From Helicobacter sp. 11S02629-2 (lineage in GTDB: Bacteria > Campylobacterota > Campylobacteria > Campylobacterales > Helicobacteraceae): a stretch of 64,000 nucleotides of DNA. Below the pieces are notes generated by a model. That model ran no database searches. It was given only the letters and a program-made list of their open reading frames with translations, and was not told the DNA's origin. Positions 1-64,000 of the stretch are shown here, piece after piece (position 1 is the stretch's first letter; each line of letters begins with the position of its first letter). Where the stretch lies: contig NZ_MLAN01000002.1 in NCBI RefSeq assembly GCF_002272875.1, positions 62,001 to 126,000 on the forward strand, in the 5' to 3' direction. Made by a program: the position numbers and the translations under genes.

Positions 1-901
1 AGCCTAGCACTTCTAGCCAGCCAGTATGAGAACACACCCTGCAGCCTTTGCCCTTACAAAAAACACAGCTTATATCAGCCTCAGCACTTGGCTCAGTAAA
101 AGGGAAAAAGCTAGAGCGGAATCTCACTTTAGTCTCACTTCCAAAGATGAACTTTAAAAAGTCTTCTAAAAGATACTTTAAGTTAGCAAAACTTATATTA
201 TCACCTTCTTCTACGACAAGGCCTTCTACTTGATGAAACATAGGTGAGTGAGTTAGATCATAGTCACGCCTAAAAGTAGGACCTGTACATATCATCCTTA
301 AAGGTGGCTTTTTTGCCTCCATAGTTCTTATCTGTATAGGGCTAGTGTGCGTCCTTAAAAGCTTAGAATCTTTAAAGTAGAAAGTATCTTGCATGTCGCG
401 TGCTGGGTGGTATTTAGGAAGATTAAGTGCTTCGAAGTTATGAAAGTCATCTTCTATAAGTGGACCATCTTCTAGCGAAAAGTTTAAGTTAGTAAAGTAG
501 TCTATGATGATATCTTGCATCCTGTGTATTGGGTGCCCTTCTGAGATACCTTGCATGTGAAGGCTTAAGTCTTTTTTGGAATCTTTTTGCCCTTCTAGGC
601 TATAAAACTGAGTGGTTGCATTAAATAGTGAAGCATCAAGCCTTTCTTTAGCCATAGCACCATCTAGCTCTTTACTTTCTAGCTCACTCTTTTTAGATTC
701 TAAGAGGCTATCGTAGTCTTTTTTAAGCTTATTAACCTTAGAGGCTTGCTCTTTTTTAGCTTCTCCATCCATATCTTTTAACTCTTTAAAAAGCGAGGTT
801 AAGACGCCATTTTTGCCGCCTATAGCCACTCTTAAGTTCTCTAGCTCCTTTGTATCTTTCACACACTTAAGCATTTCTAAAAGCCTAACTAACTCTTCCA
901 T
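1..901 (-). CDS. pheS: Phenylalanyl-tRNA synthetase alpha subunit, partial (C-terminus off the left edge)
   Basis: This gene encodes the catalytic alpha subunit of the cytoplasmic alpha2beta2 enzyme that charges tRNA-Phe. Reading the minus strand from the ATG at 901 gives about 300 residues with no stop before the window edge. They comprise an N-terminal coiled-coil rich in Lys, Glu and Ser, then the class II core with the motif 2 region ([10 protein letters not shown] followed by [14 protein letters not shown]) and a Cys-containing CVFCKGKGC segment. Members of this family have about 330 residues, so roughly 30 are missing. AGGTGG stands just upstream of the start. The gene is divergent from the HIT-protein gene, an arrangement also known in H. 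pylori (HP0403/HP0404). The identification is secure. Confidence 0.95.
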
Positions 902-983
902 ATGCCACCTTTTTAAATTTTTTTGATTTTATCAAATCTAGCTTATAATTAAGCCTTACTACCACACTAAAAAGGAAAGAGTT

Positions 984-1313
984 ATGACTATATTTGAAAA
1001 GATTGTAAAAGGTGAGATTCCTTGCAAAAAGATACATGAAGATGAAAAGTTCCTAAGCTTTTATGATATAGCCCCAAAAGCCCCAGTACACGCTTTAATC
1101 ATAACAAAAGCTCCTATAAAAGACTTTAATGACATAGATGGTGAGACTATGAAAGAGATGACTGCTTTTATAAAAGAAGTAGTAGATATCTTAGGTGTAA
1201 AAGAAAGTGGCTATAGACTAGTTACAAATACTGGCAAAGATAGCGGCCAAGAAGTGCCTCACTTTCACTTTCACTTGCTAGCTAAAAAGCCACTAAGTGC
1301 TAACTTTGCATAA
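984..1313 (+). CDS. HIT-family (histidine triad) nucleotide-binding protein, HinT-like
   Basis: This is a small cytoplasmic nucleotide hydrolase or transferase of the histidine triad superfamily, probably acting on purine nucleoside phosphoramidates. The 109-residue product ends with the triad HFHFHLLAKKPL and starts with the typical MTIFEKIVKGEIPCKKIHEDE, in which the substrate-pocket residues of HINT proteins lie. Its length is normal for the family. The start is supported by AAGGAAAG before the ATG. It diverges from pheS with only 82 bp between the starts, so both promoters must lie in that gap. The exact substrate is unknown. Confidence 0.93.
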   Translation: MTIFEKIVKGEIPCKKIHEDEKFLSFYDIAPKAPVHALIITKAPIKDFNDIDGETMKEMTAFIKEVVDILGVKESGYRLVTNTGKDSGQEVPHFHFHLLAKKPLSANFA

Positions 1314-1465
1314 CGGCTAAGCTTTTTTAGATTCTAAATGTGGCTTTGTGCTTATAAAGGCAAGATTTACAAGCTATATAAAGATCTTAAAGTGGGTAGT
1401 TAAGCTATATTTAAGCTAAGTAAGGGCACAATTTAGCCCTTATTTGCTTTTAAACTTAACAAGTT

Positions 1466-1541
<76 letters not shown>

Positions 1542-1624
1542 CTACTTATATTTTATAATCACACCTAATTATTCCAAATTTCGAAGTCAATATTTTAGAT
1601 GCCCATTAATTCAACATTTATATA

Positions 1625-2254
1625 TTAGTAGTTTCTACCTTTGAGTAAGTTCTTATTCCCACTAGCTATTAAAAAACGTCTTAGACTATCTCTATGAACT
1701 CCTACTCTTTTAGCTATATTTGCATGACTCATACCTTTAGCATCCCACTCTAGTATCTTTGCCATAGCATGATAGCAAGGATGTAGCTCTATTCTAGTTT
1801 TAGCTCCCTTAGGACGACCAAGCACTACACCCTCAGCTCTAAGTCTTGCTAAGGCTTCTTTAGTCCTTTGGGAGATAAGCGTTCTTTCTATCTCAGCACT
1901 TAAGCTAAAAGCAAAGGCTATAACCTTGCTTTGGATGTTGTCTCCTAGCTCAAACTTTTCTTTTAAAGAGTAGATTTGTACACCTTTTTCTACACACTCA
2001 TTTAAAAAAGACATAACATTAAGCAGACTTCTTCCAAGTCTTGAAAGCTCAGGCACTAGTAGTAAGTCTCCTTTTTTAAGCTTCTTTCTTAAAAGTCCAA
2101 GCTTTCTATGATCTATAGCTATTTTACCACTCATGGTTTCTTCCCACATTTCATCTATAGCCAACCCTTGCTTTTTAGCATAGGTTTCTATCTCAAAGCG
2201 TTGGTTTTCTACAGTTTGTCTATCACTACTTACTCTTATATAGGCGTATATCAT
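1625..2254 (-). CDS. Serine recombinase of the Hin/Pin (resolvase/invertase) family, probable TRD invertase
   Basis: This 209-residue site-specific DNA recombinase very probably flips the adjacent invertible segment. The N-terminal catalytic domain starts YIRVSSDRQ, with the nucleophile expected to be Ser9. The SRLGRS segment (about residues 70-76) carries conserved arginines. The long E-helix region AEIERTLISQRTKEALARLRAEG is followed by the GRPKGAKT hinge. A C-terminal helix-turn-helix (IAKRVGVHRDSLRRFL) completes the protein, and its length is typical of invertases. It lies outside the segment: its start is only 38 bp from the left 63-bp repeat. The ribosome site AAGG before ATG lies outside the repeat, but any promoter must lie largely in or beyond it, so its expression may depend on orientation. 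The family is certain; the role as invertase is inferred from position. Confidence 0.88.
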   Translation of the reverse strand: MIYAYIRVSSDRQTVENQRFEIETYAKKQGLAIDEMWEETMSGKIAIDHRKLGLLRKKLKKGDLLLVPELSRLGRSLLNVMSFLNECVEKGVQIYSLKEKFELGDNIQSKVIAFAFSLSAEIERTLISQRTKEALARLRAEGVVLGRPKGAKTRIELHPCYHAMAKILEWDAKGMSHANIAKRVGVHRDSLRRFLIASGNKNLLKGRNY

Positions 2255-2262
2255 CTTATACC

Positions 2263-2949
2263 TTGCAGATTGGTTTTAATAATGATATTAGACCCATTTT
2301 ACGAGGCAGGGATATAAAAAGATACTCTTACAACTGGGCGGGATTGTGGATAATTAATACTCACAATGGATATATAGATTCTAAAGGCAATAAGATTCCG
2401 CGTGTAGATATAGAGGAACATCCGACCTTAAAGTTGCATTTTGATTCTTATTATGACAAGTTGATAGTACGTAGTGATAAAGGTGATACACCTTATAATC
2501 TAAGAAACTGCGCATATATCGGCGATTTTGCTAGGCAGAAAATTGTGTATCCAAATATGGCTAGTGAATTTGTCGCAGTTTATGATAAAGAAGGATATAT
2601 GACCAATCAAAAATGTTTCATCATAACCAGTGAAACAGAAAATCTTGAATATCTAACTAGTGTTTTAAACTCAAAACTAAACTTTTGGTATTTTAAATTA
2701 ATAGGAGCTACTTTAGGGGCAAGTGGATATGAGATGTCAAAAATATTTGTAGAGAAACTACCTATCATAAAGCCAAGCTTTGAAAATAGCAACCTAATAA
2801 AATCAATTACTTACTTAGCAAGTGAAATACTAAAATTTAAAAAAGAAAACAAAGACGCGTCTTTAGAAGCACAAGAAGTAGATTCTATGATTTATAAACT
2901 ATATAATCTAAGTATCGAAGAAATAGAGTTAATAGAATCTAAAGGCTAA
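2263..2949 (+). CDS. Silent alternative C-terminal cassette (target recognition domain) of the type IIG restriction-modification gene
   Basis: This reading frame is not a complete gene. It carries a second version of the C-terminus of the large restriction-modification protein, pointing at it tail to tail. Residues PILRGRDIKRYSYNWAGLWI are identical in both, and so are their bases. The proximal part then differs, GDFARQKIVY is again shared, and both versions close with similar sequences (SMIYKLYNL...ELIES here; SIVYKLYGL...KVIES there). The exchangeable tail has 197 residues against 196 in the expressed copy. The apparent TTG start at 2263 has no ribosome site, so I infer that the frame is silent until inversion joins it to the main gene. 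Confidence 0.85.
   Translation: MQIGFNNDIRPILRGRDIKRYSYNWAGLWIINTHNGYIDSKGNKIPRVDIEEHPTLKLHFDSYYDKLIVRSDKGDTPYNLRNCAYIGDFARQKIVYPNMASEFVAVYDKEGYMTNQKCFIITSETENLEYLTSVLNSKLNFWYFKLIGATLGASGYEMSKIFVEKLPIIKPSFENSNLIKSITYLASEILKFKKENKDASLEAQEVDSMIYKLYNLSIEEIELIESKG
2292..2354 (+). repeat. Outer inverted repeat IR1, left copy (63 bp)
   Basis: This is a perfect inverted copy of 3611-3673, running from ACCCATTTTACGAGGCAGGG to GGGATTGTGGATAAT. In both copies it encodes PILRGRDIKRYSYNWAGLWI in the same reading frame, and it ends within the last Ile codon, so exchange keeps the frame. Outside the repeat the sequences diverge at once on both sides. It is the likely crossover site of the recombinase. Confidence 0.97.
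2520..2549 (+). repeat. Inner inverted repeat IR2, left copy (30 bp)
   Basis: This is a perfect inverted copy of 3422-3451 (CGGCGATTTTGCTAGGCAGA, then AAATTGTGTA). It encodes GDFARQKIV in frame in both tails and is flanked by diverged DNA on both sides. It shares the hexamer AGGCAG with IR1. It could be a second recombination site or the trace of past exchange. Confidence 0.93.
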
Positions 2950-3018
2950 AATATGCAGAGCAAGGTTGCCACGTTAGTTAAGACTTGTTTGCACTAGCTG
3001 TCTTTTTATTTTTATTAG

Positions 3019-6000
3019 CTAAGACTCTATAACTTTTATATCTTTTTCATCTAAGCCATAAAGTTTATAAACTATAGAATCTATAGTTTTTTCTAGCTCG
3101 CTTGTATCAGCGTTTATGTCTTGCTTTTTAGATTCTAGGATTTGGTCTACTAAGGCTATAACTTCATCGCATAAAGCTTGATTAATGGAATCTGGTTTTG
3201 GCACAGGTAGCAATTCTAAAAAAACCTTCTTGTATCTATATCCTTTTTCTCCTAGACCACCACCTGCATAAAACCTTTTAAAAGCAAAAGTGGCAAGCTT
3301 TGAGTGTAATAATCCCAAAAGATACTCCAAGTTACTACCCACCAAGATAAAGCTTGTAGCTTCTGCAAAAAATCCTTCATTAGAATCTAAACAAAACTGC
3401 GGTTCTTGAACTATCTCACTGTACACAATTTTCTGCCTAGCAAAATCGCCGTAATAAGCTATGTTGTCTTGTGTTTCAAACCACTTATTGCTAGTTTTCT
3501 TACGGCAGTCTTTTTCACCGCTTTGATCTATCCTTGGTCTAAAGGATTCTAAGTAAGATTTTAAACTAGGATAGAAATCTATATCTAATTTAAAAGCCGG
3601 GAATGTGCATATTATCCACAATCCCGCCCAGTTGTAAGAGTATCTTTTTATATCCCTGCCTCGTAAAATGGGTTTTATAATTTCAGCAGTTGCTTTTCTT
3701 TCAACTTCGCTTTTACAAGCGTTTAATATCTCATCTTTTTTAGCAGTATCTATGATAAAAGCTTTGTTATATCCAGTTTTGATTCCGTAGTTTATGGATA
3801 TATCCCAGTCTTTTAGTGAAGTACCTTTGCTTTCTATCTTAGCTTTTAGGTTGTAGACTGAAGTATCGCTAAATATAAAAGCTTCTTTGTTGAGATTAGA
3901 TATAGATATATTTGATGTATCAGAAGTGCTTATGTCTCTTGAAGTGGGATTTATATACTTTAAGTTATAGTTTGCTTTTGTGTGCCCTTTTTGAAATGAC
4001 AAAGTAGAAGTATCAACAGTGGCACTATCAAAAACTTTCACTCCATTAAAGTCAGCATAGATTAAAAGAGTAGTGTTTCTTAGTAAAAACTCTCTTAGCT
4101 TTTCGCCATACTTTGCACGGCACCATTTATTAGAAGTTATAAAAGATAAGATCCCTTTCTCTGCTAAGATGTTAAATCCAGCTTCATAAAAGTAAGTATA
4201 GATATCAGAAGTAGAGTTAAAAACTTGATAGTTTTTTAGTGCATCTTTGAGATCTTTGAGAGCTTCTTGTCTTATGTAAGGAGGGTTACCTATAACTAGA
4301 TCAAAGCCTATAAAGTTGCCATCACTATCTAGCACTTCTGGAAATTCAAAACGCCACTCGAAACTATCACGTTTTTTAAAAGTTTCATATATGTCCATAC
4401 TTTTAATAAGTGCATCAAAAACTTTTTTATCAACCTTGCAACACTTAGTTCGCGTATCTACTATCTTATATAAATTATAACTTTTCACATAATCATTCAA
4501 CTTATCTTTTATGCGACTATTTATTTCTATACCATCAAAACTAACATTATCTATACCACTATAGCCATAGCTTTTTAGATAGTTTGTAAGAAGATATTTA
4601 AAATTGACAGATTCTGTGGATGCTTCTTTAAACATAGATAATATAAATTCTTTAGATTTTTTTATATCTTCTTTAATAAGCGAATTGATACCCTTATCTG
4701 TTTCATTCTTATAGTTGTAAACTGCTTCTTTATATTTTGCTAGTTGCTCTTTAAACTTTCTTTTTAGATTGTCTGCAGTTTTTTCAACCTCTTCATAGTT
4801 GAGTAAGTCTCTTTTTTGAGATGCCTTAGTTGTTAGATCTTTTAATAAAGATTTTGTTGTTTTGCTTGTGTCTATATTAGCAACTAGCGAGTTACCACAC
4901 TTTATATTGATATCAATATTAGGCAGAGTGTTTAAGTCGTGATAGGTAGAATCTAAGCTTTGATAGTAGCTACTTTTAAGTAGCTCTATCCAAAGACGTA
5001 AGCGACAGATGGCTGCTGAGTTAGGGTTTATATCAACACCAAAGAGGTTGTTTTCTATGATGTCTTTTTTAAGGTTGAAAAGCTCTTCTTGTATCTTTTG
5101 TCTAGGGTCGTTTAGGTTTTCAGGACGTTTATAGATAAAAGTTTTAGAGTGGTTGTATATTACTTCTAGCTCGTCATTAACCGCGGTAATCTTATCTGCT
5201 TCAGAAAGCAAACCTAAAGTACTATATATCTCTATCATAGTATTAAGTGCTGAGACTAAAAAGTGTCCACTACCAACTGCTGGATCACAGATGCGAATGG
5301 AACCTAAAGTTGCTTTGTGTTTAGCTAATATGGCTTCACTATCACTTCTAGTACTTTTTTTCTCTTCTTGTATCTCTTCTTTTATCTCTGCTTTAATATG
5401 TTCTAGATATAAGGCGTTCCATTTAGGATTGGTTTTATTAAACTTATCGATAACAACTTTTTCTAAAGCCTCTTTACTCATATATGAGGTGATAAAACTA
5501 GGGGTGTAAAAACTCCCTTCTTTGTAGCCATTAAGTTTTTCAAAGACTAGTCCTAAGACACTAGAGTTTATTAGTTCTTTATCTTCTTTTAACTCGCTTT
5601 CATTATTACTATCCCCGAAGTCAAAACTATCTAAAAAAGTAAAAAGATACTCTAGCCAGTTTACTTCCCCATGTTTTTTCTTGCCATTAGTATCTTTTAT
5701 CTGAGTGGAGTTAAAGTACTCTAAAGACATGGCGTTATCTAAAGCACTCATCTCTATAAGCTCTTTTTCATCTCTTGTAAACAAAGAAGAGTTAAGGTAG
5801 GGGATATAGTCAAGTTCTCTTACTTGCTGTGAGTTTCTATTTTCTTTTGTTATGGCTAGGACTTTGAAAAAGAGATCATTTAACCTATCATAAGTCTCTA
5901 TTTTTGTAGTTGTTAGAAAGGCTAAGTTTTTATCGCCGTTAAACCTTATAAGACTAGATTCTAAAAGTTTTAGAAATAAGATTCTATTTATCCAGATGAT

Positions 6001-6963
6001 TAGTATCTGGAGGACATTTTCATTAAGCATGCCTTTTTTTAAATCTTCCATATCTTTATGGCTTTCAGTGACATTGCTTAAGATGTTGTAGTAAAGTGTG
6101 CCCTTTTGTTGCAAGCTTTCAGGACTAGGGAGGATTAAAACTTTACCATCTACTTTTTGCTCGCTTAGTCCAAGTAAGTAAAGAAGTTCATTATAAAAGT
6201 TTGTATTAAGCTTATTAGCATCGTTTGGATTAAACTCGCCTAAAAGAAAGTCTTTGCTAAAGGCTTTAAAATAGGGCTTAAGTATCTTAAGGCTGGATTT
6301 TTCATCTTTTAGTTTTTTTAGCTCTATGTCTTTTAGGTTTAAAAAAAGTCCATTTAGCTTAAGGCTTGCACCTTCTAAGTTCTTATCTAGGTTCTTGCTT
6401 GCTTCTTTATAAAACGCATTATTGCCCTTTAATAAGCTTTTATCGTCTATAAAGTTTTTATATAAATTTTTAAAGTCTTTATTTTCATAAAAAAGCACTT
6501 CAAAGTCCCTAGCTTTAAATATAAAGAATCTATAAAAGTCTGTGACGATGATATATTTTAAAGAAGTATTCCTATTCTCTCTTAGTCTAAAGTAATAAAG
6601 GATAGTTTCATGCAGGGCTTTTGTATTAGGAGTGTTAGCACTAAAAAACTCTTTAGATTTTGGTCTTTTAGCCTCTATGATAACTTGAATACACCCATCT
6701 TTTTTAAGGACTAAATCTATCTCACTCTTTCCTTTAAAGCCTTCACTTTTGCTTTTGGTTTGAGTAATAAAACCAAGCTCGGTAAATAATGGCTTTAAAG
6801 CGTCAGCTACTAGCGAGTCTTCACCTTGAGTTTGCAGGCTATCTAGGGTTTTAAGGTATTTTGTAAGTGCTTTTTTAAACCTCTCAAAGTCTTCTTTTTT
6901 TGCTCCATATTTATAGTAAAGCTCACCTAAAAATTCTTCTTTTCCCTCTTCTTTAAACCTCAT
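3019..6963 (-). CDS. Type IIG-like restriction-modification enzyme (nuclease, N6-adenine methyltransferase and target recognition domain in one chain), with invertible C-terminus
   Basis: The 1314-residue protein combines cutting and methylating activities. A PD-(D/E)XK nuclease is suggested near the N-terminus by Asp83 and Glu97-Ala-Lys99. The adenine methyltransferase has motif I DPAVGSGHF near residue 560, GVDINPNSAAICRLRLW near 640 and the catalytic NPPY near 893 (IGNPPYIRQE). A Lys/Glu-rich helical stretch lies between. The last ~200 residues resemble the TaqI/Eco57I-type specificity region and are encoded inside the invertible segment. Size and order fit the Eco57I/TaqI-like group; PglX-type methylases share the core, but no other BREX genes are present. 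The start follows AGGTTT with a weak ribosome site. It may be expressed alone, since the neighbours are convergent or unrelated. Recognition sequences are not predictable. Confidence 0.9.
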   Translation of the reverse strand: MRFKEEGKEEFLGELYYKYGAKKEDFERFKKALTKYLKTLDSLQTQGEDSLVADALKPLFTELGFITQTKSKSEGFKGKSEIDLVLKKDGCIQVIIEAKRPKSKEFFSANTPNTKALHETILYYFRLRENRNTSLKYIIVTDFYRFFIFKARDFEVLFYENKDFKNLYKNFIDDKSLLKGNNAFYKEASKNLDKNLEGASLKLNGLFLNLKDIELKKLKDEKSSLKILKPYFKAFSKDFLLGEFNPNDANKLNTNFYNELLYLLGLSEQKVDGKVLILPSPESLQQKGTLYYNILSNVTESHKDMEDLKKGMLNENVLQILIIWINRILFLKLLESSLIRFNGDKNLAFLTTTKIETYDRLNDLFFKVLAITKENRNSQQVRELDYIPYLNSSLFTRDEKELIEMSALDNAMSLEYFNSTQIKDTNGKKKHGEVNWLEYLFTFLDSFDFGDSNNESELKEDKELINSSVLGLVFEKLNGYKEGSFYTPSFITSYMSKEALEKVVIDKFNKTNPKWNALYLEHIKAEIKEEIQEEKKSTRSDSEAILAKHKATLGSIRICDPAVGSGHFLVSALNTMIEIYSTLGLLSEADKITAVNDELEVIYNHSKTFIYKRPENLNDPRQKIQEELFNLKKDIIENNLFGVDINPNSAAICRLRLWIELLKSSYYQSLDSTYHDLNTLPNIDINIKCGNSLVANIDTSKTTKSLLKDLTTKASQKRDLLNYEEVEKTADNLKRKFKEQLAKYKEAVYNYKNETDKGINSLIKEDIKKSKEFILSMFKEASTESVNFKYLLTNYLKSYGYSGIDNVSFDGIEINSRIKDKLNDYVKSYNLYKIVDTRTKCCKVDKKVFDALIKSMDIYETFKKRDSFEWRFEFPEVLDSDGNFIGFDLVIGNPPYIRQEALKDLKDALKNYQVFNSTSDIYTYFYEAGFNILAEKGILSFITSNKWCRAKYGEKLREFLLRNTTLLIYADFNGVKVFDSATVDTSTLSFQKGHTKANYNLKYINPTSRDISTSDTSNISISNLNKEAFIFSDTSVYNLKAKIESKGTSLKDWDISINYGIKTGYNKAFIIDTAKKDEILNACKSEVERKATAEIIKPILRGRDIKRYSYNWAGLWIICTFPAFKLDIDFYPSLKSYLESFRPRIDQSGEKDCRKKTSNKWFETQDNIAYYGDFARQKIVYSEIVQEPQFCLDSNEGFFAEATSFILVGSNLEYLLGLLHSKLATFAFKRFYAGGGLGEKGYRYKKVFLELLPVPKPDSINQALCDEVIALVDQILESKKQDINADTSELEKTIDSIVYKLYGLDEKDIKVIES
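3422..3451 (-). repeat. Inner inverted repeat IR2, right copy (30 bp)
   Basis: Inverted partner of 2520-2549, identical over all 30 bases, within the expressed C-terminal domain of the restriction-modification gene. The two copies bound a segment of about 870 bp that holds the distal halves of both alternative tails. Confidence 0.93.
3611..3673 (-). repeat. Outer inverted repeat IR1, right copy (63 bp)
   Basis: Inverted partner of 2292-2354, identical over all 63 bases, within the restriction-modification gene at codons 1098-1118. Everything upstream of it in the gene (nuclease and methyltransferase) is fixed; everything downstream is exchangeable. Confidence 0.97.
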
Positions 6964-7040
6964 ATAAACCTGCCTACCTTAAATGTAAAAGCCATTATAT
7001 AACAGATAGGGTTTTAGGCTAGAGTTAAAAAAGATAGCTT

Positions 7041-8381
7041 TTACTTCTTAGATTCTAAGTAAGCTTTTATACGCTCTAAACTTTCATCTTTACCTAGTAT
7101 AAAAAGACACTCGCCTAAATCTATACCGCCGGGCTTACCAAGTAAAGCACATCTAAGTGCTTGCATAAAAATGCCTATCTTATAATCAAGCTTAAGATTA
7201 TGCAAGGCCTCTTTTATGGAATCTAAACTCTGAAAGTCAAAGTCTTCAACAACTGGCAAACTTGCTAGGGCTAAAGGGCTAACTTTAGAATCCATCTTTT
7301 CATCATAGCGTGGCTTTTCTAGGATAGATTCTATCCCTAGCTTAAAGTCATTTAAGGTATTAGCACGGCTTTTAAGTGCTTCTAGCAAACACTCAGTTCT
7401 TTTGTTTTCTTCTAAGTCCATCTTAAGTAGACTTAAAAGCTCTTTCATACTTTTTTGTTTTATATAGTGAGAGTTAAGCCACATAAGCTTAGAAAAGTTA
7501 CAAGCTGAAGCTGAGTTATTAATCTCGCTTGGATCAAAGACTTCTAGCATCTCTTTCATGGAAAATATCTCTTGATCCCCGTGGCTAAACCCAAGACGGA
7601 ATAAGAAGTTAAGCAAGGCTTCTTTCAAGATCCCAGCATCTCTATACTCTAAAACACTTAGTGCCCCATCCCTCTTGCTTAGCTTTGCCCCAGCTTCATT
7701 ACATATCATAGGTACGTGATAAAACTTTGGCACTTTAAAGCCTAAGGCTTCATAGATAAGGATTTGTTTAGGAGTATTGCTTACATGGTCATCCCCTCTT
7801 ATAACATCACTTATCTCGCTTAGTGCATCATCTATAGCTACTACGAAGTTATAAGTTGGAGTGCCATCACTTCTAGCTATAACAAAGTCATCTATCTCGC
7901 TAGCACTTATAACTATCTTGCCTTTTATGCCATCTATAAATGTCACATCACCACTAAGAGGTGCTTTTATCCTAACTACTGGTGGGATTCCTTGTATTGG
8001 CGCGCCTTCATAGTCCCTATACTTTCTGGTAAAGTCTTTAAGGTTTTTAGTCTTTTGGCGTTCACTTTCTAGCTCTTCTTTAGTTAGATAGCAGTAGTAA
8101 GCCTTTTTAGAATCTAGTAGCTTTTGTATATAGCTTTTATAGATATCAAGCCTTTTACTTTGAAACCACATAGGACTATCGTGCTCTAGCTCTGTCCACT
8201 CAAACGCCTCAAGGATAGAATCTAGTGCTGCTTGTGAGTTTCGCTCAGTATCTGTATCTTCTATCCTAAGTAAGAACTTACCGTGATTTTTCCTAGCGTA
8301 TAAATAGCAATAAAGTGCAGTCCTTAATCCTCCTATATGTAGATTTCCAGTAGGACTTGGTGCAAATCGTGTAACTATCAT
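7041..8381 (-). CDS. gltX: Glutamyl-tRNA synthetase
   Basis: This class I aminoacyl-tRNA synthetase attaches glutamate to tRNA-Glu. In Campylobacterota one of two paralogues may also charge tRNA-Gln for the transamidation route. The 446-residue product has the HIGH-type motif in APSPTGNLHIGGLRTALY at the N-terminus, LRIEDTD, the DVIRGDDHVSNTPKQ segment and the KLSKRDGA signature (KMSKS type) in the middle. The C-terminal anticodon-binding part is shorter and more variable. As I recall them, it resembles H. pylori GltX1 more than GltX2, but I could not align them. It diverges from the TRIC-family gene across a 61-bp gap. Confidence 0.95.
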   Translation of the reverse strand: MIVTRFAPSPTGNLHIGGLRTALYCYLYARKNHGKFLLRIEDTDTERNSQAALDSILEAFEWTELEHDSPMWFQSKRLDIYKSYIQKLLDSKKAYYCYLTKEELESERQKTKNLKDFTRKYRDYEGAPIQGIPPVVRIKAPLSGDVTFIDGIKGKIVISASEIDDFVIARSDGTPTYNFVVAIDDALSEISDVIRGDDHVSNTPKQILIYEALGFKVPKFYHVPMICNEAGAKLSKRDGALSVLEYRDAGILKEALLNFLFRLGFSHGDQEIFSMKEMLEVFDPSEINNSASACNFSKLMWLNSHYIKQKSMKELLSLLKMDLEENKRTECLLEALKSRANTLNDFKLGIESILEKPRYDEKMDSKVSPLALASLPVVEDFDFQSLDSIKEALHNLKLDYKIGIFMQALRCALLGKPGGIDLGECLFILGKDESLERIKAYLESKK

Positions 8382-8442
8382 AAATATTCCTTATAAAATA
8401 TATCTAGTAGAAATTATAAATCAACTTACCTAAGGATAAAGC

Positions 8443-9204
8443 ATGATCTTGTTTGTACTTTACATAATAGCAATCATAGCTGAAGCTATAACTGGGGCTT
8501 TGGCTGCTGGGCGTCACAAGATGGACCTTTTTGGCGTTATGCTTATATCACTTCTAACAGCCATTGGTGGGGGGACTGTTAGAGATGTCGTACTTGGAAG
8601 CTACCCAACTACGTGGGTGCTTCACCCAGAATACGTTTTAATGCTTTGTGTAGTAAGCCTTCTAACTGTTGCCATGCCTTACTTTCTAGCTAGATTTGGC
8701 AAGCTTTTTTTACTTTTAGATGCTTTAGGGCTTGTAGCTTTTAGTATCATAGGGGTTGATAAGGCTTTAAGCCTAGGTCATGGAATCATAGTCTGCGTGG
8801 TAGCTGGGGTATTTACCGGAGTAGCTGGAGGCATCTTGCGCGATCTTTTGTGTAATAAGATCCCACTAGTCTTTCAAAAAGAAGTTTACGCTGGAGTTAG
8901 TATAGTAACTTGCATCCTTTATTATCTACTTCTTAAAACGGAGTTAAATCACACTTTAATAGTAATCATCACACTAATTGTAGGCTTTAGTTTTAGGGCT
9001 TTGGCGATCTATTATAAGCTTGGACTTCCTGTGTTTAACTACGATGAAGAAAAAGCCCTAAGGTTGCAAGAAGAAAGGATAGCAAGACGTCAAGCTAAAA
9101 AAGCTAGGTTACATAAAGATGAGATAATCATAAAAGACACAGCAGCAGAAGTTAAAGAATTAGAAAAAGAAGTCAAAGACTTAAAAGATTCCAAAAAAGG
9201 ATAA
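8443..9204 (+). CDS. Trimeric intracellular cation (TRIC) channel family protein, UPF0126/YicG type
   Basis: This inner membrane protein is made of two homologous triple-helix units. The first carries LISLLTAIGGGTVRDVVLG and the second AGVFTGVAGGILRDLLC, the glycine-rich repeated motif of the UPF0126/TRIC family, whose studied members conduct monovalent cations. About seven hydrophobic segments fill residues 1-190. The last 60 residues form a charged Lys/Glu/Arg-rich helix (ARRQAKKARL...VKELEKEVKDLKDSKK) that is longer than I would expect for the family. It is followed after 3 bp by an SDR gene, probably co-transcribed. The physiological ion is not known. Confidence 0.88.
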   Translation: MILFVLYIIAIIAEAITGALAAGRHKMDLFGVMLISLLTAIGGGTVRDVVLGSYPTTWVLHPEYVLMLCVVSLLTVAMPYFLARFGKLFLLLDALGLVAFSIIGVDKALSLGHGIIVCVVAGVFTGVAGGILRDLLCNKIPLVFQKEVYAGVSIVTCILYYLLLKTELNHTLIVIITLIVGFSFRALAIYYKLGLPVFNYDEEKALRLQEERIARRQAKKARLHKDEIIIKDTAAEVKELEKEVKDLKDSKKG

Positions 9205-9207
9205 AAC

Positions 9208-9975
9208 ATGTTCGCACTTATAACTGGCGCAAGCAGCGGCATAGGCAAAAGTATAGCTACAAGGCTTGCAAGTCTTGGCATCCCTCTCATGCTAGTAGCA
9301 AGGGATAAAAATGCACTAGATGAGTTAGCAGTAAGTCTAACTCAAATCTATAGCCTAAAAGTACACACATTAGGACTAGATCTAAACGAAGACTTTGCCA
9401 TTGAAAAAATTTTAGGCTTTATAAGAGAACATGGCATAAAGCTAAGCTATCTTATAAATAACGCAGGCGTTGGGCTTTATGGCAAGCTTATAGACCAAGA
9501 CCAAAAAGACCTTAGCAACATGTTAGATCTAAATGTAAAAACACTAACGCTTTTAACCTCAGCCTTGCTTCCCATGCTAGTTGCTTCAACTGATAAGGTT
9601 TTAGAATCTAAGATCTTATTTCTAAGCTCTATGGCTGCCCTTTCTCCTTTTCCTAGTCTAGCAGCCTACGCTGCTTCTAAGACCTATGTGAAAAGCTTAG
9701 CCATAGCCCTAAGATATGAACAAAATATAAAAGTAACTATCTTGCTACCCGGGGCTACTAAGACTAACTTTGAAAAGAGGGCTAAAGTAAAAGGCTCTAG
9801 TATGTTTAAAAACGCCATGCTTCCTGATGAGGTGGCACGCGAAGCTATAGATTCTATGAAAAAAGGTAGGCTTATATCAGTGCCCGGTGCTATGAATAAG
9901 TTTTTATACTTTATATCACTTGGCAATATACCTATGTGGCTTAGAGTACGTTTTACAACGATGATGGCTAGGTGA
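9208..9975 (+). CDS. Short-chain dehydrogenase/reductase (SDR), DltE/YqjQ-like
   Basis: This is a classical SDR oxidoreductase of 255 residues. Its Rossmann nucleotide motif is TGASSGIGKSIA at residues 6-17, with the structural LINNAGVG near 85. Catalytic Ser (FLSSMAALSPFP) and YAASKTYVK supply the Ser-Tyr-Lys set. The TGASSGIG...VARD pattern suggests NADP preference. A hydrophobic patch near the C-terminus (MNKFLYFISLGNIPMWL) hints at membrane association, as in SDRs that act on lipids or 3-keto compounds. Its close spacing to the TRIC gene implies one operon. The substrate cannot be told from sequence. Confidence 0.88.
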   Translation: MFALITGASSGIGKSIATRLASLGIPLMLVARDKNALDELAVSLTQIYSLKVHTLGLDLNEDFAIEKILGFIREHGIKLSYLINNAGVGLYGKLIDQDQKDLSNMLDLNVKTLTLLTSALLPMLVASTDKVLESKILFLSSMAALSPFPSLAAYAASKTYVKSLAIALRYEQNIKVTILLPGATKTNFEKRAKVKGSSMFKNAMLPDEVAREAIDSMKKGRLISVPGAMNKFLYFISLGNIPMWLRVRFTTMMAR

Positions 9976-10011
9976 TATAAAACACACAATGTGACTTAGT
10001 GGATATAAAAA

Positions 10012-10037
10012 TAGATTCTATAAGTTTATAGAATCTA
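10012..10037. repeat. Intergenic palindrome of the AGATTCT family (copy 1)
   Basis: Arms TAGATTCTATAA and TTATAGAATCTA (12 bp, perfect) enclose a 2-base centre GT. It lies between the convergent SDR and FAH-family genes, where it could act as a bidirectional terminator. The same arms recur at 32462-32487 and 59198-59223 with centres AC and AT. The rest of the 9976-10114 gap has no other clear signal. Confidence 0.85.
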
Positions 10038-10114
10038 AAAGCTCTGCTATGACGCCTCGCTCCAAAAGACCTTCCTAGCAGTCAAGACATGACTTACAGG
10101 CTGCCTCTTAATAC

Positions 10115-10948
10115 TTAGCTAAAAGTAGTAGTAAGCGTGCCTATTTTTTCTATCTCACACTTTACTACATCTCCTGCTTTTAAAAACTTAGGTGGATTAA
10201 ACCCCATGCCCACGCCACTAGGAGTGCCCATAAGTATGATGCTGCCAGCTTTTATAAGAAAGTAAGATGAAAGCTCTTCTAAAACATAGCCTATGTTAAA
10301 GATAAGATATTTTGTATTACTAGATTGGCGAAGCTCTCCGTTAACATAGGTTTTAACATCTAAGTTTAAAGTGTCTGGATTCTCATCTTTAGAAGCTAGG
10401 AGTATAACAGGGCCTAGTGGTAAGGAAGATTCTAGACTTTTGCCTGCGTAAAACTGCTTATGCTTAAGCTGTAAGTCCCTAGCACTGATATCATTACCTA
10501 TGGTGTAGCCAAAGATATAGTCTTTTGCGTCTTTTGCTTTTATATTATGGGCGTCTTTGCCTATGATTAAAGCTAGCTCGCACTCATAGTCAAGCTGGCT
10601 AGTTTTTGAGTTTATCTTAACTGTGGCATTTGGGTTAGTGAAGTCATTAACCCGTTTTGAGAAGTAGACTGCCTCTTCACGCTTGCCATCAAAGCTTTCT
10701 TTTTTAAACTTAGCACTTTCTTTGGCGTGATCCATGTAGTTAATGCCAAGGCAGATAACATCTTGCTTAGGTCTAGCCATAGGGGCAAGAAGCTCTACTT
10801 CACTAAGCTTGAAGCTTTTATCTTTCAGACCAAAGTCATGTTTTTTTATAAGCTTTTTGATGCTTTTTTCATGCAAGACTTTTATCTCTTCACCTTCAAG
10901 CACCCCAAGACTAACCTTATCTTTGTGTCTAAATCTAACTATCTTCAT
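10115..10948 (-). CDS. Fumarylacetoacetate hydrolase (FAH) family protein
   Basis: This 277-residue cytoplasmic metal-dependent hydrolase, hydratase or decarboxylase acts on an unknown 2-keto acid. The C-terminal FAH fold is clear from CLGINYMDHAKE, the metal ligands in DYECELALIIGKDA, YTIGNDISARDLQ, KSLESSLPLGPVI and SIILMGTPSGVGMG. A short N-terminal FAH-N-type domain (MKIVRFRHKDKVSLGVLEGEEI) precedes it. Length and order match the widespread YcgM/FahD-like group, whose members include acylpyruvases and oxaloacetate decarboxylases. It diverges from pgeF, with promoters in the 74-bp gap. No catabolic partner lies beside it. Confidence 0.9.
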   Translation of the reverse strand: MKIVRFRHKDKVSLGVLEGEEIKVLHEKSIKKLIKKHDFGLKDKSFKLSEVELLAPMARPKQDVICLGINYMDHAKESAKFKKESFDGKREEAVYFSKRVNDFTNPNATVKINSKTSQLDYECELALIIGKDAHNIKAKDAKDYIFGYTIGNDISARDLQLKHKQFYAGKSLESSLPLGPVILLASKDENPDTLNLDVKTYVNGELRQSSNTKYLIFNIGYVLEELSSYFLIKAGSIILMGTPSGVGMGFNPPKFLKAGDVVKCEIEKIGTLTTTFS

Positions 10949-11022
10949 GGTCTATACTCCTTTTGCTACGATTAGGGTTTCATAAGATAGTATAGCTTTG
11001 ATAGATAGATAAAGGGGATGAT

Positions 11023-11688
11023 GTGTTTAAAAACTCAAAAGACTTGGGGCTTTTTAGAGATGAGTGTGTAGATTTTATAATGAGTGATGCAAGCAAAGAT
11101 GCTTGTAGTTTTAAAGACAAGCAAGATATGCTTAGACTTTTTGGGGACAAAAAGCTTTGTGAGTTAAAGCAAGTACATGGTGACTTGATAGTGGATTGTA
11201 AAGACATACATGAAGGCAAGGTGATAGAAGCAGATGCTATCTACTCTAATGACCACAACGTCGTTAGCCTTATAAAGATGGCAGACTGTGCTGGAATCTT
11301 GCTTTATGCTAAAGACTTAAGCGCCTATGTTAGTCTTCATGCTGGGCGTGAGGGGGTGCTTAAAGGCATAGTTAGCAAAGCTATAAAGCTTTTAGAATCT
11401 AAAGGGGCAAGATTAGATTCTATACTTGCTTATGTAAGTCCTCATATAAAGTGGTGCAGCTATGAAGTAGGAAGTGAAATCTATGTAAGGGCAAAAAAGT
11501 TTTGCAAAGAAAAAGATTCTAAGTTTTACTTTGATTTAGAAAGTGCTATTAAGTCTCAGTTAATGGTTTTAGAATCTAAAAATATCTACTATGAAGAAGC
11601 TGATACTTTTAAAGAAGAAGGGCTTTTTTCTTATAGAAGGACTAAGACGTCTAAAAGGCTAGGGCTTTTTGTGTCTTTAAAAAACTAG
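11023..11688 (+). CDS. pgeF: Peptidoglycan editing factor / multicopper polyphenol oxidase family (YfiH, PgeF)
   Basis: Proteins of this family (DUF152/YfiH) edit peptidoglycan precursors in E. coli, removing wrongly incorporated serine, and have also been described as purine nucleoside-active enzymes. The 221-residue product has the metal-binding set: KQVHGD, ADAIYS, KMADCAGILLY, the His in SLHAGREGVLKGI, and SPHIKWCSYEVGSEIY. The GTG at 11023 is the chosen start, since AAAGGGG lies 7 bases upstream and the overlapping ATGs are in another frame. It is a single gene ending in a strong palindromic terminator shared with the convergent outer membrane gene. The gene symbol rests on family membership only. 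Confidence 0.85.
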   Translation: MFKNSKDLGLFRDECVDFIMSDASKDACSFKDKQDMLRLFGDKKLCELKQVHGDLIVDCKDIHEGKVIEADAIYSNDHNVVSLIKMADCAGILLYAKDLSAYVSLHAGREGVLKGIVSKAIKLLESKGARLDSILAYVSPHIKWCSYEVGSEIYVRAKKFCKEKDSKFYFDLESAIKSQLMVLESKNIYYEEADTFKEEGLFSYRRTKTSKRLGLFVSLKN

Positions 11689-11723
11689 GTTATTTTTAAA
11701 AAAGCTAGAAAGTTAAAAGTGTG

Positions 11724-11753
11724 GAATCTAAAAGCTTTTAAGCTTTTAGATTC
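11724..11753. terminator. Bidirectional terminator-like hairpin with AGAATCT/AGATTCT arms
   Basis: A perfect 14-bp inverted repeat, GAATCTAAAAGCTT and AAGCTTTTAGATTC, with a TT loop lies between two convergent genes. The stem has A-rich and T-rich stretches but no long T tail, so termination is inferred from its place and strength. Confidence 0.7.
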
Positions 11754-11774
11754 TAAAGTTAAGATGAAGCTAGG

Positions 11775-13550
11775 CTACCAAGAAAAGCTTCCACCTATCC
11801 TAACATCTGCGTATTTTGGTATGGTGTAGCCTTGATACTCAAAAGTACTAGTGCCTACTTGAGCACTTATATCTAAGAAGCCAAAGAGGTTAAGACCAGC
11901 AGTCATTATCACTCCATTACCCCTTTGTCTTAAGTCGTAAGCAAGCCCTGCTCTTATATCTACGTACTTAAAGCCTACTTTTGCACCACCACCTATCATC
12001 TGGCTTAAAAGCAAACTAGCACCATTTTGTGCAGCAAAAGGATAGACTTCATTAGGTGCTAAGTCAGCATCAAAGGCAGCTGAGAAGTAATCACCATTAT
12101 AAGCGATCCCTGCTCTATACTGAGGCTTTATGATGGCTGTAGCATGCTTAAAGTTAAACTTTGGAGTGTTTATATTTTTAGCTACCACACCTACACTTAG
12201 GGCACTATCGCTAAAGAGGTTTAAGTCGTAGTTCACACCCACATCTATACCATAAGAGCTTGCATTTTCCATATTTTTAACGTTGTTTTGAAAGCTACCC
12301 ATAAAGTCACTTATACTGCCTTCGTTATACATACCATAGGCGTTCATGTACTTTAGTGCTATACCTACATTTAGGTTAGATCCCGGCAAGGCTATACTAT
12401 AAGCGTAGCCTATAGGCACTTCAGTAAGGATAAAAAGTGAGTTAACCGCTTTACTGTTTCCATTTTGAAGGCTAGCTATAAGGGAGTGGTTGTTATAGTC
12501 GTTTTCACTAGACTTACTAAAAGTATAGCCACTTGAAGAAGTGCTAAGCTCACTATAGTTATCACCACTTCCTACTATAAGTCTAAGCCTGCTAGGGTCA
12601 GACTTTATGCTGATGTTGCCATGAGTGTCATTAAAGACACCAAAGGCTAAAGCACCAAAGGTTGACTTTAGATAAGGACTAGTAAGCTGTAAGGCTATAC
12701 CGTTTTGGCTTCTAATGTTGATGTTGTTAGACTTAAAGATATCTTGTATGGTATTAATATCTTTCATAACGTTATCTAACTCTGGGCTTTGACCTTTTCT
12801 AATGGCTATAGTAGATATACCATTACCATCAAACTTTACATTATTCCAGTCCACACCATTAGCCACGCGGGTTATAAGGTCTTTTTGGTCTGAAGGCAGA
12901 TTTGCTCCTTCAGCCGCCTTTACTACTTGCTCAACTAGCGGACCAAAATTACCATTATGAGTTGTTTGATATTGCTCAAAAAGTTTTTGTAGGTTTTCGC
13001 CATTTACATCGCCACTACCACCAGTGCTTCCATTTTTATCAGCAGCTTTAAGTGCGTTTCTTATAATGTCTTGTAAGTTACTAGGAGTACCATTTGTCCC
13101 GCTTGCCCCTCCTGTACTATTAGTATTACCACTGCTAGGAGAGTTTGCAGCAGCTGCAGCTAGCACAGCAGTGCTTGCAACTGTACCACTGCCACCAGCA
13201 CCATTAGCCATAGCACTAAGACTGTTGCCACCGCCAAAAGATGATGCGAGATTCCCAAGTGTATTGGAGATATTGTCCATATTAGACAAGATGGGCAAAG
13301 CTTTATCTACATTATGCTCCCTGATAGATGCACCAAAGCTATAGCCAAATCTTGACTTGCTTCCACTTGCTATAAGTGCTGGGTTATAATAAAGCCCAAA
13401 AGGACTTCTTAAAGCAACCCCAGCTCCACCCATAGAAGTGCTTAAATTTCCCATGCTTCCAAACTCTAAAGCTCCTGCGCTACTGCTTACAAGTGCTAAT
13501 ACGCCAGCGGTTTTTAGTAAGTTTTTGTTGAATTTTTTAAAGTTTGTCAT
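11775..13550 (-). CDS. Outer membrane beta-barrel protein of the FadL / TraF_2-like type
   Basis: This is a 591-residue exported protein. A signal peptide (residues 1-28, ending SSSAGALE) is followed by FGSMGNLSTSMGGAGVALRSPFGLYYNPA, the N-terminal signature shared by FadL/OmpP1 and the TraF_2 group. A Ser/Gly/Asn-rich low-complexity region (about residues 105-175) contains no obvious fold. The second half shows alternating beta strands (GYAYSIALPGSNLNVGIALKYM, VGVNYDLNLFSDSALSVGVVAKNI, VDIRAGLAYDL, VMTAGLNLFGFLDISAQ) and ends in FSW, as barrel proteins do. The likely role is uptake of hydrophobic compounds or an envelope structure. It stands alone, convergent with pgeF and divergent from mqnE across 120 bp. 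The low-complexity insert is unusual. Confidence 0.75.
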   Translation of the reverse strand: MTNFKKFNKNLLKTAGVLALVSSSAGALEFGSMGNLSTSMGGAGVALRSPFGLYYNPALIASGSKSRFGYSFGASIREHNVDKALPILSNMDNISNTLGNLASSFGGGNSLSAMANGAGGSGTVASTAVLAAAAANSPSSGNTNSTGGASGTNGTPSNLQDIIRNALKAADKNGSTGGSGDVNGENLQKLFEQYQTTHNGNFGPLVEQVVKAAEGANLPSDQKDLITRVANGVDWNNVKFDGNGISTIAIRKGQSPELDNVMKDINTIQDIFKSNNINIRSQNGIALQLTSPYLKSTFGALAFGVFNDTHGNISIKSDPSRLRLIVGSGDNYSELSTSSSGYTFSKSSENDYNNHSLIASLQNGNSKAVNSLFILTEVPIGYAYSIALPGSNLNVGIALKYMNAYGMYNEGSISDFMGSFQNNVKNMENASSYGIDVGVNYDLNLFSDSALSVGVVAKNINTPKFNFKHATAIIKPQYRAGIAYNGDYFSAAFDADLAPNEVYPFAAQNGASLLLSQMIGGGAKVGFKYVDIRAGLAYDLRQRGNGVIMTAGLNLFGFLDISAQVGTSTFEYQGYTIPKYADVRIGGSFSW

Positions 13551-13673
13551 GGGGATAGGTTTCCTTACCAGTTTAAATTGTGTTTAAATTTTAACATAAC
13601 AATCAAAACTTAAAAATGTTAAAATTTTAAAAGATACTATATAACTATATGAAAAGTAAAAAGGTTGTGGACC

Positions 13674-14789
13674 ATGGACGTATTAGATAGGGCATTAAAG
13701 GATGTAAATAGCGTAAGTGCTGATGAGTTAGAAAAACTTTATGACTATGATATCTTTACTTTAGGTGAGGCAGCTAGCAGCTTAAGAGTACCAAAGTATG
13801 GCAAAAAAGTCTTTTTTAACACCAACAGACATATTAATCCAAGCAATATCTGCTCAGATGTGTGCAAGTTTTGTGCTTTTAGTGCAAGCAGAAAAAATCC
13901 AAATGCTTATGAGATGAGTATAGATGAGATAGTCTATCAAGGCGTTAAGAGTTTTAATAATGGTGCTTTAGAGCTTCACGTAGTAGGTGCACACAACCCA
14001 AACCATAGCTATGAGTGGTACTTTGATCTTTTCTCTGCTATAAAAAAGGCCATACCTAAAGTGCATCTAAAGGCTATGGGTGGGGCTGAAGTAGACTTCT
14101 TGCATAGAAAGTTTGGCGTTAGCTATGAAAAGGCCTTAGAAGACTTGGCTAAGGCTGGAGTAGATTCTATGCCCGGTGGTGGAGCTGAGATATTTGATTC
14201 TGGCATTAGAAAAAAGATCTGCCATGGAAAAGTAAGTGGTGAAAACTGGCTTAAAATCCACAACATCTGGCACAAAATGGGCAAGATGAGTAATGCCACT
14301 ATGCTTTTTGGCCATATAGAATCTAGAAATCACAGGATAGATCACATGCTACGTCTTAGGGCTATACAGCAAGATGAAGCACGCGTTGAAGCAAAAGAAG
14401 GTGGCTTTAACGCCTTTGTGCCTTTGCTTTATCAAACTCATAATAACTTTTTAAACATCAAAGCCTCTCCTAGCGGACAAGAGATCTTAAAAACTATAGC
14501 CATCGCTAGGATTATCCTTTCAAACATCCCTCATATAAAAGCCTACTGGGCATCTTTAGGGCTTAATCTTGCCCTAGTCGCCCAAGAGTTTGGCGCTGAT
14601 GATATGGATGGCACTATAGAAAAAGAAAGCATACAAAGTGCAGCTGGAGCAAAAAGCAAGCAAGGAGTAGATGAGCTAGAGATGGTAGCACAGATAGCAG
14701 ATGCAGGCTTTATCCCAGTGCAAAGAGATAGCTTATATAATGAAGTTAAAACCTACCAAACTTCAAAGCCTACTTTTAAGGCCTCATAG
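13674..14789 (+). CDS. mqnE: Aminofutalosine synthase (radical SAM), futalosine pathway of menaquinone synthesis
   Basis: MqnE joins 3-[(1-carboxyvinyl)oxy]benzoate to an adenosyl radical, giving 6-amino-6-deoxyfutalosine, an early step to menaquinone-6. The radical SAM motif CSDVCKFC binds the 4Fe-4S cluster, preceded by VFFNTNRHINPSNI, which separates MqnE from the related MqnC. Glycine-rich ELHVVGAHNP and MPGGGAEIFD follow. I place the start at the ATG at 13674, with AAGG nine bases upstream; a TTG at 13665 is in frame but less likely. An extended -10-like TATAAC lies about 30 bases before. It leads a run with ilvE and an SPFH gene. Length (371 residues) is normal. Confidence 0.93.
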   Translation: MDVLDRALKDVNSVSADELEKLYDYDIFTLGEAASSLRVPKYGKKVFFNTNRHINPSNICSDVCKFCAFSASRKNPNAYEMSIDEIVYQGVKSFNNGALELHVVGAHNPNHSYEWYFDLFSAIKKAIPKVHLKAMGGAEVDFLHRKFGVSYEKALEDLAKAGVDSMPGGGAEIFDSGIRKKICHGKVSGENWLKIHNIWHKMGKMSNATMLFGHIESRNHRIDHMLRLRAIQQDEARVEAKEGGFNAFVPLLYQTHNNFLNIKASPSGQEILKTIAIARIILSNIPHIKAYWASLGLNLALVAQEFGADDMDGTIEKESIQSAAGAKSKQGVDELEMVAQIADAGFIPVQRDSLYNEVKTYQTSKPTFKAS

Positions 14790-14818
14790 ATATCTAATAC
14801 AATTTAAGGAGTAACAAA

Positions 14819-15745
14819 ATGATAAAAGAAGCCAAATACATCTGGATGGATGGCAAACTAGTCCCTTGGAAAGATGCCACAACACATGTACTATCTCACA
14901 CTTTACACTATGGAAACGCTGCTTTTGAAGGAGTGAGGGCTTATATGACCAAAAAAGGCCTAGCTATCTTTAGACTTCATGAACACACACAAAGGCTACT
15001 TAACTCTTGTAAGATTTTGCTAATAGATTGTCCTTACTCAAAAGAAGAACTTGAAAAAGCACAGATTAATCTACTTAAAACTAACAGAGATGACTATAAG
15101 GGCAATGTCTACATAAGACCTATAGTCTATCTAGGATATGGCGTTATGGGTGTTTATCACAAAGAAGCCCCTGTAAAAGTAGCCATTGCTGCTTGGGAGT
15201 GGGGTACTTACCTAGGTGAAGGTGCCCTAGAAAATGGAATCAAAGTAAAAACTAGCTCTTATGTAAGAAACTCCGCTAAGACTAACTTAAACAAGGCAAA
15301 AGCTGCTGCAAACTATCTAAACTCTCAGATGGCAAAGTTTGAAGCCATTAACTCCGGCTTTGATGAAGCCTTGCTTTTAGATGACACTGGCTTTATAGCT
15401 GAAGGTAGTGGAGAGTGCTTTTGTATAGTAAGAGATGGCAAGCTTATAACCCCACCTTATGACACAGCTTTAGAATCCATAACTCACAACACCGTGCTAA
15501 ACCTAGCACGTGACTTAGGCATAGAGATAGAGCAAAGACGCATCAGTAGAGATGAAGTTTATATAGCTGATGAAGCCTTTTTCACAGGGACTGCAGCTGA
15601 GATAACTCCTATATGTAACTATGACTTTAGACCAGTTGGAAGTGGCAAAAGAGGAGAGGTAACCAAGAAACTACAAAGTGAGTTTTTCAAAATAATAGAA
15701 GGCGAGAACAAAAAGTACTCTAGCTATCTAACCTACATAGACTAA
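14819..15745 (+). CDS. ilvE: Branched-chain amino acid aminotransferase
   Basis: This PLP enzyme of fold type IV moves amino groups between Glu and the 2-keto acids of Val, Leu and Ile. The 308-residue protein shows the family pattern: HYGNAAFEGVRAY near the N-terminus, the PLP Lys at about residue 161 (NKAKAAANYLNSQ), GFIAEGSGECF, LESITHNTVLNLA and FFTGTAAEITPI. The start is preceded by AAGGAG. It lies 29 bp after mqnE and 29 bp before the SPFH gene, so the three are probably one transcript although their functions differ. Confidence 0.95.
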   Translation: MIKEAKYIWMDGKLVPWKDATTHVLSHTLHYGNAAFEGVRAYMTKKGLAIFRLHEHTQRLLNSCKILLIDCPYSKEELEKAQINLLKTNRDDYKGNVYIRPIVYLGYGVMGVYHKEAPVKVAIAAWEWGTYLGEGALENGIKVKTSSYVRNSAKTNLNKAKAAANYLNSQMAKFEAINSGFDEALLLDDTGFIAEGSGECFCIVRDGKLITPPYDTALESITHNTVLNLARDLGIEIEQRRISRDEVYIADEAFFTGTAAEITPICNYDFRPVGSGKRGEVTKKLQSEFFKIIEGENKKYSSYLTYID

Positions 15746-15774
15746 AAACATTTAAATAAAAACAAAGGAGCTTT

Positions 15775-16935
15775 ATGCCAATAGACTTAAACGAGCATTT
15801 AAAAAGAAAACGTGAACAAGGAGGGGGCTCTCCAAGAAATGATAGAAACGATAGAAATGACAACAATAGAAACGATGACAACAGACAGCAAGGCCCAAGA
15901 AAAAGACCTCAGGGCTTTAACTTCAATGGCGGTGGAAGTGTAGGCAGCTTTTTTTCTAGTAAGAAAGGTATCTCGCTAATTATAATCATCATAATAGTAA
16001 TCATACTTATCATAGCTAGGCCATTTGAAACTATAGAATCTGGTGAGATAGGGATAAAAGTTACAACCGGAAAGTATGATAACGTCCCACTTCAACCGGG
16101 TATACACTTCTTTATACCGGGCATTCAGAGGATAATCATAGTTGATACTAAAGTTAGAACTTGGAACTTTACAGGCTTAGAAGATTCTCTCCCTAGGGCT
16201 AATCAAGGGATTTTAAGAAGTGGCGCTATAAACGTTATGGACGCTAGAGGTCTTACAGTTTCTATCGAGCTTACAGTTCAGTATCAGTTAAATGCAGCTA
16301 CAGCACCTCAAACTATAGCAAGCTATGGCATGGGCTGGGAGAATAAGATAATTGGCCCAGTAGTACTAGAAGCAGTTAGAACAGTAGTTGGTAACTACCC
16401 AGCAGAAGAGCTTCCAAACAAAAGAAATGAGATAGCTAACAAGATAGAAGATGACATAAGGGCTAAACTTACAAGTGGAGACAACCCAGCAGTTAGACTA
16501 AGCTCAGTCCAACTAAGAGAAATCTCACTTCCAACTAACATAAGAGCACAGATTGAAAAAGTCCAAGAGGCTAGACAAAGAAGTGAGCAAGCAAAACTTG
16601 AAGTTGAGATAGCTAGACAAGAAGCAGCTAAAAAGATAGCCCTTAGTAAAGGTGAAGCAGAATCAAGCATCACAAGAGCCAAAGGTGTAGCTGAAGCTAC
16701 AGTTATAGAAGCAAAGGCAAAAAGCACAGCTAACAAAGAGATATCTCAGTCACTAAGTAATAACCTCTTAAAACTTAGAGAGATAGAAACTCAAGCTAAG
16801 TTTAATGAAGCCTTACAAGTTAACAAAAACGCGCAAATCATGTTAATGCCCGGTGGCGCTGTACCAAATATCTGGGTAGATTCTAAGTCTAAGGCTTATA
16901 ACTCAGTAGCAAGCCCTCACAAGGAATCTAAATAG
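15775..16935 (+). CDS. SPFH/prohibitin-family membrane protein
   Basis: This protein of 386 residues belongs to the band-7/prohibitin group, which forms ring assemblies on the inner membrane and controls FtsH-type proteases or membrane microdomains. A hydrophilic N-terminus full of Asn, Asp, Arg and Gly (residues 10-50) precedes one membrane helix (ISLIIIIIIVIILIIARPF, about 64-82). The SPFH domain follows (ESGEIGIKVTTGKYDNVPLQPGIHFFIP ... VSIELTVQYQLN). A long coiled coil (EEVQ-type, Ala/Lys/Glu-rich, about 255-345) ends it. The low-complexity N-terminus faces the cytoplasm if the orientation is N-in. H. pylori has a similar gene (HP0248). A rho-independent terminator follows. Confidence 0.9.
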   Translation: MPIDLNEHLKRKREQGGGSPRNDRNDRNDNNRNDDNRQQGPRKRPQGFNFNGGGSVGSFFSSKKGISLIIIIIIVIILIIARPFETIESGEIGIKVTTGKYDNVPLQPGIHFFIPGIQRIIIVDTKVRTWNFTGLEDSLPRANQGILRSGAINVMDARGLTVSIELTVQYQLNAATAPQTIASYGMGWENKIIGPVVLEAVRTVVGNYPAEELPNKRNEIANKIEDDIRAKLTSGDNPAVRLSSVQLREISLPTNIRAQIEKVQEARQRSEQAKLEVEIARQEAAKKIALSKGEAESSITRAKGVAEATVIEAKAKSTANKEISQSLSNNLLKLREIETQAKFNEALQVNKNAQIMLMPGGAVPNIWVDSKSKAYNSVASPHKESK

Positions 16936-16982
16936 TCTTTTAGACTCCTAGCCTTTTACACTTTTAGCCTTTTAAAACATTT

Positions 16983-17021
16983 GCCTTTTTCTACCCTTAC
17001 AAGGTAGGGAGAGGCTTTTTT
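16983..17021 (+). terminator. Rho-independent terminator after the mqnE-ilvE-SPFH run
   Basis: GCCT and CTACC pair with GGTAG and AGGC around the loop CTTACAA, with a small internal bulge, and a run of seven T follows. This is the clearest intrinsic terminator in the window. Confidence 0.8.
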
Positions 17022-17043
17022 TATATACAAAAACTAGGATTTT

Positions 17044-18801
17044 ATGGTGAAAAAACACAGATTAAAAGTGATTATAGTCTTAGTTATAGCCGTGCTTATA
17101 GTAGTTTTTATGGTTAGAAATCACGCCGTGCAGTACTTTGCTGCTGGGCTTGCTATCTTCTTACTTGGCATGATGTTTTTAAGTGAAGGCTTTAAAGAGA
17201 TAAATGGCGGTTTTTTAGAAAAACTTTTAAGAAAGTTTTCAGGCACTAAAACTACAAGCGTCATCTTTGGTGCCCTAACTACTATGATAATGCAAAGCTC
17301 AACGCTAGTTACCATCCTTAGTCTTTCTTTCCTTTCAGCCTCACTTATCACCTTAGGACAGGCCTTAGGCATAGTCTTTGGGGCAAATATTGGGAGTACT
17401 ACTAGTGGATGGATAATAGCTGGCATTGGACTAAAGCTTGACATATCTATACTTGGCATGCCACTAATTGCCATAGGCGTGCTTATGATGTTTATGAAAG
17501 ATAATATAAATCTTAAAGCCCTAGGTAAGATACTAGCAGGTGTAGGCTTTTTCTTCTTAGGCATAGCTTATATAAAGACTGGGTTTAATGGCTATGCTAA
17601 CTCTTTTAGCTTTAACTTTGGAGATAAAAACTATGTCTTAGCCTTTAGTATATTTTTTATCCTTGGTATAGTTATAACTTCTATCATACAAAGTAGCTTT
17701 GCCACACTAACTATCATAATACTAGCCTTAAATGCCGGAACTATCACTTATGATAATGCACTAGCCTTAGTCATAGGCACAAATGTAGGAGGTGTAGTAA
17801 CTGCCCTTATAGCCTCTATATCAGCAAGTCTAGATTCTAAAAAGCTAGCCATTGGCAATACTATCTTTAACATAGCCATCGCCATAGTTTGCATAGCCCT
17901 TTTGCCCTACTTCAAAGACATAGTAAACTTTTTAGATGACCTTTTTAGGTTTGACCCAAAAAACTACACTTTAAAGATAGCCCTTTTTCACACGACTTAT
18001 AACGTCATAGCCGTGCTTTTAATGACACCTTTTATACCCCTTTTTGAAAAAGCTCTTAATAAGATGCTAAAAAGTAAAAAAAGCCAAGTGGATATGCCTA
18101 GGTACATAGACCCAAGTCTTATACCTTATATAAACACAGCCACAGAGGCCTTGCAAAGAGAAGTAAGGCATCTTTTTTCTAACGCTAGATACGTCTTAAG
18201 CGTAAGTGTTGGACTTTCGCTTGATAAGTTAAAGCAAGGAAGCTTAAGTGCAAGCGACTTAGACAACTATGAGTGGGTGGATATAAGCTTAAAAGACTTA
18301 TATGACCAAAAGATAAGGGCCATCTTTGATGGCATCATAGAGTTTTCTTCAAGCCTTAGTCTAGCATCTGGTGATGAGAAGTTTAGTAAAGAGATCTTTG
18401 CTTTACAAAACAGTGCTAGAAGCCTTGCTGAAGCCACTAGGAATCTAATCACTTTGCACACACACCTTCGCAAGTTTGCCAACTCTAAAAATAAGATTCT
18501 AACTGAGCAGTACTTGCAGCTTAGGCTAATGTTTGGTTTTTTAATATGTGAACTAGAAGAGGTGCTAACTTTTAAAGAAGATTCTATGGAATCTAAAACG
18601 CGTCTTAAAAACCTAAAAGAAAGCTTTAAGCTAAAAGATAAAAACGCGCTTAAGGAGGTAGAAAAACTTCTATCTAATAAGCTTTTAGAAGTAGATGTCG
18701 CAACCTCTTTGCTAAGTGATATAAGCTTTAGTTTTAATGTAGCAAAAGACTTTATTAATAGCACTGGTTATCTTATAAAGCTTCATAAGCATGATGAGTA
18801 A
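17044..18801 (+). CDS. Na+/phosphate cotransporter family protein with C-terminal PhoU-like domain
   Basis: This inner membrane transporter of 585 residues is of the NptA/YjbB type, likely moving phosphate with sodium. It shows two inverted repeat units, each with the QSS signature (MQSSTLVTILSLSFL near residue 88; IQSSFATLTIIIL near 217). After each comes a Gly-rich stretch (GIVFGANIGSTTSGWI; ALVIGTNVGGVVTALI). About nine membrane helices end near residue 335. The rest, residues 350-585, is a helical PhoU-like domain that may sense or regulate. It is preceded by a terminator and so probably has its own promoter in the short gap. Convergent with the small secreted-protein gene, with only 3 bp between them. 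Confidence 0.9.
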   Translation: MVKKHRLKVIIVLVIAVLIVVFMVRNHAVQYFAAGLAIFLLGMMFLSEGFKEINGGFLEKLLRKFSGTKTTSVIFGALTTMIMQSSTLVTILSLSFLSASLITLGQALGIVFGANIGSTTSGWIIAGIGLKLDISILGMPLIAIGVLMMFMKDNINLKALGKILAGVGFFFLGIAYIKTGFNGYANSFSFNFGDKNYVLAFSIFFILGIVITSIIQSSFATLTIIILALNAGTITYDNALALVIGTNVGGVVTALIASISASLDSKKLAIGNTIFNIAIAIVCIALLPYFKDIVNFLDDLFRFDPKNYTLKIALFHTTYNVIAVLLMTPFIPLFEKALNKMLKSKKSQVDMPRYIDPSLIPYINTATEALQREVRHLFSNARYVLSVSVGLSLDKLKQGSLSASDLDNYEWVDISLKDLYDQKIRAIFDGIIEFSSSLSLASGDEKFSKEIFALQNSARSLAEATRNLITLHTHLRKFANSKNKILTEQYLQLRLMFGFLICELEEVLTFKEDSMESKTRLKNLKESFKLKDKNALKEVEKLLSNKLLEVDVATSLLSDISFSFNVAKDFINSTGYLIKLHKHDE

Positions 18802-18804
18802 GAC

Positions 18805-19035
18805 TTATGTCTTGATGCTAGGGCATGTAGTGGCAACTAAGTTGTTAAAAGTCACTCCTTGGCTAGACTTAGTAGCACTTGCATCAGTGCCTACAGCACC
18901 ACCTACCATAAACTTAAGCCCATTTATATTGTTTTCTAAAGCTTGACTTCCTTCTCCAAAGGCTAGTGTGCCAAAGGATAAAAGGCTAGCTAGGGCTAGC
19001 TTTAAGGTTTTAATCTTAAGAGTTTTGCTTACCAT
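18805..19035 (-). CDS. Small secreted protein of unknown function (76 residues)
   Basis: I do not recognise this protein. The start at 19035 (MVSKTLKIKTLKLALASL) is chosen because AAAGGAG stands 6 bases upstream; an upstream in-frame start at 19074 lacks one. A clear signal peptide (Lys-rich, then LALASLLSFGTLAFG) would leave about 50 residues: EGSQALENNINGLKFMVGGA then VGTDASATKSSQGVTFNNLVATTCPSIKT. One cysteine, six residues from the end, is the only notable residue. It is small, Gly/Ser/Thr/Asn-rich and probably periplasmic or surface-exposed. It sits alone in a gap after the convergent Na/Pi transporter. Confidence 0.65.
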   Translation of the reverse strand: MVSKTLKIKTLKLALASLLSFGTLAFGEGSQALENNINGLKFMVGGAVGTDASATKSSQGVTFNNLVATTCPSIKT

Positions 19036-19203
19036 AAAAACTCCTTTAAAAAGATAGATACGATTACGCGCCATACTAGTAAGTTTTATGTTTAGGAATC
19101 TTAAAAACTAAAAAAGAAGAAAGAAAGGTTAAGCTATAGCTTAACTATCAGCAAGCCCTAGATCGCTCAAGCTTGCTTTTTAAATAAAAGCTTTACCAAA
19201 AGC

Positions 19204-19914
19204 CTATAAACTAAGATCTAAGCTTATATTTTCACTTCTTAAGATCTCATCCATCTTTTTAAAGATGCCAGATCCTATAAAGCCTCTAGCTAGTGGGCTA
19301 GGATGGGGGGCTTTTAGTATAAAGTGTTTTTTAGAATCTATTAAAGCCTCTTTACTCTTAGCAAAGTTACCAAGCAAGATAAAGATTAAGCCTTCTTTTT
19401 GCAAGGAAAGATTTTTGATGATGGCATCAGTGACTTTTTCCCAGCCAAAGTTTTTATGACTTGCTGGGCTATTAGCCTCTACGCTTAAGATAGAGTTCAT
19501 TAGCAGTATGCCTTCTTTTGCCCACTTGCTCAAGTCTCCATGTGCTGGTATCTTAAAGTCTATAGAAGTGGCTAGCTCTTTATAGATATTTTTTAAACTT
19601 GGTGCAGGCTTAAGCATAAAAGGCGTGCTAAAGCTTAGCCCCATGGCTTGAGGGATCAAAGCAAGGTTGCCATCTACTTTATAGATATAAGGCTTACTTC
19701 TAGGGTCTATAGAATCTATAGGGAAGCTAAAGGCGTTATGATAGGGGTCTTGACCAAGCAGGACTACTTTTAAAGATTCTAAAGGTGTAAGCTTAAAAGC
19801 GTTAAATAGTAAATCTTGCCTTGGAAAAACTAAGCTTTTAAGAGAGGCTTGTTTATAAGAAGATAAAGGCTCTTCTAATAAGCTTTTAGAAACAAACCCT
19901 TTCCAATCTAGCAT
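19204..19914 (-). CDS. ung: Uracil-DNA glycosylase
   Basis: Ung removes uracil from DNA in base-excision repair. Family motifs are present: LLGQDPYH with the catalytic Asp, MGLSFS, LMNSILSVEANSPASH (Phe/Asn pocket region), and HPSPLARGF with the catalytic His. Unlike ordinary Ung, about 22 extra residues (NAFSFPIDSIDPRSKPYIYK and following) separate GQDPYH from the short GLSFS motif. The start at 19914 follows AGGAAG; the in-frame TTG just upstream is less likely. It lies downstream of the FtsB-like gene (12 bp), probably in the same transcript from eno. Confidence 0.93.
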   Translation of the reverse strand: MLDWKGFVSKSLLEEPLSSYKQASLKSLVFPRQDLLFNAFKLTPLESLKVVLLGQDPYHNAFSFPIDSIDPRSKPYIYKVDGNLALIPQAMGLSFSTPFMLKPAPSLKNIYKELATSIDFKIPAHGDLSKWAKEGILLMNSILSVEANSPASHKNFGWEKVTDAIIKNLSLQKEGLIFILLGNFAKSKEALIDSKKHFILKAPHPSPLARGFIGSGIFKKMDEILRSENISLDLSL

Positions 19915-19926
19915 CAACTTCCTTGT

Positions 19927-21471
19927 CTATTTAGCACTTACTGGAGGTGTTTGCGTCGTGGTTGCTTTTAGTGCTTGGTTTTGAGTAGTGCTAGCACTTG
20001 GCGTGGTGGCTGTGCTAGTAGAGATGTTAGTTGGAGGCTCTAAGGAAAGATACTCTAAGTACTCTTTATGAAGGGCGGCATTTTCTAAGCGGCTAGCTTC
20101 TACTTGGGCTGAGAGGGTCTTTTCCTCTCCTCTAAGCCTTTCTAAGATTCCAAAAGAGTTATCGCCAAAAAGAAGATAGGCGACATCAAGTACTATTATT
20201 ATGGCTACACCAAATACTATAAGTGCTAGTCTATTAGAGTAAAGGGCATACTTTAGATTAGACCCCTTACCTCCATCAAAGGCTTCTCTTAACTCGGCTT
20301 TTTCTTTTAGCTTCCTTCTTTTTTCTTCCTCATGCCTTGCTTTTTTGACCTCTTTTTCTATATCTTTATCTTTGTGCTGAGGCTTAGTAGCGGTATCTTT
20401 AGTGTTTGCTTGGCTTTGAATCTGTTCTTTTTGACTAGGTATATTAGAAGTTTCTTCTTTTAAGTCTTGTGTATTAGTATCATCTTCTTTAAGACTTACA
20501 TCTATATCTTTTATCTCTTCATAAGCCTTTGCTGCTTGAGACTTAAAAGACATAGCATCTTGTGCTATAACGCTTTGGTCGCTAGCTTCTTCTTGATTGA
20601 AATCTTTAGCCTTTAAGGCTTCAAGGTTTTTAGAATCTTCATCTAATAGATCATCTTTTAGGTCGTCTTTTTTTTTAGATTCCATATTTTTAGATTCTAT
20701 ATCTTTGAGTTCTGGGCTAGTTTTATTAGGTGGGTTGTTTATAGAAGTGTTTGTATCTGTAGATGTATTACTATCATCATCTATATCACAAGCACTAGGT
20801 CCATCAAAAAGCGCTTCTTCTAGCTTGCTTTTAAAAGTAGTAGAAGCATCATCTTGCACGCTTAAAGATTTTTTAGTTTGGGTGCCTTGAGTGCCTTGTT
20901 TTTTAAGGGCACTATGAAGCAAGTTTTTAACATCACTTTTTACAGTTTTTAGATCTAGTTTAGAGTTTTTAGCGGCTTTCTCATCTATCTTAGAATCTGT
21001 TTTAGAATCTACTTTTACATCTAGCCTTTCATCATCTGCAAAAAGATTAGAAAGGTCTTTTTCTACCACATCTACTATCTCATCAGCTGGCAAGCTAGCA
21101 GACTGCTCTGCTAAAGATGGCTTAGAAGTAGGAAGTATCTCAAGGCTATCTATCTCTTTTAGGTTTATAACTTCACTTAAGCTATCTATACTAGAATCTG
21201 CATTTTCTACATCGCTGCTTTCTTTGCTGTCTTCTATCTTTTTTATCTCATCTATCTCTGCTTGCTCACTTATATCTACTAGCTTTATACCCATGTCATC
21301 TTTAGTGGAAAATATATCATCTATAGGTGCAGAATCTAAAAGACTAGATCTAAGAGTAGTATCCTTACTGCTAGGACTTGCAGTCTTAGAAGCCTTGGCT
21401 TCTAAGATATCTTTATCTTCTTTTTTATCTATAGATTCTGACATAGTAGACTTTTGGCTAGTTTCTTGCAA
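19927..21471 (-). CDS. FtsB/DivIC-like membrane protein with a ~410-residue acidic N-terminal extension
   Basis: The C-terminal 100 residues look like a septum-formation initiator of the FtsB/DivIC type. One membrane helix (LALIVFGVAIIIVLDVAYLLF, about 415-435) is followed by GDNSFGILERLRGEEKTLSAQVEASRLENAALHKEYLEYL, a coiled coil, then a Thr/Ser/Pro-rich tail. Before the helix stand ~410 residues dominated by Asp, Ser, Lys and Glu with few hydrophobics, probably disordered and cytoplasmic. E. coli FtsB has only about 103 residues in all. Next to eno a similar division-type gene is found in C. jejuni, which supports the identification. The TTG at 21471 lacks a good ribosome site; the ATG at 21447 is an alternative start. 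Confidence 0.68.
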   Translation of the reverse strand: MQETSQKSTMSESIDKKEDKDILEAKASKTASPSSKDTTLRSSLLDSAPIDDIFSTKDDMGIKLVDISEQAEIDEIKKIEDSKESSDVENADSSIDSLSEVINLKEIDSLEILPTSKPSLAEQSASLPADEIVDVVEKDLSNLFADDERLDVKVDSKTDSKIDEKAAKNSKLDLKTVKSDVKNLLHSALKKQGTQGTQTKKSLSVQDDASTTFKSKLEEALFDGPSACDIDDDSNTSTDTNTSINNPPNKTSPELKDIESKNMESKKKDDLKDDLLDEDSKNLEALKAKDFNQEEASDQSVIAQDAMSFKSQAAKAYEEIKDIDVSLKEDDTNTQDLKEETSNIPSQKEQIQSQANTKDTATKPQHKDKDIEKEVKKARHEEEKRRKLKEKAELREAFDGGKGSNLKYALYSNRLALIVFGVAIIIVLDVAYLLFGDNSFGILERLRGEEKTLSAQVEASRLENAALHKEYLEYLSLEPPTNISTSTATTPSASTTQNQALKATTTQTPPVSAK

Positions 21472-21488
21472 AAAGTATCTTTATCAAG

Positions 21489-22772
21489 CTAGATCTTGCA
21501 CTTATTAAAAAGTGTTCTAGCTACATAGCAAGTGCCTGAGTCTTTATGGGCTATATTTAGCAAGCGGTTGTATTTTGCCGTTCTTTCACCACGTGCTGGT
21601 GCACCTGTCTTTATCTCGCCACTATTTAGAGCAACTGCAAGGTCAGCTATAAAGCTATCTTCACTTTCTCCACTTCTATGACTTATGATGGTTTTGTAGC
21701 TGTTTCTTTGGGCTAGTCTTACTGTGTCTATAGTTTGAGTGATAGTTCCTATCTGATTAGGTTTAATCAAGATGGCATTAGCTATGCCCTCTTCTATGCC
21801 TTTTTTTAGAATCTTTGAGTTAGTGACAAATAAGTCATCGCCAACTAGTTGGATTCTATTTTTTAGCTTAGCTGTTAGATACTCCCAGCCAGTCCAGTCA
21901 TCCTCATCTAAGCCATCTTCAATAGATACTATAGGATAGGCATCAACTAGGCTTTCATAGTAGTCTACTAGCCCTTTAGAATCTAACTTTAACCCCTCAC
22001 CTTCAAGATGGTAAAGTCCATCTTTATAAAGCTCACTACTTGCTACATCAAGGGCTATAAAGATATCAACGCCGGGTTTATAGCCAGCTTTTTCTATAGC
22101 TTGCATAATAAGGCTTAAAGGTTCTTTATTATCTTTCAAGTTTGGTGCAAAGCCTCCTTCATCGCCAACTCCAGTGCTTAAGCCCTTTTCATTAAGCAAA
22201 GCTTTTAAGTGATGATAGATCTCTACACTTGCACGCATAGCCTCGCTAAAGTAGTCAAAGCCAAGAGGCATGATCATGTATTCTTGAAAGTCTACGTTGT
22301 TATCAGCGTGGCTACCGCCATTAATGATATTAAGCATAGGAGCTGGAAGGATGCCAGCGTTTATACCGCCTATGTATTTATAAAGTGGGAGATGAAGGCT
22401 ATTGCTTGCAGCACGCGCTAGTGCCATAGAAACGCCCAAAGTGGCATTAGCCCCAAGCTTAGAAAAGTTAGCAGTATTGTCTATTTGTTGCAGTAAGGTA
22501 TCAAGGCTTGATTGCTCTAGGGCATCCATGCCAACTATCTCTTTTGCTATAAGCGTATTAACATTAGAGCAAGCTTCTAGCACACCTTTACCAAGATAGC
22601 GTTTTGGGTCTTTGTCCCTTAACTCTAAGGCTTCTTTTTTACCAGTGCTTGCTCCACTTGGGACTATAGCACTTCCTATACTTCCATCACTTAAGGTTAT
22701 GTTTACTTGTACTGTTGGATTTGCCCTACTATCTAGTATCTCGTGTGCATGAACTTCTTTTATAGTTGCCAT
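21489..22772 (-). CDS. eno: Enolase
   Basis: Enolase interconverts 2-phosphoglycerate and phosphoenolpyruvate and needs Mg2+. The 427-residue product has the usual landmarks: [17 protein letters not shown] and [14 protein letters not shown] in the N-terminal domain, [11 protein letters not shown], the metal ligands in [11 protein letters not shown] and [10 protein letters not shown], the catalytic Lys in LIKPNQIGT, and the signature [18 protein letters not shown]. The start follows a moderate ribosome site. It is upstream of the FtsB-like gene (17 bp) in the order known from Campylobacter, but recA, which accompanies eno there, is absent. Confidence 0.98.
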
Positions 22773-22855
22773 TTTGTTAAGTCTCCTTATTATATGTCTT
22801 GATCTATTTTAACTTATGAGTAGGGATTTTACGCTTTTAAAATTAGCTACATAAG

Positions 22856-23434
22856 TCATAGTGCGCGACTTAGTGGTACATTTATCTCAGAGCTTGGATA
22901 GTGCTTAAGTATAGCCTCACACATAGGTGATAAAGTCCCAGAAGCATTATGTAGTCTTATATGCAAGGCATTTATACCATCAAAACTTATAGTTATGCAG
23001 TTATTAACCAAGTCTTCTTTTCCTTCCCTGCCTATCTTTAAGCTATCTCCACTTACCACCCATCTAGTTGGAGAGAGATGAAGATAGCCCATAAGCCAAA
23101 GTGGAGTGGCGTTGTTAACATTAAAGCCATTTATTAAAGCATATTCTTGTGTGCCACTTATTATGGTTTGTAAGTCGGTTTGATAGGCTACTGCTTGGGC
23201 ACTATTACGAGTTAGGGTAATCTTAGGGAGGGCTATACTTGCAATTATCCCTAGTATGATTATCACAAAAAGCACTTCTAAAGCACTAAAGCCACCCTTA
23301 AAAGTCTTAGTGCTTACTTGTGAGAACTCCACATCTCCAAATTTTTTTTCAGAGCTTTTTATAGAATCTTCTTTTTTAAAAAGACCTTGTGCAAGCGCTT
23401 TTAGATCTTTTAGGTAGACGCTTAGTTTACTCAC
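22856..23434 (-). CDS. Prepilin-like (pseudopilin) protein with an unusually long leader
   Basis: The product, 192 residues, carries the class III signal of type IV pilins and type II secretion pseudopilins: KGGFSALEVLFVIIILGIIASIALPKI (residues ~47-72). Here a prepilin peptidase would cut after Gly and methylate Phe, and Glu is at position +5. A hydrophilic leader of nearly 50 residues stands before it, whereas leaders are usually 6-25. The C-terminal globular part (residues 75-192) has two Cys (NNCITISF and MCEAIL) that may form a disulfide. The GTG start follows the cheZ-like stop by 6 bp, suggesting co-expression; the ribosome site is weak. Which machine it serves is unknown: competence, secretion or adhesion are possible. 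Confidence 0.72.
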   Translation of the reverse strand: MSKLSVYLKDLKALAQGLFKKEDSIKSSEKKFGDVEFSQVSTKTFKGGFSALEVLFVIIILGIIASIALPKITLTRNSAQAVAYQTDLQTIISGTQEYALINGFNVNNATPLWLMGYLHLSPTRWVVSGDSLKIGREGKEDLVNNCITISFDGINALHIRLHNASGTLSPMCEAILKHYPSSEINVPLSRAL

Positions 23435-23440
23435 AGCTTT

Positions 23441-24172
23441 TTATTTGTTACCAAAAGAAGCAATGAGTGCTTCTATATCATCTTCAGTAGCTACTTCATC
23501 GCTTCTATCACCAGCTATATAAGTAGCAGAGCCCACACGCCTAGAATCTTCAACACGCCCTTCAAACAAGGAGTTCATATACTGACTTAAAGCACGCATA
23601 ACGTTTATTACGCGCTCTATCTTTTGTCTGTGTATATCTTGATACTGCATGATATCCATAGCCTGCATACTAGCATCACCACACTCCATAGCACTATCTG
23701 CAAGGTTGGCATTTTTCTTTGCTATCTCTTTTGTGTCCTCTAAAGCCTTTTTAAAAGTCTCTATGTTTGGGAATCTAGCTGAGAGTGTTTCAAAGAGTTC
23801 TTCTTGTGCACTAAAGTACTTTTTTAGTGCCTTAGACTGCTTTTCTATATTAGTAGCAGCACTGCTTATAACTTCAAGTTGATCAAAAATCTCAGTCATC
23901 TTAACTTCAGAATCTTTAGTTACATCATCTAGCTGGTGTACTACTTTATGCTCTTCTGTAGGCGGTGGTGGTGGCCACTTCCTACCTGCATCAGCCCTAT
24001 AGCGTGCAGGGTCTATATACTCAGCCTTTATGTCTTCATCATGGCTAATTGGCTCCATCTCTTCTGATGTAGTATGTTCATCTTGGGATGCAGTTTGTGA
24101 TGTTTGGGAATCTAGATTTTCTAAATCATCAACACCTTGAGACATTAAGGAATCTAGCTCTTCTTGTGTCAT
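23441..24172 (-). CDS. cheZ: CheZ-like chemotaxis phosphatase (remote CheZ of the Campylobacterota)
   Basis: This family removes phosphate from CheY-P and so sets flagellar switching. The start at ATG 24172 (MTQEELDSLMSQG) is chosen because AGAGGAG lies five bases upstream; the longer frame to 24250 has none. The 243 residues contain a Ser/Glu/Asp-rich region with a PPPPP linker, then a long helical hairpin (about residues 90-200) with MQYQDIHRQKIERVINVMRALSQYMN, the equivalent of the catalytic Asp/Gln site of CheZ. The C-terminus EDDIEALIASFGNK resembles the CheY-binding tail of E. coli CheZ. The N-terminal TQEELDSLM resembles the CheY-binding end of FliM. H. pylori HP0170 is the described counterpart. 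Confidence 0.8.
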   Translation of the reverse strand: MTQEELDSLMSQGVDDLENLDSQTSQTASQDEHTTSEEMEPISHDEDIKAEYIDPARYRADAGRKWPPPPPTEEHKVVHQLDDVTKDSEVKMTEIFDQLEVISSAATNIEKQSKALKKYFSAQEELFETLSARFPNIETFKKALEDTKEIAKKNANLADSAMECGDASMQAMDIMQYQDIHRQKIERVINVMRALSQYMNSLFEGRVEDSRRVGSATYIAGDRSDEVATEDDIEALIASFGNK

Positions 24173-24318
24173 CAAAACTCCTCTATGGGGAAAATTTGTA
24201 CTTTTGCCAATTATAGCAAAGTTAAAAAATGTATTTTTTAAGTATGACAAAAAGTTACTTTAAAGTATTTAATAAGGGCATTTAAGCTAGATATTATTAT
24301 TTTTGCTATATCTTAATA

Positions 24319-24358
24319 CTTATAATGATGTATAAAATCGTTATCATAATTAATAGAT
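24319..24358 (+). promoter_or_regulatory. Candidate Fur-type operator and promoter before the TonB-dependent receptor
   Basis: Between the divergent cheZ-like gene and the receptor stands an AT-rich stretch with repeated GATAAT-type blocks: ATAATGATG, ATCGTTATCATAATTA and AGATAAT, lying just before the ribosome site. Fur boxes in Helicobacter are AT-rich inverted repeats of the type TAATAATnATTATTA. The match is suggestive, not exact. TATAAA within it could be a -10 element. Confidence 0.4.
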
Positions 24359-24371
24359 AATAGGAAAAAGT

Positions 24372-26630
24372 ATGAAATCGACATCAAGGCATACTAAGAC
24401 TGTAAAACATGCAGTCTTGTTTTTAGGTATCAGCATGGCTTTAAGTCACACCTTACTAGCAGAAGAAGCAAGCAAGGACACGACTAAACCAGAAAGCTTT
24501 AAGCACAAGATGCACACATTAAAAGCTATAGATACTGTAGGAGTTAGGGTTCACACAGGCACTTTTGAAAACACTTTAACTATAGGAGATAAGTTCTTAG
24601 GCAACACCCAAGCTAGTAATATAAGGGATATAACCCAAGCAGATTCTAGTCTTGAAGTAGGTGGAGGAAGCCAGATAGCTTCTAAACTTTATATAAGAGG
24701 CTTAGAAGAGCAGATGCTTAATGTAAGTGTAGATGGCATCACCCAAGGGGGTAATGCCTTCCATCACCAAGGAAGTATCAACCTAAACCCTGCCATCATA
24801 AAAAGTATAACCATACAAAAAGGCTATGCTAGTCCAGAAAGTGGGCCAGGTGCACTAGTAGGCTCTATGAAGGTAGAGACAAAAAATGCCTTTGATATGC
24901 TAAGGGGAAGTAAGAAAAAATATGGTGCTATCTTAGATCTAGGTGCCTTTAGTAACTTTGGGCTTGATGGTAGTGCTGCAGTTTATGGAATCTTAGGCAA
25001 AGATGCAAATAGCTTTTTAGGTAAAACTGGCGTTATGGTCTACTACTCTAAGCAGTATATGCCTTACTACAGAGCAGGAAGCACTATCTATGGGCGTAGT
25101 GACTTTGTAAAGCCAAGTGATAGAAACGAAAAAGTCCAGTCAAGTAAAAACAACTCTGATAACGTAGTTGCCAAAATCACAACTGAGTTAAATGAAGCAA
25201 ACTCCTTAGAGTTTACTTATAACTTCATGACTAGTAACACCATAACGCCTTTTGCGGCTAATGTCTTTATACCAACTGAAAACCCTCTTTATAATAACGA
25301 CCTTTTTAACAACCAAGGAAGCTTTAAGTATGAGTACAATACTGAGAAGTTTAAAGCCAACTGGAACACTTACTACTCTCAAAAAAAGCTTTTTTTATAC
25401 CCGCTAGCAGGGGATGATAGCGATCCTTCGACTGTAGTTTCATCTTCAAGCCCAGAAGCTATGGAAGAAGCAAAAGATCATGATGATGAAGTAAGACCAC
25501 TAAACATAGCAGTACAAACTGCAGGAAGTGACTTAGTTTTCACCAACACTTTTGGGAAAAATGACTCCTTATTTAAATACGGGCTTAACTATCAGCTTAT
25601 CTATCAAAGCTTAAGAAATGACTTTAGGACAGACCCTCATGGTCACACTGTAGAAGAAGCTGCAGGCTTTACAAACAGGGGGCGTGAGTATGCAAACATC
25701 ATAGGAGGCTTTGTAAGTCTAGACTACCACTTACTAGATTCTTTATCTTTCCAAGCAGGCAGTAGATATGACTTTTATAACTACGTAGATAAGTTTAACC
25801 AAGTGCATAATACTAATAACATAAGCCCAAGCGTAGCCCTAGTCTACACTCCTATAGACCCTTTAGACATCAAGCTTAGCTATGCTTTTTCTATGAGAGG
25901 GGCTAAGCCAACAGATGCTTCTCTGCTTTATAGCGTAGATGCCAACATCGATAAGAATCTAAAAAGTGAGCAAGCCCAAAACACAGAATTAGACATAAAC
26001 TATCAAAGTGATCACTTTAATCTTAGAGGTTCACTCTACTATCAAACCATACACAACTTTATAAATAGCTACTTTAATACTGACCCAGAAGATGAACACG
26101 CCTTCTTGAAAACTAATATGCCAGGCTACGTAGAAATCCTAGGCTATGAGGTAGCAGGAAAAGTCATGTATGGTGGCTTTAGTGCAAGTCTTGGAGCAAG
26201 CCAACAGTTTCCTTTTTATAAAGGAGTTTATGGGATAACAGATAGCTTTGAGTTAGGTGCCTTTACAGGAGCTACTTTAACTTTAAATCTAAACTATGAT
26301 ATCAAAGACTGGGGCTTAAGCTTTGGCTGGTTAAGCCGTGTGGTGCTTACAACTGGAGAATTTAGTGCTTATAACCTTTACTTTAATACAACTGAAAACT
26401 ATCAAAAGTTTGGCTATGACACACATAACCTCTATATAAACTACACCCCTCCTAAACATGATAATCTAACGCTTAGACTAGCCTTTACTAACATTATCAA
26501 TAGGCTTTATATTAACCCAGCCTCTCCTAGAAAAGAAGTCTTTGCTAATCCAAAAGATAGCGATGAAGCAAGCTACCCAATCTATGAGCCCGGGTTTAAT
26601 GCGAAATTTAGCATAAGCTATAAGATATAG
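24372..26630 (+). CDS. TonB-dependent outer membrane receptor, FrpB-like
   Basis: This 752-residue outer membrane receptor probably takes up an iron compound (haem, haemoglobin or siderophore) using TonB energy. A signal peptide ends around LSHTLLAEE. The plug domain (about 45-185) contains the core pattern LYIRGLEEQMLNVSVDGITQGG and INLNPAIIKSITIQKGYASPESGPGALVGSMKVETKNA. The barrel follows with aromatic-rich strands (FKYEYNTEKFKANWNTYYS, LDIKLSYAFSMRGAKP, LTLRLAFTNIINRLYINP) and ends FSISYKI. The DGITQGGNAFHHQGSINL element is like FrpB/HP0876-type receptors. It is monocistronic, with Fur-like sequence before it. The ligand is not known. Confidence 0.88.
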   Translation: MKSTSRHTKTVKHAVLFLGISMALSHTLLAEEASKDTTKPESFKHKMHTLKAIDTVGVRVHTGTFENTLTIGDKFLGNTQASNIRDITQADSSLEVGGGSQIASKLYIRGLEEQMLNVSVDGITQGGNAFHHQGSINLNPAIIKSITIQKGYASPESGPGALVGSMKVETKNAFDMLRGSKKKYGAILDLGAFSNFGLDGSAAVYGILGKDANSFLGKTGVMVYYSKQYMPYYRAGSTIYGRSDFVKPSDRNEKVQSSKNNSDNVVAKITTELNEANSLEFTYNFMTSNTITPFAANVFIPTENPLYNNDLFNNQGSFKYEYNTEKFKANWNTYYSQKKLFLYPLAGDDSDPSTVVSSSSPEAMEEAKDHDDEVRPLNIAVQTAGSDLVFTNTFGKNDSLFKYGLNYQLIYQSLRNDFRTDPHGHTVEEAAGFTNRGREYANIIGGFVSLDYHLLDSLSFQAGSRYDFYNYVDKFNQVHNTNNISPSVALVYTPIDPLDIKLSYAFSMRGAKPTDASLLYSVDANIDKNLKSEQAQNTELDINYQSDHFNLRGSLYYQTIHNFINSYFNTDPEDEHAFLKTNMPGYVEILGYEVAGKVMYGGFSASLGASQQFPFYKGVYGITDSFELGAFTGATLTLNLNYDIKDWGLSFGWLSRVVLTTGEFSAYNLYFNTTENYQKFGYDTHNLYINYTPPKHDNLTLRLAFTNIINRLYINPASPRKEVFANPKDSDEASYPIYEPGFNAKFSISYKI

Positions 26631-26778
26631 TAGCTTTACTGACACTAGGAGTAATGAACGCTTAATAGTAATCTTTATATTATCTTGACGCTAGGCTGCT
26701 TTAGCAGTCATAGCAGTTAGGTGTTTAAAAAACTGTTCTGGCTTTATGGAATCTAAGATTTCATATTCTAGTGCTTTT

Positions 26779-27837
26779 CTAATCCTGCTTTGCTAGATAC
26801 TTCTCGCGTAACTGCCCGCAAGCTGCATCTATATCTTGACCACGCGACTTTCTAACCGTAGCAAGCAAGCCCTTGCTATATAAAAAATCTGAAAATTTTG
26901 TAATCCTTTCCATACTTGGAGCTTCATAGGGACTGCCCTCGTGAGGATTAAAAGGGATGAGGTTAACTTTAGCCTTGAAAGGATTTAGTAGCTTTACAAG
27001 TTTTGCTGCACTTTTTAAGTCGTCATTTACATCTTTGATGATTAAGTATTCAAACAAGATTCTACTTCTTTTATCAAGCTTAAAGCTTTTTATAGAATCT
27101 AATACGGTTTTGATATTATAGACCTTATTAAGCGGCATGAGTTGTGACCTAAGCTCATCATCTACAGCGTGAAGTGAGAGGGCAAGACGCACGCCAAGAT
27201 CTAGCTCACTTAGCTCTTTTATCTTAGAAGCCACTCCAGAAGTTGAGATGGTTATACGCTTAGGACTTATACTTAAACCAAACTTTGAAGAGATGATATT
27301 TATAGCACGCACTACTTCTTTTAAATTATCAAGCGGCTCACCCATGCCCATGAAAACGATATTTACACTTTTAAAGGCTTCTATTTCATTATCCCTTTTT
27401 AGAGCGACAACTTGCTCTACTATCTCGCTAGCTTTAAGATTCCTTATAAAGCCGCCTTTAGCAGTAAAACAAAAACTGCAGTTCATCTTACAGCCCACTT
27501 GAGAAGAAACACAAAAGGTGTACTTTTCGCTTTCTATGATGATGCCTTCGGCATTTTTTTTCTTCTCTTTCATCTTAAGAAATACAGATTCAAAGCTTAA
27601 ATTATCTTGTGTTTTAAAAAGATACTTTTTAGTGCCATCTATACTTTTTTTTATCTCAACTGGGCTGATACAAGAGATACAAAACTTTTCACTTAGCTCT
27701 AATTTTAGCTCTTTATTAATGTTCATACACTCAAAGTCTAAGGCGTACTTTTGATAAAGCCAACTATAAATCTGCGTTGCCCTAAAGCCATACTTTGCTT
27801 TTAAATCTTCATAAGTTTCATTATAGATAGAATCCAT
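26779..27837 (-). CDS. rlmN: 23S rRNA (adenine2503-C2)/tRNA methyltransferase, radical SAM
   Basis: RlmN methylates A2503 of 23S rRNA and A37 of some tRNAs by a radical SAM mechanism. The 352-residue sequence has CKMNCSFCFTAKGGFIRNL with the CxxxCxxC cluster motif, VFMGMGEPLDNL, SISTSGV-type and SLHAVDDELRSQLMP segments, the Cys near the C-terminus (DIDAACGQLREKY) that forms the covalent intermediate, and another in FCVSSQVGC. It lies 1 bp after the nucleoside phosphorylase-like gene and is thus the end of an operon that begins at hisF. The gap to the receptor gene has no obvious signal. Confidence 0.95.
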   Translation of the reverse strand: MDSIYNETYEDLKAKYGFRATQIYSWLYQKYALDFECMNINKELKLELSEKFCISCISPVEIKKSIDGTKKYLFKTQDNLSFESVFLKMKEKKKNAEGIIIESEKYTFCVSSQVGCKMNCSFCFTAKGGFIRNLKASEIVEQVVALKRDNEIEAFKSVNIVFMGMGEPLDNLKEVVRAINIISSKFGLSISPKRITISTSGVASKIKELSELDLGVRLALSLHAVDDELRSQLMPLNKVYNIKTVLDSIKSFKLDKRSRILFEYLIIKDVNDDLKSAAKLVKLLNPFKAKVNLIPFNPHEGSPYEAPSMERITKFSDFLYSKGLLATVRKSRGQDIDAACGQLREKYLAKQD

Positions 27838-27838
27838 A

Positions 27839-28438
27839 CTAATGCTGCTTCCTTTTATCTAGTATCTCTTTTTGCACAAAAGATTCTAAAAGCTTTTTTA
27901 TACTTGCGTGATTTGTTCTAAACTCACTAAAAGCGTCTTTGCCTACATAGTTAGTTATACCAAAGATTCCAAAAGCTGGGAGGTTAAAGCTTTGTGCCAC
28001 GCTTAAAACACTAAAAAACTCCATGTTTTCTAAGGCTATGTTTGCATTTATAAAGGCTGTATTTAAAGAATCTATGTTTGTTATATAGTTGCTTGAATTA
28101 ACTTGAAGTTTTGGTAAGTTTAAAGGCTCTAAGCTTTTAAGCTCTAAGTTTTCTAGTGCTACGTGGCAAGCTAAAGGGGTATAGCACTCACCTTTTATAA
28201 AGCAAGATTCTATATTAAAAGCACTAGTTGATAAGCAGATATCGCCAATTTTTAAATTTTTATCATAGCTCCCTGCACTGCCTACAAAGACTATAGAATC
28301 TAAGCTTGGATTCATCAAACAGTATCTTGTTAGATTAATAGCACTTTGAACTAGGCCTATACCTATAGGATGTGCAAAGCTAAAAGTTTCACTTACATCT
28401 TTATGGCTACTATTAACCCCAGCACAAAAAAAGCTCAC
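27839..28438 (-). CDS. Nucleoside phosphorylase/nucleosidase superfamily protein (PNP_UDP_1), possible futalosine hydrolase
   Basis: The 199-residue protein belongs to the purine/uridine phosphorylase fold. IVFVGSAGSYDKNLKIGDI matches the beta-sheet glycine motif, and the region ENMEFFSVLSVAQSFNLPAFGIFGITNYVG corresponds to the ribose-binding ENME and substrate pocket of MTAN/PNP enzymes. It is shorter than normal (about 230-290). It overlaps hisF by 4 bp (ATGA) and precedes rlmN by 1 bp. Annotated relatives are called purine nucleoside phosphorylase. Given mqnE in this genome, futalosine hydrolase (MqnB) is an alternative, but many Campylobacterota use MTAN for that step, so the role remains open. 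Confidence 0.6.
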   Translation of the reverse strand: MSFFCAGVNSSHKDVSETFSFAHPIGIGLVQSAINLTRYCLMNPSLDSIVFVGSAGSYDKNLKIGDICLSTSAFNIESCFIKGECYTPLACHVALENLELKSLEPLNLPKLQVNSSNYITNIDSLNTAFINANIALENMEFFSVLSVAQSFNLPAFGIFGITNYVGKDAFSEFRTNHASIKKLLESFVQKEILDKRKQH

Positions 28439-29190
28439 AGTCTTACCTCTATGCCATTACTCTTAAGGTAGTTTTTAAGCTCACTTATATCTATCTCATG
28501 GTAGTGAAAAACGCTTGCTGCTAAGGCAGCATCAACATCACATTTTAAAAAGACTTCTAAAAAGTGCTCTTTTACTCCAGCCCCACCACTAGCAATTAAA
28601 GGCACTTTTAGCACACTGCTTGCAAGATCAAGGGCTTTTAGATCAAAGCCAGACTTTGTGCCATCTTTATCCATAGAAGTTAAAAGCACCTCTCCAGCCC
28701 CTAAGTCTTGAACCTCTTTTAACCACTCTTTCATCTCACGCCCTGTATCAGTCCTACCACCATGACTAAAAACGCAAAACTTACTCCCATCCCACCTTAC
28801 ATCTACTGCTACAACCGTGCAAGAGCTTCCAAAGACTTTAGCACTTTCTTTTACAAGGCTAGGATTTTCTAAGGCTTTAGAGTTAAGGCTTATCTTATCG
28901 CAGCCAGTATTTAAAAGCACAGATATATCTTCAATCAAAGATATACCCCCTCCTATGGTCAAAGGTATAAAGACATTACTTGCGACTTCTTCTATAGTGC
29001 TTAAAGTGGCACTTCGCTTTTCATGGCTTGCGTTTATATCTAAAAACACTAGCTCATCTGCCCCCATCTCGTTATAGCGTTTTGAGACTTCTAGAGGGCT
29101 ACCAGCATCTTTTAGCCCTACAAAGTTTACTCCTTTTACCACCCTTCCTTCTTTTATATCAAGGCAAGGGATGATGCGTTTTGTAAGCAT
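28435..29190 (-). CDS. hisF: Imidazole glycerol phosphate synthase, cyclase subunit
   Basis: HisF makes imidazole glycerol phosphate and AICAR from PRFAR and ammonia delivered by HisH, in histidine synthesis. The TIM barrel of 251 residues has the catalytic Asp in LTKRIIPCLDIKEGRVVKGVNF and the second in VDVRWDG. LTSMDKDGTKSGFDLKAL and IASGGAGVKEHF are the phosphate-binding loops. The start is close to canonical. It is first in the operon with the phosphorylase-like gene and rlmN. No other his genes lie in the window. Confidence 0.97.
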   Translation of the reverse strand: MLTKRIIPCLDIKEGRVVKGVNFVGLKDAGSPLEVSKRYNEMGADELVFLDINASHEKRSATLSTIEEVASNVFIPLTIGGGISLIEDISVLLNTGCDKISLNSKALENPSLVKESAKVFGSSCTVVAVDVRWDGSKFCVFSHGGRTDTGREMKEWLKEVQDLGAGEVLLTSMDKDGTKSGFDLKALDLASSVLKVPLIASGGAGVKEHFLEVFLKCDVDAALAASVFHYHEIDISELKNYLKSNGIEVRL

Positions 29191-29202
29191 GGGGTTAGTC
29201 CT

Positions 29203-30219
29203 TTAGTTAAAGATATAGTGGATTTTAGATCTATCAATGTTAGGGAAAAGTTTATCATAGTAGCTTCTTTCAAGGGCTTTTAAGTCTACATCTTTAAAAG
29301 CACTAGGATAAGTCTTGCTTGCTACAAAAAGAGAGATTAATGCCATCCTTGGCCCCCCTAGATCAATGCCCGGCATCCTAAAAACATGCCTTTCTTTGAT
29401 AGCTTTCATATCTCTAAGCCTTTTATCTTTATATAAGTCACTTGGACTTAAAGCACTTATCCACCATATAAATATGTAGTCAGGATCTAGTTTTATAAGC
29501 CTTTCTAACTCTATATAGCCGCGATTTGAAGCGACATAAGGCAGGGCTATATTATTAACTTTTGCGTACTTTAATATAGAGCTATCTAGCCCTCCTCTTC
29601 CACTAACTATATTAACCTCACGAAAGATATAAGCAACGCGAGGCTTTTTTAAGCCTTTAGTTTTAGAATCTATTAGATGATAGATTGCATTACTTTCATC
29701 TAAAAAGTCCTTTGTTTTTTGCTCCTCATGAAAGATGCTTCCAAAGTTTTTAATATCACTCATAACATCTTCTACGCTAGACCAGTTTGTAAGATAGGTA
29801 TTAATATGAAGCTTGTCATAGAGATAATCTAGCTTAGGTGCACCTCCATATAAGACAAGAAAGTTCATATCAAGCTTTATTAATAACTCAGCATTTAGTG
29901 CTTCAGAGTGGGAGTCACTAAACCTTACTAGCTTTTGGTTTTTAAGGCTAGCTTTTACTAAATCACTAGAAAAGCCATAGCTTCCAAGACCTTTAACCTT
30001 GTCCCAGTTGTCAAAAAGAGCTGGGATTTCTGCATAAACTCCTATAAAGCCCATATTTTTTGGTGGGGCTTTAGCAAAGGCCTTAATCACTTTTTCATTA
30101 TGCAAAGTTAAAGAATCTGCTTTTAAAAAAGGAGAACATAAAAGCAAAAAGAAGCTAGATAGAAAAAAGATTCTAACCCTCATAGACATAAACATAATCA
30201 TCCATAAAGTAGCCCCCAC
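29203..30219 (-). CDS. Periplasmic substrate-binding protein of an iron/nickel ABC transporter, FecB/BtuF-like fold
   Basis: The protein (about 338 residues) has a signal peptide (MRVRIFFLSSFFLLLCSPFLKADS) and the two-lobe helical-hinge pattern of FecB/CeuE/BtuF binding proteins. LDMNFLVLYGGAP and LDPDYIFIWWISALSP are the typical 'what is at this position' segments, with DSSILKYAKVNN and SVEDVMSDIKNFGSIFHEEQKTKDF between. The ligand may be a ferric siderophore, haem or a nickel chelate. It overlaps the upstream GNAT gene in another frame by 47 bp. The exact start is uncertain: several Met codons (MIMFMSMRV) follow a TGGGGGC stretch. No ABC permease or ATPase lies in the window, so its partners are elsewhere. 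Confidence 0.78.
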   Translation of the reverse strand: MGATLWMIMFMSMRVRIFFLSSFFLLLCSPFLKADSLTLHNEKVIKAFAKAPPKNMGFIGVYAEIPALFDNWDKVKGLGSYGFSSDLVKASLKNQKLVRFSDSHSEALNAELLIKLDMNFLVLYGGAPKLDYLYDKLHINTYLTNWSSVEDVMSDIKNFGSIFHEEQKTKDFLDESNAIYHLIDSKTKGLKKPRVAYIFREVNIVSGRGGLDSSILKYAKVNNIALPYVASNRGYIELERLIKLDPDYIFIWWISALSPSDLYKDKRLRDMKAIKERHVFRMPGIDLGGPRMALISLFVASKTYPSAFKDVDLKALERSYYDKLFPNIDRSKIHYIFN

Positions 30220-30718
30220 CTATATCTTTTTTAACTGAGTAAATGTTTTTAAACCCAAACTTTTCATAAAAACTTATAGCAGAGACATTATTTTTATTAA
30301 CATAAAGCCAAAGTATCTGAAAGTTTTCTTCTAAACTTTTTAAAAGCTTATAAGCTATCTTCTCTCCTCTATGCTCTTTTTTAATATAAAGCTTATCTAT
30401 AAAAACTGACTTTTTACAGCTACTTTTAACCTCATCTACAAAGTCACACTTTGCAACCTTTAAGCCAAGATATCCAAGACTAACATGCTGCTTTTGTATG
30501 ATATAAAAAACATAGCCTTCAGCTAAGGCTTTTAATAAACTTTCTTTGCTATAAAAGTTTTCTAACATGTAGTCAATCTGGGCATTGCTTAATATGCCTT
30601 TATAACACTCATGCCAGATCTTACTAGCTAGACCTTCTAGCTCTAAGACAAAAATATTTTCATTTGCAAAGTCTTTTATGCTTAAAAGTTTTAAATCTTT
30701 AACTTGCAACATGCACAT
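30173..30718 (-). CDS. GNAT-family N-acetyltransferase
   Basis: The product, about 180 residues, shows the GNAT fold. IDKLYIKKEHRGEKIAYKLLKSLEE is the acetyl-CoA pyrophosphate loop (motif A), and ILWLYVNKNNVSAISFYEKFGFKNI is motif B. Its position, with the stop inside the start region of the binding-protein gene, indicates translational coupling to that gene. The start is at 30718 or, with AAGG at a better distance, at 30712 (MLQVKDL). The substrate is unknown. Some GNATs sit in siderophore or metal-uptake clusters, but that is only a possibility. Confidence 0.82.
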   Translation of the reverse strand: MCMLQVKDLKLLSIKDFANENIFVLELEGLASKIWHECYKGILSNAQIDYMLENFYSKESLLKALAEGYVFYIIQKQHVSLGYLGLKVAKCDFVDEVKSSCKKSVFIDKLYIKKEHRGEKIAYKLLKSLEENFQILWLYVNKNNVSAISFYEKFGFKNIYSVKKDIGGGYFMDDYVYVYEG

Positions 30719-30861
30719 CCTTAATCTTAAGATTCTTATACTAAAACACGCTTGATGTTTTTACTTAAGTTAGCACATAAACGCTCTTTGGCACTAGCAA
30801 AGATTGTAGCATGTTATATACTAGCAAAGCACAAAAAATCTAAGCCAAGGAGATGGCGAAT

Positions 30862-31725
30862 ATGAAAAGTGTCTTTTTAGTCATCATAGCTTTAGTGTTT
30901 ATAGCTTGCAGTAATACTTTTAATAGTCTTAATCCCCCAAAAGACCCAGCCTTTCTTTATGGCATGGCAACTGGGGCAAACTATGAAGATGCTAAAAAAA
31001 GTGCTATAAAAGACCTAGTAAGCAGCATAGATGTAAGCCTTAAGTCAAGTCAAAACTTCCTAGCTAACACAGAAAATGGCATAACTTCTAGCAAACAAAC
31101 TCAAAACATAGTCCTAAGCACAGAGGCGAGGAATCTAAAAAATATAGAAGTAGATACTATCAAGTACATAAAGCTTAATGGAGAAAGAGTAGTTTTTATA
31201 AGAGTACACCTTAGTCGCCTTAGCCTAGAAAAACAGCTAAGTGACAAAGTAGTAAGCTACTCTACTAAGGCACTTGCTTTAAACACTGCTTGTGGAGTTA
31301 GACTAAAAGATAGAGATAAGTTTAAAGAGCTAGCTAAAAAGGCTTTAAGTGCCAACCTCACCTTACAAAGCCTTGGACTACACTATGAAAATCTAAGTAA
31401 GATTGATAACTTATATAGTCTTATACTACAAAAGCCAGAGTTTAGTTTTAAGACTAAGGGTATAGATTCTAACTCTAGTGTAGCACTAGCCTTGCAAGCT
31501 GAGCTTTCAAACTTTGTAAGCTTTACTCCTAATACTAAGACCAATAAAAGCATAGAAGTTATAACAACAAATAATTACATAGATATAAACTTTTACTGTG
31601 AGATAGATAATAAAAAAGACCTTATGGAAGGTATAAGACTTGATTTAAGTAAGCCTATAGATAAGCTAGATGACTTTGATATAGTAAGGTTAAGGGCTAG
31701 ACTTTATAAGGATTTGTTAGATTAA
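30862..31725 (+). CDS. LPP20-family lipoprotein
   Basis: This outer membrane lipoprotein resembles LPP20 (HP1456) and its neighbours in H. pylori. The signal MKSVFLVIIALVFIACSN has a lipobox, with Cys at residue 15. The LPP20 core is PAFLYGMATGANYEDAKKSAIKDLVSSIDVSLKSSQ, with regular Ser/Lys-rich helices and strands as in that family. The rest (residues 110-287) contains hydrophilic repeats and no known domain. I moved the start to 30862 because AAGGAG is 9 bases upstream; the ATG at 30853 follows it immediately and is unlikely. Upstream lies a 134-bp gap diverging from the GNAT gene, where both promoters must be. Confidence 0.85.
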   Translation: MKSVFLVIIALVFIACSNTFNSLNPPKDPAFLYGMATGANYEDAKKSAIKDLVSSIDVSLKSSQNFLANTENGITSSKQTQNIVLSTEARNLKNIEVDTIKYIKLNGERVVFIRVHLSRLSLEKQLSDKVVSYSTKALALNTACGVRLKDRDKFKELAKKALSANLTLQSLGLHYENLSKIDNLYSLILQKPEFSFKTKGIDSNSSVALALQAELSNFVSFTPNTKTNKSIEVITTNNYIDINFYCEIDNKKDLMEGIRLDLSKPIDKLDDFDIVRLRARLYKDLLD

Positions 31726-31757
31726 ATATTTTTAGATTCTATATTCAAACCAAACAT

Positions 31758-31784
31758 CCTTAAAAACTCTTTTCTTTTTTAAGG
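31758..31784. terminator. Terminator-like hairpin between LPP20 and ruvC
   Basis: CCTTAAAAA and TTTTTAAGG form a 9-bp stem around a 9-base T-rich loop. It lies 3' of both convergent genes. The T-rich flank is weak, so rho-independent action is uncertain. Confidence 0.5.
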
Positions 31785-31852
31785 CTTAGGCTTAGCCATC
31801 AAGCTTTGCTTTTTATTGTTTTGATAAGAGGGGTTAATAAATCTAAAACTTT

Positions 31853-32323
31853 TTAAAACCTTCTAGCATTAAAGTGAGTAAGGGCTACAGCTAAGGCATC
31901 AGTTACATCAAGGAACTTAGAGCTAAAGTTGCAATTAAGTATACGCTTAACCATAAATGCCACTTGCTCCTTGCTAGCCTTGCCATTACCAGTTAAAGCT
32001 TTTTTAACCTGCAAAGCAGTGTACTCTGAAAAGTTACCTACATCTTGGAGGATTTTTAAACTTATAGCACCTCGAAACTGAGCTAGTTTTATAACAGTCT
32101 TTGGGTTATAGGCAAAAAATATATCTTCTATAGCCACCTCATCTATGGGGTTACTTTTTAAGATTAGGTCAATTCCTTCTATAAACTCGCTTATTTGATG
32201 CTGTAAAATCCTAGTTTCTATCTTTATGATACCTGCATCTATGAGACTAGGCTTTTTATCTTCTACTTTTATAACCCCATAGCCACAGTTTCTACTGCCG
32301 GGGTCTATGCCTAGTATAGTCAC
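31853..32323 (-). CDS. ruvC: Holliday junction resolvase RuvC
   Basis: RuvC cuts Holliday junctions bound by RuvAB during recombinational repair. The 156-residue protein has [19 protein letters not shown] with the first catalytic Asp, the acidic [15 protein letters not shown] with Glu, and [13 protein letters not shown] near the C-terminus, which completes the acidic site. [10 protein letters not shown] and the VKKAL segment fit RuvC. Its place just before the dnaA origin, in the opposite direction, agrees with C. jejuni, where ruvC is the last gene before dnaA. Confidence 0.96.
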
Positions 32324-32793
32324 GTATCTCCTTTTAAAGCCTTGATGTGTGAAAATCTACTATTTTAAAATTTTAATTTATCAAAACACTTTCTTAATAT
32401 ACCACTTTAAATATTTCTAGTTTTTTAACTAAAAATAGATGAAATATACTTTAGTAAAAAATAGATTCTATAAACTTATAGAATCTAAAACTATCTACCA
32501 CATCACCTTATACATGATAAATATTAAAACCTAATATCAAAATTTAATACTCTTAAACCCCCAAATATTAGGCACTAAACAAGCTAGGCTTACTTATAGT
32601 AGTAAGATAAGTTTTTGCTAGTTACTCACTGTTTTATCACATATTTTTTACTAGTTAGTCACATATTTTTTACTAATTATTCACATATTAGTCACATAAA
32701 AATATCAGTTAGTCACATATTTTATTTGATATTTAGAACAAACTTTATACTATATAAAAACGATATCACAAGTTTACATTAAGGCAAGAAGCA
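32324..32793. other. Replication origin, upstream part (oriC1): tandem DnaA-box-like repeats
   Basis: The 470-bp gap between ruvC and dnaA holds no gene. After the AGATTCT palindrome, six repeats of TTANTCACA type follow in the same orientation: TTACTCACT (32622), TTATCACAT (32634), TTAGTCACA (32655), TTATTCACA (32677), TTAGTCACA (32688) and TTAGTCACA (32709). TTATTCACA fits the classic TTATNCACA box exactly. The stretch beyond (32719-32793) is AT-rich and ends in AAGG before dnaA. H. pylori is known to have boxes on both sides of dnaA. Confidence 0.78.
32462..32487. repeat. Intergenic palindrome of the AGATTCT family (copy 2), near the origin
   Basis: Twelve-base arms TAGATTCTATAA and TTATAGAATCTA with centre AC, the reverse complement of copy 1's centre GT. 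It lies between ruvC and the DnaA-box array. Confidence 0.85.
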
Positions 32794-34095
32794 ATGAATG
32801 GGGATGAAATACTAAAAAAACTAAAAAGTGAGATTCCAAAACAAGAGTATGAGCAGTATCTAAGCACTCTAAAGTATGATAAAAACAACTCTGGAGCATC
32901 TATTATAATATTTGACACACCAAATATCTTCATAGCAAACTGGATAAGGCAAAACTACTTAGAAAAGATGCTTAACATTGTAGAAATGACTACTAATGTA
33001 AAAGCTGAGATTACCATACAAGTAAAAGCTAATAAAACCTTTACTAAATCTAAACCCTTTGGAACAAAAGCTAATAATAATGACTTAAGTGATCTTTTAA
33101 CCTTTGATAACTTTGTAGTAGGAAAGAGCAATAATGCTGCCTATAATGTATGTAAAGATATAGCCATGGTTAGCAACTATGACTGGAAGACTGTCTTAAT
33201 CTATGGCAACACTGGTCTTGGAAAAACCCATCTTCTTAATGCTATAGGAAAGTATGTCACTGAAAATAAACCAGAATCTAAAGTTATATTTATAACTGCA
33301 GAGATGTTTTTAAACGACTACATGAAAAGACTAAGCACAAAAACTATGGATCTTTTTCATGAAAGATATAGAAATTGCGACTACTTACTAATTGATGATA
33401 TAGCTTTTTTTAAAGCTAAAGAAAAGATTCAAGATGAATTTTTTCATACTTTTGAACAACTTCAAAAAGATAAAAAAAAGATAGTTATGACTAGTGATGT
33501 CTCTCCTGCTGAGATGATAGGACTTAAAGATAGACTTAAATCACGCATCGAAGGCTCTCTTATAACTCAAATACTCCCCCCTGAGATAAGTGTAAAAATA
33601 GATATCATAAGGCAAAAATGTGAGCTTAATAGAATAAATATTGATGAATATATCATTGACTATATAGCAAATAATATGGGTTCAAATATAAGAAAGATAG
33701 AAGGGATAATCTCAGAGATAAAAACTATGAGCTTAATATCTGAACAAAAAATAGACATAAACATGGTAAAAAGATCCCTAGATAATAAAAACACAAACAA
33801 TAAAGACAAAATAACAACAGCTAATATTATAAAAGCTGTCTGTCAGAATCTAAACATAAAGCCTATGGATCTAAAATCTAAAAAGAGACTAAAAAATATA
33901 GCCTTTGCAAGAAAGGTCTGTGTCTACATACTAAGAAGCCTAGTTAATGAAAGTATGCCAAGTATCGCCAAAGAGCTAAATATGAAAGATCATAGCTCAG
34001 TTAGCAAACAAATGAAAACCATAGCCAAAGAGATAGAAGAAAATGAACAAACAAAAATGATAATAAATGAAATAATAAGCCAGATAAAAAGCTAA
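32794..34095 (+). CDS. dnaA: Chromosomal replication initiator DnaA
   Basis: DnaA binds DnaA boxes as an ATP-loaded helix and opens the origin. The 433 residues comprise an N-terminal helical domain I, a short linker (about 80-100), the AAA+ core, and domain IV. Walker A is GNTGLGKTH at residues 138-146, and Walker B lies in YLLIDDIAFFKAKEKIQDEFFHTFEQL. SRIEGSLITQILPPE carries the sensor and arginine-finger region. The DNA-binding signature is DHSSVSKQMKTI at the C-terminus. The linker is short, as in Helicobacter. It heads the series dnaA-dnaN-gyrB, and boxes on both sides fit autoregulation. Confidence 0.98.
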   Translation: MNGDEILKKLKSEIPKQEYEQYLSTLKYDKNNSGASIIIFDTPNIFIANWIRQNYLEKMLNIVEMTTNVKAEITIQVKANKTFTKSKPFGTKANNNDLSDLLTFDNFVVGKSNNAAYNVCKDIAMVSNYDWKTVLIYGNTGLGKTHLLNAIGKYVTENKPESKVIFITAEMFLNDYMKRLSTKTMDLFHERYRNCDYLLIDDIAFFKAKEKIQDEFFHTFEQLQKDKKKIVMTSDVSPAEMIGLKDRLKSRIEGSLITQILPPEISVKIDIIRQKCELNRINIDEYIIDYIANNMGSNIRKIEGIISEIKTMSLISEQKIDINMVKRSLDNKNTNNKDKITTANIIKAVCQNLNIKPMDLKSKKRLKNIAFARKVCVYILRSLVNESMPSIAKELNMKDHSSVSKQMKTIAKEIEENEQTKMIINEIISQIKS

Positions 34096-34120
34096 AAGCT
34101 AAATTCAAACAATTACATAC

Positions 34121-34293
34121 GTGAGTAATGTGTGAGTAAAAAGTGATTAAAACAATAGGGTTTGGCACAGGTTAAAACTAAAAGATATTTCACTTTAAAA
34201 CACATAAAATAGATGTTTTAAACAAAAAAAAGTTAGAATATTAGAAATAATTCACACACATACTATTACTAATATATATTTATATATCTATAT
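34121..34293. other. Replication origin, downstream part (oriC2): DnaA-box-like repeats and AT-rich unwinding region
   Basis: Between dnaA and dnaN (208 bp) are inverted DnaA-box-like repeats: GTGAGTAAT (34121), TGTGAGTAA (34131, reverse of TTACTCACA) and GTGATTAA (34143). A forward one, TAATTCACA, is at 34248. Then comes a stretch of nearly pure A/T (about 34261-34293, AATATATATTTATATATCTA) that is a good candidate for strand opening. This matches the bipartite plan of H. pylori. Confidence 0.68.
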
Positions 34294-34303
34294 AGGAGAA
34301 AAA

Positions 34304-35443
34304 ATGGAAGTTTCAAAAGCGAGTATAAAACTAGATAAGAATCTATTTGAAAACACTCTAGCAAACTCACAAAATGCATTAAACAAAAAAGTTATTGAGA
34401 TAACTTCTAATATATTCTTAAGAATAGAAAATGCAAAGTTAGTAGTAGAAGCTTATAATCAAGTAATCTACATAAGAAGCTTCATAGATATAAAAGACTT
34501 TAAAAGTAATAGTAATGAAGAATTCATCTGTGCGATAAATGGTGAGCTTTTATTTAACACTATTAGATCTTTTTCTAATGAGGATATAAGTATAGATCTT
34601 TTTGGTGAGTATGTAGTTATAAAGCAAGGTAGAAGCAAGATAAAACTGCCAATTTACGCACATCAAAGCAAAGCTTTTAAATACCACTACGAAGATATGG
34701 AAAAACTAAATGTAGAAAACACCCTTTTAGTAAAGTCTATACAAAAAGTCCTACATGCTTGTAACTCCTCTTCAACTTCAGTACACCCTGCTATGCAAGG
34801 AATCTTTTTAGATTTCAATGACAACAAACTAGATATAGTTGCAACAGATTCCAAAAGGCTAGCAATAGTTGAAAATGAGATAAAAAGTGATAAAGAGCCC
34901 TTTAATATCATAATCTCAAAAAATAGTATAAATGAAGTTATAAAAGTTTTTAATAATGACTTTACTTTATATCTACACTCAGCTATAAATGAAGAAAATA
35001 ATATAAAAATTAACGACATGGTAGGTGTTGTAGGTAATAACATAGAGCTTTATATAAAGCTAATTAATGCAAACTTTCCAGAATATAAAAAAGCACTTCC
35101 TAAGACTGAGTTAACCCAAGTAAAAGTAAAAAAAGAAGAACTAATTCAAGGGCTAAAAAAAGTACTAGTTTTAACTGATAAAGTAATAGTTACTTTTAAA
35201 CCTGAAGAAATAATCTTAAAATCACTTAGCGGAGTAAATGGCTCTTCAGCTAATATAGCTATAGATACTAAAACTGATATTAAAGAAGACTTTTCAATCG
35301 GCATGAATGTATCTCATATATTTGACTGTATATCGCAGATAGATAATGAGTTTATAAACTTCTACTTTGAAAGTGAAAATAAACCATTTTTGATAAAAGA
35401 TCAAAACTTTTTAGAACTCTTCATCAACTTAGCTATTAACTAA
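34304..35443 (+). CDS. dnaN: DNA polymerase III beta subunit (sliding clamp)
   Basis: The clamp subunit rings DNA and gives processivity to the replicase. The protein of 379 residues is low in obvious motifs, as are all clamps. It has the typical three-repeat pattern: MEVSKASIKLDKNLFENTLANSQNALNKK, a middle repeat with VHPAMQGIFLDFNDNKLDIVATDSKRLAIVE, and a C-terminal repeat with IGMNVSHIFDCISQ and NKPFLIKD. The C-terminus, however, ends LFINLAIN rather than the usual MP(M/L)RL. The start follows AGGAG. Synteny with dnaA and gyrB secures it. Confidence 0.95.
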   Translation: MEVSKASIKLDKNLFENTLANSQNALNKKVIEITSNIFLRIENAKLVVEAYNQVIYIRSFIDIKDFKSNSNEEFICAINGELLFNTIRSFSNEDISIDLFGEYVVIKQGRSKIKLPIYAHQSKAFKYHYEDMEKLNVENTLLVKSIQKVLHACNSSSTSVHPAMQGIFLDFNDNKLDIVATDSKRLAIVENEIKSDKEPFNIIISKNSINEVIKVFNNDFTLYLHSAINEENNIKINDMVGVVGNNIELYIKLINANFPEYKKALPKTELTQVKVKKEELIQGLKKVLVLTDKVIVTFKPEEIILKSLSGVNGSSANIAIDTKTDIKEDFSIGMNVSHIFDCISQIDNEFINFYFESENKPFLIKDQNFLELFINLAIN

Positions 35444-35449
35444 TCATAA

Positions 35450-37768
<2,319 letters not shown>

Positions 37769-37780
37769 AAGGAAAGATTT

Positions 37781-38026
37781 ATGGACTTAAAACTAGCTAG
37801 AACGGACTTAAAACAAGACTGTAAGATTCAATCACTTGCTGATATCTTAAAAGTGGCAAATGAACACAAAAGAGGTAAGATTTTTTATCTTGACAAAGAT
37901 AACAGCGACAAAGATCTTAAAAAAGCTATATCTACTTTAACTTCAAAGGGTAAGACTTGCTTTTTACGTGAGATAAAGTATGGTCTTGATGAAAAAGACT
38001 ATATATATGAGCTTCACCTTTTATAA
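37781..38026 (+). CDS. Small HP0268-like protein (Smr-like nuclease fold)
   Basis: An 81-residue protein that matches H. pylori HP0268 in character and context: next to miaB and the DUF374 gene. Common features include [34 protein letters not shown] and the end [13 protein letters not shown], which I recall as DEKDFLYELH in HP0268. HP0268 has been reported to have an Smr-like fold and nicking/ribonuclease activity; I take that as established for the homologue, not shown here. The start follows AAGGAAAG. Co-transcribed with gyrB and miaB (12-bp gaps). Confidence 0.78.
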
Positions 38027-38037
38027 GGGCTAGCTTT

Positions 38038-39372
38038 ATGCAACACTTAAAGGACTTTAGTCCTTCAAAAAAGCTTTATATAGAAACGCTTGGCTGTGCT
38101 ATGAATGTTAGAGATAGTGAACATCTAATAGCTGAGCTTAGAGAAAAAGAAAACTACACTTTAACAGATGACGCTTCTCAAGCTGATTTAATCTTAATAA
38201 ATACTTGCTCAGTTAGAGAAAAACCAGAAAAAAAACTCTTTAGTGAGATAGGCGTTTTTCATAAGATGAAAAAAAAAGACGCTAAGATTGGAATCTGTGG
38301 CTGCACAGCTTCAGCCTTAGGAGAAGAGATACTAAAACGATCTAAAAATGTAGACTTTGTCTTAGGTGCTAGAAATATATCTAAGATTAGCACTATCATC
38401 CATAAGCCAAAAGCTGTTGAAGTAGACTTAAACTATGATGATAGCCTTTATATGTTTTCTCAAAATATAAACTCAAGCTACAAAGCCCTTTTAAATATAA
38501 GCATAGGTTGTGATAAACACTGTGCTTACTGCATAGTTCCTCATACTAGGGGTAAAGAGATATCTATCCCTATGGATTTACTACTTAAAGAAGCAGAAAA
38601 ATTAGCCAGTAAGGGTGTAAAAGAGCTGCTTTTACTAGGGCAAAATGTTAATAATTATGGTGCGAGATTTAGTATAGAGCACCCAAAAGTAGACTTTACT
38701 AAGCTTTTAAGTGAGCTAGCTAAGATAGAAGGACTAAAGCGGATACGCTTTACTAGTCCTCATCCTTTGCATATGGATGATGAGTTTTTAGAAGAGTTTG
38801 CTAAAAATCCTAAAGTGTGCAAAAGTATCCATATCCCCTTGCAGTCTGGCTCAACTAAGATCTTAAAGTCTATGAAAAGAGGCTATAGCCAAGAGTGGTA
38901 TTTAAACCGTATAGACTATCTTAAAAAGCTACTGCCTGATGTTGGTATCAGCACAGATATCATAGTTGGCTTTGTGGGTGAAAGTGAAGAAGACTTTTTA
39001 GAATCTATGAAGGTTTTAGAGTATGTTAGATTTGATACTCTTTATAGCTTTATCTACTCACCTCGCCCTTTTACTCCAGCTAGCACTTGGGAAGAAGGTA
39101 AAGTTAGCAAAGAAGTGGCAAAAGAAAGACTTCAAAGACTTCAAGACCTACATAAAAAGATACTAACTGAGAACTCACAGCTTGAACTAGGCAAGATTCA
39201 TAAAATCTTAATAGAAAATAACAAGCAAAGTGAAGTAGAAACCTTTAGTGAAGGCAGAAGTGATACAAACCGCTTAGTTAAAATAGAAGGTAAGTTTATA
39301 AACTTAGGCGAGTTTGTGAACGTAAAAGTCACTCATGCTAAAAATGCTACTCTTTATGGAACCCCTTGCTAA
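38038..39372 (+). CDS. miaB: tRNA-2-methylthio-N6-dimethylallyladenosine synthase
   Basis: MiaB adds a methylthio group to isopentenyl-A37 of tRNAs, using two iron-sulfur clusters. The 444 residues show the three domains: the N-terminal UPF0004 cluster ([39 protein letters not shown]), radical [20 protein letters not shown] with three Cys, and a C-terminal TRAM domain ([11 protein letters not shown]...). SSPHPLHM-type and [18 protein letters not shown] motifs also appear. The start (ATG after GGGCTAGCTTT) is 12 bp after the small nuclease gene. The end overlaps the next gene by 7 bp. Confidence 0.97.
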
Positions 39373-39974
39373 AACGACTTAAAAAAAAGATTCTAAGAGC
39401 GATAGCCCCTCCACTAGTTTATATACTTATGTGGCTTATATATATTAGTTCTAAAAAAAGATACCACTTAGATCCTTTAGAATCTAACTTCATAGCCATC
39501 TGCTGGCATGGTAACTTTTTGATGATGCCTTTTTTATATGACAAGGTTAAAAAGATTCAAGACCTTTACTTTATCACTAGCCCTCATGGTGATGGGGACT
39601 TGATAGAAAAAACATTAAGCCTTTTTAAGCTTAGATCTATAAGAGGAAGCACTAATCAAGATGGCTTAAAAGCTATGATTCAATCTCTTAAAGTACTAAA
39701 AGATGGCAAGGACTTATTTATAACTCCTGATGGACCAAAGGGACCTTATCACGATGTAAAAGAAGGGGCTATAGTTTTATCTTTAAAGTCAAAAGTGCCC
39801 ATCTATCTTTGCGTGGTTAAGTCTTCTAAGACTTGGGAGTTAAGGACTTGGGATAGATTTAGCATACCTAAGCCTTTTTGTACTATAGATTATTATTTTA
39901 AAGGACCTATAACCTTACCTAGTGATATAGAAGAAGCAAAAATCTATATAAGAGAGCAGATGGAACAAATATAG
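39366..39974 (+). CDS. lpxJ: Lipid A late acyltransferase LpxJ (DUF374)
   Basis: DUF374 proteins of Campylobacterota, first shown with the H. pylori gene in this position (HP0270), add a secondary acyl chain to lipid A. The 202 residues include a membrane helix ([17 protein letters not shown]), [17 protein letters not shown], the catalytic-site region [14 protein letters not shown] (His-x-Asp) and [24 protein letters not shown]. The start is TTG at 39366, overlapping miaB by 7 bp; no better start exists upstream of the helix. The function rests on the family and the syntenic position. Confidence 0.75.
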
Positions 39975-40009
39975 CTTGTAGTCTTTACTACTAAAGTCAA
40001 GGACATCAC

Positions 40010-41293
40010 ATGGCTATAGATTTAAACAAGGTCACAGGCTTTGAAGCAGCACAGGCTGAGAAGAAAAAAGAGCACTCTACCAAGCTAACTAATGACATGG
40101 ATACTGATGCTTTTATGAAGCTTTTCTTAGAGCAGCTTAAAAACCAAGACCCTACTGCGCCCATGGAGACTGATAAGATCATCTCTCAAACTGCCCAGTT
40201 AACTCAAGTAGAGATGCAAGAAGAAAACAAAAAGGCTATGAAAGAAGTAGCCTCTGCTATGAAAAGCACTCAAGAGACTAATGCAAGCCTTAGAGACTTC
40301 CAAGGGCAGATGAAAAAAAGCCTAGAAGAGCTTGATAAAGGCATGAAAGAAAGTGCTAAAAGCATGGCACAAGCTGCACAAAGCAACTCTATGAATACAG
40401 TTTCTATGATAGGAAAGATAGCTGAAACTGACGTTATGGGTATAGATTTTAAAGGAGATAAGGTTAACTTCTCTCTTTACTTTGATGATAAGATAGATGC
40501 AAGTAAGGGTAAAGCAAGTATAGAGATACTAGATAAAAATAACGACATAGTAAAAACTATATCCCTAGATTCTAAAAACAACCAAAAAGGCTATCTAGAC
40601 TTTAGTTGGGATGGTGTTGATAACAACGGCAAGCAAGTCCCTAAAGGAAACTACAAGATAGTAGCAAAGTATAACCTTGATGAACACACTAATAAGTATA
40701 ATGAAACTCGCTTCGGACGTGGTGAGATACAAAGTATCATCTTTGATAAGGGAGTGCCTTTAATGAGACTAGGTGAGCTAGTCTTGCCACTAAAAAGTGC
40801 TATGGAGTTTTATCCACCTCATGCTATTAATCAAAATAAGTCTTTAGAAGCCTTAAAGCAAGAAGTTAAAAGCTTAGATGAAGCCCTAGCTGCTAAGCCA
40901 GTAGATGTTATAGATTCTAAGCTAGCAGCTAAAGATACTTTAAAAGAAGTGCCTTTGTCAAAGGCTAATCTTGCGGATAATATCTCACATAAAACTAGCC
41001 CTGTGATGCCAGATAAGAGTGCATCTAGCACTAAGCCATTAGATGCTATAGCACCTCATACTACTCATTCTCTTAGAGATCTAGCCCAAGAAGAAGGCAT
41101 AAGGAAGATAGAAGAGCTAAATAAAAAGCAAGCACAAGAGGCTAAAAAACACTCTGCTAATAGCCCTAAGGTAGCAGATACAACTAGTTCAGATTCTAAT
41201 ACTAGCAGTGATAAAGACCCACTAAGTAGTATTAAAAATCCTCTTAACATAAGCCCACTAAGCTCTAGCCTTCAAAGCCAAGTAAAGGTTTAA
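40010..41293 (+). CDS. flgD: Flagellar hook assembly (capping) protein FlgD, with long C-terminal extension
   Basis: FlgD caps the growing hook and is needed for hook assembly. The N-terminal signature is DTDAFMKLFLEQLKNQDPTAPMETDKIISQTAQLTQVEMQEE. The central beta domain (IDAS...ASIEILDKNNDIVKTISL, then YLDFSWDGVDNNGKQVPKGNYKIVAKY) matches the FlgD Ig-like/tudor part. After about residue 270 comes a 150-residue tail rich in Ser, Lys, Ala and Asp with no visible fold. H. pylori FlgD (about 300 residues) lacks such a tail. The start follows AAGGA. No sigma-54 site is evident just upstream, so it may depend on read-through from the gyrB-miaB run. Confidence 0.9.
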   Translation: MAIDLNKVTGFEAAQAEKKKEHSTKLTNDMDTDAFMKLFLEQLKNQDPTAPMETDKIISQTAQLTQVEMQEENKKAMKEVASAMKSTQETNASLRDFQGQMKKSLEELDKGMKESAKSMAQAAQSNSMNTVSMIGKIAETDVMGIDFKGDKVNFSLYFDDKIDASKGKASIEILDKNNDIVKTISLDSKNNQKGYLDFSWDGVDNNGKQVPKGNYKIVAKYNLDEHTNKYNETRFGRGEIQSIIFDKGVPLMRLGELVLPLKSAMEFYPPHAINQNKSLEALKQEVKSLDEALAAKPVDVIDSKLAAKDTLKEVPLSKANLADNISHKTSPVMPDKSASSTKPLDAIAPHTTHSLRDLAQEEGIRKIEELNKKQAQEAKKHSANSPKVADTTSSDSNTSSDKDPLSSIKNPLNISPLSSSLQSQVKV

Positions 41294-41533
41294 ATAGTAA
41301 GTATTAGTAACTAGATATTTAAAAATTTTTTAGTTTTATAGAACTTAGCTTTTTAAACCAAAGGCGCTATCATCTATTAAACTACAAGCCTAAAGTCTTG
41401 TTTTGATTTAAAAAAATATATAAGCAATAAATAATAAAAAAAGAAAATATTGGAATATAGAATCTAAAACTATAAAAAATTAGATTCCATAAAATCTAGA
41501 AATATCTAATTACCACAAATCCAAAACTCCAAA

Positions 41534-41549
41534 AGGCACGGCTTTTGCT
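41534..41549 (+). promoter_or_regulatory. Sigma-54 (RpoN) promoter of flgE
   Basis: AGGCACGGCTTTTGCT fits GGCACG-N4-TTGC, the -24/-12 consensus, with correct spacing. It is 40 bases before the flgE ATG and points to it. Flagellar middle genes in Helicobacter and Campylobacter are RpoN-dependent. The gap 41294-41588 otherwise holds A/T-rich DNA and an AGATTCT-type insertion at about 41461-41500. Confidence 0.8.
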
Positions 41550-41588
41550 TTTCTATAAACGTAAGTAAGACAGGGAGTTTTCAAAGAT

Positions 41589-43394
41589 ATGAATGACACT
41601 TTATTAAACGCAGTCTCTGGGATAAAAACCCATCAGTTCGGCTTAGATAGTATCTCTAATAATATAGCTAACGTTAATACAAATGGCTATAAGGCTAATA
41701 CTCCTGAGTTTAAAACTCTCTTTTCTAGGAATCTAGATTCCATGAACTCTAGTACTGTGACTAATAATGACTTTAGCTATGGCGTCACAGGCGGAAGTAA
41801 TAATATAGATACTAAGCTAGGCGACTTAAGAAAGGTTGATAATCCAACTAGTGTAGCTTTTACTGGTAAGGGCTGGCTAGTAGTTGGAAAAGATAAAAAT
41901 GGTAGTTTTGAGATAGATAAAAAAGGCTATAAAGAAAGCTCTCCAGATCAAAACTTTTTTACTAGAAATGGCGACTTTAGCCTAGACAGTGATGGCTACT
42001 TGGTAAATCCTCAAGGCTATTATCTTTATGGGGTTAATTTAGGAAAGATTCAAAATGACACTTTTAAAGCCAGCCAAGACCCAGAAGGTGACCTGAAAAA
42101 GCTAGCAACTGGGGTTATGAAGCCTATAGCTATTCCACCTGATATAAGTTACGCGCCAGTTGAAACTACTAAAGTTGACCTAAGTGTTAATCTAAATAGG
42201 ACTAAAAACTTTAAAAGCATAGTAAACGCTTATACTGAAGGCAAGGTATTTAATGAAGCAAGGTTTTTTAACCAAGACTTAAACGCTATAGCTAATACTG
42301 AAAAAGATATGCTTAATCCAAGTGCTTATAGTGATGGAACTATAACTATCACAGATAAAAATGGCGTTAGTAAGGAGTTTAAGTATAGCTATGGAGATGG
42401 CACTTCTTCGGAAAATAAGTTTCACACCATAGGTCAGCTTCAGTATCTTATACAAAGAGATACAGGGCTTGACTTAGACTTAAGCCGTGATGCTAAAGGG
42501 GCTATCTACCCAAAAAGTACTTTAGTTTTAAAAAACTCTGATGATGATACTTTGAAAATCAAAGTAAGTGGCAGGCTTTTTGAAAGGCTAGGCTTAAATG
42601 GTAGTAATGATAATTTTGCTAAGGGTGAGAGCGTTTTGGGGATTAACTTAAATGTCCCAACTTATAGCACCACTACGGAAGTTTTTGATGCTAGTGGGAA
42701 GAAGTATGCTTTAAGGACAGATTATCTTTTAGTTAATAGTGGCGATGATACAGGACCTCAAAAGACACCAGAAACTTGGAATACTAGAAGTGCTATATAT
42801 GAGTTTGGAGGCGATCATATGATGGTCTCTAAAGGCTATACAGAAGGTGTTATAAGCTTTGATAAAGATGGAAAAGTTATAGCTAAAGACTTAGATATAC
42901 CTTTTTTAGACAACAAAGATATAGTTTATAGCTTAAAAGATAGCACTAATAAAAGCTATGCAGATTCTAGGATTAATAAGACTAAGCAAGATGGAAAAGA
43001 TAGAGGCGAGTTAAGGGATGTTAGGATTAATGATGAAGGGATAATCAGCCTTAGTTTTAGCAATGGTCAAAATGAAGCTATAGGAAGAGTTGGTCTTGCT
43101 ATGTTTGCAAATGACCAAGGATTAAAAAAAGTAGGTGGGAATCTTTTCGCCCTTGACCCAAGGACTATTAATGGGCAGCAAGGTCTTGCTAGTGGGGATC
43201 CTAAGCTAGTTTGGGATGAAGATTCTAACCTGAAAAATGGCAAGATTATGCAAGGCTATGTTGAGACAAGTAATGTTGATTTAAGCACTGCTTTAACTGA
43301 TTTAATCCTTATGCAAAGAGGCTACTCTATGAATGCTAAGGCTTTTACTACTGGAGATGATTTAACAAAAGAAGCCATAAATCTAAAAAGATAG
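41589..43394 (+). CDS. flgE: Flagellar hook protein FlgE (FlgE2-like)
   Basis: The product, of 601 residues, forms the hook that joins the basal body rod to the filament. It starts with the rod/hook signature (LLNAVSGIKTHQFGLDSISNNIANVNTNGYKANTPEFKTLF) and ends with the matching helix (GYVETSNVDLSTALTDLILMQRGYSMNAKAFTTGDDL). FTRNGDFSLDSDGYLVNPQGYYLYG is the conserved core. The size agrees with the H. pylori flgE2-type gene (HP0908, about 605) rather than the 718-residue FlgE1. It follows flgD, but the gap holds its own sigma-54 promoter. Downstream is a long hairpin at 43566. Confidence 0.9.
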   Translation: MNDTLLNAVSGIKTHQFGLDSISNNIANVNTNGYKANTPEFKTLFSRNLDSMNSSTVTNNDFSYGVTGGSNNIDTKLGDLRKVDNPTSVAFTGKGWLVVGKDKNGSFEIDKKGYKESSPDQNFFTRNGDFSLDSDGYLVNPQGYYLYGVNLGKIQNDTFKASQDPEGDLKKLATGVMKPIAIPPDISYAPVETTKVDLSVNLNRTKNFKSIVNAYTEGKVFNEARFFNQDLNAIANTEKDMLNPSAYSDGTITITDKNGVSKEFKYSYGDGTSSENKFHTIGQLQYLIQRDTGLDLDLSRDAKGAIYPKSTLVLKNSDDDTLKIKVSGRLFERLGLNGSNDNFAKGESVLGINLNVPTYSTTTEVFDASGKKYALRTDYLLVNSGDDTGPQKTPETWNTRSAIYEFGGDHMMVSKGYTEGVISFDKDGKVIAKDLDIPFLDNKDIVYSLKDSTNKSYADSRINKTKQDGKDRGELRDVRINDEGIISLSFSNGQNEAIGRVGLAMFANDQGLKKVGGNLFALDPRTINGQQGLASGDPKLVWDEDSNLKNGKIMQGYVETSNVDLSTALTDLILMQRGYSMNAKAFTTGDDLTKEAINLKR

Positions 43395-43565
43395 AATTTA
43401 AAAGATTGTTGTTTGTAAAAGCGCTATAAAGAAGATGTTGGAATATAGAATTAAAAATATCTAATTGCCATGCTAATCTAAATACCTTCTTGCACATGAT
43501 TGTGTAATATGGACTAATATATTTAAGCTTTATAGTGTAAGAATGAAAAGAAAATATTAAAAAAT

Positions 43566-43593
43566 ATAAAATCCTTTTAAAAAAGGATTTTAT
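43566..43593. terminator. Terminator-like perfect hairpin downstream of flgE
   Basis: ATAAAATCCTTTT and AAAAGGATTTTAT make a perfect 13-bp stem with a 2-base loop. It lies 170 bp after flgE and 70 bp before tatD. It could terminate flgE transcription or hide the next promoter. The gap 43395-43663 is otherwise A/T-rich, and it carries (43430-43470) a partial copy of the sequence found before flgE. Confidence 0.55.
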
Positions 43594-43663
43594 GACCACT
43601 AGCTTAGGTATCTTTATTATAAAATTAGCCTTTTTACTAACCAAATACTAAAGAGATATAGCC

Positions 43664-44431
43664 ATGATAGATACTCATATACACCTAGACTTTAAAGACT
43701 TTGAGCCAGACTTAGAAGCTGTTTTAGAAAATGCAAGACTTACAGGCGTAAGGGCTTTTATCATCCCGGGTGCTGATATAAAAACTCTGCCTCGTGCTAT
43801 AGAGATAGCACAAAATAATAAAGGGGTTTACTTCGCAGTAGGAATCCATCCAAACGATATAAAAGACTTTGATGAAGATGCTTTAGAGAAGTTTATAACT
43901 CATGAAAAGTGCGTAGCAGTTGGTGAGTGCGGGCTTGACTACTTTTATACTAAGGAGTATAAAGAGGAGCAAGAAAAGTACTTTAGATACCAGCTAGAGC
44001 TTGCCTTAGAGCATAACTTGCCAGTCATCTTACACGTAAGGGATGCTAAAACTGACTTTGAAGCTAGCACAGATATGGCTAGGATTTTAAGAGATTACCC
44101 CACTATAAAAGGCGTCTTTCACTGCTTTAATGCGAACCCTTTGCTTTTAGACTTCCAAGAAAACTTTTACTATGGCATAGGAGGAGTAAGTACTTTTAAA
44201 AACGCACTAAACCTCCAAGAAGTAATCGCTAATTTAGATTCAAATAAGATCTTACTTGAAACTGACGCACCTTTTTTAGCCCCAACTCCTTATAGAGGTC
44301 AAAGAAATGAAAGCAAGTACCTTGATCTAATAGCCCTAAAAGTAGCAAGTCTTAAAAAGCTAGAAGTTAAAGAAGTGGTTGCTACAAGCACGCAAAATGC
44401 ACTAAATCTCTTCCATAAAGTAGCGATATGA
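43664..44431 (+). CDS. TatD-family metal-dependent DNase/hydrolase
   Basis: TatD-type proteins are metal-dependent hydrolases with 3'-5' exonuclease activity on DNA and RNA in studied members. The 255-residue chain holds the metal-binding pattern: MIDTHIHLDFKDFE (His-x-His), AVGECGLDYFYTKEY (Glu), PVILHVRDAKTD (His), GVFHCFNAN (His) and LLETDAPFLAPTPYRGQRNE (Asp). The start follows a weak ribosome site. It overlaps the outer membrane gene by 4 bp (ATGA) and is probably co-expressed with it. Confidence 0.94.
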   Translation: MIDTHIHLDFKDFEPDLEAVLENARLTGVRAFIIPGADIKTLPRAIEIAQNNKGVYFAVGIHPNDIKDFDEDALEKFITHEKCVAVGECGLDYFYTKEYKEEQEKYFRYQLELALEHNLPVILHVRDAKTDFEASTDMARILRDYPTIKGVFHCFNANPLLLDFQENFYYGIGGVSTFKNALNLQEVIANLDSNKILLETDAPFLAPTPYRGQRNESKYLDLIALKVASLKKLEVKEVVATSTQNALNLFHKVAI

Positions 44432-45081
44432 TCTCACTTAAAGCTTCACTAGCTAGTGCTTTTTTAAGCCTTAGTTTACTAAGTCTTAGCGGGCTTAGTG
44501 CCTTTGGGATAGAAGCGCCTCCTTCTGGTCTTTTTTACAAAGCAGGTCTTAGTTCAAATATAAATAACATCAAAACTAGAAACTTAGACATAACAGCACA
44601 AACTAGCACTTATACAGGCTATAGCGGCAGCTTTGGGCTAGATGCGGGTGTTGGCTATATGGCTTTTATGAATAGATTTATAGGATTTAGAGCATCTTTT
44701 GGCTTTGATGCAAACTATCTTAGAGGTGTTTTAAATAAGCAGCCTTATTCAGGTTTTTTTATGCTATTAGATGCAGGGGTTGAAGGCTTAGTTACTTTTT
44801 TGCCCTTACAAAGCTTTCAGATGTATGGCATAGGAGGTTTTAGCTTTGGACTTATAAGCTCTAGGACTGAAGCAAGTGGCGCCCTTCCTTTTGCAATCCT
44901 TGGTCTTGGGGCTAATATAAAAGGCTATAGGGTAGAGTTAACTACTAAGATAGGTCTAGCTACTTTGCAAGACCAAAGAAGCATACCTAATGAAAATGGT
45001 GGTGAGCTTAATCAAACCTACTTGATGAATAGCTACTTTATAAATCTAAACTTTGTTAGATACTTTAATATAGGGTTTTAA
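44428..45081 (+). CDS. Small outer membrane beta-barrel protein
   Basis: The product, 217 residues, has a signal peptide ([20 protein letters not shown], mature from EAPPSG) and a pattern of amphipathic strands. GLFYKAGLSSNINNI, YSGSFGLDAGVGYMAFMNRFIGFRASFGFDANYL, QMYGIGGFSFGLISS, PFAILGLGANIKGYRVELTTKIGL and YFINLNFVRYFNIGF occur in order; the last ends in Phe as barrels do. It resembles the small Helicobacter outer membrane (Hof/porin-like) proteins in type, but I cannot assign a family. It overlaps tatD by 4 bp and abuts the convergent ligase gene with an 8-bp gap. Confidence 0.72.
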   Translation: MISLKASLASAFLSLSLLSLSGLSAFGIEAPPSGLFYKAGLSSNINNIKTRNLDITAQTSTYTGYSGSFGLDAGVGYMAFMNRFIGFRASFGFDANYLRGVLNKQPYSGFFMLLDAGVEGLVTFLPLQSFQMYGIGGFSFGLISSRTEASGALPFAILGLGANIKGYRVELTTKIGLATLQDQRSIPNENGGELNQTYLMNSYFINLNFVRYFNIGF

Positions 45082-45089
45082 AAGTGTCT

Positions 45090-45920
45090 TTACTCAACCT
45101 CTCTAACCCTTAAAAATACCGCGTGTTTTGGAATCTTGTTTTTAGTTAAAGAGTAGTACTTATAAGTTATAAGACTGCCTAGGGCTGGAGGATTCTTTCT
45201 TAAGGCTTTAGTGAAGCCTGAGCCTATCTTAAAAGTAAGATTAGATTCCATCTTGCACTCCATGGCACCTTTGCCAGCTTTAAAAGCTTCTATCCCTAGT
45301 GTGTAGTTAAGTAGTCTACACTCAGCATCTAAAAAGGGCTTAAGCTTAAGGTTAAAATCATTTCTAAAAGTAGTATAAGGTGCTTTATCTTTTCTTATAA
45401 CTAAGCCTTCTCCTCCTTTAGCCTTTATGTCTTTAAGCATGGAATCTAGTGCTTTAAAACTAGTTAGCCTTACTTGGTCTATCACTATGATATTAGGCAC
45501 TTTATGCTTTTTAAGATAGTCTTTTAATACTTCTAGTCTTTCACTTAAGCTTCCTTTAGCATCTGGCACATCAAAGACATAGTATTTTAAGTTGTGATTA
45601 GGACTAGCTGTTTTTACCATGCTAACTATGCCTTCAAAACTATCTTTTTTAGAGTAAAGCTCGCCATCAAGCCTAAAAGGCGGAAAGCCTTGCATGAAAG
45701 AAGTTTTAAAGTTAAAGTCATTGCCATTTTTACTAAGTAAGTTTTTACCATCATAAAAGGCACGCACACCATCAAGCTTTTCACTTACAAGATACTTTTT
45801 TATATCATTAATGTAGCTTTGTTTATAAGGCTTTAGAAGAAGAAGGTCTAGCCCAAAAAGAGGGCTAGCAAAAATGCTTATAAAAGCTAAAAAGATAAAG
45901 ATTAAGTTTTTAAAGCTCAT
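45090..45920 (-). CDS. Exported ATP-dependent DNA ligase (LigE type)
   Basis: The product, 276 residues, is a minimal ATP-dependent DNA ligase with an N-terminal signal peptide (LIFIFLAFISIFASPLFG), so it probably works in the periplasm. The adenylylated Lys is K48 in SEKLDGVRAF (motif I). Later motifs are FRLDGELYSKK (III), GGEGLVIRKDKAPYT (IV) and NLKLKPFLDAE (V), with a small OB fold at the C-terminus. Proteins of this kind in competent bacteria are thought to repair incoming DNA. C. jejuni has one (Cj1669c). It overlaps the membrane-protein gene (45910-46602) by 11 bp, so the pair is one unit. NAD-dependent ligase would be elsewhere. Confidence 0.86.
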   Translation of the reverse strand: MSFKNLIFIFLAFISIFASPLFGLDLLLLKPYKQSYINDIKKYLVSEKLDGVRAFYDGKNLLSKNGNDFNFKTSFMQGFPPFRLDGELYSKKDSFEGIVSMVKTASPNHNLKYYVFDVPDAKGSLSERLEVLKDYLKKHKVPNIIVIDQVRLTSFKALDSMLKDIKAKGGEGLVIRKDKAPYTTFRNDFNLKLKPFLDAECRLLNYTLGIEAFKAGKGAMECKMESNLTFKIGSGFTKALRKNPPALGSLITYKYYSLTKNKIPKHAVFLRVREVE

Positions 45921-46602
45921 AGCTTTTTAGTCTAAAAAATGCCACTATATAAAAAACTATGGCTGCTACGTAGGTATTAAAGATATATTTTGCACCTTGA
46001 TACCAAAAGCTTGAAAAGCTTGTAACATCTCCATTAAGCTCATCTACACGCCAGTAGATAAAGCTAAACTGGCCAATTGATATAAAGATATAAATTAACG
46101 CAAAAGCCCCTATACAGTACATCATCTTAAAACGCTTATCTCTAAAAGCTACCATCAAAAAGCAAAATGTAGCCACTTCAAAAAAGTAAGTTACAGCACT
46201 TTTAACAAAACTTAAAACGCTTTCAGAGTTTGCAAAGTAGCTTTTATAAGAGTAGCTATACTCAAGATAGATGATAATCATACTTATGATATAAAATGTA
46301 AGTAAGGCTAGGAGTCTACTAAGGATTAAGGTATTAAAAGAAGCAGGGATCATAAAAGTTATATAACCACTTCTAGTAAAAAAGTCCCTATGAAACCACT
46401 TTAATATGTACTTTACGTGTAAAGCTACAAAAACTATGCTAATAGCTACTAGCAGTATGATAGCACTTACTCCAGCCCCTCCAGACTTGTGCATAGCAAA
46501 GTTAGCATAGGCCACTATGATGACACTTACTATATAGGCTATGATGAACTCTAAGTAGGCTTGTTTGATAAAAGATGCATAAAGCTTAAAAGTCATTTTC
46601 AT
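45910..46602 (-). CDS. Integral membrane protein of unknown function
   Basis: I do not recognise a family. The 230-residue protein has about six predicted membrane helices ([75 protein letters not shown] and [15 protein letters not shown]) with short loops. No Walker-type neighbour is present. The pattern recalls the permease part of ABC-2 transporters, but that is only a resemblance. It overlaps the ligase gene by 11 bp and dapE by 4 bp (ATGA), so it is made together with both. Confidence 0.7.
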
Positions 46603-47735
46603 GGGATGGTCTTTAGTAGGTTGTAATAAATGCTAGTTAAAGAATCTAGCTCTTTTAAAGATACTCTTTCATCAACTGCATGGATTCTATCATTTATAAC
46701 TCCTAGTTCTACTACTTCTACATTAAAGCGTGAAAAGTACTTAGCATCACTAGTGCCACCTTTTGTGTTAAGGCTTGGAGTTATATCACATACTTTTTTT
46801 ACACAAGCACTTAGGGCTTTTACAAAGGCGTTATTTTTAGCATCTTTTAAGACAAAGCTTTGTGAGGCTTCTTCTAGCTCTAGCTTGTAGTTAAGTCCAC
46901 TAAGGATAGAATCTATATAGTTTTTAATGCTTTCTTTTGTAGTAAGGGTAGAGTTTCTAACGTTAAAAAGTAGGCGCAAGCTTTGAGGGGTAAGGTTAGT
47001 TACGCCAGTGCCAGCGTGCATATCTGTGATGATAAGTCTTGAAGGCTCAAAGTAGCTATCTCCACTATCAAGCTTAACTCCTGCAAGCTTTGAAAGTCTA
47101 GAGGCTATAAGCTCTATAGGATTACTGCACTTTTCTGGATAGGCAGCATGGCCTTGGATTCCAAAGAGTTCTAGGGTTCCATTTATACTTCCGCGTCTTC
47201 CTACTTTTATGCTATCACCTAGAATCTTTTCACAAGTTGGTTCAGCTACTAGGGCATGAGTTGGTAAAAAATCTATATCTTTTAGATGTTTTAACATCTC
47301 TAAAGTCCCATCAATCGCCCTGCCCTCTTCATCACTAGTTAGCAAGATAGAAAGGGTGTGCTTTGGCTCTTTATTAGAATCTAAAAAAGAACGCAAAGCA
47401 CTTAAAAAGCAAGCTATACCCCCTTTCATATCTTGTGTCCCACGCCCATAGATAAAGCCTTCTTTAAGAGTGGGACTAAAAGGATCACTTGCCCAACCAA
47501 TACCGGGTGGTACTACGTCTATATGACCCGCAAAGCAAAGGTGGATTTTAGAGTTTTCATATTTTTTATATAAAAAAAGGTTTTTAACGCCGTTTTTTTC
47601 TAGTGCTATAACTTCAAACTCTGGTAGTAAGCTTTTTATATAAGTATAGATTCCTTCTTCATTAGGAGTGATGGTTTTATAAGATATAAGCTTTGTTAGG
47701 ATGTCTTGTGTTTGTTTTATAGCACTTTGTGGCAT
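46599..47735 (-). CDS. dapE: Succinyl-diaminopimelate desuccinylase
   Basis: DapE removes succinate from N-succinyl-LL-diaminopimelate, in the route to lysine and peptidoglycan. The M20 metallopeptidase fold of 378 residues shows the metal ligands [13 protein letters not shown] (His), [16 protein letters not shown] (Asp), [14 protein letters not shown] (Glu-Glu) and the dimerisation region ([21 protein letters not shown]). [17 protein letters not shown] is typical of DapE. It follows AAGGGG. It leads a small operon with the membrane gene and ligase. Confidence 0.93.
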
Positions 47736-47822
47736 CTAATCCCCTTTAAAAAGATATTATTATATTACAAGAAACTGCCCGCCTTTAAACAACCCATTTA
47801 AGCAACAAGGAGTAAGTAGCAT

Positions 47823-48089
47823 ATGGAATCTCAACTTATGTCTTTAGCCATAGAGACTTATAAGATAACTCTCTATCTAGCTTTACCCATACTTTTAGTA
47901 GCACTTATCATGGGGCTTTTGATAAGTATATTTCAAGCGACTACTCAGATAAATGAGATGACTTTAGCCTTCGTCCCAAAGATATTAGCAGTTATAGCTA
48001 TGATAATCTTTACTATGCCTTGGATGCTTAGTATGTTAACTGACTACACAAAGATGCTTATTAATATGATTCCAACTATTATCTCGTGA
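47823..48089 (+). CDS. fliQ: Flagellar type III export apparatus protein FliQ
   Basis: FliQ is an 88-residue membrane protein with two helices that form part of the export gate with FliP and FliR. ETYKITLYLALPILLVALIMGLLISIFQATTQINEMTLAFVPKI and ILAVIAMIIFTMPWMLSMLTDYTKML match the family, with the usual Q-A-T-T-Q-I-N-E motif. Length is normal. It is followed by murB after 10 bp, as in H. pylori (HP1419/HP1418). The upstream gap to dapE is 87 bp, in which the two genes diverge. Confidence 0.96.
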   Translation: MESQLMSLAIETYKITLYLALPILLVALIMGLLISIFQATTQINEMTLAFVPKILAVIAMIIFTMPWMLSMLTDYTKMLINMIPTIIS

Positions 48090-48099
48090 AAAGTGCTTG

Positions 48100-48909
48100 A
48101 TGTTAGTAGACTTTAGTAAGCACTCTAGCCTTGGTCTTGGTATAAGTGCAGAAGTGAAGATCTTTGATAGAGAAGAGCTAGGCTTAGATATAGACTATAA
48201 GGGCTTAAAAGAGCTAGGCTTAAACTACTTGGGTAAGTTTAACTTCATAGGTAGGGGTAATAATATCTTGGTTTATAGGGGTGAAAAACTTGCTAGTTTA
48301 AAAGGCTTTGATCATATATTAGATTTAGGGAATCTTATAGAGATAGGGGCTAATGTAAAAAGTAGGGATATGTTTAAGTACTTTAAAGAGCATAACTTTA
48401 TAGGGGCTGAGTTTTTAGCCCATCTTCCAGGTGAGCTTGGAGGACTAATAAAGATGAATGCAGGCATGAAAGACTATGAGATATCAAACATGCTGCATAG
48501 TTGTAATATAAATGGCAAGTGGGTTTTAAAAGAAGAACTAGACTTTGAGTATAGGGCTTTAAAGACTAAAGGGGCGATACTAGCAGCTAGGTTTTTAAAA
48601 ATACCGGGCTTTAGTAAAAACTTAGAAGCTATCTGCCTTAAGATGAGGGCTAATCAGCCAGGGGGTAAGACTTGTGGGAGCTGCTTTAAGAATCCAAAAG
48701 GAAACTACGCTGGTAAGCTTTTAGAAGATGCGGGGATGAAGGGCTTTTTTGTAAAAGGGGTTGGCTTTAGTGAAAAGCATGCTAACTTTTTAGTAAACAC
48801 TGGAAAAGAGACTAATCCAGACATAGCCTTAGAAGTTATAGACCTAGCTAAGGCTAAAGTCTTTGAAAAAAGTGGCATCAATTTAGAGTGTGAGCTAGCC
48901 TTGCTATGA
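48100..48909 (+). CDS. murB: UDP-N-acetylenolpyruvoylglucosamine reductase
   Basis: MurB reduces the enolpyruvyl group to make UDP-MurNAc, in peptidoglycan synthesis, with FAD. The 269 residues show the short type II form: FIGRGNNILVYRGEKL (FAD site), AEFLAHLPGELGGLIKMNAGMKDYEI, then GKTCGSCFKNPKGNYAGKLLEDAGMKGF and FSEKHANFLVNTGKETNPD near the C-terminus. Start at ATG 48100, with a TTG just before it in frame. It shares ATGA with the YbeY-RluD gene. Confidence 0.95.
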   Translation: MLVDFSKHSSLGLGISAEVKIFDREELGLDIDYKGLKELGLNYLGKFNFIGRGNNILVYRGEKLASLKGFDHILDLGNLIEIGANVKSRDMFKYFKEHNFIGAEFLAHLPGELGGLIKMNAGMKDYEISNMLHSCNINGKWVLKEELDFEYRALKTKGAILAARFLKIPGFSKNLEAICLKMRANQPGGKTCGSCFKNPKGNYAGKLLEDAGMKGFFVKGVGFSEKHANFLVNTGKETNPDIALEVIDLAKAKVFEKSGINLECELALL

Positions 48910-50426
48910 TGAGCTTAGACATAAACTTAGAACTTACTAATGAGGTAAATTTATATAAAAACGAAGTGATTTATAATGAAGAGTGTTTAAAAGAGATAGG
49001 TAGTCTTTGTGCGCCTTTAAAAGACACTTTAGTAGAGCTTATCTTTATAGATTCTCCTTCTATGCGTGAGATGAATAAAAACTATATGCAAAAAGACTAT
49101 GCAACTGATGTTTTAAGCTTTCCTTTTGTAGATGAGGTAAGTTTAGATTCTAGTGGAAAGACACAGGACTTTTTGGGAAGTATCATCATAAATCTAGATC
49201 TTGCTTATGATGTAAGTAAAAAGCTAGATCACAGTTTGCAAGATGAGATAGCTTTGCTTTTTACACATGCACTTTTACATCTACTTGGCTTTGATCATGA
49301 AGTAGATAAAGGAGAGCACAGGACTAAAGAAAAAGAGATCTTAAAGTCCTTAAGTCTTCCTTTAAGTCTTATAGATAGAGCATTTAGTGATGTGGGTTTT
49401 ATTAAAGAAGCCAAAAAAGATTCTGAAGAAGATTTTAAAGATGGCATTTTTAGCTTTTGTGTTTTAAAAGACTATAAGAGGGCAGATATAGCTTTAAGTG
49501 AGATTTTAGGCTTAAGCAGGAGTGATGTGGCGAGGGCTTTAAAGCTAGGACTTATAACTAGCCATAAAAAGACTTTAAAAGCTAGTACGCCTTTAAAAGC
49601 CAAAGCTGAAGTAAGTGTCTCAAAGCTTGCCTTGCCTAAGGAAGAAAGTAGCTACCCTTTAAAAGAGGACTTTAAGCTAGAAGTACTTGGTGAAGGTGAA
49701 GGCTTTATGGTTATAAATAAGCCTAGTGGTATAAGCGTGCACCCTGCTAGCTCACTAAAAGAAGCAAGCCTTGTGGAGTATCTAAAAGAAAGCGGTATAA
49801 GCCTTTCAAACTTTAGTGGTGAAGAAAGGGCTGGTATAGTCCATAGACTAGATAAAGACACTAGTGGCGCTTTGATGATAGCTAAGGATAATAAGACCCA
49901 TGCCTATCTTTCTCAAAAGTTAAAAGACAAAGAGATAGCTAAAATCTATCTAGCCATTATCTCACCTCCTTTAAAAGAAAACTGCACGGTTGAATGTTTA
50001 ATAGGAAGAAATCCTAATAATAGACTAAAGATGAGTGCAGTTGATAAAAATGCTAGAAATGCCAAAAGTGCGCGCTATGCAAAAAGCGAGTTTAGAAAAA
50101 TCGCCCTAGGCAAAGATGGGAAAGAGAATCTAGAACTTATAAGCATTAGGATTTTTACAGGCAGGACTCATCAAATAAGAGTGCATCTTAACACTTTACA
50201 TCGTTTTATCTATGGAGATAGCTTGTATGGTCCCAAAGATAGGACTTTTAAGACTAGGATGTTACTACATGCTTATATGTTAAGATTAGATTCTAATCAT
50301 ATTTTTAAAGCCAGTCTCCCAAAAGATTTGATAGAATTTATAGATTCACATTTTGATGATTATAAAGACTTATTAAGTAAGGATTATGAGAATTGGCAAA
50401 AAGAGCTAGAAGATAGCGAACTTTAA
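48906..50426 (+). CDS. Fused YbeY endoribonuclease / RluD-type pseudouridine synthase
   Basis: One open frame of 506 codons joins two rRNA-maturation enzymes. Residues ~1-150 are YbeY, a metal-dependent endoribonuclease for 16S rRNA and ribosome quality control: MNKNYMQKDYATDVLSFPF and HALLHLLGFDHEVDKGEH with three metal His. Residues ~190-250 are an S4 RNA-binding domain (RADIALSEILGLSRSDVARALKLGLI). Residues ~250-490 are an RluA/RluD synthase: GIVHRLDKDTSGALMIAKD with catalytic Asp, and RIFTGRTHQIRVHL. In H. pylori rluD heads the block flpA-trmB-ftsE-ftsX, and ybeY is separate. No frame break is seen. Confidence 0.86.
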   Translation: MMSLDINLELTNEVNLYKNEVIYNEECLKEIGSLCAPLKDTLVELIFIDSPSMREMNKNYMQKDYATDVLSFPFVDEVSLDSSGKTQDFLGSIIINLDLAYDVSKKLDHSLQDEIALLFTHALLHLLGFDHEVDKGEHRTKEKEILKSLSLPLSLIDRAFSDVGFIKEAKKDSEEDFKDGIFSFCVLKDYKRADIALSEILGLSRSDVARALKLGLITSHKKTLKASTPLKAKAEVSVSKLALPKEESSYPLKEDFKLEVLGEGEGFMVINKPSGISVHPASSLKEASLVEYLKESGISLSNFSGEERAGIVHRLDKDTSGALMIAKDNKTHAYLSQKLKDKEIAKIYLAIISPPLKENCTVECLIGRNPNNRLKMSAVDKNARNAKSARYAKSEFRKIALGKDGKENLELISIRIFTGRTHQIRVHLNTLHRFIYGDSLYGPKDRTFKTRMLLHAYMLRLDSNHIFKASLPKDLIEFIDSHFDDYKDLLSKDYENWQKELEDSEL

Positions 50427-50474
50427 TGATAAAAGGCTTTAAAAGTATGGGTTTAAAAAAGATAGGGGCAAAAC

Positions 50475-51839
50475 ATGTATATAGCTAAGATAGTAGGTAC
50501 ATTAAAGTATGCTTTAATCCCCTTCATTGCCCTTTTTTTTATAGCCTGTGCCAATATTTTTAACACCTTTGGAATCAAAGACAGGATAGACCCAAGCCTT
50601 CCTACTATCAATCAACTTAGAATCTTGCCTGATGTCAGTGAAGTAGCTTTTGAGTGGGATCTCCCAAGTGATGTAAGGATGATTAATGGCTATGTTATAT
50701 TTAGAGAAAACCCAAAAGGCGAGTTTCAAAAAGTAGCCATAGTAAAAAACCCCTTTGCCACCCACTACTATGATAAACACCTTATCCCTCAGACTAGATA
50801 TGTTTACGCTATCTCTACTATAGGAAGAGATGGCAGTATAAGTCCACGAAGCACGCCTGTTGCCACAACTACTAGCTTTATAGACCCAGTAACTCTTTTT
50901 TATGCAAGTAAGGACTATGCAAGGAGTGTGAAGCTTATATGGAGCCCTTCTGCTAATCCAAGCGTAACTGGCTATATCATAGAAAGAGAAGTGCTAAAAG
51001 ATGGCAAGAAAGCTTTTATAAAAGTAGGCACTACAAAAGATAGATTCTTAAGTGAGTACTTTGATAAAGACCTTGAAGATGGTACCTCTTATAACTATAG
51101 GGTTATCTCACAAAGCTTTGCTAAAAGTCTTTCTTTGCCAAGTAATATACTAGAAGGCAGAACGCGCTTTTTACCCGATCCTATAGTTAATATAAAAGCT
51201 AGTGATGATAGGCCAAAGCAGATTTATATAGAGTGGGATAAGTCTAAAGATAGAGATGTAGTAAGCTATAACGTCTACTACTCTAGCACGCTTGAAGGGG
51301 CATACTCCCTACTTGCTAATGTCAAGGGTAATAGCTATCTTGATAACTTGCAAAGTGATGGCACAAGACGCTTTTATAAAGTAAGTGCAGTTGATATCTA
51401 TAAGCTAGAAAGCAAGCTTAGCTTTGGTGCGGCTGAAGGAAGAAGCCTTCCTAAGCCTACTACTCCAACTATAGTTACTAAGTCTTTTGTTAATAACATA
51501 GCAAGCTTTTCTTGGAGCAAGCCTAGTGAAGCGCGCATAAAAAGCTACATAGTTTATAGAAAGGCTGGCTTTTTTAAAGACCCTGATAAGTTTGATATAG
51601 ATGGTAACTCTTTTTCTGACAAGGAGATGAAGCCGGGCATTAAGTACACTTATAGCGTTTCAAGTGTTGATGATAATGGCTTAGTTTCAGAGCCAAGTAG
51701 CACTTTAACGTTTGAAGTTGGTCAAAAGATCCTAGTCGCCCCAGTTAGTCCTATGATACCACCTAAAACTTTAGGTGATACTAGCCCTGAAAGCAAGCAT
51801 AAGACTACTCATAAAAAAAAGCATAGCGAGAAAGAGTGA
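50475..51839 (+). CDS. Fibronectin type III-domain lipoprotein (FlpA-like)
   Basis: A lipoprotein of 454 residues resembling FlpA of C. jejuni (Cj1279c), a fibronectin-binding surface adhesin. Signal and lipobox: ALIPFIALFFIACANIF, with Cys25 the likely lipid anchor. Then follow about four fibronectin-III-like units, each with the W...Y..YRV/YTV rhythm: EVAFEWDLPSDVRMINGYVIFREN, VKLIWSPSANPSVTGYIIERE, IYIEWDKSKDRDVVSYNVYY, and ASFSWSKPSEARIKSYIVYRK. A Lys/Ser/Pro-rich C-terminal tail (SPESKHKTTHKKKHSEKE) follows. Adjacent rluD-type synthase, trmB and ftsEX are the same as in Campylobacter and H. pylori. Confidence 0.8.
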   Translation: MYIAKIVGTLKYALIPFIALFFIACANIFNTFGIKDRIDPSLPTINQLRILPDVSEVAFEWDLPSDVRMINGYVIFRENPKGEFQKVAIVKNPFATHYYDKHLIPQTRYVYAISTIGRDGSISPRSTPVATTTSFIDPVTLFYASKDYARSVKLIWSPSANPSVTGYIIEREVLKDGKKAFIKVGTTKDRFLSEYFDKDLEDGTSYNYRVISQSFAKSLSLPSNILEGRTRFLPDPIVNIKASDDRPKQIYIEWDKSKDRDVVSYNVYYSSTLEGAYSLLANVKGNSYLDNLQSDGTRRFYKVSAVDIYKLESKLSFGAAEGRSLPKPTTPTIVTKSFVNNIASFSWSKPSEARIKSYIVYRKAGFFKDPDKFDIDGNSFSDKEMKPGIKYTYSVSSVDDNGLVSEPSSTLTFEVGQKILVAPVSPMIPPKTLGDTSPESKHKTTHKKKHSEKE

Positions 51840-51840
51840 T

Positions 51841-53019
51841 ATGCCACATTTTATAAGTAAAGATAGACTAGAAGTTAGTAGCACTTTAAAAGACTTTGAA
51901 GTTATCTTCTGTGTGGAAAATAAGCCTTTTAAAACTAGCATCTATGGGGTTAAAGATAGTAGTGATACTTTAAATCTAGTAGCTTGCTTTGAAAGAGAAG
52001 ATAAAAAAAGTGGCACTAACTACCTTTATAAGTTTCCAAAAAACGCTAGACCACTTAGTAACGCCTATGCTAAAAGCTTGCTTTTAGAGCTTTCAAGTCT
52101 AACTAAGTGCTTAAGTCATAATCTTAACTTTACCACTAAACATAAACTTAGCCCTAATACAGAAGAAGTCTATAAAGACATAGATATAGTAGAGATAGGC
52201 TTTGGTAGTGGAAGGCTTTTTTTAGAGCTTTGCAAAACACACAAAGATAAAAACTTACTTGGTTTTGAAGTCCACACCCCTAGTGCCAATCAAGTTAAAA
52301 ACGCCCTTATCTTACACAATATAACTAATGCAACTATAAGTCTAAGTGATGCTAGAAATGCCTTGCAGGCACTACCAGATTCTAGTCTTTTAAAGATTTA
52401 TATGCACTTTCCCATCCCTTGGAATAAAGCAAAGCACAGAAGGGTTATAAGTGAAGCTTTTTTACAGACAGTTTTTAGAATCTTAAAGCCAGAAGGCATG
52501 CTAGATATAAGAAGTGATGATCTTACTTTTATAAAAGACTGCATGGAGTTAGTTTTAGACTTTCCTAAAGTTAGATTTAACTTAGCAAAAAATGCCACTT
52601 TTGATGTTACAAGTAAGTATGAAGCAAGATGGAAAGCACAAAATAAAGACATCTATGACTTGCATATCTTTAATGATGCTTCAAAAGATAGTAGCAAAGA
52701 AAGCTTAAGTCTTGGACAAGTTAACTTTAACTTTGATGACTTAGAATCTAAGCTAGAGCTAAAAGACTTAGCTTCTTTGCAAGGGCAAAAAGTGTTAAAA
52801 GAAGACTACTTTGTGAGCTTTAAGGGACTTTATAGTGATGGCAGTATATGTTTACTAGAAGTAGTACTTGGTGAGTTTAACTCTCCTTTTAGTACATTTT
52901 TAATCTTAAAAGATTCTAAACTAAGCTATTTTAAAAAGCCTTTATCTACTAGGAGTTTAAAACTAGCGCATATTTTGCTAAAAGACTTACTAAAAACTAC
53001 ACTAAAAGAAGCCACATGA
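51841..53019 (+). CDS. trmB: tRNA (guanine-N7-)-methyltransferase, extended form
   Basis: TrmB methylates G46 of tRNAs. The methyltransferase core is in the middle: VEIGFGSGRLFLELCKTHKDKNLLGFEVH (SAM binding), SLSDARNALQALPDSSL, IYMHFPIPWNKAKHRRVISEAFL and EGMLDIRSDDLTFI. Here it is flanked by ~110 residues before and ~150 after, as in other Campylobacterota, giving 392 residues in place of the usual ~240. I place the start at ATG 51841 (MPHFISKDRLEVSS) with AAAGAG upstream; the longer frame to 51775 overlaps flpA and is not supported. It abuts ftsE with a 4-bp overlap. Confidence 0.93.
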   Translation: MPHFISKDRLEVSSTLKDFEVIFCVENKPFKTSIYGVKDSSDTLNLVACFEREDKKSGTNYLYKFPKNARPLSNAYAKSLLLELSSLTKCLSHNLNFTTKHKLSPNTEEVYKDIDIVEIGFGSGRLFLELCKTHKDKNLLGFEVHTPSANQVKNALILHNITNATISLSDARNALQALPDSSLLKIYMHFPIPWNKAKHRRVISEAFLQTVFRILKPEGMLDIRSDDLTFIKDCMELVLDFPKVRFNLAKNATFDVTSKYEARWKAQNKDIYDLHIFNDASKDSSKESLSLGQVNFNFDDLESKLELKDLASLQGQKVLKEDYFVSFKGLYSDGSICLLEVVLGEFNSPFSTFLILKDSKLSYFKKPLSTRSLKLAHILLKDLLKTTLKEAT

Positions 53020-53687
53020 ATGTTTTAATAAAAGCAGACAAGCTAAACCTAGGATATAAAAAAGATGAGCTAATTATAAAAAATGCTAACTTTGAGATAC
53101 ACCAAAAAGACTTCGTTTTTATAACTGGCCCAAGTGGGAGTGGTAAAAGCACGCTTTTAAGGTCATTTTATGGTGCGCTTAAAGTACAAAAAGGAAGCTT
53201 GCAAGTAAATGGCTTTAATATGAAGCGTCTTAGCTCAAGAAAGCTTGCCTCCTTAAGGCGTGCTATAGGCGTAGTATTTCAAGACTATAAGCTTATAAAT
53301 GAGTGGAATGTAGAAAAAAATATAGCCCTGCCTATGATAATAAATGGCTTTTCAAAAAACGAAACTAAGCAAACTGTAGAGATGCTTCTTTCTCATATAA
53401 ATCTTCTCCATAAAGCTAATAAGTACCCACCTGAATTAAGTGGAGGAGAGCAGCAGCGTATAGCACTTGCACGTGCACTTTCCCACCGCCCAAAACTTAT
53501 ACTTTGTGATGAACCAACAGGCAATCTTGATGACTACTCAAGTGATATGATTTGGGGACTACTAAAAAGCTCTAATGAGCAACTTGGCATAACTATAGTA
53601 GTAGTTACTCACAGACTACCAACCCACCTAAACATAAGACATAGAAAGATAGAAATCATTGAAGGAGAGGTCAATGAAAGAACTTAG
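53016..53687 (+). CDS. ftsE: Cell division ATP-binding protein FtsE
   Basis: FtsE, with FtsX, uses ATP to drive cell-wall hydrolysis at the septum. This 223-residue ABC ATPase has Walker [10 protein letters not shown], the signature [15 protein letters not shown], and Walker [13 protein letters not shown], with [11 protein letters not shown] the His switch. [23 protein letters not shown] is the Q-loop region. The order trmB-ftsE-ftsX-envC equals that in H. pylori (HP0747-HP0750). It ends within the ribosome site of ftsX. Confidence 0.95.
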
Positions 53688-54477
53688 ATCACATATTTCA
53701 TTACTTATACCACTTATCGCCCTACTATTTGGAATCCAAATAATAATGCTAGTGCAAAGAAGCCTAGACACCCAAGAAAGCCACCTAGTCCAAGACTACT
53801 CAATAATGATAGCTTCAAAGCAGCCTCTAACTATAGAATCTTTGCAAGATAAGATAGTAGAAGCTAAAAGCCTTGATACTATAGACCCAGAACCTCAGCT
53901 TGATAGATTAAAGCAAAGCATAGGCGATATCTCTATCTTTAAAAAAGACCTTCCCTACTTTTACTCACTTAACCTAGAGTACTTTCCTAATAAAGCAAGG
54001 CTTGATGCCATAACTTCTATACTTAAAAAAGTGCCTAATGTTATAAGGGTTGAAAGCTTTGCTAAAAGCTATACTCAAGTCTATGGGCTTTTAACTTTTA
54101 TCAAGTTTAGTATAAGTATCTTTGCTGTTGTTGTGTTTATAGTAAGTGTGCTTTTAATGTTAAAACAAATTGCCATTTGGAAGTATCAGCATGCAGCTAA
54201 GATGGAAGTTATGGACATCTTAGGGGCAAGTGTTTGGATAAGAAATAGGCACCTTTTTAAACTAGCTTTTATAGATAGCTTCATAGCAAGTATCATTACC
54301 ATCTTGATAGTTTACTACCTCTCAGATACAGACTTTATACGTACTATCTTAGAATCTCTAGGCATAGGTCAGGGTGTCTTTGAGGGCGTGCTTGACTTTA
54401 TAAGACTAGTAGTTATAGCCTTGATAGTTAGTAATATCTGCGTTATCTTAGTCATCTTTTCAAAGAGCAAAAATTGA
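53674..54477 (+). CDS. ftsX: Cell division protein FtsX
   Basis: FtsX is the membrane half of the FtsEX complex, with four membrane helices and a large periplasmic loop that binds EnvC. Helices are seen at ISLLIPLIALLFGIQIIML (N-terminus), TFIKFSISIFAVVVFIVSVLLMLK, FIDSFIASIITILIVYYL and VVIALIVSNICVILVIF. The periplasmic part (residues ~30-150) contains YFYSLNLEYFPNKARLDAITSILKKVPNVIRVESF. I moved the start to 53674, with AAGGAGAGG upstream; the TTG at 53659 is inside that site. The start overlaps ftsE by 14 bp. Confidence 0.92.
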   Translation: MKELRSHISLLIPLIALLFGIQIIMLVQRSLDTQESHLVQDYSIMIASKQPLTIESLQDKIVEAKSLDTIDPEPQLDRLKQSIGDISIFKKDLPYFYSLNLEYFPNKARLDAITSILKKVPNVIRVESFAKSYTQVYGLLTFIKFSISIFAVVVFIVSVLLMLKQIAIWKYQHAAKMEVMDILGASVWIRNRHLFKLAFIDSFIASIITILIVYYLSDTDFIRTILESLGIGQGVFEGVLDFIRLVVIALIVSNICVILVIFSKSKN

Positions 54478-55919
54478 AACCATCTAGACTTATACTGCCA
54501 CTAGCCTTGCTTGCTTTGATGCCTAGCTTGCTAAATGCAACTGATATTAGCGATATTAATAAAAATATAAATCAAAACAAAGCCAAGCTTAACTCAGTCT
54601 CTAAGCAAAAAGATTCCATAAACTCTAAGCTTGATAGTTTAGGGCTAAGGATAAATCAAAGATTAAAGCAGATAAAACTACTAGATAAAGAGATACTCTC
54701 GCTTAATCAAAACATACAAGATAATAGAAGCCAAAATCAAGATAAGATAGATGAGCTTTCTTCTTTAAAGGCAAGATTCCAAGATATGCAAGTTAGAGTT
54801 GCTAAGATACAAACTGAGTTAGCAAGTATCATCATGCAAGACCTCATCTTTTCTGATATCTTGCAAAGTCGCGAGTTTAACACTAAAGAAGATGTAGTTA
54901 TACAAGAGACTTTTAAAGTCTTGCGTAAAAAAAGTCTAGGGCAGATAAAAGACTTAAAGCAACAAGCTAGCACGCTAGATAAGCAAATAGCTAGCACTCA
55001 AGCAAGCATCGCTAAAGTAAGTGCACTTATAAACACCCAAGTTACTAAGCAGCAAAACCTAACTAATATGCTTAAAAATCAAAAAACGCTAATTGCCAGT
55101 ATGCAAAATGAAGTAGCAGACTATAACTCCCAGCTAAAAGACATAGATGCTAAACGTCAAAGCCTAGATGACTTATTAACTAAGCTAAATATTTTAAAGA
55201 AAAACAAGCAAGAAGAGCTAAAGCGTGAGGCTGAAAGAAAGCGTCTAGCAGAGCTTGAAAGACAAAGAATCTTAAAAGAGCAAAAAGAAAAAGAGCGTAA
55301 GTTAGCCTTAGAAAAAGCACGCCTTGCAAAACTTGAGGCTGAGAAAAAGGCACTTGAAGCAAAGGCAAAACAAGCCAATGGCAAAGATATAGATTCTATA
55401 AATAAAAACATAGCAAGGCAAAACGATAAGATCCTAACTCAAAACCTTATAGATAGTGCAAGTCAAAGGGACTTAAACGCACCAATAGATGTTAAGCAGA
55501 TAGCCTCAAGCTATCAGATAGCCCAGACTATAAGATATAAAGGCCCTAAGACCATAGCCCCACTAACTAACTATACAGTAGAACAAAACTATGGCACTTA
55601 CTATGACCCAGTCTATAAACTAAAAGTCTTTAATGAAGGTGTCATACTAAAAAGCAAAGAAAATGACGCTATGGTTAGGGCTGTGATGGATGGAAAAGTT
55701 ATCTATGCACAAGAGATGCCAGTGCTTAAAAAAGTAGTCATTATAGAGCATGCTAACTCGCTTCATACTATCTACTCTCAGCTTGATAAGATAGCCCCTA
55801 CTTTAAGACCGGGCTTTATAGTGAAAAAAGGCTATGTCATAGGCAGGGTTAATAAGTCTTTAAGCTTTGAAGTCACACAAAAAGATAAGCACATAGACCC
55901 TATGGACTTAATCAAATAA
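54474..55919 (+). CDS. EnvC-like murein hydrolase activator (degenerate M23/LytM)
   Basis: EnvC-type proteins lie in the periplasm, bind FtsX and activate amidases. The product, 481 residues, has a signal peptide (LILPLALLALMPSLLNA), then a long coiled coil (about 25-340) with an Arg/Lys/Glu-rich segment. A C-terminal LytM/M23 domain follows (VMDGKVIYAQEMPVLKKVVIIEHANSLHTIYSQLDKI). The zinc ligands of active M23 enzymes are largely missing: no H-x3-D, and SFEV in place of HFEV. This fits an activator, not an enzyme. The TTG at 54474 starts it, overlapping the ftsX stop. Confidence 0.87.
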   Translation: MKPSRLILPLALLALMPSLLNATDISDINKNINQNKAKLNSVSKQKDSINSKLDSLGLRINQRLKQIKLLDKEILSLNQNIQDNRSQNQDKIDELSSLKARFQDMQVRVAKIQTELASIIMQDLIFSDILQSREFNTKEDVVIQETFKVLRKKSLGQIKDLKQQASTLDKQIASTQASIAKVSALINTQVTKQQNLTNMLKNQKTLIASMQNEVADYNSQLKDIDAKRQSLDDLLTKLNILKKNKQEELKREAERKRLAELERQRILKEQKEKERKLALEKARLAKLEAEKKALEAKAKQANGKDIDSINKNIARQNDKILTQNLIDSASQRDLNAPIDVKQIASSYQIAQTIRYKGPKTIAPLTNYTVEQNYGTYYDPVYKLKVFNEGVILKSKENDAMVRAVMDGKVIYAQEMPVLKKVVIIEHANSLHTIYSQLDKIAPTLRPGFIVKKGYVIGRVNKSLSFEVTQKDKHIDPMDLIK

Positions 55920-55929
55920 AGGAGTAAAT

Positions 55930-56418
55930 ATGTTTAGTGCTAACTTGCAAGATATTGCCAATATGTTTAAAAAGACAAGTGAGCTAGAAGCGATGCTAGC
56001 TTTTTTTAATGAGTGCATAGATGGAATCTATAAGATAGAAGACTATGAGGCAAAGAGAAAAGTAGAGCTAGTTAATGGTCTTTTTGGCATCCTTCAAACT
56101 TATAGCTTAAAAGATGAAAAAGATGCCTACTTTGAAAGCCATAAGCGCTATATAGACTTTCAGCTAACCTTAAAAGGAAGTGAAAAGTTTTTGGTTGGGA
56201 ATCTAAAAGACTTTGAAGTAAAAGCCCCTTATGATGAGACTAAAGACGTTATAGAGTATAAGCCTAATCTTAAAGTATCGCGTATAGTTTCAAAAGAGCT
56301 TGATTTAAATGTCTTTTTACCTTATGACGTACATGCTGGTGGAATCTATCATGAAGATAACACTATAGTAAAGGTTGTAGTAAAAGCCCCAAAAGAGCTT
56401 ATAAAGCTAAAGTTTTAG
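55930..56418 (+). CDS. YhcH/YjgK/YiaL (DUF386) family protein
   Basis: The family, 162 residues here, forms a cupin-like beta-barrel with a metal site. Members are linked to sialic acid or sugar use, but their reaction is poorly known. Matching features are YFESHKRYIDFQLTLKGSEKF (Glu and His ligands, the ExHxxxxD pattern), the Tyr/Asp region PYDETKDVIEYKP, and VFLPYDVHAGGIYHEDN (His) with VVKAPKELIKLKF at the end. The start follows AAGGAG. It is 10 bp after envC, so it is the last gene in this long transcript, although its role in division is not evident. Confidence 0.85.
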   Translation: MFSANLQDIANMFKKTSELEAMLAFFNECIDGIYKIEDYEAKRKVELVNGLFGILQTYSLKDEKDAYFESHKRYIDFQLTLKGSEKFLVGNLKDFEVKAPYDETKDVIEYKPNLKVSRIVSKELDLNVFLPYDVHAGGIYHEDNTIVKVVVKAPKELIKLKF

Positions 56419-56534
56419 AGTTTTGCTGCATTAGTCACTGTAAGATCTGGTTTAGTAGGTATAAATATTATGTGCCTATAAAATGTAGTTTATGATGTGT
56501 AGAAATATAAAATAAATAAAAGTTTAAAAAGAAG

Positions 56535-56559
56535 ATATGGAATCTAAAAGATTCCATAT
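56535..56559. terminator. Bidirectional terminator-like hairpin of AGAATCT/AGATTCC type
   Basis: ATATGGAATCT and AGATTCCATAT form a perfect 11-bp stem with an AAA loop. On the plus strand it is followed by TTTAAAAAA; on the minus strand it has a T-rich flank. It lies between the convergent yhcH and rpsO genes. Confidence 0.6.
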
Positions 56560-56577
56560 TTAAAAAAGCATAAAAGA

Positions 56578-56853
56578 CTATATCTTGTCTTTTATGCCTA
56601 AAGCTTTGATAGTTTCTATGTACTTAGGGTAGTTCACTCTTTTTAGGTATCTAAGTAAACTTTTTCTTTGACCGACTAGTTTTAAAAGACCTAGTCTGCT
56701 TGAGTGGTCTTTTTTGTTAGTTTTTAAGTGCTCTGTTAGAGTGCTTATCCTGTGACTTAAAAGTGCTATCTGCACCTCGCTGCTTCCTGTGTCTTGTTCA
56801 TTTCTGCAAAATTTAGAGATTATCTCTTTCTTTTTCGCCAGATCCATAGCCAT
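56578..56853 (-). CDS. rpsO: 30S ribosomal protein S15
   Basis: S15 binds the 16S rRNA centre early in 30S assembly. The product is 91 residues ([20 protein letters not shown] at its start). [53 protein letters not shown] is the conserved body. The start at 56853 follows GGAG; the longer reading frame to 57129 lies over the flhA start and is not real. It diverges from flhA (97 bp), as in H. pylori. Confidence 0.98.
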
Positions 56854-56950
56854 AATTGACTCCTTATTAGATTGGTATAAAGTGAGGGAGTATAACATAT
56901 CTAGCTTTATTTTGTTAAAATAAGCCTTATCTTTCAAAGGCAAATCTAAT

Positions 56951-59167
56951 ATGGCAAAAAAGGACTTTATAAAAAGAACGCTCCCTTTCTTTAAGTTTAT
57001 AGGGCGTTCAAGAGACTTAAGTGTGGTTGTATTCATCATAGCCATACTTGCTGTCATCATAGTACCCCTGCCTGCTAGTATCCTAGATCTGCTTTTAATA
57101 GTTTCGCTTGCTTTGTCCATACTTATCATCCTAATAGCTGTTTATATAAATAAGCCCATGGACTTTTCTACCTTCCCTACACTCTTGCTTTTTGTGACGG
57201 CATATAGACTAGCTTTAAATATCGCAACTACCAGGATGATACTAAGTGAGGGCTATAAAGGACCAGATTCTGTAAGTGGGATAATCGCTAGTTTTGGCCA
57301 CTTCGTCGTGGGTAATAACTACGTGATAGGAACTATAGTTTTTATCATCTTAGTCATCATAAACTTGCTAGTTGTTACAAATGGCTCCACTCGTGTTACA
57401 GAAGTGCGTGCGAGGTTTGCCCTAGATGCTATGCCGGGTAAGCAGATGGCAATTGACGCTGATATGAACGCTGGGCTTATAGATGAAAAAGAAGCAAAAA
57501 CTAGGCGTGAAAACCTAGCTGCTGAAGCTGACTTTTATGGTGCTATGGATGGTGCTTCTAAGTTTGTAAAAGGTGATGCTATCGCATCTATTATCATCAC
57601 TATAGTAAACATCATAGGTGGTTTTTTAATAGGTGTCTTTCAGCAAAACCTAAGTATGGCAAGCTCAGCTTCAACCTTTACCATACTAACTATTGGTGAT
57701 GGGCTAGTAGGTCAAATCCCTGCCCTTATCATAGCAACAGCTACTGGTATAGTTGCTACAAGAACTACTAAAGGCGAAGAAGAAAACTTTGCTAACTCTT
57801 TAGTCACCCAACTTACAGATAAGTCTAAGGTACTAGTAATAGTAGGCTTTATACTTATACTTTTTGCCTTAGTGCCCGGACTTCCTAACCTTGCCTTAGG
57901 CTTTGTGGGCTTAGTCTTTTTAGTCACAGCTTGGCTTATGAATAAAGATAATGAAAACTCTTTCTTTTATAAAATGACTGCTTTTATAACTAAGAAGTTT
58001 GCTGCTAAAAAGAAAAAAGAGCCTGATATAAAAACTGAGATAGACAAAAACTCTCGCCACTTCCAAGAGCTACCTAAAAGGCCAGTAAAAACCCAAGAAG
58101 AGATAAGGAAAGAAGAAGAGCAGGCTATTAACGAAGTACTTAAGGTTGAGTTTTTAGAGCTTCACTTAGGCTATCAGCTTATACGTCTTGCAGCTATTGA
58201 TCAAGGTGGGGACTTGTTAGAACGTGTAAGGGGGATAAGGAAAAAGATAGCACGTGATTATGGCTTTTTGATGCCTCAGATTAGGATGACTGATGACCCG
58301 GGCATTGGCCCTACTACTTATCAGTTCTTTTTAAAAGGTGTGCTTATAGGTGAGGGCGAAGTTATGCCAGATAAGTTTTTAGCTATGAATACAGGCTTTG
58401 TAACTAAAGAGATAGATGGTATACATACTAAAGAGCCAGCTTTTGGGCTAGATGCTATATGGATAGATTCTTACCTTAAAGAAGAAGCCATCATACAAGG
58501 CTACACGGTTATAGACCCAAGCACAGTTATAGCCACTCATATGAGTGAGTTGGTGAAAAAGTACGCAGAAGAGTTCATTACCAAAGATGAGATTAAAAAG
58601 CTACTTGATAGACTAGAGATAGACTATCCAGCTGCAGTAGAAGAAGCCAAAAAAGTCCCAAGCAGCGTTATAAGGTCTGTGCTTCAAGCCTTGTTACATG
58701 AAGGCATACCTATAAAAGACATGCTAAGCATACTAGAGACTATAACTGATATAGCTCCACTAGTACAAAATGACGTACCTATAATAGTAGAGCAAGTAAG
58801 GGCTAAACTATCACGCGTTATAACTAATACCTTCAAGTCTGAGGATGGAAACATCAAGCTTCTAACGCTTTCTCATAACAGTGAGCAGTATCTTTTAAAC
58901 AAACTTAAAGAGCAGCCTAGCGGCAGGCATTTATTGCTTAATGCAACTGAGATGCAAAAGCTTATAGATAGGATGAGTGAAGAGGCTATGAAGGTCATAC
59001 AAAAAAATATCTCTCCAGTTATCTTAGTAGTTGACCCTCAGCTTAGAGCACCACTAGCAAGCAAGCTAGAGCAGTTTAAGCTTGATAATATAGTAGTACT
59101 AAGTCACGCAGAGATTGATCCTAATGCTTCTTTTGAAGTGCTAGGGACTATCGATCTAGGATTTTAG
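56951..59167 (+). CDS. flhA: Flagellar biosynthesis protein FlhA
   Basis: FlhA is the nonameric membrane ring of the flagellar type III export gate. The 738 residues include eight membrane helices in the first ~330 residues, the FHIPEP-type signature [40 protein letters not shown], and a cytoplasmic domain (residues ~360-738) that binds export chaperones. [20 protein letters not shown] and the [10 protein letters not shown]-type region fit. The start follows AAGGCAAATCTAAT, a moderate site. Single gene; its stop at 59167 is followed by a palindrome. Confidence 0.97.
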
Positions 59168-59197
59168 TAGGAAGTAGAATCTAAAACTAGGGAAAAT

Positions 59198-59223
59198 TAG
59201 ATTCTATAAATTTATAGAATCTA
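59198..59223. repeat. Intergenic palindrome of the AGATTCT family (copy 3)
   Basis: Twelve-base arms TAGATTCTATAA and TTATAGAATCTA with centre AT, 31 bp after flhA. The flank on its 5' side (AGAATCTAAAACTAGGGAAA then ATTAGATTC) resembles the one at 41461-41490. Confidence 0.85.
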
Positions 59224-59240
59224 AAACTATATAACTACAC

Positions 59241-59318
59241 CATGCCCGCTAAAGCACTCTAACATCAAGGCAATGTAAAGCCTATCATGCTAAAAGCAAA
59301 GCTTTTACTTAGGGCATG
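59241..59318. ncRNA. Possible structured element (three helices) in the gap after flhA
   Basis: CATGCCC (59241) can pair with GGGCATG (59312-59318), closing a loop that contains two hairpins: AGGC/GCCT (59268-59283) and TAAAAGC/GCTTTTA (59291-59307). This could be an RNA structure or a chance pattern. The rest of the gap (59319-59415) shows nothing. Confidence 0.25.
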
Positions 59319-59415
59319 ACATAATAAGCAGGCTGCTACAACTAAGGACTTTTATCCCTCCTAGCATCTAAAATATAAAATAAATCTACCCACAAGGCAC
59401 ATGATTTTAAAAAAC

Positions 59416-59946
59416 TTACTTTATAAGCTTGCTTATATCTTTAAAGCTAGGATGTTTAGCGTCTTTTAAAATGCCAAATAAAAACTGTTCAGTGCTTAGT
59501 ATCTCTACTCCATTACGCGCTAAAGCATGCAGGGCAGTTTTGTGATTTCTACTACTTCTAGATGAAGAAGCGTCTTCTATAAGTATGCACTTTGCGCCAT
59601 GACGCTTAGCGTCTTTTATGGTTTGATAAACGCAGATATGAGTTTCTATCCCAAAAAAGACTAAGGTTTTATGAGGAGATTCTAATAAAAACTCTGACAA
59701 GTTGCCAAAGACACTAAAGCTAGTTTTTTCCACAGTTTTTACAACCTTAGCCTTATCTAAGTGTATGTCTTTATGAAACTCACCTAAGCCTTTTACGTAC
59801 TGCTTGCTTACAAAGATATCAAGATCTAAGAGTTTGCTTGCTTCTAATAAGATATTAGCATTTTTGATAACGCCTTCTTTATCGCTCATAACTGGCAAAA
59901 GCTTTTCTTGTATGTCTATACATATTAATAGATAATGATTATGCAT
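59416..59946 (-). CDS. Isochorismatase-like cysteine hydrolase (nicotinamidase/isochorismatase family)
   Basis: The product, 176 residues, is in the cysteine-hydrolase superfamily of isochorismatase and nicotinamidase. The catalytic triad is visible: Asp in LLICIDIQEKLLPVM, Lys in VVKTVEKTSFSVFG, and Cys in FFGIETHICVYQTIKDAKRHG. An ordinary nicotinamidase would have a metal-binding D-x-H in this region, which is absent, so a YcaC-like function is more likely. It lies 1 bp after the phosphoribosyltransferase gene; the pair is co-transcribed. Its substrate is unknown. Confidence 0.83.
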   Translation of the reverse strand: MHNHYLLICIDIQEKLLPVMSDKEGVIKNANILLEASKLLDLDIFVSKQYVKGLGEFHKDIHLDKAKVVKTVEKTSFSVFGNLSEFLLESPHKTLVFFGIETHICVYQTIKDAKRHGAKCILIEDASSSRSSRNHKTALHALARNGVEILSTEQFLFGILKDAKHPSFKDISKLIK

Positions 59947-59947
59947 A

Positions 59948-60394
59948 TTATTCCTTTAGTTCTATATCCCAGAAGAATCTTATCCATTCTTTTGCTTCAT
60001 GCAGGCTAAAGTCAGGCGAAAAGTGTGCGTTTGGTTTAAAAAATATACTAACGGTGCTAATGTTTATATGAGGGGCTGTGCTAAGTACTTTTTCTTTTAT
60101 AGCCTTCATGCTATCTCCACTATCTACTATGTCATCTACTAAAAGCACGTTCTTAGCGGCACTTAGGTCAGGTATATTCCATATTTTGATGTAGTCAAGT
60201 TTTTGAGTGTCATCATAGTGGATGGAGTTAAGAGTATAAAGACTTCGCAAGTTTAAGGCTATAGATAAAAAGTGTCCTATGGTAACACCACCTCTTGCTA
60301 TGGCTAAGATACAGTCTATATCACATTCATTTTTTATCTTTCTTGCTAGTTCTAACATGTCTTTGTTGAACTCTTCATAACTGTAAAAATACAT
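59948..60394 (-). CDS. Purine-type phosphoribosyltransferase (Gpt-like)
   Basis: A type I phosphoribosyltransferase of 148 residues. ILAIARGGVTIGHFLSIAL and NVLLVDDIVDSGDSMKAIKEK are the PRPP motif and flexible loop. H. pylori HP0735 is named xanthine-guanine phosphoribosyltransferase, and this gene is probably its match. It salvages a purine base to a nucleotide with PRPP. The start follows GGAAAAGG. The 197-bp gap upstream, between this gene and the GntP gene, holds two hairpins: TAGCACT/AGTGCTA (60511-60527) and one at 60559. Confidence 0.8.
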   Translation of the reverse strand: MYFYSYEEFNKDMLELARKIKNECDIDCILAIARGGVTIGHFLSIALNLRSLYTLNSIHYDDTQKLDYIKIWNIPDLSAAKNVLLVDDIVDSGDSMKAIKEKVLSTAPHINISTVSIFFKPNAHFSPDFSLHEAKEWIRFFWDIELKE

Positions 60395-60558
60395 CCTTTT
60401 CCTTTTTTTGGTGAGATAAGCTAAAGTAGTATTTTACAGCTTACTATAATAGTTTGTAAAAAAGGTTTATCTTTAGAAGATGGATTCTAAGTCTGGGTTA
60501 TAAGCTAGAGTAGCACTAGGAGTGCTAAGTGCTTTCTTGCTAGCTTGTGGGGGTAATA

Positions 60559-60581
60559 TAGATTCCATATTATGGAATCTA
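60559..60581. repeat. Intergenic palindrome of AGATTCC/GGAATCT type
   Basis: TAGATTCCAT and ATGGAATCTA (10-bp arms) enclose ATT. It lies 11 bp beyond the end of the gntP gene, with A-rich and T-poor flanks. A terminator for the operon on the minus strand is the simplest reading. Confidence 0.75.
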
Positions 60582-60591
60582 AAAAGTCCTA

Positions 60592-61878
60592 TCACACAAC
60601 TCCCATGCTAGCTAGTAAAATAGAAATTATTGAAGCAATTATTGGTATGCCGCCTGCACATACAAAAACATCCATATAGCTATCTTTATGTCTCATCTTA
60701 GTTATAGCAAAAAGGGTAAGCACGGCACCATTATGAGGCATGACATCAAGTCCTGCTGAGGCAAGAGAAGTCACTCTATGTAAGTGATCTAGAGGTATGT
60801 TGTTTTCTAAAGCTAGCTCTTTATACTTATCAGCAAAGGTTGAAAGGGCTATAGCCATACCACCACTAGAGCTACCTACGATCCCAGAAAGTAAGTTTAC
60901 GCTTATAGCTTGGGCTATAAGAGGGTTGGCTTTGATGGCTAAGAGTGAGTTAGCGAAGTGTTCAAAAGCAGGCACTGACTTTACTATAGCCCCAAAGCCT
61001 ACTTCTGCACTTGTGTTAATGATAGCTATTAGTGAGCCTTTTGCCCCTTCATTAACCCCATGTACGAACTCTTTAAATCTATCCCAAGTTAAAACCATGA
61101 TAAGCACTACAGCTATGGTAAGTGAAAGCACTATAGGGACTTTAAAAGCATTAATAGTAACTACTACAAAGACTAAAGGCAGTAAAGATAAAAAGAAGTT
61201 AGGTGGGGTTTTTTTAATCTTTTCTATGATGATATGAGAATCTGGCTCACTAAAGCCCTCCCCTTTTGCCTTAAGTCTTTTTTCTCTATATATCATATAA
61301 AGATAGCCACCTACTGCCATGATGATACTAGCTACTATACCCATCAAAGGTGCAGCCATAGGAGTGGTTCCAAAGTAAGGCATAGGAAGTAGGTTTTGTA
61401 TCTGAGGAGTGCCGGGCATGGCTACCATAGTAAAGCTAAAAGCACCTAGTGCTATAACGCCCGGAATCAAGCGTCTTGATATGTTAGCTATCCTAAAAAG
61501 AGATAAGGCTAGGGGGTAAACTGCAAAGACAACCACAAAAAGACTAACTCCTCCATAAGTTAAGATAGCAGTAGAGACTAAAACACCAAGTATCGCCCTT
61601 TTAGCACCTATAACTTTACTTATAGTATTAGCTATTGAAGTTGCCATGCCAGTTAGTTCCATCATCTTGCCAAATATCGCACCAAGTAAGAAGATAGGAA
61701 ACCACGCCTTTACAAAGCCAGCAAAGCCTTCCATATAAGCCCCTGTATAAGAATCAAGCAAGTCTAGTCCACCTCCATAGGCGACTACGCCTGCAGCTAA
61801 AGGCGCTACCCATATCATAGAGCATCCTAGATAGGCAAGTATGATGATGATGGCAAGACCTATTAGTATGCTAATCAT
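60592..61878 (-). CDS. GntP-family permease, probably for 3-hydroxybutyrate or a similar acid
   Basis: The product, 428 residues, is an inner membrane transporter of the GntP (gluconate) family. About 11-12 helices are seen, with GAIFGKMMELTGMATSIANTI, LTYGGVSLFVVVFAVYPLALSLF and AMPGTPQIQNLLPMPYF; GGIVGSSSGGMAIALSTF and LDVMPHNGAVLTLFAITKM are the conserved glycine and proline segments near the C-terminus. It follows the bdhA gene (19 bp) in the operon scoA-scoB-bdhA-gntP, which suggests 3-hydroxybutyrate as the substrate. H. pylori has an AtoE-type transporter near its scoAB. Confidence 0.83.
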   Translation of the reverse strand: MISILIGLAIIIILAYLGCSMIWVAPLAAGVVAYGGGLDLLDSYTGAYMEGFAGFVKAWFPIFLLGAIFGKMMELTGMATSIANTISKVIGAKRAILGVLVSTAILTYGGVSLFVVVFAVYPLALSLFRIANISRRLIPGVIALGAFSFTMVAMPGTPQIQNLLPMPYFGTTPMAAPLMGIVASIIMAVGGYLYMIYREKRLKAKGEGFSEPDSHIIIEKIKKTPPNFFLSLLPLVFVVVTINAFKVPIVLSLTIAVVLIMVLTWDRFKEFVHGVNEGAKGSLIAIINTSAEVGFGAIVKSVPAFEHFANSLLAIKANPLIAQAISVNLLSGIVGSSSGGMAIALSTFADKYKELALENNIPLDHLHRVTSLASAGLDVMPHNGAVLTLFAITKMRHKDSYMDVFVCAGGIPIIASIISILLASMGVV

Positions 61879-61897
61879 TTTAAATCCTTTTTGCTAC

Positions 61898-62686
61898 CTA
61901 CTGTGCCGTGTAGCCAGCATCTATGATTAGGCTAGTGCCAGTTATATGCTTTGCACATGGGCTTGAAGCAAAGAGAGCAAGGCTTGCTATATCATCTATA
62001 TCTATCAAAGTTTTTTGAGGGATAAGAGGGTAGAGTACTTCTTCTAAGACTTTTTCTACACTTACATTTCTAGTCTTAGCAAGATCTGCCATCTGGTTTA
62101 AGACTAAAGGCGTTGCTATATAGCCCGGGCATATGGCATTAACCGTGATGCCATCTTTTGCGCACTCTAGGGCTGCTACTTTTGTCACGCCTATGATTCC
62201 ATGTTTGGCTGCGTTATAGGCTACTTTACCAGCAAAGCCTACAAGGCCATTAATTGAAGCTATATTTATGATGCGTCCAAACTTTTGTTCTTTCATGGTA
62301 GGAAAGCAGTGCTTTATGCTTAAAAAAGAAGCCCTTAACATGATGGCTATCATCTTATCAAAGGTCTCTGTTGGAAAAGATTCTATGGAATCTACGTGCT
62401 GAATCCCTGCGTTATTTATAAAGATATCTACACGCCCAAAGTGTTTTTTGGTTTTTGCTATCAAGTCTTCTATCTCTTCTTCTTCTGTTACGTCTGCTTT
62501 TATAGACATGACATTAGGACTTTTAAGCTCTTTTACTTTTTGATGTAAGCTTCCGGCATTTAGGTCACTTAAGACTACTTTTGCACCATATGCTAGATAC
62601 TTTTTAGCTAGTTCAAATCCTATCCCGCTAGCTGAACCTGTGATAATTACTACTTTGTCTTTTACGTCTATGATGTTATGTTTCAT
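61898..62686 (-). CDS. bdhA: 3-Hydroxybutyrate dehydrogenase
   Basis: BdhA oxidises D-3-hydroxybutyrate to acetoacetate with NAD+. An SDR of 262 residues: TGSASGIGFELAKKY (cofactor site), FINNAGIQHVDSIESFP (the family-typical NAG...), INIASINGLVGFAGKVAYNAAKHGIIGVTK (Ser, Tyr, Lys) and ICPGYIATPLV. The pattern NNAGIQHV and PGYIATPLV is typical of this enzyme. The start (ATG after AAGGATAAATC) lies 23 bp after scoB. With SCOT it feeds 3-hydroxybutyrate into acetoacetyl-CoA. Confidence 0.9.
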   Translation of the reverse strand: MKHNIIDVKDKVVIITGSASGIGFELAKKYLAYGAKVVLSDLNAGSLHQKVKELKSPNVMSIKADVTEEEEIEDLIAKTKKHFGRVDIFINNAGIQHVDSIESFPTETFDKMIAIMLRASFLSIKHCFPTMKEQKFGRIINIASINGLVGFAGKVAYNAAKHGIIGVTKVAALECAKDGITVNAICPGYIATPLVLNQMADLAKTRNVSVEKVLEEVLYPLIPQKTLIDIDDIASLALFASSPCAKHITGTSLIIDAGYTAQ

Positions 62687-62709
62687 GATTTATCCTTATC
62701 TATTAAGCG

Positions 62710-63351
62710 TTATTGCTTCAAATCCACACTAAAGACTGCTTCACTTTTTTCTCTTACTTCTTCTAAAGTAACCTCAGGCTGAAGTTCTATAAGCCTTGCT
62801 TTGCCATCTATAAAGTCAAAAACTCCAAGCTCTGTTATAAGTAGATGTACTACGCCTTTGCCTGTTAAAGGGAGAGAGCAGATCTTTTTAAACTTAGATT
62901 CTCCATTTTTAGATACATGATCCATGATGATGACTACTTTTTTAGCACCATTTACTAAATCCATAGCCCCTCCCATACCTTTTACTAACTTACCCGGAAT
63001 CATATAGTTTGCTAGATCCCCACTTTGGCTAACTTCCATAGCCCCTAAGATTGAAAGGTCTATATGCCCTCCTCTAATCATGGCAAAACTCTCACTACTA
63101 TCAAAAAAGCTAGCTCCTTTAGCTATAGTGATAGTTTCTTTGCCCGCGTTTATTAAATCAGGGTCAACTTCATCTTTAGTTGGATAAGGCCCTATACCAA
63201 GAAGGCCATTTTCACTTTGGAAGTAGACGTTATGCACATCTTTTGGTAAGGCGTTAGCCACTAAAGTTGGCATGCCTATGCCTAGGTTTATGTTCATATT
63301 GCTTTTTATCTCACGTGCAGCGCGCGCTATAATCTTTTCTCTTGCAGTCAT
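62710..63351 (-). CDS. scoB: Succinyl-CoA:3-ketoacid CoA-transferase, subunit B
   Basis: ScoB is the catalytic subunit that, with ScoA, moves CoA from succinyl-CoA to acetoacetate. The 213 residues carry NINLGIGMPTLVANALP, the catalytic Glu in VYFQSENGLLGIGPYP, and IRGGHIDLSILGAMEVSQSGDLANYMIPGKLVKGMGGAMDLV. The size is that of H. pylori ScoB. It lies 1 bp after scoA. The set gives acetoacetyl-CoA and so acetyl-CoA. Confidence 0.95.
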   Translation of the reverse strand: MTAREKIIARAAREIKSNMNINLGIGMPTLVANALPKDVHNVYFQSENGLLGIGPYPTKDEVDPDLINAGKETITIAKGASFFDSSESFAMIRGGHIDLSILGAMEVSQSGDLANYMIPGKLVKGMGGAMDLVNGAKKVVIIMDHVSKNGESKFKKICSLPLTGKGVVHLLITELGVFDFIDGKARLIELQPEVTLEEVREKSEAVFSVDLKQ

Positions 63352-63352
63352 C

Positions 63353-64000
63353 TTAGTTCCCTTCTCTTGTTACTATTTTTTCTATATGTTTTTCAAAGCT
63401 ACCCTTATAGATATAGTTCACATAGATTCCAGATAAGTGGATGAAGTTAGGATCTAAGCTTCCAACTTCAACTATCTCTTCAACTTCAACTACTGTGATA
63501 TTTCCAGCCTTTGCACAGAGGGGATTAAAGTTCATAGCAGTTTCATGAAAGACTAGATTCCCAAAAGTGTCTGCTTTTTTAGCTTTTACTATGGCAAAGT
63601 CACCTTTTATCGCTCTTTCCATCAAGTACTCTTTACCATCAAAGATCTTAGTTTCTTTGCCCTCTGCTATCAAAGTGCCTACTCCTGTAGGAGTGTAAAA
63701 AGCAGGTATCCCAGCCCCACCAGCACGAAGCTGTTCAGCCAAAGTACCTTGAGGGGTAAGGATGACTTCAAGCTCACCAGTTAAAAATTGCCTTTCAAAC
63801 TCCTTATTCTCACCTACGTAAGAAGCTATCATCTTTTTTATCTGCTTATTTCTTAAAAGTTTGCCAAGACCGATGTCATCTATGCCACAGTTATTGCTAA
63901 CTACAGTTAGGTTTTTAACCCCAAGACTAGCTATGGCAGCTATGCTATTTTCTGGTATACCGCAAAGTCCAAAGCCTCCAGCAAGGATGCTCATGCCATC
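63353..64000 (-). CDS. scoA: Succinyl-CoA:3-ketoacid CoA-transferase, subunit A, partial (N-terminus off the right edge)
   Basis: ScoA is the partner subunit, which binds CoA. The visible frame runs [23 protein letters not shown] at its start and is open to the last base of the window. The Met at 63994 is therefore internal; about 15-20 residues (with the usual DGxxxxxGGFG lead-in) are missing. Conserved parts are [45 protein letters not shown], and [41 protein letters not shown]. The operon's promoter lies outside. Confidence 0.95.

What the first reader, a model, noticed from the sequence alone, without database searches (positions are those of the whole stretch)
1625..6963. An invertible specificity domain on a single-chain (type IIG-like) restriction-modification enzyme, driven by an adjacent serine recombinase
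Seen: a perfect 63-bp inverted repeat (2292-2354 and 3611-3673) lies at the start of the C-terminal specificity part of a 1314-residue nuclease-methyltransferase gene and of a promoterless cassette that encodes an alternative tail of nearly equal length (197 against 196 residues). Both repeats are in the same reading frame, and the two tails point at each other inside 1,382 bp. A Hin/Pin-type serine recombinase begins 38 bp outside. Known: invertible specificity genes are well described for type I HsdS, and recombinase-linked PglX variants for BREX. I know of fewer cases for a single-chain enzyme where only the C-terminus flips. Inference: each orientation gives a different recognition sequence, so one cell line would produce subpopulations with different methylomes, regulons and phage resistance.
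Basis: partly seen in the sequence, partly recalled or inferred. Interest (0 to 1): 0.93.

Follow-up and report, generated by a model that had tools for sequence, protein, structure and literature searches.

The report
Invertible four-way type IIG specificity switch
A Helicobacter-type bacterium carries a restriction-methylation enzyme whose DNA-reading tail can probably be swapped, whole or only its last half, by a neighbouring recombinase that flips DNA between two nested pairs of inverted repeats, so sister cells could mark and cut different DNA sequences; the same layout occurs in several bacterial phyla.

Summary
A 1314-aa type IIG restriction-methylation gene and a silent alternative tail share a perfect 63-bp inverted repeat (IR1), next to a serine recombinase. 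IR1 and IR2 carry the same DNA motif, ATTTTNCNAGGCAGNNA, in different reading frames; its only four exact copies in the 1.88-Mb genome are the four repeat arms. In silico, IR1 and IR2 inversions give four full-length enzymes; mismatched IR1 x IR2 inversions give truncated proteins.

The layout recurs in four further Helicobacter-family genomes and in spirochaetes, Bacteroidota, Fibrobacter and Lactococcus. Two Lactococcus plasmids with the same recombinase carry front half-tails swapped between expressed and silent positions, with breakpoints at the outer and inner sites. A related Prevotella intermedia locus has published unexplained motifs (GGYGAB, GGNYAG, CCNYAG) that fit a 2x2 half-specificity scheme.

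The recombinase is Mpi-like rather than Hin/Pin. Inverting specificity genes are known for type I (four-way HsdS) and, from memory, predicted for type II. Verdict: new variant of a known kind. Switching in this strain and its recognition sequences remain unmeasured.

The parts
1625..2254 (-). Serine recombinase, 209 aa, Mpi-family-like DNA invertase; catalytic-type residues R7, S9, R72, R75 present
   Evidence: alignment of 11 relatives
2263..2949 (+). Silent alternative specificity tail (TaqI_C), ORF of 228 aa from a TTG; joined to the gene body it would replace the expressed tail
2292..2354 (+). IR1, silent arm (63 nt perfect)
3611..3673 (-). IR1, expressed arm (63 nt perfect)
2296..2312 (+). 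Outer putative recombinase site, silent side: ATTTTACGAGGCAGGGA
3653..3669 (-). Outer putative recombinase site, expressed side: ATTTTACGAGGCAGGGA
2520..2549 (+). IR2, silent arm (30 nt exact), nested inside IR1
3422..3451 (-). IR2, expressed arm (30 nt exact)
2525..2541 (+). Inner putative recombinase site, silent side: ATTTTGCTAGGCAGAAA (different reading frame from the outer site)
3430..3446 (-). Inner putative recombinase site, expressed side: ATTTTGCTAGGCAGAAA
2355..2519 (+). Silent front half-tail (B1, between IR1 and IR2)
2550..2949 (+). Silent back half-tail (B2, after IR2)
3452..3610 (-). Expressed front half-tail (A1)
3019..3421 (-). Expressed back half-tail (A2)
3019..6963 (-). Type IIG restriction-modification gene, 1314 aa: nuclease-type N-terminus, Eco57I/MmeI-like adenine methylase, TaqI_C specificity tail

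Best explanation
This is a programmed DNA-inversion switch that changes the recognition sequence of a single-chain type IIG restriction-modification enzyme. The adjacent Mpi-like serine recombinase most likely acts on a short site present four times: an outer inverted pair (in IR1) at the start of the specificity tail and an inner inverted pair (in IR2) in its middle. Recombination between the IR1 sites exchanges the whole tail; recombination between the IR2 sites exchanges only the back half. Together they give four full-length enzymes (A1A2, B1B2, A1B2, B1A2), each half presumably reading part of the target. IR1 x IR2 events shift the frame and would give reversible truncated, probably OFF, forms. 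Shown: the anatomy, the shared sites, intact products in silico, and sequenced rearrangements of this kind in a Lactococcus relative. Inferred: recombinase action on these sites, switching in this strain, and the recognition sequences.
For: Perfect IR1 and nested IR2 in frame. The motif shared by IR1 and IR2 in two different reading frames has exactly four exact hits in the genome, all four arms (about 0.08 expected). Four full-length products (1313-1316 aa) from matched inversions, truncation from mismatched ones. Among 121 family genomes the IR2 site occurs, at up to 1 mismatch, only in the five genomes with the full layout, as one inverted pair each; IR1 carries AGG[CT]AG in 5 of 6 recombinase-linked loci against 0 of 13 recombinase-less IIG genes, p = 0.0005. 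Same layout in other phyla with repeats at the same two residue positions. Lactococcus pJM1F against pUCCL629A: front halves exchanged between expressed and silent positions (99.2% over 496 bp, inverted), breakpoints at outer and inner sites that share CGATTWTKTACGACA, back halves different. P. intermedia 17F motifs fit a 2x2 scheme (PMC5608340).
Against: No reads or second isolate of this strain, so inversion here is unobserved. In one of six relatives (G014) the outer repeat lacks the AGGCAG core, so IR1 is less certain as a recombinase site than IR2. The shared motif was read off the arms after the fact. The Rikenella microfusus motifs quoted in PMC5608340 do not resolve into a clean 2x2 set.
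Confidence: 0.78

Rival explanations
1. Two-state switch only: the recombinase inverts at one repeat pair, and the other pair is merely protein homology of a conserved TaqI_C motif.
For: IR2 is short (30 nt exact) and its codon identity alone has a chance of about 10^-3.1; IR1 DNA is not conserved between species.
Against: Both pairs carry the same DNA motif in different frames; IR2 is conserved between species at DNA level while the tails around it are not; in Lactococcus the front half moved without the back half, which needs both breakpoints.
Confidence: 0.14
2. The repeats are maintained by RecA-dependent homologous recombination or gene conversion, and the recombinase beside them serves something else.
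For: In G002 the whole front half is identical between arms (345 bp), as gene conversion would give; IR1 arms are identical within a genome but differ between genomes.
Against: The recombinase stays adjacent to this layout across phyla; the IR2 site tracks the recombinase's presence; homology of silent to expressed DNA begins abruptly at the site in Lactococcus.
Confidence: 0.12
3. A decaying relic: the silent tail is a pseudogene-like duplicate and the locus no longer switches.
For: Some relatives are locked or broken: Lactococcus pUCCL635A and pLLUC147A lack recombinase and silent tail; Helicobacter sp. 15-1451 keeps a recombinase beside fragments.
Against: In the window the silent tail is open throughout, in frame at both sites, and matches TaqI_C better than the expressed one (1.1e-17 against 2.9e-9); arms are perfectly identical; recombinase motifs are intact.
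Confidence: 0.08

Closest known systems
Inverting type I HsdS switches (Streptococcus suis four-way, S. pneumoniae SpnD39III six-way; PMC7394358)
   Same: Two recognition half-units, one repeat pair before the first and one between the two, giving four combinations; a recombinase at the locus
   Different: Type I uses a separate specificity subunit with two whole TRDs; here one single-chain IIG enzyme has one TaqI_C domain split in two; the recombinase here is of the Mpi serine type (the recombinase class of the type I systems was not compared)
Programmed inversions in type II R-M genes (Milman, Yelin and Kishony 2023, NAR; not held; content from memory, title from the reference list)
   Same: Gene-altering inversion predicted, and for representatives validated by long reads, in type II R-M systems
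   Different: As far as I recall, no nested half-domain sites; could not be checked
Pin17FIII of Prevotella intermedia 17F and its Rikenella microfusus relative (PMC5608340; L124)
   Same: IIG gene with a convergent short tail gene; several related motifs in the methylome
BREX PglX variants with an inverted tail and recombinase
   Same: Adenine methylase with exchangeable C-terminus; shared fold
   Different: PglX models score far below cut-off here (108.7 of 500 bits) and the gene has a full-length IIG match
Domain movement and slippage in Helicobacter/Campylobacter R-M genes (PMC3077401; Anjum 2016 cited)
   Same: Changes specificity or expression of IIG-type systems
   Different: Attributed to recombination at direct repeats or to repeat-tract slippage, not site-specific inversion

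Membership tests
Type IIG restriction-modification enzyme | Nuclease, adenine methylase and specificity domain in one chain | tested here: met
   Full-length PADLOC IIG match, 1190.9 bits over residues 1-1313; Eco57I, MmeI_Mtase and TaqI_C domains; nuclease residues by sequence inspection only
Type IIG restriction-modification enzyme | Cuts at a fixed distance from, and methylates, one recognition sequence | not testable with these tools
   Needs biochemistry or methylation calling
Mpi-family serine DNA invertase | Match to the family model above its curated cut-off | tested here: inconclusive
   267.1 bits against 272, E = 9.2e-80
Mpi-family serine DNA invertase | Resolvase catalytic domain with intact catalytic residues | tested here: met
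   PF00239 3.9e-31; invariant R7, S9, R72, R75
Four-way inverting specificity locus (type I model) | Inverted repeats before the first and between the two recognition half-units | tested here: met
   IR1 and IR2
Four-way inverting specificity locus (type I model) | Separate HsdS subunit with HsdM and HsdR | tested here: not met
   Single chain; not a type I system, though it works like one
Four-way inverting specificity locus (type I model) | Several orientations present in one population | not testable with these tools
   No reads available; only cross-strain rearrangement in Lactococcus relatives
BREX (PglX) | PglX model above cut-off | tested here: not met
   108.7 bits against 500
BREX (PglX) | Other BREX genes alongside | not tested
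   Neighbouring ORFs within 12 kb were only read from their translations: they look like housekeeping genes, no family search was run

The most novel reading that the evidence does not exclude
A cross-phylum family of single-chain restriction enzymes carries a built-in combinatorial switch (four active forms plus frame-shifted OFF forms), in which an Mpi-type recombinase shuffles two half-domains that each specify half of the recognition sequence; the recombinase-plus-tail module moves between IIG backbones; and this explains unassigned multi-motif methylomes such as that of P. intermedia 17F.
Probability: 0.5. Interest if true: 0.8.

Novelty: new variant of a known kind. Interest (0 to 1): 0.66.

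Why it matters
If right, one gene and one small recombinase give a clone up to four restriction specificities without a separate specificity subunit, while nuclease, methylase and recognition always stay matched in one chain. Half-domain swapping would show which half of a type IIG recognition domain reads which half of the target, which is useful for understanding and engineering such enzymes. It makes testable predictions for published methylomes that list families of related, unassigned motifs.

Tried and rejected
The motif shared by IR1 and IR2 was first suspected to be a coding coincidence and was tested by a genome-wide count and against recombinase-less relatives. Hin/Pin was dropped in favour of Mpi-like. 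BREX was rejected on score. The phage collection gave only weak matches to the tail. Limosilactobacillus and Pediococcus plasmids with similar fragments did not show the layout in their annotation. Promoter and terminator scans were at shuffle level, so 'promoterless' for the silent tail is neither supported nor refuted. Literature searches found no direct report of an invertible IIG tail in the held library. The R. microfusus motifs could not be read as a clean 2x2 set. One in-silico double inversion used wrong coordinates and was redone.

Full report
Observation. The window lies in a 1.88-Mb, 61-contig genome whose family includes several named Helicobacter sp. genomes (matched to handles by identity and contig length). 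The reported features are present: recombinase 1625-2254 (-), silent tail 2263-2949 (+), type IIG gene 3019-6963 (-), perfect 63-bp inverted repeat 2292-2354 / 3611-3673. Recombinase and IIG gene are single copy. The identity of the arms is far beyond what the shared peptide forces (about 10^-7.3).

What the parts are. The gene matches a type IIG profile over its full length, with Eco57I/MmeI methylase and TaqI_C specificity domains. The silent tail matches TaqI_C by itself. The recombinase is closest to the Mpi family, just under that model's cut-off, with conserved resolvase residues intact. A model of the C-terminal 435 residues (mean pLDDT 73, moderate) resembles CamA, M.BseCI, BpuSI, MmeI, PglX and M.TaqI, which supports an adenine methylase with a C-terminal recognition domain.

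A second repeat. Inside the tails a nested inverted repeat, IR2 (30 bp exact), sits at the GDFARQKIVY peptide. IR1 and IR2 share ATTTTNCNAGGCAGNNA in different reading frames (IR1: ATT TTA CGA GGC AGG; IR2: GAT TTT GCT AGG CAG). The motif has exactly four exact hits in the genome, the four arms, against about 0.08 expected from composition. Because the motif was read off the arms, the informative part is the sharing between two coding positions in different frames and the absence of other copies.

Relatives in the family. Eleven of 121 genomes hold a recombinase relative at E <= 1e-40. Five (this one, G002, G014, G046, G057) have the full layout, and their IR2 site is conserved at DNA level, one inverted pair each; at up to 1 mismatch the pattern is found in no other genome of the 121. 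At IR1, AGG[CT]AG is found in 5 of 6 recombinase-linked genomes and in 0 of 13 recombinase-less IIG genes, Fisher p = 0.0005. The window's IIG body groups with recombinase-less genes with full support, apart from the other four recombinase-linked bodies, to which it is about 40% identical, although its recombinase is 66-67% identical to theirs. So the module has moved between backbones or been lost repeatedly; these two were not separated.

Beyond the family. The closest recombinases in GTDB genomes sit beside the same kind of layout in Treponema, Rufibacter, Prevotella, Porphyromonas, Fibrobacter, Lactococcus, Albibacterium and others, with inverted repeats at the same two residue positions in many of them. 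The list was cut at 80 loci, so this is not a census.

Evidence of exchange. Two Lactococcus plasmids, pJM1F and pUCCL629A, encode the same recombinase protein (WP_021164920.1). Their IIG genes are nearly identical on the same strand up to one point; from there the expressed front half of one equals the silent front half of the other at 99.2% over 496 bp in inverted orientation, and the reciprocal pair matches at 85%. The outer breakpoint falls in GAGCGATTATGTACGACAAAAT and the inner one in the IR2-equivalent GGACGATTTT site; the two sites share CGATTWTKTACGACA. The four back halves all differ, so front and back halves move independently. Two further plasmids lack recombinase and silent tail and carry another front/back combination, with a back half like that of L. 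raffinolactis.

Mechanism. In silico, IR1 and IR2 inversions commute and give four full-length proteins of 1313-1316 aa. Inversions between an IR1 and an IR2 site give truncated proteins of 1192 or 1123 aa that lack part or all of the recognition domain. I infer reversible switching among four specificities plus OFF forms. Published data on a related locus fit: P. intermedia 17F has a IIG gene and a convergent tail gene, three related motifs, and only one of them (GGYGAB) reproduced by the cloned gene (PMC5608340). Read as {GG, CC} x {GAB, YAG} they are three of four predicted combinations. This is my reading, not the authors'; I did not have that sequence.

Comparison. The logic equals the four-way inverting HsdS of type I systems (PMC7394358). 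It differs in being a single-chain enzyme and in splitting one recognition domain. Inversions in type II R-M genes were, from memory, already predicted by Milman et al. 2023, which I could not open. Hence new variant of a known kind.

Limits. No reads, no second isolate and no recognition sequence for this enzyme. IR1 as a recombinase site is less secure than IR2. Distribution counts rest on one genome per species.

Noticed in passing
L035-L043, L047, L052 (Helicobacter-family relatives): Extra same-strand back-half-only tail cassettes lie downstream of the IIG gene, and simple repeat tracts (CT/AG x6-18 or G/C x9-11) sit at or near the tail/half-cassette junctions, e.g. L043 8499-8522 directly after the tail. 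This suggests a second, slippage-based way to append another half; the window has no such tract.
   Followed up: partly
L167, L168 (Lactococcus pUCCL635A, pLLUC147A): IIG gene about 98.5% identical to that of pJM1F up to the tail, but recombinase and silent tail are missing: naturally locked alleles useful as controls.
   Followed up: partly
L060, L061, L062 (genomes G053, G137, G031): More distant Mpi-type recombinases flanked on both sides by long inverted repeats (e.g. 376 and 382 bp), so the recombinase gene itself may lie on an invertible segment.
   Followed up: no
L160 (Campylobacter lari pCL2100, 3001-3636): A 64%-identical recombinase on Campylobacter plasmids, next to a surface-protein-like gene and DUF5710 genes rather than a IIG enzyme; its target is unknown.
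   Followed up: no
L014 and L054 (genome G035): One contig stops inside the IIG gene and another begins within an IR1-like tail next to the recombinase; an assembly break near the switch could reflect mixed orientations, but was not examined.
   Followed up: no
L124 (Rikenella microfusus), 10118-10198: The expressed tail frame stops soon after the outer repeat, with the rest of the tail in another frame: possibly an OFF allele or a sequence error.
   Followed up: no
window 1466-1541: tRNA-Phe (GAA) just beside the locus, a common place for horizontally acquired genes.
   Followed up: no
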